DNA from: Lachnospiraceae bacterium
GTDB taxonomy: Bacteria; Bacillota; Clostridia; Lachnospirales; Lachnospiraceae
Direction of reading: 5' to 3'
Length of the DNA: 40,141 bases
Assembly: GCA_018056425.1 (NCBI GenBank)
Contig: JAGPFR010000021.1
Location: 1-40,141, forward strand
Part shown: positions 1 to 40,141 of the stretch, piece after piece
Layout of the letters: the number at the start of each line of letters is the position of its first letter
Numbering within the stretch: position 1 is the stretch's first letter
Made by a program: the position numbers and the translations under genes
The notes under the pieces: model-generated
What the model saw: the letters and a program-made list of their open reading frames with translations, nothing else
Told to the model about the DNA's origin: nothing
Database searches by the model: none

Positions 1-227
1 GTCTTGACACGATAGAGCATGAAGACGGTCTTTATTACCTTGACAGAAAAGGGGATATTCTGGATAACCATGACATGGCTGTTCTTAAATCCTATCCCAA
101 CGTGCTTCTTACATCCCACATGGCATTCTATACGGATGTCGCCGTAAGAGAGATGGTTGAGCACTGCGTCGAAGGAATTCTTGAGATGGATGAGGGAAAA
201 GAAAATCCCTTTGAGATCAAATCCTAA
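1..227 (+). CDS. D-lactate dehydrogenase (D-2-hydroxyacid dehydrogenase family), 3' end only
   Basis: The reading frame is open from the left edge (first full codon at 3) to TAA at 225-227 and gives about 74 residues. It contains LDTIEHEDGLYY and, near the end, NVLLTSHMAFYTDVAVREMV, which resembles the C-terminal part of D-lactate dehydrogenase and VanH-type enzymes. The histidine in TSHMAFYT matches the catalytic His of that family. These enzymes are cytosolic and reduce pyruvate to D-lactate with NADH. The NAD-binding domain and most of the catalytic domain lie outside the window. A strong terminator follows at 314-344. Other D-2-hydroxyacid dehydrogenases cannot be fully excluded from the tail alone, but the MAFYTD stretch favours D-lactate dehydrogenase. 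Confidence 0.85.
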   Translation, partial: LDTIEHEDGLYYLDRKGDILDNHDMAVLKSYPNVLLTSHMAFYTDVAVREMVEHCVEGILEMDEGKENPFEIKS

Positions 228-313
228 AGTACGGATGAGAGCAGGGAAGATGTGATCAGGGCTGCTAAAATGGCATTTGATGCGCTTACGCATAATAAAA
301 CGGTAATTTTAAG

Positions 314-344
314 AAAAGGTTCGGGGTTAGTCCCCGGACCTTTT
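314..344 (+). terminator. Rho-independent terminator after the D-lactate dehydrogenase gene
   Basis: A 13-bp stem is formed by 314-326 and 332-344 with a five-base loop (TTAGT). It has a GGGG/CCCC core and an AAAAGGT/ACCTTTT base, so the T-run is part of the 3' arm. It ends the D-lactate dehydrogenase transcript and separates it from the polymerase gene, whose start codon lies only 16 bases downstream. Confidence 0.85.
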
Positions 345-360
345 ATGTTAGAATAAACCC

Positions 361-1941
361 ATGGCTGAAGAGTATGGAGAAAAGAGAATATGCTCAGATG
401 AGGGGCCTGACAGAAGGACCTTTATCGCCATAGATCTTAAGTCATTCTATGCATCGGTCGAATGCGTCGAAAGAGGCTTCGATCCTCTCAAAACAAATCT
501 TGTTGTAGCGGATCCCACACGTACCGAGAAAACGATCTGCCTTGCCGTATCCCCCTCTCTCAAATCCTATGGAGTATCCGGAAGAGCGAGGCTTTTTGAA
601 GTTGTCCAGAGAGTAAGGGAGATCAACTCTTCAAGGAAGAGAGCCCTCGGCGGAAAAGAATTCACGGGAAAAAGCTCCTATGATCCGGATATCAAAAAAG
701 ATCCTACGCTTGAGCTCGGATATGAGATCGCGCCTCCCCGCATGCGTTATTACATGGAATACAGCGCAAGGATAGTGAGCATATATTTAAGATATGTGGC
801 ACCGGAGGATATGCATGTTTATTCGATCGATGAGGTCTTCATGGATGTTACGCATTATCTGAAGACTTATAAGATGACCGCACATGAACTTGCCATGAAG
901 ATGGTCCGCGAGGTTTTGGCCGAGACAGGCATCACCGCGACCGCAGGAATAGGAACCAACATGTTCCTGTGCAAGATCGCGATGGATATAGTTGCCAAGC
1001 ACATGCCCGCTGATAAAGACGGCGTCAGAGTCGCGGAGCTTGATGAGAGAAAGTTCCGTAAGATGCTCTGGGATCACAGGCCGCTTACGGACTTTTGGAG
1101 GATAGGCGCAGGAACGGCGCGCAAGCTCGAGAAAAACGGAATGTATACGCTCGGTGATGTTGCCAGATGTTCTGCAGGACCCAAGGGCAATCACTACAGC
1201 GAGGATCTTCTATATAAACTTTTCGGCATCAATGCGGAGCTCCTCATAGACCATGCATGGGGATACGAGCCCTGTGAGATTGCGGATGTTAAGGGCTATG
1301 TTCCCAAGAGCACCTCCATCTCTACGGGACAGGTTCTCAAATGTCCCTACACGGCAGAAAAGGGACTTCTTATAGTCAAGGAGATGACCGAACTCCTTTC
1401 ACTTGATCTTGTCAAAAAAGGACTCCTGACGGATCAGCTCGTTATCTATGTCGGATATGATATCGATAATTTTGCGGATAAGGAGAGAATGAAGGATTAC
1501 AAGGGCGAGATCGTAAGAGATTATTACGGAAGACTTGTTCCCGCTCCCGCGGGCGGCAGCATGAATCTCGGTCATTACACATCATCCACCAGAACGCTGG
1601 TTTCTGCTGCGGCGCAGCTCTATGAAGAGATAATCGATATGAATCTTCTGATCAGACGCGTCAATATAGTTGCAAACCACACCCTTCCCGAAGAAGAAGG
1701 TAAAAAAGAAAATGCCAGGGCAACCGAGTATGTCCAGCTCGATCTTTTTACGGATTATGAAGAGGAAAACAGGATAAGGGAAGAAAACGAAGAGGATGAG
1801 GAAAAAGACCGCAGGCTTCAGGAGGCGGTGCTTAACATTCAGCAAAAATACGGGAAAAATGCTATACTAAAGGGTATGAATCTCGAGGAAGGCGCAATGA
1901 CTGCCGAAAGAAACGGTCAGGTAGGAGGCCACAGGGCATGA
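361..1941 (+). CDS. Y-family DNA polymerase (UmuC/ImpB/MucB type, translesion synthesis)
   Basis: This 526-residue protein copies damaged DNA templates in the cytosol. The first metal-binding Asp is D25 in FIAIDLKSFYASVEC, and the second catalytic pair is D157/E158 in MHVYSIDEVF. A helix-hairpin-helix region (FWRIGAGTARKLEKNGMYTL) and a little-finger domain follow. Near residues 459-463 is QLDLF, a textbook beta-clamp binding motif. The C-terminal tail ends NGQVGGHRA, a signature of Firmicute members that pair with YolD-like proteins. The next gene overlaps by four bases (ATGA) and encodes just such a protein. ATG 361 has no clear ribosome binding site. No LexA-type operator (GAAC-N4-GTTC) is visible upstream, so SOS control is not shown by the sequence. 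Confidence 0.93.
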   Translation: MAEEYGEKRICSDEGPDRRTFIAIDLKSFYASVECVERGFDPLKTNLVVADPTRTEKTICLAVSPSLKSYGVSGRARLFEVVQRVREINSSRKRALGGKEFTGKSSYDPDIKKDPTLELGYEIAPPRMRYYMEYSARIVSIYLRYVAPEDMHVYSIDEVFMDVTHYLKTYKMTAHELAMKMVREVLAETGITATAGIGTNMFLCKIAMDIVAKHMPADKDGVRVAELDERKFRKMLWDHRPLTDFWRIGAGTARKLEKNGMYTLGDVARCSAGPKGNHYSEDLLYKLFGINAELLIDHAWGYEPCEIADVKGYVPKSTSISTGQVLKCPYTAEKGLLIVKEMTELLSLDLVKKGLLTDQLVIYVGYDIDNFADKERMKDYKGEIVRDYYGRLVPAPAGGSMNLGHYTSSTRTLVSAAAQLYEEIIDMNLLIRRVNIVANHTLPEEEGKKENARATEYVQLDLFTDYEEENRIREENEEDEEKDRRLQEAVLNIQQKYGKNAILKGMNLEEGAMTAERNGQVGGHRA

Positions 1942-2147
1942 ACAAAGATTACAGTGACATTATCAATCTGCCCGTTCACGAGCCGGACCCTGTCAGGCAT
2001 CCCAGGATGAGCAGGGAGGCAAGGGCAGCGCAGTTTGCACCTTTTGCCGCGCTTACGGGATTTGAGCAGGTTGTTGATGAAGCCGCCGAAGATGTTATGA
2101 ATAAAGTGATAAACGAGACGATTTTTGAAGATATCGAGGATATCTGA
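1938..2147 (+). CDS. YolD-like protein
   Basis: This 69-residue protein starts at an ATG overlapping the polymerase stop by four bases, so translation is probably coupled. The segment HPRMSREARAAQFAPFAALT is the typical core of short YolD-like proteins found directly after Y-family polymerase genes in Firmicutes, where they are thought to act with the polymerase. The molecular role of the family is poorly defined. No membrane segment or signal peptide is visible. The partnership is inferred from gene order and known family pairing. Confidence 0.85.
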   Translation: MNKDYSDIINLPVHEPDPVRHPRMSREARAAQFAPFAALTGFEQVVDEAAEDVMNKVINETIFEDIEDI

Positions 2148-2172
2148 ATATTATTGAGAGGAGTGCATTGCT

Positions 2173-4599
2173 ATGCCTACACCACATGGTAGATCAAGGA
2201 ATGTAACAGGACCCGGAAGAGGAGTTCACAGAAGAGGCTCGGGCCTCGGAACAGGCCCTGCAGGTTCGGGAAGTTTCGGAGGAGGAAGCAAGCCTTCGGG
2301 TGGCGGAACACAGTTCCATTCATCATCCGGAAGAAGACCTTCGGGCGGATATTCATCAGGATCACCCATCAGATTCGGCGGCAGCGGAAGATGGGTTGTT
2401 TCCGTTCTTGTATTGATCGCTTTGTTTATATTCAAATTTGCTTCTTCGTATGGAGACAGCCACGATTATCAGTCGGGCTCGGAGATCATTCAAAATGCCA
2501 ATATTCCCGACCTTACCAATGTTTCGAACGTTTTATCGGGATTTACTTCTCCGTATGCCGAGAGCCTTCAGTCGACTGCGGGTGACTGGGGCCCCGATAA
2601 GAATATCGGAGTTCTCGACAGATCGGTTTCTCCCGATGCAAGAGACAGATATACCACCGTTTACGGTGACGGAAAAGATGTCGTTACCATCATGGTTTAC
2701 ATGTGCGGAACGGACCTTGAGTCAAAGGGCGGAATGGCATCCAACGATCTGATGGAGATGGCAAACGCGACTCTTTCGGATAATGTAAATGTCATCGTAT
2801 ATACCGGCGGGTGCAAGGACTGGAAAAACAGCATCGTCTCATCGAGTGTAAACCAGATTTACAGGATCACGGGCGGCGGCAAGATCGAATGTCTCGAAGA
2901 TAATATGGGAACCGGTGCAATGACCGATCCCGCAACTCTTACCGGGTTCATTGATTATGCGAGCAAAAATTATCCCGCGAACAGAAATATGCTGATCTTC
3001 TGGGATCATGGCGGCGGATCTGTTTCGGGATACGGATATGATGAGAAGAATCCCGGCGCGGGTTCCATGGATCTGGCCGAGATAGACTCTGCTCTTTCCA
3101 GGGCGGGGATCAAATATGATTTCATCGGTTTTGATGCATGCCTTATGGCAACCGTAGAGACCGACCTTATGGCATGCGAGTATGCGGATTACCTTATCGG
3201 ATCCGAGGAGACCGAGCCCGGAATAGGCTGGTATTACACTGACTGGCTTACCGCACTTTCCAAGGATCCTTCGATGGAGACCATTGAGATAGGTAAGATG
3301 ATCATCGATGATTTCGTCGATACATGCGCTAAGCAGTGCAGAGGTCAGAAGACCACCCTTTCCATCGTAGACCTTGCGGAACTGCAGGAAACCATTCCCG
3401 GTGAATTCAAAGCATTCTGTGCGGATACCCAGGGACTTATTGCGGGCGGAGATTACAGAATTGTTGCAGACGCAAGAACAGGATCGAGAGAATTTGCAAC
3501 ATCTTCCAGAATAGACCAGATCGATCTTGTTGATTTTGCACAGGGAATCGGAAGCGAAGAAGGCAGTGCACTTGCAAGATGCGTTCTTTCGGCGGTCAAG
3601 TATAACCGGACATCATCTGCTATGACCAACGCATACGGCATATCGATCTATTTTCCGTATAACAGCAGATCCACCAAGGTTAATCAGGCGATAAATACAT
3701 TTGACCATCTCGGACTCGGGGATGAGTATTCCGATTGCATAAGGGAATTTGCTTCACTCGAAGCTTCGGGACAGGCGGTAGGAAATCAGGGTAATTCATC
3801 CCCCAATCCTCTCTCACTGTTATCGGGAGGTTCGGCATCATCCCTGTACGGATCGCCATCAATATCCGATATGCTGCAGCTTATCTCGTCATTTGCTTCA
3901 TCGGATCTTGCAAGCGGAAGAGCAATGACGACTGCGGATACTGCGGATTATATCGCTGCAAACTATTTTGATGCATCCGTTCTTTCCTGGCAGGATGACG
4001 GAAGCAAGGTATATATCCCTATTTCTCCCGACCAGTGGGAACTTGTTAATTCACTTGACCTTGCAATGTATTATGACGACGGTTCCGGATACATTGATCT
4101 GGGCCTTGATAATATTTTCGATATAGATATGTCGGGAAATCTGATCGCCGATGTGGACGGATCATGGTTTTCCATCGATGATCAACCCGTTGCGCTGTAT
4201 GTAACCGACAGCTATCAGGTCGGCGAAGAATGGATCACCACAGCATATGTTCCCGCCTTCTTAAACGGGGAGCAGGTAAAGCTTGAGATAATATTCGACG
4301 ATGATAATCCCGACGGTTATATCGCAGGTGCGCGTATCGATTACAAGGGAACCGATAACGAAACCGAAGCCAGAGGTCTGATCGAACTTCAGTCAGGCGA
4401 CAGGATCGATTTCATCTGCGATTACTATACCTATAACGGCGAGTACATTGACAGCTATTACCTCGGAGAACAGCTTGTGGTCAAGGATCCCGACAGGATC
4501 AGACTCAGCTACACATATGTGGGCGGCGATTATCTGGCAATGTATAAATTTACGGATATTTATGACGGAGAATACTGGACTGAAGTTGTTCCCGAATAA
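2173..4599 (+). CDS. Clostripain-family (C11) cysteine peptidase with membrane tether
   Basis: The gene encodes 808 residues; ATG 2173 follows GAGAGGAG at a good distance. Residues 1-73 are an Arg-containing Gly/Ser-rich stretch without predicted fold, followed by one membrane segment (about 74-92, WVVSVLVLIALFIFKF). Most of the protein is therefore probably outside the cell. The C11 peptidase domain begins near residue 168 (VVTIMVYMCGTDLE). It has the catalytic dyad H279 (FWDHGGG) and C323 (GFDACLMATVE). C11 enzymes typically cleave after Arg and often mature by self-cleavage. The last 200 residues are Asp/Tyr-rich and look like a separate beta-rich module. The gene is 25 bases behind the YolD gene and may be co-transcribed, but a functional link to DNA repair is not evident. 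Confidence 0.88.
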   Translation: MPTPHGRSRNVTGPGRGVHRRGSGLGTGPAGSGSFGGGSKPSGGGTQFHSSSGRRPSGGYSSGSPIRFGGSGRWVVSVLVLIALFIFKFASSYGDSHDYQSGSEIIQNANIPDLTNVSNVLSGFTSPYAESLQSTAGDWGPDKNIGVLDRSVSPDARDRYTTVYGDGKDVVTIMVYMCGTDLESKGGMASNDLMEMANATLSDNVNVIVYTGGCKDWKNSIVSSSVNQIYRITGGGKIECLEDNMGTGAMTDPATLTGFIDYASKNYPANRNMLIFWDHGGGSVSGYGYDEKNPGAGSMDLAEIDSALSRAGIKYDFIGFDACLMATVETDLMACEYADYLIGSEETEPGIGWYYTDWLTALSKDPSMETIEIGKMIIDDFVDTCAKQCRGQKTTLSIVDLAELQETIPGEFKAFCADTQGLIAGGDYRIVADARTGSREFATSSRIDQIDLVDFAQGIGSEEGSALARCVLSAVKYNRTSSAMTNAYGISIYFPYNSRSTKVNQAINTFDHLGLGDEYSDCIREFASLEASGQAVGNQGNSSPNPLSLLSGGSASSLYGSPSISDMLQLISSFASSDLASGRAMTTADTADYIAANYFDASVLSWQDDGSKVYIPISPDQWELVNSLDLAMYYDDGSGYIDLGLDNIFDIDMSGNLIADVDGSWFSIDDQPVALYVTDSYQVGEEWITTAYVPAFLNGEQVKLEIIFDDDNPDGYIAGARIDYKGTDNETEARGLIELQSGDRIDFICDYYTYNGEYIDSYYLGEQLVVKDPDRIRLSYTYVGGDYLAMYKFTDIYDGEYWTEVVPE

Positions 4600-4618
4600 G
4601 ACGCGGGGCTTGCTTTTC

Positions 4619-4647
4619 TTGTTTAGCGTACTGCAGTGTGATACACT
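4619..4647 (+). promoter_or_regulatory. Sigma-70-type promoter for the degV operon
   Basis: TTGTTT (4619-4624) is separated by 17 bases from TACACT (4642-4647), and TG at 4639-4640 makes an extended -10 (TGATACACT). The predicted start of transcription is near 4654, 33 bases before the degV start codon. The -10 lies inside a small hairpin (CAGTGT-GAT-ACACTG, 4634-4648). Confidence 0.6.
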
Positions 4648-4686
4648 GTTTTCTGTCACATAACTCTTAACGGAGGATTAATAAAG

Positions 4687-5574
4687 GTGAGCACATTTGA
4701 AATAACCTGTTGTTCCACAAGCGATCTTTCGCATGAATATTTTAAGAACAGAAACATCGGAGTCATTTATTTCCATTTCGAACTCGGAGGAACCGATTAT
4801 CCCGATGATATGGGAAAAACAGTACCACCCAAGGAACTGTTTAAGAGAATGATCGACGGTGAAGAGACCAAGACCAGCCAGGTAACCATGGGAGAGTACA
4901 TTGAGTTCTTCGAGCCCATGCTGAAAGAAGGCAAGGACGTTCTTCACATCGCATTTTCAAGCGGTCTTTCCGGATCGTATAATTCGGCAAGGCTTGCAAT
5001 GGAGGAGCTGGCTCCCAAGTATCCCGACAGAAAGCTTTATGTCGTCGACTCACTTGCTGCATCAACGGGACACGGACTTGTTGTCGATAAAGCTGCAGAT
5101 CTTCGCGACGAAGGAAAGAGCATCGATGAAGTCAGGGACTGGCTCGAAGCCAACAAGAATAAAGCTCATCACTGGTTCTTCTCGACAGATCTTACCTTTT
5201 ATATCAGAGGAGGAAGAGTCAGCAAGACCGCCGGTGCCATCGGTACCGTACTCGGAATATGCCCCCTTCTTAATGTAAATGATGAGGGAAAGCTGATCCC
5301 ACGTGAGAAGATCAGAGGCAAGAAGAAAGTAATCAAGCGTATCGTTGAGATGATGGAAGCACATGCTCAGGACGGACTTGATTACAGCGGCAAGGTATTC
5401 ATCAGCAATTCCGACTGCTATGAGGATGCAAGAGCCGTTGCGGATCTTATCGAAGAGAAATTTACCAAGATGGATGGAAAAGTTCAGATCTATGATATCG
5501 GCGCCACCATCGGAAGCCATACCGGCCCCGGAACCGTTGCACTGTTTTTCTGGGGTGATGAGAGAGTAAGATGA
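4687..5574 (+). CDS. DegV family fatty-acid-binding protein
   Basis: The 295-residue protein starts at GTG 4687, with CGGAGG about 10 bases upstream. It matches the DegV family over its length: an N-terminal EDD-like fold with CCSTSDLSHEYF, then FSSGLSGSYNSA, VVDSLAASTGHG, and the second-domain motif TDLTFYIRGGRVSKTAG. DegV proteins bind a fatty acid. In Firmicutes the related FakB proteins hand fatty acids to the FakA kinase for phospholipid synthesis. No fakA-like gene is in the window, so involvement in fatty acid phosphorylation is an inference. It probably heads a unit with the next three genes (gaps of 16 and 18 bases and one overlap). Confidence 0.92.
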   Translation: MSTFEITCCSTSDLSHEYFKNRNIGVIYFHFELGGTDYPDDMGKTVPPKELFKRMIDGEETKTSQVTMGEYIEFFEPMLKEGKDVLHIAFSSGLSGSYNSARLAMEELAPKYPDRKLYVVDSLAASTGHGLVVDKAADLRDEGKSIDEVRDWLEANKNKAHHWFFSTDLTFYIRGGRVSKTAGAIGTVLGICPLLNVNDEGKLIPREKIRGKKKVIKRIVEMMEAHAQDGLDYSGKVFISNSDCYEDARAVADLIEEKFTKMDGKVQIYDIGATIGSHTGPGTVALFFWGDERVR

Positions 5575-5590
5575 TTTCGGGAGTAAGTCG

Positions 5591-6259
5591 TTGCAGAGCA
5601 AAACATATTCCTTGAAAAATAAGTATAATGCAGGATCCCAGATGTGGTTTTCCGATGAAAACACCTTCGACAAGAATCTCCGCAAGAGTGGATGCGGAGT
5701 AATTGCTTTGCACGATCTTGCACAGTACAAAGGTTATATAAAAGCGCCCAAAGAGCGCGATGATTATAAGGAGCAGATCCGTAAGATGAAACGGGGCGGT
5801 ATGTATATCGTCCCGGGTCTCGGGATAGCTCCTTATTATTATCCCTTTTTGTGCGACCTGTATCTGATCAGACATTCGGTGGGACTCAGGATAGGCTGGG
5901 GACATACGGCAAGGAACCAGCTGCGCAGGAAAGCCGCGGATATCAAAAAGAGTCTTGAAAATGATTACCCTGTTATCTTCACTGCAGGTCCGCGCATTCC
6001 CTACATATTCAGGAACAAGACCATCCCGATGTATACGGAAGACAGAAAGCCCTGCAAGCAGACGGTTAAATCCCACTATATGACTGTCATCGGCGTTATC
6101 GAAGAAGATGATGAGATATGGATAAAGGCAGCGTCGTGGGGATATATCTACTGTATAAAGCTCAGAGATATGGTTTCCTATTCTAAGTACGCATATCCTT
6201 TTACCACAAGGTTCTACAGGATTTATGAGAAAAAAAGGAGGAAGTCAAATGGCGGTTGA
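5591..6259 (+). CDS. Small protein resembling C39/papain-fold cysteine peptidases, function unknown
   Basis: The protein has 222 residues if started at TTG 5591, which has CGGGAG seven bases upstream; the alternative ATG at 5642 lacks a site. SGCGVIALHD (C35) and KSHYMTVIGV (H162) have the spacing and context of the nucleophile Cys and the His of C39-like/papain-fold proteins. AASWG (182-184) sits where papain relatives have NSWG, so the usual third residue is replaced. There is no signal peptide or membrane segment. The 3' end overlaps ldh by 11 bases. I do not recognise a named family. The enzyme assignment rests on motif resemblance only, and it could be an inactive relative. Confidence 0.55.
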   Translation: MQSKTYSLKNKYNAGSQMWFSDENTFDKNLRKSGCGVIALHDLAQYKGYIKAPKERDDYKEQIRKMKRGGMYIVPGLGIAPYYYPFLCDLYLIRHSVGLRIGWGHTARNQLRRKAADIKKSLENDYPVIFTAGPRIPYIFRNKTIPMYTEDRKPCKQTVKSHYMTVIGVIEEDDEIWIKAASWGYIYCIKLRDMVSYSKYAYPFTTRFYRIYEKKRRKSNGG

Positions 6260-7193
6260 TACAAGAAAAGTAGCTCTTATAGGTTGCGGATTCGTTGGAA
6301 GTGCTTCTGCTTTTGCCATCATGCAGAGCGGGCTCTTCAGCGAGATGGTCCTTATCGATGCAAACATCGATAAAGCAGAGGGAGAAGCACTGGACATCGC
6401 ACACGGCCTATCGTATGCAAAGCCCATGCAGATCTATGCCGGAAAATACGAAGACATCTCGGATGCGGCGATCATAGTTATCTCTGCCGGTGCAAACCAG
6501 AAACCCGGTGAGACGAGACTTGATCTTGTTAAAAAGAACATTTCAATTTTCAGATCCATCATGGGTGAACTTAACAGGGTGAAGGTTGAAGGAGTCCTTC
6601 TTATCGCGGCTAACCCCGTTGATATTCTCACCGCTGCCGCACAGAAGCTTTCGGGACTTCCCGAGAACAGGGTATTCGGATCGGGTACAGTTCTTGATAC
6701 CGCAAGATTTAAATATCTGCTCGGGGAGCATCTTGATGTTGATGCCAGAAACGTACATGCATTCATCCTCGGTGAGCATGGAGACAGTGAGATAGCGGTA
6801 TGGTCGAGTGCCAATATCTCCGGTATTCCCGTAAACGAATTCTGCGAACTCAAGGGTCATTTCGATCATGAGAATGCCATGAAAGAGATCGCCGATAATG
6901 TTAAGAATGCGGCTTATGAGATTATTCAGAAAAAACAGGCCACATATTACGGAATAGCAATGAGCGTTCGCAGAATATGCGAAGCTGTTATCAGGGATGA
7001 GAAATCAATCCTTCCCGTATCCCGTATGATCCACGGAGAGTACGGACTTGACGGAATGGCTCTTTCACTTCCCGCTATAGTGGGAAAGGACGGCGTTGAG
7101 GCTGCGGTTCCTGCGAAGCTTTCCGATGAGGAGCTTGCTGCTCTTCGCAAATCGGGAGAGACACTTAAGGCAATATTGGACGAGAATCTTTGA
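6249..7193 (+). CDS. ldh: L-lactate dehydrogenase
   Basis: This 314-residue cytosolic enzyme reduces pyruvate to L-lactate with NADH, closing redox balance in fermentation. ATG 6249 is seven bases after a perfect AAGGAGG, so the longer frame from 6225 is rejected. The NAD-binding motif GCGFVG is at 12-17. GANQKPGETR (81-90) has Gln84 at the substrate-specificity position, where malate dehydrogenases have Arg. GEHGDSE carries the catalytic His. Length and motifs are normal for the family. It sits between a small unknown gene (11-base overlap) and a PutP-type symporter 18 bases downstream. A D-lactate dehydrogenase tail lies 6 kb upstream, so the organism probably makes both isomers. Confidence 0.95.
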   Translation: MAVDTRKVALIGCGFVGSASAFAIMQSGLFSEMVLIDANIDKAEGEALDIAHGLSYAKPMQIYAGKYEDISDAAIIVISAGANQKPGETRLDLVKKNISIFRSIMGELNRVKVEGVLLIAANPVDILTAAAQKLSGLPENRVFGSGTVLDTARFKYLLGEHLDVDARNVHAFILGEHGDSEIAVWSSANISGIPVNEFCELKGHFDHENAMKEIADNVKNAAYEIIQKKQATYYGIAMSVRRICEAVIRDEKSILPVSRMIHGEYGLDGMALSLPAIVGKDGVEAAVPAKLSDEELAALRKSGETLKAILDENL

Positions 7194-7211
7194 TCGGAGG
7201 GCGGATTTTTT

Positions 7212-8729
7212 ATGGCGTTGTCACAGATCTGTATTTTGGCGGTAATCATTCTTTATCTTCTTTTTGTTCTGTTCGTGGGAATCAGGTTTTCCAAGACGAA
7301 TAAGACAACTGAGGATTATTATCTCGGCGGAAGAAAACTCGGTCCCCTTGTTACGGCAATGAGTGCGGAAGCATCCGACATGAGTTCCTGGCTTCTTCTG
7401 GGAATCCCCGGACTTGCCTATGCATCCGGTCTTGCGGATCCTTTCTGGACTTCACTCGGACTTGCGATCGGAACATATTTTAACTGGGTAATTGTTGCTC
7501 AGAAGCTAAGAAGATACAGCCAGATCAATCGTTCGGCCACCATTCCCGCTTTCTTTTCCAACAGATTCGGTGACGATAAAAATGTCCTTTCGCTGATCTC
7601 TGCGATCGTTATCATTGTTTTCTTCGTACCCTATACCGCGAGTGGATTCTCCGCATGCGGAAAGCTCTTCAACTCGCTCTTTGGCGTCGACTACATGATC
7701 GCGATGATCATCTTCGCACTCGTGATCATAGCATATACAACACTCGGAGGATTCCTTGCTGCTTCCACCACGGACCTTGTCCAGAGCGTCATCATGACCA
7801 TAGCCCTTGTGACGATCCTTTTCTATGGTGCCGCACAGGCCGGCGGATGGAGGGAAGTATTCGAAAACGCCAAAGCCCTTCCCGGATATCTTGATTTCAG
7901 CACAGTGATATCTGACGGAGAAATTCTTCCATACAATTTCCTGACCAAGATCTCGACCATGGCATGGGGACTCGGGTATTTCGGAATGCCCCACATTCTG
8001 CTCAGATTTATGGCGATCGAGAAGGAAGAAAAGCTTGCGCTTTCCAGAAAGATAGCATGTATCTGGGTTGTTATCGCAATGTTTACCGCGATCATTATCG
8101 GCTTTGTGGCTCGCGGAATGGTCGCAAACGGCGCGATCGCAGCTCTTGACGATCCCGAGACCGCTATCATCAAAATTTCAGAACTGCTGTCATCGCACGG
8201 AGTATTTACAGCCTGCGTAGCCGGACTGATCCTTGCCGGAATCCTCGCAGCTACGATGTCCACCGCAGATTCACAGCTTCTTGCCGCAGCGTCCAGCGCA
8301 TCCGATGATATTTACGGTAAGTTCTTTGCAAAGGGTCAGGATAATAAGAAAAACATGCTTATCGCGAGGATTGCGGTTATTGTCATGTCGGTTATCGCTC
8401 TTTTCATAGCCGCGGATCCCGACAGTTCCGTATTCCAGATCGTATCCTTTGCCTGGGCGGGATTCGGTGCCGCATTCGGACCTCTTATGATCCTCGCACT
8501 TTACTGGAAGAGAACCAATAAGTACGGTGCTCTTGCCGGAATGATCAGCGGAGGCGTAATGATCTTCGTGTGGAAGTTCCTGGTCAAGCCCCTTGGCGGA
8601 GTGTTCGGTATTTATGAGCTTTTCCCCGGCTTTATCGTATCTCTCATCTTCATCGTGATCGTAAGTCTCCTGACTCCCGCTCCCGAAAGAAAAATCATCG
8701 AAGATTTCGAGAAAGCATCGGGAAATTAA
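7212..8729 (+). CDS. Sodium/solute symporter, PutP (proline) type
   Basis: The protein has 505 residues and about 12-13 hydrophobic membrane segments across its length, in the cytoplasmic membrane. Near the N-terminus TEDYYLGGRKLGPLVTAMSA is typical of the SSS family, and SAEASDMSSWLLLGIPG is close to the proline permease PutP. TMSTADSQLLAAASS near residue 350 is the conserved sodium-site region. GGAGG-type ribosome binding sequence precedes ATG 7212. Proline is the best guess for substrate; pantothenate and other SSS members are less likely. It is directly behind ldh and ends its transcript at the strong hairpin 8791-8829, so it may share the degV-ldh promoter. Confidence 0.88.
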   Translation: MALSQICILAVIILYLLFVLFVGIRFSKTNKTTEDYYLGGRKLGPLVTAMSAEASDMSSWLLLGIPGLAYASGLADPFWTSLGLAIGTYFNWVIVAQKLRRYSQINRSATIPAFFSNRFGDDKNVLSLISAIVIIVFFVPYTASGFSACGKLFNSLFGVDYMIAMIIFALVIIAYTTLGGFLAASTTDLVQSVIMTIALVTILFYGAAQAGGWREVFENAKALPGYLDFSTVISDGEILPYNFLTKISTMAWGLGYFGMPHILLRFMAIEKEEKLALSRKIACIWVVIAMFTAIIIGFVARGMVANGAIAALDDPETAIIKISELLSSHGVFTACVAGLILAGILAATMSTADSQLLAAASSASDDIYGKFFAKGQDNKKNMLIARIAVIVMSVIALFIAADPDSSVFQIVSFAWAGFGAAFGPLMILALYWKRTNKYGALAGMISGGVMIFVWKFLVKPLGGVFGIYELFPGFIVSLIFIVIVSLLTPAPERKIIEDFEKASGN

Positions 8730-8741
8730 CGAATTCGGCAC

Positions 8742-8770
8742 TTGTGAAATCAGGTCAATAACTTTATACT
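8742..8770 (+). promoter_or_regulatory. Predicted promoter upstream of the chemoreceptor gene
   Basis: TTGTGA (8742-8747) and TATACT (8765-8770) are separated by 17 bases. Transcription would start near 8777, only about 14 bases before the terminator hairpin at 8791. No promoter-like sequence is visible between that hairpin and the chemoreceptor start, so this promoter may feed the gene through the hairpin. Confidence 0.5.
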
Positions 8771-8790
8771 GTATACATAGCGTTATAAGT

Positions 8791-8829
8791 AAGGGTAAGA
8801 AAAACAGGTATTTCTTACCCTTATTTTTA
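8791..8829 (+). terminator. Strong Rho-independent terminator between putP-type gene and chemoreceptor
   Basis: A perfect 12-bp stem, AAGGGTAAGAAA (8791-8802) with TTTCTTACCCTT (8811-8822), has an eight-base loop and is followed by ATTTTTA. It ends the symporter transcript. Because the only visible promoter for the next gene is upstream, it may also act as an attenuator. Confidence 0.85.
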
Positions 8830-8852
8830 CCCCAATATGAGAGGTGCTTTTA

Positions 8853-10637
8853 GTGGAAAAGAAAACAGCAAAAGTAAAGTTTATTCACTCAAGCATTACC
8901 AGGACCGTTGCCTTAGTGGCACTCACATTTGTCATATCCGGACTTATCCTTTCGGCAATGGCTATTGAGAATGCGGAAGATACTCTTGTGGAGGCGTACA
9001 AGAAGTACACTATGAATGTTGCGCAGGCTGCTGCCGACGGAATAAATGCGCTTTGTCAGGAGGGGTCCGGTGATGCACAGGCCGGTATAGAGGTCGAAAA
9101 TGCAATGATCGATCTCTTAAAAGCCGATCCGGAAAACAACAGGACTGTTTTAAACGAGTATTTCGGCGGAGTGCTCGGAGATATTGAGCTTACGGGGGTG
9201 GACGGCTCCTATGCTTACTTTGTAAGTGCTGACGGAATGATGGTTTATCATTCGACCGCGGATAAGATCGGAAATGCTGTTGAAAATGAAGCTGTCAAAA
9301 ATATCACTTCAAGACTTGCAAGCGGTGAAAAGCCCGCTACGATCGGAGACGGATCCGTGGTCTACGAATACAAGGGATCCGATAAATTCGCGGGATATGC
9401 ATTTACAAACGGCGGAAACATCGTGGTCGTTACCGGAGATTACGATCTGGTAATGGCGCCCGTGAGAGCGCTGAGGATCCTTCTTACGGTAACCGCAGCC
9501 ATATTGCTTATAGTTACGATAATAGCGTTCTGTATCATCATCTCTTCGATGCTTAAGCCCGTTAATACACTTGTCGAGATACTGGATGATACCGCACGCT
9601 TCGATCTAAGACACAACCCCAAGTCGGGAGCCGTATGTAAGAGAAAAGACGAATTCGGACTTATCGCCAATTCAGTTCGTGATATGAGAAACAGTCTCAG
9701 GGATATCGTAGGAAAGATCGAGACCAATTCCGGTGAGATTGGGAACAATATGAGCGTTCTTGATGAGACTGCAAATGTCGTCAATACGATGTGCACCGAC
9801 AATTCGGAAACTACCGAACAGCTCGCCGCATCCATGCAGGAGTGCTCTGAATCCTCAGAAAGCATCAATCATGATATCGCGGGTATTCAGAATTCCGCTC
9901 ATCAGATAGAGATGCAGGCAAATGACGGAAGCACCGTATCCGATGAGATCATGGAAAGAGCAACAGATCTTAAGAGGACAACGGAAACCGCCTCCAGAAA
10001 CACGAGAAATAAATACAACGATGTTAAGGTCATGGCGGATGATGCCATTGAAAACTCCAAAGCTGCCGAGAAGATAAATGAACTTACAAATACCATAATG
10101 GCTATATCCTCACAGACTTCGCTCCTTGCGCTTAATGCATCGATCGAGGCTGCAAGAGCCGGAGAGGCCGGAAGGGGCTTTGCCGTAGTTGCTACGGAAA
10201 TAGGTAATCTTGCGGGGCAGACTTCCTCCGCAGTTGCCAATATCAACGGAATCGTTGATGAAGTGAATTCGGCTATTACCCAGATGCAGACCTGCCTTAC
10301 CGAAATGGGAGACTTTATAGAAAACACCGTTCTTAAGGATTATAAGGAATTCCAGAAGGTCGGTGATCAGTATCAGGATGATGCGGATATATTTAAAGAC
10401 AGTATGTCCAGTATCAAGAACAGTACTGATGAACTCACCGAGATCATCGCCGACATAGCCGGTGCGATCGGATCCATTAACAGGGCAATAGGTGAATCGG
10501 CAAACGGTGTATCCGATATCGCAGGCAAGACCACCGACATAGTACAGGGAATGAGCGATACCGGTATCATGGTAACTCAGTGTCATGAGTGTGTTGACAG
10601 ACTTGAAGAAGTTATTAAGAGATTTGTTTTGGATTAA
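8853..10637 (+). CDS. Methyl-accepting chemotaxis protein with Cache-type sensor domain
   Basis: From GTG 8853, which has GAGAGG eight bases upstream, the protein has 594 residues. Membrane segment 1 lies near 16-37. An outer single-Cache-like domain follows ([22 protein letters not shown], then [17 protein letters not shown]). Segment 2 is near 204-230, then a HAMP region and a long coiled-coil signalling domain. The hairpin tip has [20 protein letters not shown] and [15 protein letters not shown], the family signature. It sits in the cytoplasmic membrane and signals to CheA/CheW, which are not in this window. The ligand is unknown; Cache sensors often bind amino or organic acids. The next gene, a c-di-GMP protein, begins 15 bases downstream and is probably co-transcribed. 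Confidence 0.95.
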
Positions 10638-10652
10638 GTAAAGAGCTTTAGC

Positions 10653-12998
10653 ATGATCTCCTATACTTTCATGATCTTACTCAGTATCTTTATGATACTG
10701 TACCTGGTAAGTATATATTCGGTAATGCACAAGGATAACCAGTACAAGGGGTTTATTCTTTGCCTTCTCGTGAGCAGCTTTGTTCCGTTTATTGCAGACG
10801 GAACGGTTACCATGACCAGGTATGAGAAAGTTGCCGAAATAGGATATGCCGTATTCTATATCGGTATGGATATCATGCTGTTCTTCCTTCTGAGGTTCGT
10901 ATTGTATTACTGTGAGCTTTCTCACAGGTTCTGCTGGTATGTATGGGTCTTCAGAGTACTGACCACTTTAGACATAGTCTCCATTTTATTTAACTTCAGG
11001 TTCCATCACGTATATAACATAATCACGATAGTTCCCGAAGTAAGACCTGAGACCGAATTTGATGCCCTGACTTCCGTAACCACATGGTTTACCGACAGGG
11101 TTTATTACGGAGTGCAGGGCGGATCGTATTACTATGTGCACGGGATACTTGTTGTCCTGGCTGTACTTACCGGAGTCACTATCCTTTTGTGGAAAGCGAG
11201 CCGCAATGCAGCGATCTACTGGATCAGATATTTCCTTATTGCTGTTTCACTGCTGGTTGCAGCCATCTGGACGGTAAGCGTGATGGTATCGAACAGCCCC
11301 GTTGATGCTTCGCTTATCGGATATGCGATCACGGGACTGCTCATAGTATTTTTTACATTTTATTACAAACCTGCGACACTTATAAATAATCTGTTGTCCG
11401 CATCGATAAGATCATCGGACAACGGAATCGTACTCTTTGATAACACCAAAAAAGTAGTATTTTTGAATCAGAGTTTTGCCGAAATGTTCGGGATAGAACA
11501 GGATGATGGGAAAGCTGCTGCGAAGATCATTTTCGATCTTATCGGAAAAAGCGAGATTCCTTCGGGTTCCTGCCGCTTTGTCAGACGTATCACCGATGAA
11601 AAGACCGGCTATGATGTTATCTATGAATTTGAAGTGTCGGATGTATACAATAACCGCCGGGAGTACTGCGGATTCTATGTCAAGGTCAATGACAGGACCG
11701 ATGAAGAAGTGGAGCTTGAAAAAGAAAGATTTCTGGCAAGTCACGATTCTCTTACGGGACTTTACAATATATCCGCATTGTACAGACTGACTGACGAGAA
11801 AATTGCATTAAGGGGAGATACCGAATATGTTGCCGTTGTATCCAATATCAGCGGTTTCAAGGTTATAAACGATGTTTTCGGAACCGACCGTGCGGATGAT
11901 CTGCTTAAGCAGATCGCAGTTAAATTCCAGGAGATCACAGGCCCTGAAGATTATATCGGCAGGATCACCGCGGACAGGTTCGGTGCATTTATCAGAAAGG
12001 AAGATTTCGCCCCCGCAAAGTTTACCGGCATGTGCAAGTCACTTTATATGGACAGGGGGGATTATAAATATCCCGTAACCATGCACATAGGCGTTTGCCG
12101 TGTCGGAAGCGGTGAGATAACGGCCCAGACCGTTTACGACAGAGCGTTCTTTGCCATAGACGGCATCAAAAATGACATGCAGCGCGTGATGGGGTATTAT
12201 GATGAATCCGTACGTGATTCCATAGTATGGGAGCAGATGATAACCGGAAGCGTTCAGGATGCCATCAGGGACGGTGATATAATTCCATATATTCAGGCTC
12301 AGGTAACGGACGATGCAGTCATGGGCGGCGAAGCTCTCATAAGATGGAATCATAAGCAGGAGGGGCTTCTTCCTCCGGGCAGATTCCTGGGCCTTTTGGA
12401 GAAAACCGGGCTTTTCGTCGAAGTGGACAGGTATATGTGGGAGACCTGCTGTAAGCTGCTTGGCAGGTGGAATAGTGAAGGACATGACGATATGTATCTG
12501 TCGGTAAACATTTCACCAAAGGATTTCTATTTTACCGATGTTTATGGTGATATAACCGGCTATGTCGGAAAATACGGCATAAGAACCGAACAACTCAGGC
12601 TGGAGATAACCGAAACCGCAATGCTCAATAACGAGGAATCGGTACTTGATACTATCAAGGCTCTCAGAAGAGACGGATTTATAGTGGAGATGGACGACTT
12701 TGGAAGCGGATATTCTTCGCTGAATACGTTGAAGAATCTTCCTGTGGATGTTATAAAAGTAGATATGCTCTTCCTCAGAAATATTCCCGATGCGGATACA
12801 TATTTAAAGTCGACCATTATATTGTCGAATGTTATCAATATGGGGCTTGAGATGGGACTTACCGTCATAACTGAGGGTGTGGAGACGGAAGAACAGAAGA
12901 CTTTCCTCGAAGAATGCGGATGCCGCACTTTCCAGGGATACTATTTCTCCAAGCCGATTCCTGTCGGGGAGTTTGAAGAAAAGTTCATGGGTAAATGA
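10653..12998 (+). CDS. Membrane c-di-GMP phosphodiesterase with degenerate GGDEF and intact EAL domain
   Basis: The protein has 781 residues. About seven membrane segments occupy residues 1-240. A PAS-like region follows (SSDNGIVLFDNTKKVVFLNQ), then a GGDEF domain starting HDSLTGLYN, then an EAL domain. The GGDEF signature is replaced by TADRF (RITADRFGAF), so cyclase activity is unlikely. The EAL domain keeps the residues needed for hydrolysis: GEALIRW, SVNISP, LEITET, MDDFGSGYSS, IKVD, EGVET and QGYYFSKP. It should therefore lower c-di-GMP, which usually favours motility. This fits the chemoreceptor gene immediately upstream. The small gene downstream overlaps by four bases. No strong ribosome binding site precedes ATG 10653. 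Confidence 0.9.
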   Translation: MISYTFMILLSIFMILYLVSIYSVMHKDNQYKGFILCLLVSSFVPFIADGTVTMTRYEKVAEIGYAVFYIGMDIMLFFLLRFVLYYCELSHRFCWYVWVFRVLTTLDIVSILFNFRFHHVYNIITIVPEVRPETEFDALTSVTTWFTDRVYYGVQGGSYYYVHGILVVLAVLTGVTILLWKASRNAAIYWIRYFLIAVSLLVAAIWTVSVMVSNSPVDASLIGYAITGLLIVFFTFYYKPATLINNLLSASIRSSDNGIVLFDNTKKVVFLNQSFAEMFGIEQDDGKAAAKIIFDLIGKSEIPSGSCRFVRRITDEKTGYDVIYEFEVSDVYNNRREYCGFYVKVNDRTDEEVELEKERFLASHDSLTGLYNISALYRLTDEKIALRGDTEYVAVVSNISGFKVINDVFGTDRADDLLKQIAVKFQEITGPEDYIGRITADRFGAFIRKEDFAPAKFTGMCKSLYMDRGDYKYPVTMHIGVCRVGSGEITAQTVYDRAFFAIDGIKNDMQRVMGYYDESVRDSIVWEQMITGSVQDAIRDGDIIPYIQAQVTDDAVMGGEALIRWNHKQEGLLPPGRFLGLLEKTGLFVEVDRYMWETCCKLLGRWNSEGHDDMYLSVNISPKDFYFTDVYGDITGYVGKYGIRTEQLRLEITETAMLNNEESVLDTIKALRRDGFIVEMDDFGSGYSSLNTLKNLPVDVIKVDMLFLRNIPDADTYLKSTIILSNVINMGLEMGLTVITEGVETEEQKTFLEECGCRTFQGYYFSKPIPVGEFEEKFMGK

Positions 12999-13339
12999 TC
13001 ATGAGAATTGATCCGATCTCCGGTTATTCCGGATTCCAATCGTATATAAGACCTCTGAATTATTCCGTCTATAATGCTTCGGATGCATCGTCGGGATATA
13101 CGGAAAGTGTGCGCAGGAATGCAGGCAAGTATTCGGTGGGAGCATCCCGCCCCGTTATGTATGCCGATTCGCAGGCAGTAAGTTCGGGACCTAAAAAAGG
13201 ATCCGATAAAGCAAGAGAAATGGAACAGGCTTTCAACAAGATCGCAAGCGATCATTACGGAGAAACCACTTCTTACGGTCCGCGCGGCGAAGCGTTCGGA
13301 TATGAAGCCGAGGGCAGGATTTTTGATGTGTTTACATGA
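12995..13339 (+). CDS. Small hypothetical protein, MRIDPISGYSG N-terminus
   Basis: It encodes 114 residues from ATG 12995, which overlaps the upstream stop (ATGA), or 112 from ATG 13001. I do not recognise a family. It is rich in Ser, Tyr and Gly, has no signal peptide or membrane segment, and has a short Lys/Glu-rich stretch (KKGSDKAREMEQAFNK) near the middle. The overlap suggests translational coupling to the c-di-GMP phosphodiesterase gene. Its stop codon overlaps the extended -10 of the next promoter, and its transcript ends at the hairpin 13349-13376. The N-terminus recalls short Lachnospiraceae proteins beginning with a similar PISGY motif, but no function is inferred. Confidence 0.6.
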   Translation: MIMRIDPISGYSGFQSYIRPLNYSVYNASDASSGYTESVRRNAGKYSVGASRPVMYADSQAVSSGPKKGSDKAREMEQAFNKIASDHYGETTSYGPRGEAFGYEAEGRIFDVFT

Positions 13340-13345
13340 TATAAT
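13337..13345 (+). promoter_or_regulatory. Extended -10 promoter for the VWA-MoxR-LRR unit
   Basis: TGATATAAT is a perfect extended -10 whose TGA is the stop codon of the preceding gene. No good -35 is seen at 16-18 bases. Predicted transcription begins near 13352, at the base of the hairpin 13349-13371. Confidence 0.55.
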
Positions 13346-13348
13346 CTA

Positions 13349-13376
13349 GGGAGTGCCGATGTGGCACTCCCGTTTT
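13349..13376 (+). terminator. Hairpin with T-run, terminator and possible 5' cap of the next transcript
   Basis: GGGAGTGCC (13349-13357) pairs perfectly with GGCACTCCC (13363-13371) around a five-base loop, followed by GTTTT. It is a good terminator for the chemoreceptor unit. It also lies at the predicted 5' end of the VWA transcript, where it would form a stem-loop at the mRNA start. Confidence 0.65.
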
Positions 13377-13382
13377 ACATAT

Positions 13383-14690
13383 ATGGAAGACAGATTACCC
13401 TCACAGGAAAACACGGAAAAGATAAAGACTCTGGCAGAGCGCGTTCTTGCTCTTGCAAGGGATGAGATTCTTATGTCCTTCAGGTTCCTGTCAAGAAGCC
13501 TTATGGAACTTAAGTGGGAACCAAGACTTGGCATAGACGGGGTGATGAGCGATATGGGACATATGTATTACGATCCCGTGTTCATACTCAAAGCATCATC
13601 CCGGGATTTTAAGTATCCCGCCAGGATGCTTTTCCATGTCCTTCTTCATCATATTTTTTCACATCCTTTTGCGGGAAGCAAAACAGATATGGTGCTGTGG
13701 GATCTTGCATGCGACATTGCGGTGGAAAATGTTATTGCCGAACTGTCCGAGCCGTGCATAACGCTGGATTCGGATTTATCCACAGCCGGGATGCTGAAGG
13801 TGTTAAGAGAGGACATCGGACCTTTATCTGCGGAGAAGATATATAAATACTTCAGGAAAAACCTGATGACCACATCGAGAGTTCTTGAATATGAAAGAGC
13901 GTTCAAAAAGGATTCTCACGAACTGTGGCATTCATCTTCTTCGGAAACAGAGATGATCATATCCGAAGAAGAGTGGAAAAAGATCTCAAGACAGGTTCTT
14001 GCCGAGATCAAGAACTTCTCCGAAAGCAAAACAACTGGTGAAGCGCTTGAAAGAAACCTTGCCGAGGGTGCAGCGGTCAAATTTGATTATTCGAAAGTGC
14101 TTGAACACTTCCTCGTATCCGGTGAGACAAACCGCTTAAGCGACGAGGAGTTCGATTATATCTATTATGTGTACGGACTTGAAGAATACGACGGAATGCC
14201 CTTTATAGAGCCTCTGGAATACAGGGATGAAAAGAGGATAAGGGATTTTGTCATAGCAATAGATACTTCGGCATCAACGAGCGGTGATATTGTAAGAAAG
14301 TTTATAAGGCAGACATTTGACCTGCTTAAAAATTCCGAAAGTTTTTTCAGGAAGATAAATGTTCATATCATACAGTGTGACAGTGAGGTTAAGACAGACG
14401 ATAAGATAACTGACTCCGAAGCGCTTGATTCCTATCTGAAAGATATGAAGATCACGGGAGGCGGAGCTACGGATTTCAGACCTGTCTTTTCCTATGTTGA
14501 GGAACTGAAAGAAAAGCATGAATTCGACGATCTGAAAGGCATTATTTATTTTACCGACGGGTACGGAATATATCCGGAAAAGAAACCTGACGAAGATGTC
14601 ATATTTGCGTTTTTGAATAACGATACGGCAAGGCAGGATCCGCCTGCATGGAGTACCAAAGTAATAATTGAGGAGGATGAACTCGGATGA
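13383..14690 (+). CDS. VWA-domain protein with N-terminal metallopeptidase-like domain (DUF2201 type)
   Basis: The protein has 435 residues from ATG 13383. Upstream GTG/ATG codons at 13353 and 13359 lie inside a terminator-like hairpin and were not chosen; no start has a clear ribosome binding site. The N-terminal domain resembles the putative metallopeptidase domain of DUF2201 proteins. Its zinc motif reads HVLLH (85-89), with Val in place of the catalytic Glu of HExxH, so peptidase activity is doubtful. The C-terminal VWA-like domain has the metal-site motif DTSAS (294-298), then GGGATDFRP and YFTDGYG. The MoxR-type ATPase gene overlaps its stop by four bases. DUF2201/VWA proteins commonly pair with MoxR ATPases, probably as chaperone or remodelling partners. 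The target is unknown. Confidence 0.8.
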   Translation: MEDRLPSQENTEKIKTLAERVLALARDEILMSFRFLSRSLMELKWEPRLGIDGVMSDMGHMYYDPVFILKASSRDFKYPARMLFHVLLHHIFSHPFAGSKTDMVLWDLACDIAVENVIAELSEPCITLDSDLSTAGMLKVLREDIGPLSAEKIYKYFRKNLMTTSRVLEYERAFKKDSHELWHSSSSETEMIISEEEWKKISRQVLAEIKNFSESKTTGEALERNLAEGAAVKFDYSKVLEHFLVSGETNRLSDEEFDYIYYVYGLEEYDGMPFIEPLEYRDEKRIRDFVIAIDTSASTSGDIVRKFIRQTFDLLKNSESFFRKINVHIIQCDSEVKTDDKITDSEALDSYLKDMKITGGGATDFRPVFSYVEELKEKHEFDDLKGIIYFTDGYGIYPEKKPDEDVIFAFLNNDTARQDPPAWSTKVIIEEDELG

Positions 14691-16204
14691 ATATATCCCG
14701 CGCAAAACAGGTCATCAAAGATACCGTTTCCTTATATCTCAAGAAAGATGACGACGGAGAATATCATATTCCCGTATCGAGGCAGCGTCCTGTTTTCATG
14801 GTCGGAGCACCCGGTATAGGAAAGACTGCGATAATGGAACAGATAGCATCCGAGCTGGGAATAGCTCTGGTGTCCTACTCCATGACTCATCATACAAGAC
14901 AGTCCGCACTGGGACTTCCCTACATTACAAAGAAGGAATTCGGAGGCAGGGAATATTCCGTCACCGAATACACAATGAGTGAGATCATTGCATCTGTTTA
15001 TGATGCGATAGAAGAGAGCGGGATCAGCGAAGGTATTCTTTTCCTGGATGAGATAAACTGCGTATCCGAAACACTCGGTCCTTCAATGCTTCAGTTTTTG
15101 CAGTATAAAACATTCGGTCGTCACGCGGTCCCCGAAGGCTGGATCATAGTGACTGCGGGTAATCCGCCGGAGTATAACAGATCCGTAAGGGAATTTGACG
15201 TGGCAACTCTGGACAGACTGAAAGTCATATCCGTTGAGCCGGATCTTAAAGTATGGCGTGAATATGCTTCCGGAAGAAATATCCACGGTGCGGTAATGGG
15301 ATATCTCGAAGTAAAGAAGGATGATTTCTATGTGATGGAAATGTCTCCCGAAGGAAGAAGCTATGTCACCGCAAGAGGCTGGGAGGATCTGTCCGATATG
15401 CTTCTTTTATGTGACGAAGAAGATATTCCGACGGATGAGACACTTATATGCCAGTATCTGAGATGTGACAGAGTTGCCAAGGATTTTGCCGCATATCTGG
15501 ATATGTATAAGAAGTACAAGAAGGATTACCGTATAGCGGATATCCTTGCCGGAAACGCTCCTCCGCAGGTATTTGCAAGAGCATCGGAAGCGGGCTTTGA
15601 TGAGAAACTTTCGGTACTGGGAATGCTCCTTGATGCTGTAAATGCCGACATGAGAAGTGTCATGGAAAAAGCTGACATGATATCTGCCGTAACTCCGGTC
15701 CTCAGAGCGGTTAAGAGCAAGGCGGGTGAAGGAGCAGGATTCGATGAAACTATGGGTATACTTAAGAACGCATCGGAAGCTGCGCTTAAGAGACTCCATG
15801 ATCTGAAGGCTGCCGGAGCACTCAGCGATCAGGAAAGAAAAAAGCTCAAAGGCTGCGCAGCTCTTTATGACGATATGATCCGTGCCTGCAATTCGGGCGC
15901 ATGCACGGGCTCAGATGCCGTGTTTACCGTTGCGTCCGGAATATACGAAAAGAAGGTTCACGTACTTAAAACAGAATCCGCCGGTGCGGGATCCAAACTT
16001 TCAAATATGATCGCATTTGTACGCGAAGCTTATGACGGGGGAAACGAGCCTGTAATACTTGCGGCAAGACTGACATCCGATCCGTGGTCTTCACGATTCA
16101 TCGGAACATTCGGAAGCAGCGATTATGAGACTCTTTCCAAGGATATGGAATTATCCGAAAGAGGTAACGACCTTAAAGAACAGATACTTAAACTCGATCT
16201 GTAA
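14687..16204 (+). CDS. MoxR-type AAA+ ATPase
   Basis: The protein has 505 residues, with Walker A GAPGIGKT at 40-47 and Walker B ILFLDEIN (D121/E122). VTAGNPPEYNRSVREFD carries the sensor-1 Asn and the loop typical of the MoxR/AAA_5 group. The C-terminal 200 residues are mainly helical with no recognised motif. MoxR ATPases use ATP to remodel or load metal into protein partners together with VWA proteins. The VWA partner here is the gene just upstream, overlapping by four bases, so the two are almost certainly made together. An LRR-type protein gene follows 17 bases downstream. Confidence 0.88.
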   Translation: MNISRAKQVIKDTVSLYLKKDDDGEYHIPVSRQRPVFMVGAPGIGKTAIMEQIASELGIALVSYSMTHHTRQSALGLPYITKKEFGGREYSVTEYTMSEIIASVYDAIEESGISEGILFLDEINCVSETLGPSMLQFLQYKTFGRHAVPEGWIIVTAGNPPEYNRSVREFDVATLDRLKVISVEPDLKVWREYASGRNIHGAVMGYLEVKKDDFYVMEMSPEGRSYVTARGWEDLSDMLLLCDEEDIPTDETLICQYLRCDRVAKDFAAYLDMYKKYKKDYRIADILAGNAPPQVFARASEAGFDEKLSVLGMLLDAVNADMRSVMEKADMISAVTPVLRAVKSKAGEGAGFDETMGILKNASEAALKRLHDLKAAGALSDQERKKLKGCAALYDDMIRACNSGACTGSDAVFTVASGIYEKKVHVLKTESAGAGSKLSNMIAFVREAYDGGNEPVILAARLTSDPWSSRFIGTFGSSDYETLSKDMELSERGNDLKEQILKLDL

Positions 16205-16221
16205 CGATTTGTTTTACATTG

Positions 16222-17103
16222 GTGACCGGTTTGGAAAAAGAAATCTTTTTTTCTGAGGGAAGTCTGGTATTTGATGAAAAGGGCGGGGAGATGTCACTTG
16301 AAAGAGTGACCGGAAGCTTCTCTGTACTGAACGTTCCTGCCGAAGCGGAAGGAATCCCCATAACACGGATACTTAAGAAAGCGTTCCTCGGAAAACGTAC
16401 CGTTAAAAAAATAATACTGCCTGATTGCGTAAAATCCGTTGGCGATTTTTGTTTTGCACACTGCGTAAATCTATCGGAGATCGTCATGCCGGTTTGCGTG
16501 ACGGGTGAAGGGATCTTTACCGGATGTAAGTCGCTTCAGAAGATCACGCTTCCGGGACTGTCGGAGGATATGACAGTGCTGATCGCAGGTGCGGTAAGAA
16601 ACGGAGCGCCCGCGCATCTGTCCGACATAGAACGGATAAGTGATGATTTTTTGGCAAAATGGGATGCATGGGCAATATCAGTTCTTGAAGCCCCCGATGA
16701 TGAGGGATTCCTGAATCAGATACTGTGCGGCGAGGAAGATTACGGAAGCTCCGATAAAGAAGCGTATGAAAGTTCGAGACGTGTACTTAAGGCTTCGTTA
16801 TCAATGCTCAGACTCCTGCATCCGGAAAGCATCTCCGAAAAGGCTTCGGAGATCTACACTGATTATATATACGATCACAGGATGGGGTCTCCCCTCGGCA
16901 GTGAAAGCTGGATCGCGGTAAGGGAGCTTCATCCCGACAAGAGACATTTTGATCTGCTCACCCGTCTCGGTTGCGTTGATGATACAAACAGGGATATGAT
17001 GATCAGGGAACTCGGGGATGACAGGCAGGAACTTAAGAGTCTCCTCGTAAAGAGTTCGGGTGAGGAAGCATCGGACAGATTCTTCTCATCTTTGGAATTA
17101 TAG
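16222..17103 (+). CDS. LRR_5 (BspA-type) repeat protein of unknown function in the VWA-MoxR unit
   Basis: The protein is about 293 residues. The start is uncertain among TTG 16219, GTG 16222 and TTG 16231, none with a clear ribosome binding site. Residues 40-115 show BspA-type leucine-rich repeats: ITRILKKAFLGKRTVKKIIL, then SVGDFCFAHCVNLSEIVMP and GIFTGCKSLQKITLP. The rest is mainly helical and acidic, without a motif I recognise. No signal peptide or membrane segment is visible, so it is probably cytosolic, unlike many BspA-like surface proteins. Its position directly behind the VWA and MoxR genes suggests a substrate adaptor or target of the ATPase complex. That role is an inference from gene order. 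Confidence 0.7.
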   Translation: MTGLEKEIFFSEGSLVFDEKGGEMSLERVTGSFSVLNVPAEAEGIPITRILKKAFLGKRTVKKIILPDCVKSVGDFCFAHCVNLSEIVMPVCVTGEGIFTGCKSLQKITLPGLSEDMTVLIAGAVRNGAPAHLSDIERISDDFLAKWDAWAISVLEAPDDEGFLNQILCGEEDYGSSDKEAYESSRRVLKASLSMLRLLHPESISEKASEIYTDYIYDHRMGSPLGSESWIAVRELHPDKRHFDLLTRLGCVDDTNRDMMIRELGDDRQELKSLLVKSSGEEASDRFFSSLEL

Positions 17104-17117
17104 GTGTATTTGTGACA

Positions 17118-18707
17118 ATGAACATTTTTAAAAGTTTGAACCGGGGTAAAACGGTAAGATTTCTGATCAGGATAATGCTGGTCATTTCCGCGGCTGTATT
17201 GTTTGTTTTGGCCCGCTTTTCCGTAACCGGTACTTTTTATGCCAGACAGTATATGGGAATGGAGTCGCAACTTACGCAGGACTCTGTACTCAAAAATATC
17301 CTGATGTTTATTCTGTTTCTGAGCTTATCCCTGATCCTGGGAGGGATGTGGAAGAAGCTTTTTAAAACCGGGGAAAACAAAGCGGCTTTTGTAATATTGC
17401 TTATTTCATCTGCGGCAATGTTTTTGGCAGGTCTTTTTTTTCTGATCCGGCATCCGTATTACATGGAAGGTGACCAGCTCAATACTTTCTACGGCGGAGT
17501 TTATGCATCGATGGAGGACTCGGCTGTCCGCTATGCGATGTTTATGCCGGGCGGATACTTCGGAATTTATCCCCAGCAAAAGGGACTTGCTTTCATCTAT
17601 ATGATCCTCTACGGATTTTTCGGTGAAAGACTTTTTACGGTGATGAAGTTTTTTCACCTGATCTATCCGCAGCTGATACTGTATGCCGGATACGGGGCGA
17701 TGAGTAAGAGCAGGGTGCTTCCGTTTACGAAAGTTTTGTACTGCCTTAGCCTGCTGTTTTGTCTTCCTTTGTATCTCTATCTTCCCTACATGTACGGGGA
17801 TCTTCCGTCCATCGCGTTCTCTTTTTGCAGCATGTATTTTATGTCCGTTCTGATCACGGATCATAAGAAAATAATGGTGATCCCGATGGGGATTTTTGCG
17901 GCACTTGCGGTGTTTGTGAGAATGCAGGTCTGGATCTTTGTCATCGCAGCTGTGATCACGCTTTGTCTGAAGGCGGCCGATCAGAGGAAGAAGATTCTTG
18001 TCTTGGGAGCTGCTCTCATGGTCCTGTTTTCTATGGCGGGAACTTATGCGGTTGAAAAGTATTACGATTCGGTTTCGGGATACGGACATGTCGAGGGTGT
18101 GCCATCTGTTTGCTGGGTTGCGATGGGGCTTCGCATGAAAGACGGATATCCCGGAGTATACAGCAGGTTAAATCAGGGACTGTTCGAAGACAACGGCTTT
18201 GATGCGGATAAGACCGCAGCCGATGCAAAGGAATACATCAAAGAATCGTTAGATTACATGAAAAACGATCCCGCATATACGCGTGCGTTCTTCAGCCTGA
18301 AGCTTCGCCTGGAGTGGACGAATCCGGATTATGAAGGATTCTTTTCGAGCGGTAAATGCTGGAGCGATGAATCGGGTGTGACATCGGATAAGGTTCCCGC
18401 AAAGCTTACTGATCTGTACCGCGGGAACTTATGTGTAAAGGCTCTGAATTTTGCAAACTATTATCAGTCGGCGGTTTATATGGCCTGTTTTGTTCTGACG
18501 CTGATCTGTCTTTTCGGAAGGAAGAAGGAGATCAGTTCCGTAACGGTACTATCACTTATCTATATGATCGGAGGATTTTTGTTCTTTGCAGTATGGGAAA
18601 ATAAGAGCAGATACATTCTTCCGTTCTTTATTTGCCTGGTATGGTGTGCTCCGATCGCCGTAAATGAACTGGCAAATCTCTTTTCGGGAGTCAAAAAATC
18701 CTCATAA
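17118..18707 (+). CDS. Polytopic membrane protein resembling GT-C fold glycosyltransferases
   Basis: The gene gives 529 residues from ATG 17118, or 531 from GTG 17112. About ten or more hydrophobic segments run through the protein. Between segments 3 and 4 is an outer-facing loop with HPYYMEGDQLNTFYGGVYA. The acidic loop position and topology resemble dolichyl-phosphate-mannose-type (GT39/GT-C) glycosyltransferases, which use lipid-linked sugars. ENKSRYILPFF near the C-terminus is typical of that group. The donor and acceptor are unknown. It begins 14 bases after the LRR gene and may belong to the same transcript, although a functional tie to the VWA/MoxR proteins is not evident. A hairpin of TTAAGAATT repeats lies just downstream. 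Confidence 0.65.
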   Translation: MNIFKSLNRGKTVRFLIRIMLVISAAVLFVLARFSVTGTFYARQYMGMESQLTQDSVLKNILMFILFLSLSLILGGMWKKLFKTGENKAAFVILLISSAAMFLAGLFFLIRHPYYMEGDQLNTFYGGVYASMEDSAVRYAMFMPGGYFGIYPQQKGLAFIYMILYGFFGERLFTVMKFFHLIYPQLILYAGYGAMSKSRVLPFTKVLYCLSLLFCLPLYLYLPYMYGDLPSIAFSFCSMYFMSVLITDHKKIMVIPMGIFAALAVFVRMQVWIFVIAAVITLCLKAADQRKKILVLGAALMVLFSMAGTYAVEKYYDSVSGYGHVEGVPSVCWVAMGLRMKDGYPGVYSRLNQGLFEDNGFDADKTAADAKEYIKESLDYMKNDPAYTRAFFSLKLRLEWTNPDYEGFFSSGKCWSDESGVTSDKVPAKLTDLYRGNLCVKALNFANYYQSAVYMACFVLTLICLFGRKKEISSVTVLSLIYMIGGFLFFAVWENKSRYILPFFICLVWCAPIAVNELANLFSGVKKSS

Positions 18708-18717
18708 AGCCAAAAAA

Positions 18718-18756
18718 TTAAGAATTTATTAAGAATTGCACAAAACTAATTCTTAA
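18718..18756 (+). repeat. Three copies of TTAAGAATT (two direct, one inverted)
   Basis: TTAAGAATT occurs at 18718-18726 and 18729-18737, 11 bases apart (about one helical turn). Its reverse complement AATTCTTAA is at 18748-18756. The last two copies can form a 9-bp hairpin with a ten-base loop. The cluster lies between the membrane protein gene and the pilin promoter, so it could be an operator or a weak terminator. Confidence 0.5.
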
Positions 18757-18785
18757 GATTTGATTAATATTTTTTAAAATAACTA

Positions 18786-18814
18786 TTGTTCTTTTTGATT
18801 CCATGTCTTATATT
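18786..18814 (+). promoter_or_regulatory. Promoter of the pilin-like gene
   Basis: TTGTTC (18786-18791) and TATATT (18809-18814) are 17 bases apart. The predicted leader is about 40 bases and contains the hairpin GGGTC-GGAA-GACCC (18825-18838) and GGGGAGAGGA before the ATG at 18862. Confidence 0.55.
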
Positions 18815-18861
18815 TTTAATAAGGGGGTCGGAAGACCCGTTTATGGGGAGAGGATAGTATT

Positions 18862-19266
18862 ATGGAAAAGAAGAATGATAAAGGTTTTTCACTTGTCGAA
18901 TTGATTATAGTAATCGCTATAATGGCTGTTCTTATCGGAATACTTGCACCGCAGTTTATTAAATATGTTGAACAGTCAAGACGTTCGAAGGACATTCAGA
19001 ATGCCGAACGACTCAGGGAAACATTCCTGGCTGATATTGCAGAGGGCAAGATTACAAATGCCGATACCGTTCTTATAGTAAATTCGACACCCAATCTTCC
19101 CAGTGCACTGAATGAGATTCCCCATGTCGAAGGATCTCCCGGAGTTCGCGGAAATACTTTTACCGTAACTTATGATGCTGCCACCAACATTGTTCAGGTA
19201 TTTCCTACCGGAACCACGTATGATCAGACAAACGAGACAGATATCGCTGCATACAGAGCAGCTTAA
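18862..19266 (+). CDS. Type IV pilin-like / pseudopilin protein
   Basis: The protein has 134 residues. The short positively charged leader MEKKNDKG is followed by FSLVELIIVIAIMAVLIGIL, giving a class III prepilin site between G8 and F9 with Glu at +5 (E13). The hydrophobic helix continues to LAPQFIKYVEQSRR. The remaining 95 residues are a small polar domain without cysteines. A prepilin peptidase would process it in the membrane, but neither that nor any pilus ATPase, platform or other pilin gene is in the window, so this is an isolated copy. It has its own promoter and a strong terminator, making a single-gene unit. Use in a pilus, competence or secretion system cannot be decided. Confidence 0.88.
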   Translation: MEKKNDKGFSLVELIIVIAIMAVLIGILAPQFIKYVEQSRRSKDIQNAERLRETFLADIAEGKITNADTVLIVNSTPNLPSALNEIPHVEGSPGVRGNTFTVTYDAATNIVQVFPTGTTYDQTNETDIAAYRAA

Positions 19267-19294
19267 TATCTTGGAAGAAAACCCTATATGGAAA

Positions 19295-19336
19295 TACCCG
19301 GGTAGGCGATTACCCGGGTGTTTTCATTTTTTTAAG
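19295..19336 (+). terminator. Rho-independent terminator after the pilin-like gene
   Basis: TACCCGGGTA (19295-19304) pairs with TACCCGGGTG (19311-19320) across a six-base loop and is followed by TTTTCATTTTTTT. Each arm is itself palindromic, so the hairpin is unusually symmetric. Confidence 0.85.
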
Positions 19337-19355
19337 ATTAATTACATTATATTTG

Positions 19356-19364
19356 TGATATTAT
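19356..19364 (+). promoter_or_regulatory. Extended -10 promoter for the uridylyltransferase gene
   Basis: TGATATTAT (19356-19364) is a good extended -10. The sequence upstream is AT-rich with no clear -35 at the usual spacing. Transcription would start near 19371, leaving a leader of about 33 bases with CAGGAG before ATG 19404. Confidence 0.45.
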
Positions 19365-19403
19365 TTTTGAAAGCAACCAATTGAATCGAACAGGAGAATT
19401 AAA

Positions 19404-20630
19404 ATGAACTTTGAAGAAGCAAAAGCAAAACTTGAAAAATTCGGACAGATGCAGGTTCTGAAATATTATGATGAATTGGATGATGCACAGAAGGCAGCTC
19501 TTCTTGCTCAGATCGATTCTACCGATATGAGTATTCAGGCAAATTGCAAGAACAAGGAAGATCTTGAGAAGAGAGGAGTCATCACTCCCCTTGACTGCAT
19601 GGAGCTTCCCGAGATCAAAGAGCATGAAAAAGAATACGAAGAGATCGGCCTTGATGCGATCAAGAAGGGCAAGGTTGCCGCACTCCTTCTTGCGGGCGGA
19701 ATGGGAACAAGACTCGGAAGTGACAATCCCAAGGGAATGTACAATGTGGGCAAGACCAGAGAACTCTATATTTTCGAGTGCCTCATCAATAATCTCAAGG
19801 AAGTTACCGATAAGGCCGGTGCATTCGTACACATATATGTAATGACTTCCGAGAAAAATAACGACGCCACCACCAAATTCTTCAAGGAGAAGAATTACTT
19901 CGGATATCCCGAGGATCATATTCACTTCTTTATGCAGGCCATGGCTGCCGCAACCGATTACGACGGCAAGATCTATCTTGAGGAAAAGGGACGCATGGCA
20001 ACATCTCCCAACGGTAACGGAGGATGGTTTGTAAGCCTTGTTAATGCCGGACTTCTCGATCATGTTCACGCTAACGGAATCGAGTGGTTCAATGTATTTG
20101 CGGTCGACAATGTTCTCCAGAGGATCGCAGATCCCGTATTTGTAGGTGCTACCATCGCCAAGAAGTGTACCGTAGGAGCCAAGGTTGTCAGAAAAGCTGC
20201 TCCCGATGAGAAGGTAGGAGTCATCTGCCTTGAGGACGGAAGACCTTCGATCGTCGAGTACTATGATCTCACCGAAGATCTTATGAATGCAAAGAATGAT
20301 AAGGGTGAACCCGCATATAATTTCGGAGTCATCTTAAATTACCTTTTTACAACCGAGCAGCTTGAGAGGATCTTAAACGGAGCTCTTCCTCTTCACATTG
20401 TTGAGAAGAAGATTCCCTGCCTTGATGAAAACGGTAATCTTTTCAAACCCGAGTCACCCAACGGATACAAGTATGAGAATCTCGTTCTCGACATGATCCA
20501 TCAGTGCGACAGCTGCCTTCCTTTTGAGGTTGAAAGAGAGAAAGAATTTGCTCCCATCAAGAACAAGACAGGCGTTGACTCCGTTGAGAGCGCGCAGGCG
20601 CTTCTCGAGAAGAACGGAGTTGTACTGTAA
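19404..20630 (+). CDS. UDPGP-family uridylyltransferase (UDP-sugar pyrophosphorylase)
   Basis: The 408-residue cytosolic enzyme joins UTP and a sugar-1-phosphate to give a UDP-sugar. The nucleotide-binding loop AALLLAGGMGTRLG is at about 92-105, followed by SDNPKGMYNVG. NGNGGWFVSLVNAGLLD and FNVFAVDNVLQRIADPVFVG are substrate-site segments of the eukaryote-like UDPGP family (AGX1/UAP1 group), not the shorter bacterial GalU type. Sugar specificity (glucose, GlcNAc or GalNAc) cannot be decided from sequence alone. The next gene, galE, is 77 bases downstream and acts on UDP-hexoses, so the two probably supply precursors for surface polysaccharide or galactose metabolism. CAGGAG precedes ATG 19404. 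Confidence 0.88.
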   Translation: MNFEEAKAKLEKFGQMQVLKYYDELDDAQKAALLAQIDSTDMSIQANCKNKEDLEKRGVITPLDCMELPEIKEHEKEYEEIGLDAIKKGKVAALLLAGGMGTRLGSDNPKGMYNVGKTRELYIFECLINNLKEVTDKAGAFVHIYVMTSEKNNDATTKFFKEKNYFGYPEDHIHFFMQAMAAATDYDGKIYLEEKGRMATSPNGNGGWFVSLVNAGLLDHVHANGIEWFNVFAVDNVLQRIADPVFVGATIAKKCTVGAKVVRKAAPDEKVGVICLEDGRPSIVEYYDLTEDLMNAKNDKGEPAYNFGVILNYLFTTEQLERILNGALPLHIVEKKIPCLDENGNLFKPESPNGYKYENLVLDMIHQCDSCLPFEVEREKEFAPIKNKTGVDSVESAQALLEKNGVVL

Positions 20631-20636
20631 AAGATG

Positions 20637-20689
20637 ATAATCCTTGACTCTGCCCCCGGGGAAGGCTTTAGGATCAGAGTAAAGATTAT
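20637..20689 (+). promoter_or_regulatory. Long hairpin in the galE leader
   Basis: ATAATC (20637-20642) pairs with GATTAT (20684-20689), TT with AA, and ACTCTG (20647-20652) with CAGAGT (20675-20680). This makes about 14 base pairs around a 22-base GC-rich loop. A competing pairing ATCCT/AGGAT is also possible. No T-run follows, so it is not a typical terminator. It may be an RNA control element or protect mRNA ends between the two genes. Confidence 0.4.
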
Positions 20690-20707
20690 TTATCAAAAGG
20701 AGGTTTT

Positions 20708-21727
20708 ATGAGTAAGATTCTTGTTACCGGCGGTGCCGGATTTATCGGAAGTCACACGGTTGTGGAGCTTCAGAACAGTGGAAGGGATGTCGTGATACTT
20801 GATAACCTTTCCAATGCAAGTGAGAAGGTTCTCGGAAGGATCGAGGCCATTACCGGTAAGAAGCCTGTATTTTATAAGGCTGATATCAGAGACAGGGCAG
20901 CACTTGAAGATATCTTTTCCAAGGAAGACATCAGCTGTGTGATTCACTTTGCGGGACTTAAAGCGGTAGGTGAATCCGTTGCAAAGCCCTGGGAGTATTA
21001 CGACAACAACATCACCGGTACACTTACTCTGGTTGATGTTATGAGAAAGCACGGATGCAAAAACATCATCTTCTCATCAAGTGCTACAGTTTACGGAAAT
21101 CCCGCATTTGTTCCCATCACCGAAGAGTGCCCCAAGGGACAGTGCACCAATCCTTACGGCTGGACCAAGTCCATGCTTGAGCAGATCCTTTCGGATATCC
21201 AGTATGCCGATAAGGAGTGGAACGTTATCCTGCTCAGATATTTCAATCCCATCGGTGCACACAAATCCGGAACCATGGGAGAAAATCCCAACGGCATTCC
21301 CAACAACCTGATGCCTTATATCACTCAGGTTGCGGTAGGCAAGCTTAAGGAACTCGGCATATTCGGAAATGATTATGATACACATGACGGAACCGGCGTA
21401 AGAGACTATATCCATGTTGTGGATCTTGCAATCGGACATGTTAAGGCCGTTGATAAGATCGAAGAAAATTGCGGGCTTAAGATCTATAACCTCGGAACCG
21501 GACAGGGATACAGCGTTCTTGATATCGTTAAGAACTTTGAGGAAGCAAACGGACTCAAGATTCCTTATACGATCAAAGAAAGAAGACCCGGTGACATCGC
21601 AGAGTGCTATGCCGATGCATCTCTTGCGAAAAAAGAACTCGGATGGACCGCTCAGTACGGAATCCGTGAGATGTGCGAAGATTCCTGGAGATGGCAGAAG
21701 AATAATCCTAACGGGTACGACGAATGA
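20708..21727 (+). CDS. galE: UDP-glucose 4-epimerase
   Basis: This 339-residue NAD-dependent short-chain dehydrogenase-like enzyme interconverts UDP-glucose and UDP-galactose in the cytosol. The NAD-binding motif TGGAGFIGS is at 7-15. The catalytic set is a Ser in SSSATVYG (123-130), Y150 and K154 (YGWTK). LLRYFNPIGAH and GTGVRDYIHVVDLA are typical of GalE. AAAAGGAGG precedes ATG 20708. It follows the UDPGP-family enzyme, and a DUF1294 gene overlaps its stop by four bases. Use of N-acetylated UDP-hexoses as well is possible and cannot be excluded. Confidence 0.95.
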   Translation: MSKILVTGGAGFIGSHTVVELQNSGRDVVILDNLSNASEKVLGRIEAITGKKPVFYKADIRDRAALEDIFSKEDISCVIHFAGLKAVGESVAKPWEYYDNNITGTLTLVDVMRKHGCKNIIFSSSATVYGNPAFVPITEECPKGQCTNPYGWTKSMLEQILSDIQYADKEWNVILLRYFNPIGAHKSGTMGENPNGIPNNLMPYITQVAVGKLKELGIFGNDYDTHDGTGVRDYIHVVDLAIGHVKAVDKIEENCGLKIYNLGTGQGYSVLDIVKNFEEANGLKIPYTIKERRPGDIAECYADASLAKKELGWTAQYGIREMCEDSWRWQKNNPNGYDE

Positions 21728-22005
21728 GCACGGAAATAAAAGCTTTTATCATAGCTTATCTTATAGTCAATATCGTCGTGTTTGCCATATATGGCGCAGA
21801 TAAGCTCAAAGCTGTCAGAAATGCGTGGAGAATACCCGAGAAAAGCCTGATCGGAGCCGCTGTTTTGGGAGCTCCGGGCGCACTTATTGCGATGTTTGTT
21901 TTCAGACACAAGATAAGAAAGCCGAAGTTTTATATCGGGGTTCCTCTTATACTTACCTTTGAGGCGACAGTTGCATATCTTTTGATCACAAAAACAGCCG
22001 GATGA
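21724..22005 (+). CDS. DUF1294 family small membrane protein
   Basis: The protein has 93 residues. Three hydrophobic segments are seen (about 7-25, 44-60, 70-88). The motif YGADKLKAVRNAWRIPEKSL, then GAPGALIAMFVFRHKIRKPKF, matches the DUF1294 family, whose function is unknown. Its ATG overlaps the galE stop (ATGA), which suggests translational coupling, although DUF1294 genes occur in many contexts. The stop codon lies inside the stem of the following terminator. Confidence 0.85.
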   Translation: MSTEIKAFIIAYLIVNIVVFAIYGADKLKAVRNAWRIPEKSLIGAAVLGAPGALIAMFVFRHKIRKPKFYIGVPLILTFEATVAYLLITKTAG

Positions 22006-22024
22006 TCTTCATCCGGCTTTTGCT
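21996..22024. terminator. Bidirectional terminator between convergent genes
   Basis: AGCCGGATGA (21996-22005) pairs perfectly with TCATCCGGCT (22009-22018) around a three-base loop. A T-run follows on the + strand (TTTTGCTTTT) and another on the - strand (TGTTTTTG), so it can serve both the DUF1294 gene and the reverse-strand gene. Confidence 0.85.
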
Positions 22025-22028
22025 TTTA

Positions 22029-22304
22029 TTAATATACGGAATCTTCTTCGATGACCTGTATCTCGAGATAGTCGAAAGGGATGTCTTCGATGAATGAGCC
22101 TTTCCTGAATCTGGTCTTGGCAGTGCGCTTGAAATCGCTGATATTGTTATCGAGCCAGATCGGTACCGGAAGATCAAACGCTGTACAGGCCTTTTCGAGT
22201 GCATTCATGATCTTATGAGTGCGGGTATCTTCGGAATCGTCTTCTATGACGATGTCTTTGATCATATGAGTTTCTTTGAATTCCCTGACCCAGAGTCTGA
22301 ACAT
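22029..22304 (-). CDS. Small acidic hypothetical protein
   Basis: The only convincing reverse-strand gene encodes 91 residues. AAGGAAAG lies a few bases upstream of its ATG, and it ends at the shared terminator. I do not recognise a named family. The centre is ALEKACTAFDLPVPIWLDNN, followed by a basic stretch (FKRTAKTRFRKG) and an acidic C-terminus (PFDYLEIQVIEEDSVY). There is no signal peptide or membrane segment, so it is probably cytosolic. The divergent neighbour is the RelQ-type alarmone synthetase, with 129 bases between the starts. Coding potential is judged from the ribosome binding site, the terminator and the lack of any gene on the other strand. Confidence 0.65.
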   Translation of the reverse strand: MFRLWVREFKETHMIKDIVIEDDSEDTRTHKIMNALEKACTAFDLPVPIWLDNNISDFKRTAKTRFRKGSFIEDIPFDYLEIQVIEEDSVY

Positions 22305-22433
22305 CTTCTTTCCTTAAAATGACCGAAATGGTAATTTGCTACACATACACGCTTTAGTGTGTTAAAATAATTTTGTATGCGTAAATGAGAACCTACATAT
22401 TGGTGATTATATTTGAAAGACCGGAAATAAGCA

Positions 22434-23102
22434 ATGGATAATGATATCAATGAAATAGCACAGGGAGACGGCATAGAAACATGGCAGGAAGTCATGCTTG
22501 TTTATAATGCCGCAATGAGACAGGTTCAGACCAAAATAGAGATCCTCAATGAGGAGTTCCAGCATATACATCAGTATAATCCCATTGAGCACATTAAATG
22601 CAGGATGAAGACGCCCGAGAGCATCGTAAAGAAGCTCAAGCGTCATGGTCTCGACTCGACGATCGAGAACATGGTCAATAATGTTAATGATATTGCCGGA
22701 GTCAGGATCATATGCTCCTTCTCATCCGACATATATCGAATAGCGGATATAATCGAGCACCAGCAGGATATTAAGATCCTGACGGTCAAAGACTATATTA
22801 CCTTTCCCAAGGCAAGCGGATATAAGAGCTATCACATGATAGTTACGGTACCCGTGTATCTCTCCAACAGAGTTGTCGATACCAAGGTGGAGATCCAGAT
22901 CCGTACCGTTGCCATGGATTTCTGGGCAAGTCTCGAGCATAAGATCCACTACAAATTCGAAGGCGATGCGCCTCAGCACATCAAGGATGAACTTGTGGAA
23001 TGCGCACATCTGGTGTCGGATCTTGATGAGAAGATGCTCAGCCTGAATGATGAGATCATTAAGCTCAGCGGTATATCCGGAATTCCGGAAGACATGCTGT
23101 GA
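22434..23102 (+). CDS. relQ: Small alarmone synthetase, RelQ/YjbM type
   Basis: This 222-residue cytosolic enzyme transfers pyrophosphate from ATP to GDP/GTP, producing (p)ppGpp. It has only the synthetase domain, with no HD hydrolase or TGS domain, which separates it from RelA/SpoT. Key segments are RMKTPESIVKKLKR, NDIAGVRIICSF, FPKASGYKSYHM and VEIQIRTVAMDFWASLEHKI, all characteristic of RelQ proteins. The C-terminal helix (ELVECAHLVSDLDEKMLSLN) is the type that supports tetramer formation. ATG 22434 has only a weak ribosome binding site. It appears to be a single-gene unit, with structured sequence after its stop. Confidence 0.92.
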   Translation: MDNDINEIAQGDGIETWQEVMLVYNAAMRQVQTKIEILNEEFQHIHQYNPIEHIKCRMKTPESIVKKLKRHGLDSTIENMVNNVNDIAGVRIICSFSSDIYRIADIIEHQQDIKILTVKDYITFPKASGYKSYHMIVTVPVYLSNRVVDTKVEIQIRTVAMDFWASLEHKIHYKFEGDAPQHIKDELVECAHLVSDLDEKMLSLNDEIIKLSGISGIPEDML

Positions 23103-23103
23103 G

Positions 23104-23199
23104 AATAAAAACTCCCCATAAAATGAGGAGTGCCCGGAAACCTTTCGGCTCCCGGGCTATTATGAAAAAATGATCGATTTCTTTCTTTCGTCTGCTTAC
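23104..23199 (-). ncRNA. Possible reverse-strand small RNA ending in a Rho-independent terminator
   Basis: On the - strand TATAAT (complement of 23206-23211) could start a transcript near 23199. It would run through a GCCCGG/CCGGGC hairpin and end at ACTCC..GGAGT followed by TTTTTATT. There is no convincing -35. The same hairpins could simply be the 3' end of relQ mRNA, so this is a weak call. Confidence 0.22.
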
Positions 23200-23338
23200 A
23201 AGGTCATTATAGTAATGTTTTATGAATAAAATATGAACGTGCTGTAAAGAATCAGTAAATGTTTATATTTATTGGCTTTAGACAGACATTTATATAGTCA
23301 AAACATACAAAAAATGATCATCTTTGTACGGTCGTAAC

Positions 23339-23367
23339 TTTCAAAAAACGGCCTTATGAAGTATAAT
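23339..23367 (+). promoter_or_regulatory. Weak promoter for the coiled-coil gene
   Basis: A consensus TATAAT is at 23362-23367, with a poor -35 (TTTCAA, 23339-23344) 17 bases upstream. The leader to ATG 23432 is about 58 bases, with TCGGAGG as ribosome binding site. Confidence 0.45.
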
Positions 23368-23431
23368 CATAGGGATGCGGGTTTCCTGAACGGGCAATAC
23401 CCGGGACAAGAGGTTTTTTCGGAGGCAATTT

Positions 23432-24829
23432 ATGGATACATTCATGGATCAGTTATCACAGAAGCTGAATGCACAGCAGATCATCAGAGCAAACGGCGAG
23501 GCCGAATCCGAGGCCATGGGAGTGATGAGGGCTCAGGTACGCGAGTATCAGGACTGCCTTGATCGTATGAAGAATGTTGCCGACGAACTTGGAGGACTCC
23601 AGCAGACCATAGCTGCTCTTCCCGACCTTGGCAGCGGCATCGGTATAGATGACAGAGCACTTGATGACCTCAAGGCTCAGATGGAAAACATGAACAGGGT
23701 AAACGAGGAGTATCTGCAGAAGATGCAGGGCGATCTCCTTGCAAGCCAGAATGATTTTATCTCACGCCAGCAGGATCTTGCCCAGAGTCAGAACGATCTC
23801 ATGAGCAGACAGAGCGAAATGCTCGAGAGCCGCAGCAATGAGCTCAGAGAGCAGATCGAAGCCATCAAGGTTTCCAACGAGGAGCACCTTGAGAGGATCC
23901 GCAGCGACATCGAGGGAAGCGGAAACGGCGGAGATGAACTTGCAAACAGATTTGATAACCTTGCGCTTCAGATCGAAGCTAAGATCGAAGAGATCAAGGT
24001 ATATTATAATGAACAGCTCGAGAAAGTCCGCATGGAAATTGCGGAGAGCAGAAATGATGAGCTCGCTTCAAAGTTAGATTCACTTGAATCCGGACTCGAA
24101 AACAGATTCGGTGATATCGAATCACAGATCGCATCCGGAATGGGCAATCTCGAATCCGGGATCAGTGCTAAGTTCGGCGATATGCAGCAGGGCGTCGACC
24201 TTCAGATGGGCGCAGTGAAGTCTTCAAACGAAGAGCTTCTTAACAGGATGGAAGGTGCTCTTTCCAAAGACTCGGACAATGCACAGGTTATCGAACTTAT
24301 TGAAGTTCTCCGCGATGAAGTATCTGCAATGAAGATACAGACGGAGAATATAAGAACAAGCAACGATCAGTATCTCCAGACTATGCAGAGCAATCTGAGA
24401 CGTGGCCAGGAACAGATGATCCAGAGCCAGAATGCTCTGTCACAGACTCTCGGAAATACCGATATTCATAAAGAGTGCGTGCGCGTTTACCGTAATGTGC
24501 AGGCATCCGTTCAGGACGAAAATGCTAAACAGCTCGAAAGCATCAAGCAGGAGAATGCTACCCAGCTTGAGAGCATTAAGCATGAGGGCAGCAGAAATCT
24601 CACCGCTATCAGAGAAGAAAGTGCCAAGCTTCTCGGAAGCCTCAGAAATGATAACAGCAAGCAGGTTGAGAACATCCGTGAGGAGAATGCGAAAGTCCTG
24701 GTCGGGATCAAAACAGAAACTTCCAGACTTGAAGATGAAGTAAAGAGTGTTAAGAAAGTAGCGGTATTTGCGGTAATCGTTTCGGTACTTGCGGTAGCGG
24801 CTCCTTTCGTTGCTGCATTCTTGCTTTAA
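23432..24829 (+). CDS. Tail-anchored coiled-coil protein with hendecad repeats
   Basis: The protein has 465 residues and no signal peptide; residues 1-440 are almost entirely predicted coiled coil, rich in Glu, Gln, Ser and Asn. A motif like SNEEhLxxh recurs (VSNEEHLERIR, VYYNEQLEKVR, KSSNEELLNRM, RTSNDQYLQTM). Residues 363-439 are seven successive 11-residue repeats beginning ENAKQLESIKQ and ending ETSRLEDEVKS. One membrane segment (about 443-464) ends the protein, so the coil should project into the cytosol from the membrane. No family is recognised. The next gene, a cell-wall M23 peptidase, is 12 bases away and probably co-expressed, which suggests a role at the envelope, perhaps as a scaffold. 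That role is inference. Confidence 0.75.
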   Translation: MDTFMDQLSQKLNAQQIIRANGEAESEAMGVMRAQVREYQDCLDRMKNVADELGGLQQTIAALPDLGSGIGIDDRALDDLKAQMENMNRVNEEYLQKMQGDLLASQNDFISRQQDLAQSQNDLMSRQSEMLESRSNELREQIEAIKVSNEEHLERIRSDIEGSGNGGDELANRFDNLALQIEAKIEEIKVYYNEQLEKVRMEIAESRNDELASKLDSLESGLENRFGDIESQIASGMGNLESGISAKFGDMQQGVDLQMGAVKSSNEELLNRMEGALSKDSDNAQVIELIEVLRDEVSAMKIQTENIRTSNDQYLQTMQSNLRRGQEQMIQSQNALSQTLGNTDIHKECVRVYRNVQASVQDENAKQLESIKQENATQLESIKHEGSRNLTAIREESAKLLGSLRNDNSKQVENIREENAKVLVGIKTETSRLEDEVKSVKKVAVFAVIVSVLAVAAPFVAAFLL

Positions 24830-24841
24830 TGAATATTTGCA

Positions 24842-26422
24842 GTGAAGAATTTATTTGATTCTAAAAAAAGAGAACTGATCTTTATCATCTCTACAGCCAT
24901 CACTATATTTGCATGTTTTATTTTCGTTCGCGGATATTCTCCCTTTTCCGAAGGGGCCGATGACTATTTCCACATGTATATTAATGGTGTGAAGGTCGGA
25001 GATTTTTCCGATGAAGAGGAGGCTTTAAACCTCCTTCTTGAAGCGCGCAGAAATGTTGCTTCGAGATATGCGGGAACGGCTTTCATGGATTTTGATTATC
25101 GTATAGAATCCGAGAATGTTCTGACGGGTGACATCACTCCCAGAAGCGAAGCGCTTGCCGCGGCAGAGGACCTTATGATCGCGTCGCTTAAAGAGACGCT
25201 TTCACCTTCCTATACCGTCAAGATGGGTGACTACATGGTTACGCTGGCGGGAGAGACGGAAGTCGAAACTCTTCTTAATGAAGCGATCGACAGATACAAT
25301 CCCGGCGGAAGATTTGAAGTAAGACTTGTAAGAGATTCCGAGAGAAATTTCGGAGTGCTGACTGCAGAGGTTGTTGACAGCGAAAAATACCGTGATTCAT
25401 TTAATAGCGACATCCTCCCCGAGGGCGGGCTTCAGTCATATCTTGATGCACAGTGTGACATAGAGGTCAAAACCGATGAGGAGATTAATTTCCAGGATTA
25501 CGAAACCGGACTTATCTCGATTTCTTTTGTCGAGAATATAGTTATCGCGGAAGGCTATGTTCCCGCGTCACAGCTTACTCCTCTTGAAGAGGCGATCGAG
25601 CAGGTTACCAAAGAAAACGACAAGCCTTTTGAACATGTCATTCAGTCCGGAGATACTCTCAGCGGTATTTCGCTTCAGTATGACGTTTCGGTCGACGAGA
25701 TCATGGAAAACAATCCCGACAAGCTTCCGACCGCAAATGCGACTCTTCATTTAAACGATACTCTCATCATCACTCAGACAGAGCCCGAACTTTCGATCGA
25801 GCATGTCGAGAGAAACTACGTTGATGAAGATTACGATGCCGAGGTCATCATCATCCCCAGAGACGACTGGTACACCACGGAGACCAATGTTATCCAGCAG
25901 CCTTCGGCGGGACATCACAGAGCTATCGTAGACCAGCATTTCATTAATGATAAAGAATCCGAAAGAGAAGTTCTTATAGAGGAAGTCGATATAGAAGCCG
26001 TTCCCAAGATCATGGAACGCGGAACCAAGATCCCTCCTACATATATAAAGCCTATTTACGGCGGAAGGATCAGCTCCTATTTCGGATACAGAAACGCACC
26101 TACCGCAGGCGCAACAACCTATCACAGGGGAATCGACTGGGCGACACCTACCGGAACAAGCGTCATGGCATCATGCGGCGGTACCGTAACTCAGGCCGGA
26201 TGGTCGGGAAGCTACGGATACATGATCCTTATCACACATCCCGGCGGAACCCAGACCAGATACGCGCATCTGTCCAGCATAGGGGTATCGGTCGGACAGA
26301 GCGTAACACAGGGTCAGGTTATCGGACGAAGCGGTAACTCGGGACGTTCGACGGGACCTCATCTGCACTTTGAGATAATCATGGGCGGAACGCCGGTAAA
26401 TCCGCTGAATTATATTACGTAG
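24842..26422 (+). CDS. LysM/M23 cell-wall endopeptidase, membrane anchored
   Basis: The protein has 526 residues from GTG 24842, with no clear ribosome binding site; coupling to the upstream gene is likely. An N-terminal membrane segment (about 11-28) places the rest outside. Residues 30-255 contain a YabE/YocH-like helical region. LysM follows at about 265-312 (HVIQSGDTLSGISLQYDVS). A short G5-like segment is near REVLIEEVDIEAVPKIMERG. The M23 domain at the end has YHRGIDW (H428, D432), YAHLS (H476) and GPHLHFEI (H507, H509), so all zinc and catalytic residues are present. It should cut peptidoglycan cross-links, as in growth or division. Its expression next to the coiled-coil protein suggests a joint envelope role. 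Confidence 0.9.
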   Translation: MKNLFDSKKRELIFIISTAITIFACFIFVRGYSPFSEGADDYFHMYINGVKVGDFSDEEEALNLLLEARRNVASRYAGTAFMDFDYRIESENVLTGDITPRSEALAAAEDLMIASLKETLSPSYTVKMGDYMVTLAGETEVETLLNEAIDRYNPGGRFEVRLVRDSERNFGVLTAEVVDSEKYRDSFNSDILPEGGLQSYLDAQCDIEVKTDEEINFQDYETGLISISFVENIVIAEGYVPASQLTPLEEAIEQVTKENDKPFEHVIQSGDTLSGISLQYDVSVDEIMENNPDKLPTANATLHLNDTLIITQTEPELSIEHVERNYVDEDYDAEVIIIPRDDWYTTETNVIQQPSAGHHRAIVDQHFINDKESEREVLIEEVDIEAVPKIMERGTKIPPTYIKPIYGGRISSYFGYRNAPTAGATTYHRGIDWATPTGTSVMASCGGTVTQAGWSGSYGYMILITHPGGTQTRYAHLSSIGVSVGQSVTQGQVIGRSGNSGRSTGPHLHFEIIMGGTPVNPLNYIT

Positions 26423-26449
26423 CGTAAAACAAAACGGGGAGTACAAATC

Positions 26450-28081
26450 ATGCCTATTACAAGCTATCTGGAGAAGAATGCAAGGGAACACGGGGACGAG
26501 GTTGCTCTTATCGAGCTTAACCCCGAGCAGAAAGAAACCAGAAGGGTCAGCTGGAAAGAGTATTCGCTCATCGAGCAGACCGAAGCACAGCCTTACAGAA
26601 GAGAGATAACATGGCAGGTTTTTGATGAGAAAGCCAACCGTGTTGCAAATATGCTTCTCGGAAGAGGAGTCGGAAGGGGCGACAAGGTTGCGATCCTTAT
26701 GATGAACTGCCTTGAGTGGCTTCCCATCTACATGGGTATTCTTAAGAGCGGTGCTCTTGCGGTTCCTTTCAATTTCCGTTATTCGGCTGATGAGATCGTA
26801 TATTGTGCCGATCTTGCCGAGGTTGATGTTCTCCTTTTCGGACCCGAGTTTATCGGAAGGATCGAATCTTCACTCGATAAGCTTTCCAACAAAGTACTTA
26901 TCTTCGTGGGCGAAACCTGTCCTACTTTCGCAGAGAGCTATCGCGAACTTGTAGCGGACTGCTCGAGCGTAAATCCCGGAATCGAATTAAAAGACGACGA
27001 TGATGCCGCAATCTATTTTTCATCGGGAACCACAGGATTCCCCAAGGCGATCCTTCATAAGCATTTAAGCCTTATGACTGCAGCTAAGGTTGAGCAGAAT
27101 CACCATCAGACATCACGTGATGACTGCTTTCTCTGTATCCCTCCCCTTTATCACACCGGAGCCAAGATGCACTGGATGGGAAGTCTTGTAAGCTGTTCAC
27201 GTGCAGTACTCTTAAAGGGAACCAAACCTTCCTATATATTCGATGCGGTTTCAAGAGAGAAGTGTACCATCGTATGGCTCCTTGTACCCTGGGCTCAGGA
27301 TATTCTCGACTCACTCGACAGCGGAGACCTGAAGATCGAAGACTACGAGCTGTCACAGTGGAGGCTTATGCACATCGGCGCACAGCCCGTGCCTCCCTCA
27401 CTTATCCGCAGATGGATGGCATACTTCCCCAACCATAAATATGACACCAACTACGGTCTCAGCGAATCAATCGGACCCGGCTGCGTTCATCTCGGAATGG
27501 AGAACATTCACAAGGTCGGTGCGATCGGTATTCCGGGCTATGGCTGGGAGTGCAAGATCGTTGATGATAAAGACAACGAGGTTAAACAGGGTGAAGCCGG
27601 AGAACTCTGCGTCAAAGGCGACGGCGTAATGACCTGCTACTACAGAAATCCCGAAGCCACTGCAGAGGTTCTTAAGAACGGCTGGCTTTACACGGGAGAC
27701 GTCGCAATGCGCGACGAGGACGGCTTTATCTACCTTGTAGACCGCAAGAAGGACGTCATCGTATCGGGCGGCGAAAACCTCTATCCCGTACAGATCGAGG
27801 ACTATCTCAGAAAGCACGACAAGATCAAGGACGTTGCCGTTATCGGACTTCCCGATCCCAGACTCGGAGAGATCGCAGGCGCCATCATTTCCATCAAAGA
27901 CGGCATGACCTGCACCGAAGCCGAGATTGAAGAATTCTGCCACGGACTTCCCCGCTACAAACGTCCCCGCAAGATCATCTTCGATGACGTACCCCGCAAC
28001 CCCACCGGCAAGATCGAAAAGCCCCTCCTCCGCAAACGCTACAGCGTCGAGGGCCTCGTCGGTAAGGAAAACGAGTTATAA
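26450..28081 (+). CDS. AMP-dependent acyl-CoA synthetase/ligase (class I adenylate-forming)
   Basis: This 543-residue cytosolic enzyme activates a carboxylic acid as acyl-AMP, usually for transfer to CoA. The motifs are YFSSGTTGFPKA (from residue 189), TNYGLSESIGPG, LYTGDVAMRDEDG, DRKKDVIVSGGENLYP and, near the end, NPTGKIEKPLLRK with the catalytic Lys. The order and length match long- or medium-chain acyl-CoA synthetases; the acid used is unknown. GGGGAG precedes ATG 26450, and the gene is 27 bases behind the M23 peptidase gene. The last 45 codons use CGC/CGT for Arg, unlike the AGA/AGG used earlier in the gene. The unusual hairpin island begins immediately after its stop. Confidence 0.9.
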   Translation: MPITSYLEKNAREHGDEVALIELNPEQKETRRVSWKEYSLIEQTEAQPYRREITWQVFDEKANRVANMLLGRGVGRGDKVAILMMNCLEWLPIYMGILKSGALAVPFNFRYSADEIVYCADLAEVDVLLFGPEFIGRIESSLDKLSNKVLIFVGETCPTFAESYRELVADCSSVNPGIELKDDDDAAIYFSSGTTGFPKAILHKHLSLMTAAKVEQNHHQTSRDDCFLCIPPLYHTGAKMHWMGSLVSCSRAVLLKGTKPSYIFDAVSREKCTIVWLLVPWAQDILDSLDSGDLKIEDYELSQWRLMHIGAQPVPPSLIRRWMAYFPNHKYDTNYGLSESIGPGCVHLGMENIHKVGAIGIPGYGWECKIVDDKDNEVKQGEAGELCVKGDGVMTCYYRNPEATAEVLKNGWLYTGDVAMRDEDGFIYLVDRKKDVIVSGGENLYPVQIEDYLRKHDKIKDVAVIGLPDPRLGEIAGAIISIKDGMTCTEAEIEEFCHGLPRYKRPRKIIFDDVPRNPTGKIEKPLLRKRYSVEGLVGKENEL

Positions 28082-28087
28082 CCCGAG

Positions 28088-28268
28088 AAAAGGCACATCG
28101 AGGCAGTCCTTCACTTTTATAGTTCACCGAGCACACGCCTCGCGGCTCCGCGTTTTTCCGTAGCGGTACTAAATTCGAGCTTCGCAAAGCTCGTTCTCAT
28201 TAAGTACCGACGAAAAAACAAGGGTGCTCTTATGAACCATAAAAGCGAATGCCTGCCTCGATGCTTTT
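28088..28268. repeat. Long imperfect inverted repeat (arms 28088-28126 and 28233-28268)
   Basis: The left arm begins AAAAGGCACATCGAGGCAG and ends CTTTTATAGTTCA. The reverse complement of the right arm begins AAAAGCATCGAGGCAG and ends CTTTTATGGTTCA. The arms match over about 36 bases with a few mismatches and a short indel. They enclose hairpin element copy 1, so the whole stretch is one nested palindrome of about 180 bases. Confidence 0.85.
28129..28229 (+). repeat. Structured hairpin element, copy 1
   Basis: Nested pairings are GAGCAC/GTGCTC (28129-28134 with 28224-28229), GTTTTT/AAAAAC (28152-28157 with 28214-28219), CGGTACT/AGTACCG (28164-28170 with 28203-28209) and the apex CGAGCTT-CGCA-AAGCTCG (28176-28193). 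A small side hairpin (CGCGG/CCGCG, 28141-28152) and a two-base AG bulge (28162-28163) interrupt the left side. Copy 2 repeats the same design in the opposite orientation. Confidence 0.85.
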
Positions 28269-28284
28269 ATCGGCTTCGCCGACT

Positions 28285-28305
28285 CGACCTGCTTACCGCA
28301 GGTCG
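28285..28305 (+). repeat. Short perfect hairpin between the two elements
   Basis: CGACCTGC (28285-28292) pairs perfectly with GCAGGTCG (28298-28305) around a five-base loop. A smaller GGCTTCGCC hairpin (28272-28280) sits just upstream. There is no T-run. Confidence 0.65.
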
Positions 28306-28315
28306 GCACTTGCTT

Positions 28316-28442
28316 TAAGTGTTTGCAAGCGAACCCTTATTTTCCTGTCGGCACTTAGCGAAGGCGAGCGTAAGCGAAGCATGAGCTTAGTACCGCTACA
28401 GGAAAATGCGGAGCCGAGAGGCGCGTTCGCGGGAAACACTTA
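28316..28442 (-). repeat. Structured hairpin element, copy 2 (inverted relative to copy 1)
   Basis: Nested pairings are TAAGTGTTT/AAACACTTA (28316-28324 with 28434-28442), GCGAA/TTCGC (28329-28333 with 28426-28430), ATTTTCCTGT/ACAGGAAAAT (28339-28348 with 28398-28407) and a CGGCACT/AGTACCG stem inside. A two-base CT bulge (28396-28397) and a side region with CGGAGCCG lie on the right arm, mirroring copy 1. Read in reverse complement, it shares CGGCTCCGC, TTTTCC and GTAGCGGTACTAA with copy 1 (28144-28172). Confidence 0.85.
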
Positions 28443-28452
28443 AAGAAAGGGT

Positions 28453-28541
28453 CGACCGTGGCCCGAAGGAGCCCTGAAGTAGAGGTTGGAGTAGGGGCGG
28501 CCGTGACTTAAGAAGCCCTGAAGTAGAGGGTGGAGCAGGCC
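28453..28541 (+). repeat. Two tandem copies of a 44-45 bp direct repeat
   Basis: The copies are at 28453-28497 and 28498-28541. They share the exact core AGCCCTGAAGTAGAGG (28470-28485 and 28514-28529). The left parts begin CGACCGTG and CGGCCGTG, and the right parts contain GGAG-N-AGG. There is no spacer between them, so this is not a CRISPR array. Confidence 0.85.
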
Positions 28542-28567
28542 CGGTCTTAGGGAATGGAAAAAAGTGC

Positions 28568-28597
28568 TTGACGATATGAGCGGGGGTGTGATACATT
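28568..28597 (+). promoter_or_regulatory. Promoter of the rpmG-secE-nusG operon
   Basis: TTGACG (28568-28573) and TACATT (28592-28597) are 18 bases apart, and TG at 28589-28590 gives an extended -10 (TGATACATT). The predicted start is near 28604, about 60 bases before rpmG. Confidence 0.7.
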
Positions 28598-28663
28598 ACT
28601 TTAGCGGCTGATTATAGGCCTATTTTTTTCGCTCTAAGTTTTAACGGGCAGGAAGGAAAGATT

Positions 28664-28813
28664 ATGCGTACAAAGATTACACTTGCTTGCACCGAGTGCA
28701 AACAGCGCAACTACAACACCACCAAGGATAAGAAGACCATGCCTGACCGCATGGAGATCAAGAAGTATTGCAGATTTTGCAAGAAGCATACACTTCATAA
28801 GGAAACAAAGTAA
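28664..28813 (+). CDS. rpmG: Ribosomal protein bL33
   Basis: This 49-residue protein of the large ribosomal subunit begins [12 protein letters not shown]. It has two CxxC pairs (C9/C12 and C36/C39), so it is the zinc-binding form; zinc-free paralogues lack them. The sequence [20 protein letters not shown] is typical for bL33. GGAAGGAAAG precedes ATG 28664. It is the first gene after the repeat island and lies 27 bases ahead of secE, as in many Firmicutes. Confidence 0.96.
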
Positions 28814-28840
28814 TCAGATCCTATAGAAGGAGATCGGCTG

Positions 28841-29041
28841 ATGGCAGATTCTAATAAAGAAAACAAGATCAGCTTCTTTGACGGTGTGAAGGCGGAGTTC
28901 GGAAAGATCGTATGGCCGAACGGAAAAGGCGCTTTCAGACAGTCTGTTGCTGTTATAGTTATTTCGGTTGTTGCAGGCCTCATTATTGCTCTTATCGACT
29001 TTTGCGCTAAGAGCGGTGTTAACTGGCTCACATCTTTATAA
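28841..29041 (+). CDS. secE: Preprotein translocase subunit SecE
   Basis: The protein has 66 residues and the single-membrane-segment form usual in Gram-positive bacteria. FFDGVKAEFGKIVWPNGKGA is the conserved amphipathic helix region, followed by the membrane segment (about 33-55, VAVIVISVVAGLIIALIDF). It clamps SecY in the protein export channel. GAAGGAG precedes the ATG. Its place between rpmG and nusG is the standard arrangement. Confidence 0.95.
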   Translation: MADSNKENKISFFDGVKAEFGKIVWPNGKGAFRQSVAVIVISVVAGLIIALIDFCAKSGVNWLTSL

Positions 29042-29053
29042 GGAGGACCACCC

Positions 29054-29611
29054 GTGGCAGAAGCAGAAGCAAAATGGTACGTGGTCCACACCTATTCCGG
29101 CTATGAGAATAAAGTAAAGCTGGATCTTGAGAAGACCATTGCCAATAATAAAGAATTAGCTGAAAAGATTCTCGGCGTGGAAGTTCCTACCGAGAGTGTA
29201 ATGGAAGTTAAGGACGGCAAGAAGAAGGTTGTTGACCGTAAGATGTGCCCCGGTTATGTCATTGTTCATATGGAACTTAATGACAAGACCTGGTATGTCG
29301 TCAGAAATACCAGAGGCGTTACCGGATTCGTAGGACCCGGAAGCAGCCCCGTGCCCCTTACCGAGCAGGAGCTTATCAACCTTAAGATAGGAAAGCCCGC
29401 ACCCGGTTCTGTTGAAGAGAAGGCTCCCAAGAGAGATTACGGCATTAAGGTCGGTGATCTTATCGCGGTTGTTGAAGGTACTTGGAAAGATACCGAAGGC
29501 AAGGCTCTTAAGATTGATGACAGTAAGCAGACCGTTACCATTAATGTAGAGATGTTCGGAAGAGAAACTCCTCTCGAAGTTCCTCTCGACAACGTCAGAA
29601 GAATGGGTTAA
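29054..29611 (+). CDS. nusG: Transcription termination/antitermination factor NusG
   Basis: The protein has 185 residues from GTG 29054, with AAGGAGG upstream. The NGN domain starts KWYVVHTYSGYENKVKLDLE and includes KMCPGYVIVHMELNDKTWYVVRNTRGVTGFVG, here cited by its two ends at about 75-107. A linker leads to the C-terminal KOW domain (VGDLIAVVEGTWKDTEGKA, then FGRETPLEVPLDNV). NusG binds RNA polymerase and modulates pausing and termination; its KOW domain contacts ribosomal S10 or Rho. The KOW loop reads GTWKDTEG where many relatives have GPFxxxxG, a minor variation. A gap of 115 bases separates it from rplK. Confidence 0.95.
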   Translation: MAEAEAKWYVVHTYSGYENKVKLDLEKTIANNKELAEKILGVEVPTESVMEVKDGKKKVVDRKMCPGYVIVHMELNDKTWYVVRNTRGVTGFVGPGSSPVPLTEQELINLKIGKPAPGSVEEKAPKRDYGIKVGDLIAVVEGTWKDTEGKALKIDDSKQTVTINVEMFGRETPLEVPLDNVRRMG

Positions 29612-29655
29612 TAAGATATTTTCGGGATCATCCCGTTGATATAAGTAATTTAAAC

Positions 29656-29722
29656 AGTGGGAGTGTGCTCCGGCACGATCACCACGGATCCGTAGAATAT
29701 ACGGAATAATAACAGGAGGTGC
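29656..29722 (+). promoter_or_regulatory. Structured leader of rplK, candidate L1-binding control site
   Basis: GTGG (29657-29660) pairs with CCAC (29682-29685), and GTGC (29665-29668) with GCAC (29673-29676) across a TCCG loop; an asymmetric internal loop lies between. A second hairpin CCGTA/TACGG (29690-29704) follows, then CAGGAGGT before rplK. L1 is known to repress its own rplK-rplA mRNA in many bacteria by binding a leader like the 23S L1 site. That this leader does so is inference. Confidence 0.45.
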
Positions 29723-29726
29723 CGTT

Positions 29727-30152
29727 ATGGCAAAAAAAGTAGAAGGCTATATCAAGTTACAGATTCCGGCCGGCAAGGCTACACCCGCGCCCCCGGTAGG
29801 TCCTGCACTTGGACAGCACGGTGTTAACATTGTAGAGTTCACCAAGCAGTTCAACGCGAGAACCGCTGACAAGGGAGATACCATTATCCCCGTTGTCATC
29901 ACAGTTTATGCAGACAGATCTTTCAGCTTCATCACCAAGACTCCCCCTGCAGCTGTTCTTATCAAGAAGGCAGCTAAGGTTCAGAAGGCTTCAGGTGTAC
30001 CCAACAAGAACAAGGTAGGAAGCATCACCAAGGCTCAGGTCAAAGAGATCGCAGAGACCAAGATGCCCGACCTTAATGCAGCATCTCTCGAGGCAGCTAT
30101 GAGCATGATCGAGGGAACCGCACGCAGCATGGGTATTACAATCAGCGAGTAA
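29727..30152 (+). CDS. rplK: Ribosomal protein uL11
   Basis: This 141-residue protein forms the GTPase-associated centre with 23S r[23 protein letters not shown] and [14 protein letters not shown] are the N-terminal signature, with the flexible proline region that contacts factors. [20 protein letters not shown] and [15 protein letters not shown] belong to the C-terminal RNA-binding domain. Length is standard. CAGGAGGTG precedes the ATG. rplA follows after 22 bases, the universal pair. Confidence 0.97.
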
Positions 30153-30174
30153 ACTTTCGTAGGAGGAAAAAATA

Positions 30175-30867
30175 ATGAAGCATGGCAAGAAATATTCGGA
30201 AGCTGCTAAGCTCGTCGAGCGCGGAACTTTCTACGATCCCGCTGATGCAGTAGCACTTGTTAAGAAGACCGCTTCCGCTAAGTTTGATGAAACTGTAGAA
30301 CTTCACATTCGTACAGGATGTGACGGAAGACACGCTGACCAGCAGATCCGTGGTGCAGTAGTTCTCCCCAGTGGTACCGGTAAGGATGTAAGAGTATTGG
30401 TATTCGCAAAGGGCGATAAGCTGACCGAGGCTCAGAACGCTGGAGCTGATTTCGTAGGTGGGGAAGAACTCATCCCCAAGATTCAGAACGAGGGATGGTT
30501 TGAATTCGACGTTGTTGTTGCAACTCCCGACATGATGGGTGTTGTAGGGCGTCTCGGTAAGGTTCTCGGACCTAAGGGTCTCATGCCTAACCCTAAGGCA
30601 GGAACCGTTACCATGGATGTTGCAAAAGCTATTGCAGACATCAAAGCAGGTAAGATTGAGTACAGACTCGACAAGGCAAACATCGTACACGTTCCCGTAG
30701 GAAAGGTTTCTTTCTCAGAGGATCAGCTTAAGGCTAACTACAATGCAGTTATCGATGCAATCCTTAAGGCTAAGCCCAGCACCATCAAGGGACAGTATCT
30801 CAAGAGCGTTACTCTTGCTACTACCATGGGCCCCGGCATCCACGTAAGCACCGCTAAGTACTCATAA
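30175..30867 (+). CDS. rplA: Ribosomal protein uL1
   Basis: This 230-residue protein of the mobile L1 stalk helps release deacylated tRNA. It contains [35 protein letters not shown] and the signature [20 protein letters not shown] followed by [12 protein letters not shown]. The C-terminal TMGPGIHVS is typical. GTAGGAGG precedes ATG 30175. It is probably also a translational repressor of rplK-rplA through the leader upstream. The transcript may read on, but rplJ has its own promoter and leader downstream. Confidence 0.97.
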
Positions 30868-30889
30868 TTACATTCATATGTATTTGTCC

Positions 30890-30919
30890 TTGACGGAAAT
30901 CTCAGTAATGTGATATTCT
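30890..30919 (+). promoter_or_regulatory. Promoter of rplJ-rplL
   Basis: TTGACG (30890-30895) and TATTCT (30914-30919) are 18 bases apart, with TG at 30911-30912 (extended -10 TGATATTCT). Transcription would start near 30926, just before the L10 leader. Confidence 0.7.
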
Positions 30920-30932
30920 GTGCAAGGTCTAA

Positions 30933-31039
30933 ATAAGCCGAAGACAGCAGGCATTCGTTAAACGATGTAAGCCCAGCCGAGGTGATGAATATATGATCAT
31001 CTTCATCTCCCGTGTCTTCAGATGCGGGAGATTTTTTTC
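30933..31039 (+). promoter_or_regulatory. L10 leader: ribosomal-protein autoregulatory attenuator
   Basis: The conserved segment GCCGAAGACAGCAGG (from 30937) with a small hairpin (about 30952-30967) and AGCCGAGGT matches the Firmicute L10 leader bound by L10(L12)4. GGTGATGAA (30981-30989) can pair with TTCATCTCC (31002-31010) as an antiterminator. This overlaps the 5' arm of the terminator ATCTCCCG/CGGGAGAT (31005-31012 with 31025-31032) followed by TTTTTTT. The two folds are mutually exclusive. High free L10-L12 is expected to favour the terminator. Confidence 0.85.
31005..31038 (+). terminator. Conditional Rho-independent terminator in the rplJ leader
   Basis: The 8-bp stem 31005-31012/31025-31032 has a 12-base loop and a run of seven T. 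It stands between the promoter and rplJ, so it regulates rplJ-rplL expression and does not end the upstream operon alone. Confidence 0.85.
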
Positions 31040-31074
31040 GGCCTCGTATTAAAAATCTAACAGGAGGTAAGAAA

Positions 31075-31620
31075 ATGGCAAAGATCGAAGAGAAGAAACC
31101 GATAGTCGCTGAGATCAGCGAGTTTATCGATGGCGCACAGTCAGTTGTTGCCGTAGACTATCGCGGACTTACCGTAGCTCAGGATACCGAGCTTCGTAAG
31201 AGCCTTCGTGAGGCAGGCGTTGTCTACAAGGTTTACAAGAATACTTTCCTTACAAGAGCATTCGAGGGAACCGACTTCGCACAGCTTGACAAGGTTCTTG
31301 AGGGACCTACCGCAGTTGCTATCTCCAAAGATGATGCAACCGCTCCCGCAAGAGTTCTCGCAAAGTTCGCTAAGAACGCTCCCGCACTTGAGATCAAGGC
31401 AGGCGTTGTCGAAGGAACATTCTATGATGCAGCCGGAATGCAGAGCATTTCCAGCATCCCTTCAAAGGAAGAGCTCCTTTCCAAATTCCTTGGAAGCATC
31501 CAGAGCCCCATCACCAACTTTGCACGCTGCATTCAGCAGATTGCAGAAAAAGGTGGAGAAGCAGCTCCTGCTGCAGAGGCTCCCGCTGAAGCACCCGCAG
31601 AAGCACCCGCTGAAGCTTAA
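31075..31620 (+). CDS. rplJ: Ribosomal protein uL10
   Basis: The 181-residue protein starts at ATG 31075, with CAGGAGG upstream. The longer frame from 31012 begins inside the terminator and is rejected. AQSVVAVDYRGLTVAQDTEL and VYKVYKNTFLTRAFEG are the rRNA-binding N-terminal part, and LEGPTAVAISKDD follows. It anchors the L7/L12 stalk through its C-terminal helix (FLGSIQSPITNFARCIQQIA). The last 20 residues are an Ala-Pro-Glu tail (EAPAEAPAEAPAEA), longer than usual. It is regulated by the L10 leader upstream. Confidence 0.96.
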   Translation: MAKIEEKKPIVAEISEFIDGAQSVVAVDYRGLTVAQDTELRKSLREAGVVYKVYKNTFLTRAFEGTDFAQLDKVLEGPTAVAISKDDATAPARVLAKFAKNAPALEIKAGVVEGTFYDAAGMQSISSIPSKEELLSKFLGSIQSPITNFARCIQQIAEKGGEAAPAAEAPAEAPAEAPAEA

Positions 31621-31676
31621 TCGTTTCGGCACTCTGAATTTTGTAAATATCTAAATCTTTTATGGAGGAAAATAAA

Positions 31677-32048
31677 ATGGCTAAATTATCTGCACAGGAA
31701 ATTCTTGATGCAATTAAGGAGCTCAGCGTTCTTGAGCTCAATGATCTTGTAAAGGCTGTTGAGGATGAGTTCGGCGTATCTGCAGCAGCAGGTGTTGTAG
31801 TAGCAGCAGGCCCCGCAGCAGGCCCTGCAGAGGAGAAGACCGAGTTCGACGTTGAGCTTACTGAGGCCGGCGCTGAGAAGGTTAAGGTTATCAAGGTTGT
31901 TCGTGAGATCACCGGACTTGGACTTAAGGAAGCTAAGGACGCAGTTGAGGCTGCTCCCAAGGTTATCAAAGAGGCAGCTGCTAAGGCAGAGGCTGAGGAT
32001 ATCAAGAAGAAGCTCGAGGAAGTTGGAGCAAAGGTTACCCTTAAGTAA
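31677..32048 (+). CDS. rplL: Ribosomal protein bL12 (L7/L12)
   Basis: The 123-residue protein starts at ATG 31677, with GGAGG upstream; the in-frame ATG at 31662 overlaps this site and is rejected. The N-terminal dimer domain ([20 protein letters not shown]) is followed by an Ala/Gly/Pro hinge and the factor-binding domain with [20 protein letters not shown]. It recruits elongation factors to the ribosome as dimers on L10. A strong terminator follows, so transcription does not simply continue into rpoB. Confidence 0.97.
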
Positions 32049-32069
32049 TCCGATATCTTTAATATTTTC

Positions 32070-32099
32070 AGGGGGCGCATTTAGCGCCCTCTGTTTTTT
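32070..32099 (+). terminator. Rho-independent terminator after rplL
   Basis: AGGGGGCGC (32070-32078) pairs with GCGCCCTCT (32084-32092) around ATTTA, with one G-T pair, followed by GTTTTTT. It ends the rplJL transcript ahead of the ABC operon. Confidence 0.9.
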
Positions 32100-32126
32100 G
32101 CAAAAAATGTGACCGTATTCTTTTGT

Positions 32127-32148
32127 CTTCCGTCTTATATGACGGAAG
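32127..32148 (+). repeat. Perfect hairpin upstream of the ABC operon
   Basis: CTTCCGTC (32127-32134) pairs perfectly with GACGGAAG (32141-32148) around TTATAT. The following bases (GCCTGTTTA) are not a real T-run. It may be an operator or a second weak terminator. Confidence 0.45.
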
Positions 32149-32209
32149 GCCTGTTTAACGGAATTGATTAAGAATCATATATGAACTCTTTATGATTTCT
32201 TTAACATCG

Positions 32210-32237
32210 TTGCCTTTTTATAGCGGTGTGATATCAT
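32210..32237 (+). promoter_or_regulatory. Promoter of the ABC transporter operon
   Basis: TTGCCT (32210-32215) and TATCAT (32232-32237) are 16 bases apart with an extended -10 (TGATATCAT). The predicted leader is about 60 bases before ATG 32303. Confidence 0.55.
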
Positions 32238-32302
32238 AAACGAGGTGAAGAGAAAAATCCGTTTTACAGACCGCTTGTATCACAGTTCGGAGAATTATTC
32301 CT

Positions 32303-33094
32303 ATGGAAAAGCCTGTTATTCAGGTTAAAAATCTATATAAGATCTATCGTATAGGAGAGAATAAGGTCAAAGCACTTAACGGTGTTGACTTTACGATCTC
32401 GAAAGGCGAGTTCTGTTGCATAGTCGGTACTTCCGGATCCGGAAAATCCACTCTGTTAAACATGATGGCCGGTCTTGAGCCTCCCACAAGAGGAGAGATA
32501 ATCATAGCCGGTGAACATATCGAGAAGAAAAACGAAGCCAAACTTGTTGTGTTCAGACAGGAACACGTCGGTTTCATTTTCCAGTCATACAACCTGATGC
32601 CCAATCTGACTGCGGTTGAGAATGTGGCGCTTCCGCTTACGTTCCAGGGAGTGCCCAAAGCCATCAGAGAAAAGAAAGCAAGACGAATGCTGAAGCTCGT
32701 GGGACTTGGAAAATTTATGAACCACAGGCCGGGACAGATGTCCGGAGGACAGCAGCAAAGAGTCGGTATAGCAAGAGCTTTGGTTGTTGATCCGGAGATT
32801 GTTTTTGCGGATGAGCCTACGGGAAACCTCGACTCGAATACAACGCTCGAAGTTCTCAGGCTGATGCAGAAGATCGTACATGAAAAGGGCCAGACGATGG
32901 TAATGGTAACACATGATAATTATCTGGCATCTTTCGGAGATAAAGTAATACATATACGCGATGGTAAGATAACCGGAATAGATGAACATCCCGGCGGCGC
33001 GAAGATTAACGAGGGAGAGGCTGAAACCGGGTATTATCCTGGCGGAACATTGGCAGTACCCGGTGAGGAGATCAATCCATATGAAAATGCATAA
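32303..33094 (+). CDS. ABC transporter ATP-binding protein, MacB/LolD type
   Basis: The protein has 263 residues. Walker A is GTSGSGKS, the Q-loop VGFIFQSYNLMPNLTAVENV, the signature MSGGQQQRVGIARAL, Walker B IVFADEPTGNLDS and the switch His MVMVTHD. This arrangement is that of the MacB/LolD/FtsE group, which power FtsX-fold permeases for export or mechanotransmission, not solute uptake. A C-terminal extension of about 40 residues follows the core. The permease partner is two genes downstream. The middle gene overlaps by 14 bases. A weak ribosome binding site (CGGAGA) precedes ATG 32303. Confidence 0.92.
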   Translation: MEKPVIQVKNLYKIYRIGENKVKALNGVDFTISKGEFCCIVGTSGSGKSTLLNMMAGLEPPTRGEIIIAGEHIEKKNEAKLVVFRQEHVGFIFQSYNLMPNLTAVENVALPLTFQGVPKAIREKKARRMLKLVGLGKFMNHRPGQMSGGQQQRVGIARALVVDPEIVFADEPTGNLDSNTTLEVLRLMQKIVHEKGQTMVMVTHDNYLASFGDKVIHIRDGKITGIDEHPGGAKINEGEAETGYYPGGTLAVPGEEINPYENA

Positions 33095-34871
33095 CATTAA
33101 TTCAATCAGTATTCGTTTAGTAACAATGATCTCGGCAATGCTCTTTGCCCTGCTTCTGGGTGCGATGCCCGTTCAGGCGGCAAACGATGTATCCGGAAAC
33201 GATCCCGGATATTATGTAAGCGGAGGATCGGGATTCGGTACCGCATTTCTCAGAACCGTTCATGAAAGCGGTAATGAGATCATCACCGATATCGACAGAC
33301 AGGATGCATACAGCTATCTGATCACCTACAAGGACAATATCAAGAACTCAAGCGTATCGGGCCTTGCCCCTGAAATTGCTCAAAAGCTTGAGGATACCTG
33401 GTATGAAGCAAATGTCTATATCGCAAATAACAGTCTGACCGTAGCCAGACTTATCAGTTATGTTAATGAGATAGCATCCAGAATGGATAATATCGCATCA
33501 CAGAAGCCCACCTCTTATTCAAATACCCAGGACTTCCTTTTCATTAACAACAACTCGATCGTAACTTCCGCAAACTATGGCGAGTACACATATCTGACAC
33601 TGTCACTCATCAATCTTGGAAAGACCGATGTTACCGATGTTGTTATAACTCCCCAGGAAAGTACCGACATCAATAAGTGGCCCTTTGAGATAACAACCGC
33701 GTCCAATGCTCTTGTTATCCCTAAGATTCAGGCATCAAGTGATATTCACACCGCACATACTCTTGCACAGAATGCAACATGGGTATTCCTGGTATCAAAG
33801 CAGGCCAAGACCGGAACCTATCCCCTGACCTTCGATGTTATTTATTATCGCGGAGGTGCTGCGGAGAAAACCACTATCACCACTTATATCCATATAAACG
33901 GTGCACCCGGTGCCGGAACTCTGAATGAAAGTGCCGACAAGGATGATAAGGTATCAACTCCCAGGATCATCGTAACCGGATTCAAGACCGATCCCGAAGT
34001 TGTTTATGCCGGAGATACATTCAATCTTACTATCTCTGTTCAGAACACTTCCATGACAACCGCAGTATCAAATATTCAGTTTGACCTTGCTGCTGCAAAA
34101 GAAGGTAACAACAATGAGACAACGTATGAGGCGTTCCTGCCGACATCGGGTTCCGCAACCATATTTGTGCCTTCGATAACTCCCGGAGCTACGACAAGTA
34201 TCTCCATAGAGATGACGGCCAGAAGCGATCTGATGCAGAAGCCTTATGTCATCGCTTTGTCCGCTGCATACGAAGACAGTGAAAAGAATCCCTATACAAT
34301 GTCTTCAAATATCTCGATCCCCATTAAGCAGGAAGCCAGGATTGATTCCGGAGAAGTTGAGATCGTTCCCGAATCCATAGAAGTCGGTAATCAGTCCAAC
34401 ATAATGTTCCCTGTTTATAACAAGGGAAAGACCACTCTGTATAATGTACAGGTTGATTTCATCGGAGACTCGATCGAGGGAGGTTCTACTTTCCTCGGAA
34501 AACTCGAGCCCGGTGCTACCGGAAATGTCGATGCGATGGTTACGGGAATCGCAGCGACAACAGATGACGGGATCATCACTGCAAGAATCTCCTATGAGGA
34601 CGAAGCCGGAAATGTTTCTTATATCGAAAAAGAAATAACTCTTTTCGTTATGGAATCTTACTATCCCGAGGATGAATTCGGATATGATGACGGTTTTTAC
34701 ATTGAAGACGGTTTTGAAGAAGAACAGGGCGGCGGAGGAGTATTCTGGAAACCCATCGTTATCACGATAATCGTTCTCGCCGTTGTCGGCGTGATAGTCT
34801 GGCGCGTGATCGCAAGAAAGCGCAGAAATAAGAAAATGCTCGAATCATTTGATGAAGATGATTTTGAATAA
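33081..34871 (+). CDS. Secreted, C-terminally anchored accessory protein of the ABC system
   Basis: The protein has 596 residues from ATG 33081, which has GAGGAG 11 bases upstream. An N-terminal signal peptide ends near PVQAAND, and one membrane segment lies close to the C-terminus (FWKPIVITIIVLAVVGVIVW) before a basic tail. The body should therefore be outside the cell. It contains repeated beta-sandwich-like segments (LINLGKTDVTDVVITPQEST, LTISVQNTSMTTAVSNIQF, FPVYNKGKTTLYNVQVDFIG) resembling CARDB/NEW3 modules of surface proteins. It lies between the ATPase and permease genes, so it is probably a working partner of that transporter, perhaps a binding or sensing subunit. The ligand is unknown. 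Confidence 0.8.
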   Translation: MKMHNINSISIRLVTMISAMLFALLLGAMPVQAANDVSGNDPGYYVSGGSGFGTAFLRTVHESGNEIITDIDRQDAYSYLITYKDNIKNSSVSGLAPEIAQKLEDTWYEANVYIANNSLTVARLISYVNEIASRMDNIASQKPTSYSNTQDFLFINNNSIVTSANYGEYTYLTLSLINLGKTDVTDVVITPQESTDINKWPFEITTASNALVIPKIQASSDIHTAHTLAQNATWVFLVSKQAKTGTYPLTFDVIYYRGGAAEKTTITTYIHINGAPGAGTLNESADKDDKVSTPRIIVTGFKTDPEVVYAGDTFNLTISVQNTSMTTAVSNIQFDLAAAKEGNNNETTYEAFLPTSGSATIFVPSITPGATTSISIEMTARSDLMQKPYVIALSAAYEDSEKNPYTMSSNISIPIKQEARIDSGEVEIVPESIEVGNQSNIMFPVYNKGKTTLYNVQVDFIGDSIEGGSTFLGKLEPGATGNVDAMVTGIAATTDDGIITARISYEDEAGNVSYIEKEITLFVMESYYPEDEFGYDDGFYIEDGFEEEQGGGGVFWKPIVITIIVLAVVGVIVWRVIARKRRNKKMLESFDEDDFE

Positions 34872-34892
34872 CCTTAAAAGGCTGATGTATAA

Positions 34893-36257
34893 ATGAAAGT
34901 TATCGATCTTCTCCGGATGAGTCTGGAGAGTCTGTTCAAGAGAAAAGTACGTACCATTCTGACGATCATGGGAGTTGTTATAGGAACAACTTCCATAGTT
35001 GTCATGATCTCGCTCGGTATCGGAATGAAGAATGCTCTCCTTTCCGAATACGAATCTTACGGCGGACTTAAAAGCGTCGAAGTAAGCAGTCCCGGAAGAT
35101 ATGATGACTCTGCCAAGGATAAGGATCCGGAGGAAACCCTGCTGACCGATGCGAGGATCGAGGATTTTATGGCCCTGGAACATGTAACGAGTGTCAATCC
35201 CTGCCTTCAGGCCCAGGTTGTCATCAAGTGCGGTGTATATGAGGGTAGCTTTACCATTCAGGGAGTAAGCAGGTCTGTTTTGGAGGAGAAGGCCGAATCT
35301 CTCGGACAGGGAAGCATTCCGGTGGCGGGAGAAGAGCTTAAGCTTCTGTACGGAAATATGATCCTCGCAGATTTTATGAATTCCAGAACCAACCAGTACG
35401 ATTATTGGGAAACCGGAGAATTACCCGATATCGATCTGATGAATGATCAGGTTTTCGTTATTTTCGATACGGAAAAGTACTATGCATCCAAATATCCTTC
35501 GGGTGATTCTGCCCCCGTTACCGCTCCCAAAAAATATGTCATTGAGACGGCGGGAGTATTCGCGGGAGAACCCGGTGAGTGGAGTGCGGATTCATATAAT
35601 ATATACTGTGATATAGATGCTCTCAGGGAAGTTCTCTCAAGAGAATTTAAGGGAAGAGTGATCCCCGGACAGCCCACCCGAAAAAACGGAAAGCCTTATA
35701 AAGATCTTTTTTATTCATCCGTTACCGTTAATGTTGACGAGATGGACAATGTTACCATGGTCCAGCAGATCATATCCGATATGGGATATAATGCATATTC
35801 CAATGCCGAGTGGATCGAATCCGACATGAAGATCATGAATATAATCCAGGCGGTGCTTGGAGGTATCGGCGGTATCTCTTTGTTCGTTGCCGCCATCGGA
35901 ATTACCAATACAATGATGATGTCAATCTATGAGAGGACCAAGGAAATCGGCATTATGAAGGTTATCGGATGCCGTATCAGGGATATCCAGCTCCTCTTTC
36001 TGATAGAAGCGGGTTATATAGGATTCATAGGAGGCGGAATCGGAATGGTCCTGTCTTATGCGATATCCTATATAATGAACAAGGTTCTCGGACTTGGTGA
36101 AATGATGTTCGAGGAAGGGGCAAAGCTTTCGGTTATTCCTCCCTGGCTTGCGCTCCTTGCCATCACATTTGCCGCTCTTATCGCCATGCTTGCGGGCTTC
36201 CTTCCTTCACTCAGGGCAATGAAGCTCTCGCCTCTTGCTGCGATCAGGGCAGAGTAA
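34893..36257 (+). CDS. ABC transporter permease, MacB/FtsX fold
   Basis: The protein has 454 residues and four membrane segments: one near the N-terminus (VRTILTIMGVVIGTTSIVVM) and three after residue 310 (LGGIGGISLFVAAIGITN, LIEAGYIGFIGGGIGMVLSY, LALLAITFAALIAMLAGFLP). A large outer MacB-type periplasmic-core domain lies between segments one and two. YERTKEIGIMKVIGCRIRDI is the conserved cytosolic loop that contacts the ATPase, and the end LRAMKLSPLAAIRAE is typical. It completes a MacB-like export or signalling complex with the two upstream genes. It starts 21 bases after the accessory gene. Confidence 0.92.
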   Translation: MKVIDLLRMSLESLFKRKVRTILTIMGVVIGTTSIVVMISLGIGMKNALLSEYESYGGLKSVEVSSPGRYDDSAKDKDPEETLLTDARIEDFMALEHVTSVNPCLQAQVVIKCGVYEGSFTIQGVSRSVLEEKAESLGQGSIPVAGEELKLLYGNMILADFMNSRTNQYDYWETGELPDIDLMNDQVFVIFDTEKYYASKYPSGDSAPVTAPKKYVIETAGVFAGEPGEWSADSYNIYCDIDALREVLSREFKGRVIPGQPTRKNGKPYKDLFYSSVTVNVDEMDNVTMVQQIISDMGYNAYSNAEWIESDMKIMNIIQAVLGGIGGISLFVAAIGITNTMMMSIYERTKEIGIMKVIGCRIRDIQLLFLIEAGYIGFIGGGIGMVLSYAISYIMNKVLGLGEMMFEEGAKLSVIPPWLALLAITFAALIAMLAGFLPSLRAMKLSPLAAIRAE

Positions 36258-36290
36258 TCAAATTTTTTTCAATTCTTTTTAAAAATTCAC

Positions 36291-36319
36291 TTGACCGCTT
36301 GAATTCATAATGATACTAT
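36291..36319 (+). promoter_or_regulatory. Strong promoter of rpoB
   Basis: TTGACC (36291-36296) and TACTAT (36314-36319) are 17 bases apart with an extended -10 (TGATACTAT). AT-rich sequence lies just upstream. The predicted start is near 36326, leaving a leader of about 96 bases. Confidence 0.75.
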
Positions 36320-36342
36320 GGATGATGCACGTTTCTGCGACG

Positions 36343-36373
36343 AGCTCTTTTTTTGCACGGCAAAAAACGGGCT
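36343..36373 (+). promoter_or_regulatory. Hairpin in the rpoB leader
   Basis: TTTTTTGC (36349-36356) pairs with GCAAAAAA (36360-36367) around ACG. After one mismatch five more pairs extend it (36343-36347 with 36369-36373, including G-T). It is in the predicted 5' leader, and no T-run follows the 3' arm, so it is not a terminator on this strand. A role in rpoB control is possible but unproven. Confidence 0.4.
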
Positions 36374-36421
36374 GCGCATAAACCGGAAAAAGTCAACAGA
36401 AAGAACGGGGTGAAAGTGTCA

Positions 36422-39400
36422 ATGAGTAAGAACAGGATCCGCCCGGAGCAGAGTGCCAAAGCCATGCGTATGAGCTATGCGAGACGCGGCGAGGTGCTTG
36501 AAATGCCCAATCTTATAGAAGTTCAGACGAACTCCTATAAATGGTTTCTTGAGGAAGGCCTCAAGGAAGCTTTCGATGATATATCTCCCATCGAGGACTT
36601 CTCGGGTGCACTCAGCCTTGAGTTTGTAAAGCATGAACTCAGGACCAAAGAAGCGAAGTATACAATAGAAGAGTGCAAGGAGAGGGATACGACTTATTCG
36701 GCTCCTTTGTTCGTGACCGTACGTCTTCACAGCAATGAAGACAAGAACATTCAGGAGTATGAGATATTCATGGGAGATCTTCCCATTATGACTGATACCG
36801 GCACGTTTGTTATAAACGGTGCGGAGCGTGTCATCGTTTCTCAGCTTGTACGTTCTCCCGGAATGTATTACGGGATTTCAAATGATAAAGTAGGTAAGGA
36901 ACTCTTCTCATGCCAGGTTATTCCCAACCGTGGTGCATGGCTTGAGTATGAGACCGATGCCAATGATGTATTCTATGTTCGTGTCGACAGGACTCGTAAG
37001 GTTCCTGTGACCATTCTTTTGCGTGCTCTCGGACTCGGTACAAACACCGAGATCATCGAGAAATTCGGCGAAGAGATCAAACTTGAAGAGACCTTTAAGA
37101 AGGACGCATCCATCACTCCCGAGAACCCCGAGGGAAGCTATGAAGGCGGACTTCACGAATTATATAAGAAGATCAGCCCCGGCGACATCATTAATAAAGA
37201 GAACGCCGAGAACGATCTGAGAAGACTTTTCTTCGAGCCCAAGAGATACGACCTTGCAAGAGTGGGACGTTATAAGTTCAATAAGAAGATGGCTCTCAAG
37301 AACCGTATCAGAGATCACATCCTTGCAGAGGATGTAATCGATCCTCTTACCGGTGAAGTCATCGCAACCGCAGGAACCACCGTAACTGCAGATCTTGCAG
37401 ATACCATTCAGGATTCCGCTGTTGAGTATGTAGTGATCCAGACCGAAGAGAAGAACGAGAGAGTCCTTTCCAACATGATGGTAGACCTGTCTCACTTCGT
37501 TGATTGCGATCCCAAGGATTTCGGAATCAAGGAGAGAGTTTATTATCCTGTTCTCAGAGAGATCCTCGACACTTACGGAGACGATCCCGAAGAGCTCTCA
37601 CGTGCCATCAGAGGTAATGTTCAGAGACTCGTTCCCAAGCACATTACCAAGGATGATATTTTCGCATCCATCAACTACAACATGCACCTTGAGTACGGCA
37701 TCGGACACGATGATGATATCGACCATCTCGGAAACCGCCGTATCAGAGCCGTAGGTGAGCTCCTTCAGAACCAGTACCGCATCGGTCTCTCCAGACTTGA
37801 GCGTGTTGTAAGAGAGAGAATGAGCACACATGACGCTGAGGACGTTACTCCTCAGAGCCTTATCAATATCAAGCCCGTAACCGCAGCAGTCAAGGAGTTC
37901 TTCGGATCTTCACAGCTGTCTCAGTTCATGGACCAGAATAACCCTCTCGGTGAGCTTACTCACAAGAGACGTCTTTCCGCACTCGGACCCGGCGGTCTTT
38001 CAAGAGACAGAGCAGGATTCGAAGTCCGTGACGTCCACTATTCACACTACGGAAGAATGTGTCCCATTGAGACCCCCGAAGGTCCCAACATCGGACTTAT
38101 TAACTCACTCGCAAGCTATGCACGTATCAACGAGTACGGATTCGTAGAGGCTCCTTACAGAAAGGTTGACAAGACCGATCCTGAGAACCCCAGAGTTACC
38201 GATACCGTTGTTTACATGACTGCAGACGAAGAGGATAACTACTACGTAGCTCAGGCTAACGAGCGGCTCGATGAGGAAGGCCACTTCGTTAGGAAGTACG
38301 TTTCCGGACGTCACAGAGATGAGACCCAGGAATATCCCAAGGCACGTTTCGATTACATGGACGTATCGCCTAAGATGGTCTTCTCTGTTGCAACCGCACT
38401 TATTCCTTTCCTTCAGAACGACGACGCTAACCGTGCGCTGATGGGATCGAACATGCAGAGACAGGCAGTGCCTCTCATGACCACCGATGCTCCCGCAGTA
38501 GGAACCGGTATGGAAGTTAAGACCGCGGTCGACTCAGGTGTCTGTGTTGTCGCTAAAGAGAACGGAACCGTTACATACGTTGATTCCACTGTTATCAAGG
38601 TTAAGAACGATGACGGAACCGATGTTGAATATAAAGTAAGCAAGTTTGCACGTTCCAACCAGGGCAACTGCTATAACCAGAGACCCATCGTTGATAAGGG
38701 TGAGAAGATCTTCAAGGGCGAAGTTATCGCCGACGGTCCTTCCACTTATCACGGAGAGCTCGGACTCGGTAAGAATCCTCTTATCGGATTCATGACCTGG
38801 GAAGGTTATAACTATGAGGACGCTGTTCTTATCTCAGAGCGTCTTGTTCGTGAAGATGTATATACCTCAATCCACATTGAGGAGTATGAGGCAGAAGCCC
38901 GTGACACCAAGCTCGGACCCGAAGAGATCACCCGTGATGTTCACGGTGTAGGTGAGGAAGCACTCAAGGATCTTGATGAGCGCGGAATCATCCGTATCGG
39001 TGCTCAGGTAAGAGCAGGTGACATTCTTGTAGGACGTGTTACTCCCAAGGGAGAGACCGAGCTTACCGCAGAGGAGAGATTGCTGCGCGCAATCTTCGGT
39101 GAGAAGGCAAGAGAAGTAAGGGATACTTCCCTTAAGGTTCCTCACGGAGAGTATGGAACAGTTATCGATACCAAGGTATTTACCAAGGAGAACAGCGATG
39201 AGCTTTCACCCGGAGTAAATATGTCGGTAAGAGTTTATATCGCACAGAAGAGAAAGATCTCTGTCGGTGATAAGATGGTAGGTCGTCACGGAAACAAGGG
39301 TGTCGTTTCCCGCGTACTTCCCGTAGAGGATATGCCTTTCCTTCCCAACGGAAGACCTCTTGATATCGTACTCAATCCTCTGGGCGTTCCTTCCCGTATG

Positions 39401-40141
39401 AACATCGGACAGGTCCTTGAGATTCATCTGTCCCTTGCAGCGAAGGCACTCGGATTCAATGTAGCTACTCCTATTTTCGACGGAGCTACCGAGGCGGATA
39501 TCACAGCAACTCTTAAGCTCGCCAATGACTATGTAAATCTTCCTTTCGATGAGAAAGAAGTCAAGGAATGGGAGAAGAAGAGCGAAGATCCCGATAAGTA
39601 CGGCAAGAAGTATGAGACCTGGGTAGAAAACGGAAAGGGTGATTTCTCATCCCTTCACAAGGCAGATCTCGACAAGGCAGTATATGAGTATCTCTCCGAG
39701 CACAGAGATCACCGTAAGCTTTGGGAAGGAGTTCCCATCAATGCGGACGGTAAGGTTCGTCTCCGTGACGGACGTACCGGTGAGTACTTCGACGGCCCCG
39801 TAACCATCGGACACATGCATTACCTTAAACTTCACCATCTGGTTGATGATAAGATCCACGCACGTTCTACCGGCCCGTACAGCCTTGTTACACAGCAGCC
39901 TCTCGGCGGTAAGGCACAGTTCGGCGGACAGCGTTTCGGAGAAATGGAAGTTTGGGCTCTGGAGGCATATGGTGCATCCTATACTCTCCAGGAGATCCTG
40001 ACCGTTAAGTCCGATGATATTCTCGGACGTGTCAAGACCTACGAAGCAATCATCAAAGGCCAGAACGTACCTGCAGCAGGTATCCCGAATCATTCAAAGT
40101 CCTTCTTAAGGAGCTCCAGTCACTCGGACTTGATATGAAGG
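36422..40141 (+). CDS. rpoB: RNA polymerase beta subunit, 3' partial, with an apparent frameshift near 40087
   Basis: ATG 36422 has GGGGTGA about ten bases upstream; the longer frame from 36353 starts inside the leader hairpin and is rejected. About 1,222 residues are collinear with Rpo[21 protein letters not shown] followed by [11 protein letters not shown] is the rifampicin region with the usual sensitive residues. [17 protein letters not shown] and [15 protein letters not shown] are core motifs. After [10 protein letters not shown], the expected [18 protein letters not shown] appears only if one base (a G) is added at about 40087. As written, the frame runs into TGA at 40136-40138. Since rpoB is essential, a sequence error is the likeliest cause. 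About 60 C-terminal residues lie beyond the window. Confidence 0.93.

Follow-up and report, generated by a model that had tools for sequence, protein, structure and literature searches.

A Widespread Family of ∼160-Base Hairpins in Gut and Rumen Lachnospiraceae Whose Members Appear To Move and Flip While Keeping Their Shape

The two hairpins that lie within a 40,141-nucleotide stretch of Lachnospiraceae DNA (referred to in what follows as the window) are members of a widespread family of ∼160-base hairpins in gut and rumen Lachnospiraceae. Members of the family appear to move and to flip in the genome; their stems change over much of their sequence, yet the shape persists. The reading that we favor, and that we place only just on the probable side, is that the hairpins are a dispersed, non-autonomous and invertible mobile element of the Lachnospiraceae that is recognized via its folded single strand.

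Fold and Covariation of the Hairpins

A sequence-only reading of the window had described two oppositely oriented copies of a bulged hairpin, and this is borne out by folding. Copy 1 (28110-28250, plus strand) gives -51.5 kcal/mol against -28.8 for shuffled sequences (sd 3.2, z -7.08) and copy 2 (28300-28460, minus strand) -67.5 against -41.7 kcal/mol (sd 3.9, z -6.55), values that 0 of 200 shuffles reach in either case. The blocks CGGCTCCGC, TTTTCC and GTAGCGGTACTAA, a two-base AG bulge and a side hairpin, listed in that reading as common to both copies, are all present. The hairpins had been placed at 28129-28229 and 28316-28442; they are found there, with a true extent that is longer, ∼28096-28263 and ∼28301-28457, and a repeat search locates the inverted arms at 28096-28126/28233-28263 and 28301-28324/28434-28457. 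It had also been claimed that the stems differ in sequence and nevertheless pair, which holds, whereas the stems that were compared are not equivalent: the copy 2 counterpart of GAGCAC/GTGCTC is GCGAAC/GTTCGC, and TAAGTGTTT/AAACACTTA, the match originally proposed, lies one stem further out. Of the two strands, the complement of that described earlier folds better: the minus strand in copy 1 and the plus strand in copy 2, which makes the pair head-to-head. The features of the locus are as follows.

26450-28081, plus strand: upstream gene (open reading frame), left flank of the insertion site, its end used for synteny; we take it to be AMP-dependent ligase-like
28096-28263, minus (better-folding) strand: copy 1, whole hairpin, from inverted arms and fold; matched by model R1 over 28113-28241 with 138.6 bits
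28129-28134: copy 1 inner stem P1, left arm GAGCAC, paired with 28224-28229 in the fold
28137-28146, minus strand: copy 1 side hairpin P2, GCC-GCGA-GGC on this strand, with a GNRA-type loop
28162-28163: copy 1 two-base bulge in the fold, AG on plus and CU on minus
28164-28209, minus strand: copy 1 conserved apical hairpin CGGTACT...AGTACCG, from fold and alignment A1
28175-28176, minus strand: one half of the copy 1 tandem G.A internal loop, TC on plus, columns invariant in 44 of 44 sequences of A1
28197-28198, minus strand: other half of this internal loop, TC on plus, from alignment A1
28224-28229: copy 1 inner stem P1, right arm GTGCTC, from the fold
28264-28300: spacer separating the two hairpins
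28301-28457, plus (better-folding) strand: copy 2, whole hairpin, from inverted arms and fold; matched by R1 over 28317-28446 with 124.1 bits
28329-28334, plus strand: copy 2 inner stem P1, 5' arm GCGAAC, from the fold
28349-28395, plus strand: copy 2 conserved apical hairpin CGGCACT...AGTACCG, with a U.U mismatch and tandem G.A formed by 28360-28361 with 28383-28384
28396-28397, plus strand: copy 2 CU bulge, from the fold
28413-28422, plus strand: copy 2 side hairpin P2, GCC-GAGA-GGC, from the fold
28425-28430, plus strand: copy 2 inner stem P1, 3' arm GTTCGC, from the fold
28664-28813, plus strand: downstream gene, right flank of the insertion site, used for synteny; presumably rpmG

Between copy 2 and the promoter region of the presumed rpmG the window also contains, at 28466-28544, two 35-nt direct repeats that are 86% alike and 44 nt apart.

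One copy of the element is a ∼160-base imperfect palindrome in which a conserved core sits inside an outer stem, mostly of 29-33 bp, that differs freely in sequence between copies yet is complementary. On the folded strand the core forms a three-way junction from which a side hairpin with a GNRA-type loop emerges; the core also contains a CU bulge, tandem G.A and a U.U mismatch. Proceeding from the outside in, loose end motifs are followed by the outer stem, stem P1, CC/GG, the variable stem P3 and then the conserved apical part, itself ordered as CGU, the CU bulge on the 3' side, CGGUACU/AGUACCG, the U.U mismatch, three covarying pairs, the tandem G.A and an apical stem-loop. The ends, studied in 123 copies with 26-36 stem pairs, show only loose motifs, ..ACA/G and C/GTNACT, the slash standing at the element boundary; neither a strictly fixed end nor a target-site duplication was established from these motifs and from the comparison of the window site.

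Covariation was evaluated from an alignment of 44 related copies (A1), with the structure used for counting written by hand after the folds. In A1 91.2% of cells are paired, compared with 75.4% after shuffling, double changes occur at 31 of 40 pairs, and the covariation score of 0.409 exceeds the shuffled value of 0.151, with 0 of 500 shuffles reaching it. Structures slid along the alignment score at most 0.115, a control that flatters the structure since it was derived from the same sequences. Covariation no better than chance had been named as grounds for abandoning the original claim; four of five measures lie above the shuffles and the fifth, the number of further pair types, is marginal (68 vs 63.0, with 36 of 500 shuffles attaining 68). 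Alignment is poor in the variable stem P3, where up to 22 of 44 cells of a column are unpaired. In one genome, G140, eight copies have near-identical cores and outer stems that are different but complementary.

It is possible to say which strand carries the structure. In the outer stem, on the strand first modeled, A.C mismatches outnumber G.T by 149 to 49 (191 copies, from 191 of 239 matches), and this excess corresponds to tolerated G.U pairs on the complement. For isolated mismatches the ratio of G.U to A.C on the folded strand is 72:35 (p 4e-4), and it is 38:17 (p 0.006) once similar arms are thinned. The structure covaries on one strand, as for a structured noncoding RNA. Selection on structure, in RNA or single-stranded DNA, as the sequence-only reading had suggested, gains support from the covariation, from the G.U over A.C asymmetry and from the conserved bulges and loops.

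The main rival explanation draws on the same data. It holds that the hairpins are a multicopy structured RNA, the folded strand being transcribed and working as RNA, probably in a protein-bound form, with the spread of copies incidental; we regard this as rather unlikely. In its favor are the G.U excess on the folded strand, the greater stability of that strand with RNA parameters in 171 of 209 copies (-72.5 vs -65.1 kcal/mol), the TC/TC columns (tandem G.A) invariant in the 44 sequences and the GNRA sequence of the side loop in 195 of 214 copies. The last figure comes from a search restricted to GNRA and is without an unbiased control; the loops are GAGA (84), GAAA (38), GCGA (26), GGGA (24), GCAA (14) and GGAA (9), and U never occurs at the second position, which counts against the RNA explanation. 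DNA parameters favor the same strand (173 of 209 copies), so that energies cannot separate RNA from single-stranded DNA, and the earlier suggestion of a structured RNA holds as far as it is testable. Further points against this rival, concerning orientation and flanking signals, are given below.

Pairing may also be kept by resident copies at one site while their sequence changes. In the outer stem of copy B, genomes G028 and G015 share 20 of 32 pairs unchanged, 9 have changed on both sides and remain paired, 2 have changed on one side and 1 is unpaired in one species; gene conversion is possible for this comparison. Divergence at fourfold sites between G000 and the G028 and G015 species amounts to 0.20-0.24 for nusG and 0.37-0.38 for the end of the ligase gene. 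For the window pair, G000 matches G028 and G011 at 83.3% over 144 and 80.7% over 145 bases when swapped and inverted, and at 77.0% over 152 and 80.6% over 103 by position; because the swapped, inverted match is at least as good, positional orthology of G000 with G028 and G011 is uncertain and the case for compensation in place rests on G028 vs G015. Compensated change in resident copies counts against a mobile element, as a transposition substrate alone would not need its pairing kept. Template-switch correction acts readily on long near-palindromes that undergo inversion in place, and such correction from arm to arm would yield compensated changes at resident copies and keep pairing without selection. 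That it accounts for the family is very unlikely in our view, since it predicts neither the G.U over A.C asymmetry nor the conserved unpaired features (bulge, tandem G.A) and side hairpin.

Extent of the Family

Absence of further copies in related genomes would have told against the original claim; copies are in fact present in most of them. A BLAST search with copy 1 gives matches in 23 of 59 genomes, its own included, all of the same genus. A pattern search based on the apical part recovers 57 stretches from named genomes, mostly of rumen and gut Lachnospiraceae; among them are Oribacterium sinus, a Coprococcus MAG and 'Candidatus Crickella merdequi'. Model R1 matches at least 29 of 31 congeneric genomes, at least 111 of 299 genomes of the family and at least 5 of 398 of the phylum, one of the latter, G708, lying outside the family; these are minimum counts, as scoring covered a subset of the first-look candidates, namely 111, 11 and 8 per genome for genus, family and phylum, respectively. 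The number of copies can be high, with 44 R1 matches in the single 2.45-Mb genome G231 and 15 in G708.

The sequence-only reading knew of no named family with this design, and none was found here. Rfam covariance models give 0 matches at E values up to 1 in the window region 27900-28750 and 0 matches at E up to 0.1 at 10 further loci. No description was found in the literature searched (open-access main text), including passages of PMC3733652, PMC8040213, PMC12306157 and PMC3446304.

A second class in the same genus (L012, L022, L033, L034, L039, L040) has only the apical hairpin in common with the main class. Its sites lie in what we take to be core operons, between pta and ackA, beside dxr and before pyrG.

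Several loci carry additional sequence around the element. In G105 (L141-L147) it is contained within a longer palindromic unit, in which ACTTTTCATGGGGTGGGG / CCCCACCCCATGAAAAGT, an extra pair of blocks complementary to each other, lie beyond the usual stem. In UBA3738 (L041 1841-1964 and 5102-5225) the outer arms run into GGGGACGGTTCTCCTGTC-type palindromes, presumably another dispersed repeat. Outer stems of the form AAAACAGCATAGGTC.../...GACCTATGCTGTTTT are seen in Oribacterium sinus (L052 822-953 and 2342-2473), and to our eye they resemble the S. pyogenes Cas9 repeat and anti-repeat; a CRISPR link was rejected, as none of the six pattern matches in that genome is in a CRISPR array.

Mobility, Inversion and the Search for an Enzyme

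Related species differ in what they carry at the insertion site of the window. A pair is found in G000, G011, G015 and G028, a single copy in G009 with its folded strand sense to the presumed rpmG, and G020 is without an R1 match and has a 142-bp gap. The gap in G023 is 177 bp and looks like it holds one leftover arm. In G001, G004, G027 and G030 (L219, L220, L221, L223) no hairpin is present and the site is occupied by ∼830 bp containing an open frame 233-239 codons long.

Inversion in place is seen between species at three loci. The element of L009 and L010 is 99.3% identical over 153 bp on opposite strands, with flanks that agree at 84-86%, 84.1% over 2977 bp; that of L022 and L039, a second-class copy at the presumed dxr locus, is inverted with 94.7% identity vs 79.0% in the flank; and in L021 and L023 the whole pair is swapped and inverted, the inverted matches of 95.2% and 86.9% comparing with positional values of 70.7% and 75.2%. 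Orientation is kept at several other loci, for example L012/L040, L010/L035 and L120/L125. In genome NC2004 one element appears, as judged by eye, to have inserted into another. Larger nested hairpins are present in NC2004 and a near relative (L044, L045, L049, L064, L074), the host element being intact at L044:5286-5410; for the analysis of outer arms and nesting 90 of 125 matches were used, after duplicates, inner-pair gaps and short flanks had been dropped.

A mobile element without its own enzyme had been one of the two ideas put forward from the window, and it is supported by the dispersed copies, by a locus at which some relatives have no copy and others just one, by the nested insertion and by near-identical copies in opposite orientation in different species. 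Being non-coding and dispersed, with empty sites in relatives, the family behaves as MITEs do. In the mobile reading that we favor a trans-acting protein would recognize the single strand in its folded form, as DNA or RNA, and would move or flip the element; single copies and head-to-head pairs would both be insertion forms, and the outer stem would matter only as a stem. A bolder version, which we consider unlikely, is that the element is known by the three-dimensional fold of one strand and not by terminal sequence, which would leave the long outer stem free in sequence provided that it is paired, and is both moved and flipped by an enzyme class new to such repeats, making it a bacterial counterpart of structured, non-autonomous retro- or single-stranded-DNA elements.

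The search for an enzyme centered on Y1 transposases, the established partners of REPs, which are present in 9 of 31 genomes of the genus and absent from G000. Motif matches near Y1 genes were judged by eye, and 0 R1 matches fall within the 15 Y1 loci of the genus. Among the 299 family genomes co-occurrence of Y1 and the element is absent (both 60, element only 51, Y1 only 114, neither 74; odds ratio 0.76, p 0.28), and 10 of 26 genomes with at least 10 scored copies have no Y1 match. When 885 neighboring open reading frames were clustered and the 28 widest clusters read by eye, no recurrent transposase or recombinase and no parent transposon were recognized, the clusters being mostly housekeeping-like. 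No shared neighborhood was apparent by eye in 13 loci of low- or single-copy genomes, which provided no lone-copy ancestral locus. An exact-pattern search of viral contigs and a BLAST search of phages and plasmids with the window pair gave 0 matches and so point to no vehicle, both being blind to diverged copies. The failure to find a linked enzyme among the clusters read, to establish a target duplication or a strictly fixed end, or to match phages, plasmids or viral contigs counts against mobility, as does an element identity that is sometimes below that of the flank (L001/L002; G000 vs G028, 77-83% vs ∼91%).

Genomic Context and Relation to Known Repeats

The context survey started from 214 distinct copies, of which 21 overlapping a predicted open reading frame and 18 without a flanking gene were left out. 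Of the 175 assessable copies 139 lie between tandem, 29 between convergent and 7 between divergent genes, many of them close downstream of a stop codon. This placement is what one would anticipate for a cis-acting mRNA hairpin at gene ends, functioning as a terminator, stability element or insulator, and REPs are distributed alike (passages of PMC3733652). We nonetheless think such a role quite unlikely. Between tandem genes the folded strand runs antisense to its neighbors in 83 cases and sense in 56 (p 0.027; 67 vs 42 for single copies), and pairing is slightly better in the antisense copies (mean 0.895, vs 0.861 for sense; p 0.014). The strand specificity is independent of host transcription, with folded-strand G.U:A.C ratios of 46:19 in sense and 62:15 in antisense copies. 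Promoters are not in excess at the 5' flank of 141 copies, where the best sigma-70 match averages 7.38 of 12 (7.47 on the other side, 7.55 in shuffled sequence), and terminator-like T runs are not enriched, occurring within 20 nt on either side in 7 of these copies. The antisense skew, the asymmetry in both orientations and flanks free of promoter or terminator signal together speak against a role in the flanking mRNA. A structured RNA is disfavored by much the same results, namely the lack of promoter excess and terminator-like T runs, the mixed and antisense-skewed orientation relative to host genes, and the inversion of the element in place.

Pairs of copies less than 600 bp apart are strongly ordered: of 26, 21 are head-to-head (15 loci, orthologues grouped by hand), 5 tandem and 0 tail-to-tail. 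A bias with respect to replication, examined in G231, is not significant, the folded strand lying opposite the G-rich strand 18 times and on the same strand 10 times (p 0.18), with 16 of 44 copies in regions of unclear skew. The GC skew of the G231 contig (L274-L293) changes sign four times and not twice, pointing to a large inversion or a misassembly.

Invertons are stretches of invertible DNA between inverted repeats, and the inverted arms of ∼30 bp and the inversion in place between species are shared with them; in contrast, neither a recombinase (28 widest clusters) nor a promoter excess was found here, and inversion is seen between species and not within one culture. ERIC and other MITEs are short, non-autonomous intergenic palindromes of similar size. 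They differ in that here the stem sequence varies rather than the termini; as regards MITE terminal features, the outer stems vary between copies and only loose end motifs are present.

REP/REPIN sequences, according to passages of PMC3733652, are GTAG- or CGTC-tagged palindromes of 20-40 bp, found mainly between tandem or convergent genes near 3' ends and often as inverted dimers; Firmicutes or Clostridia are not mentioned in those passages. That the hairpins are large REPs or REPINs mobilized by a RAYT-type Y1 transposase is suggested by a GTAG beside an imperfect hairpin, by inverted dimers (the head-to-head pairs above) and by dispersed, intergenic positions at 3' ends, all REP features in the same source. 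We consider this highly improbable, as Y1 is not linked to the element at the 15 loci of the genus and does not co-occur with it in the family genomes. The element is of ∼160 bases as opposed to 20-40 bp, contains a three-way junction and side hairpin, and has outer stems that vary between copies and still pair; the tag is unpaired in REPs, whereas here the GT of GTAG is paired and AG alone is bulged. Three features were tested, namely size, tag pairing and RAYT linkage; as none of them agrees, we have not filed the family as REP.

The repeats bcr1-bcr18 of the Bacillus cereus group are likewise intergenic and MITE-like, some with conserved secondary structure and about half of the copies transcribed (passages of PMC3446304); they are found in other hosts, and the comparison is by description only. 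Candidate structured RNAs from human microbiomes are also palindromic and are predicted on both strands, the examples named in passages of PMC8040213 coming from Bacteroidetes, unlike the Lachnospiraceae considered here. Relative to Rfam and the literature searched, the family is a previously undescribed one within the dispersed non-autonomous palindromic repeats (REP/REPIN, MITE, bcr), distinguished by a large strand-specific fold bearing a junction, by outer stems that vary freely and remain paired, and by frequent inversion in place.

About one third of the sampled Lachnospiraceae genera carry a repeat that is absent from Rfam and did not turn up in the papers searched, and that complicates genome assembly, the prediction of terminators and the calling of invertons in a dominant family of the gut and rumen. 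The family marks sites that flip orientation between species and makes the recognition of large hairpins in Firmicutes a testable question, and the repeat shows that a structured core and its pairing can persist while most of the stem sequence changes.
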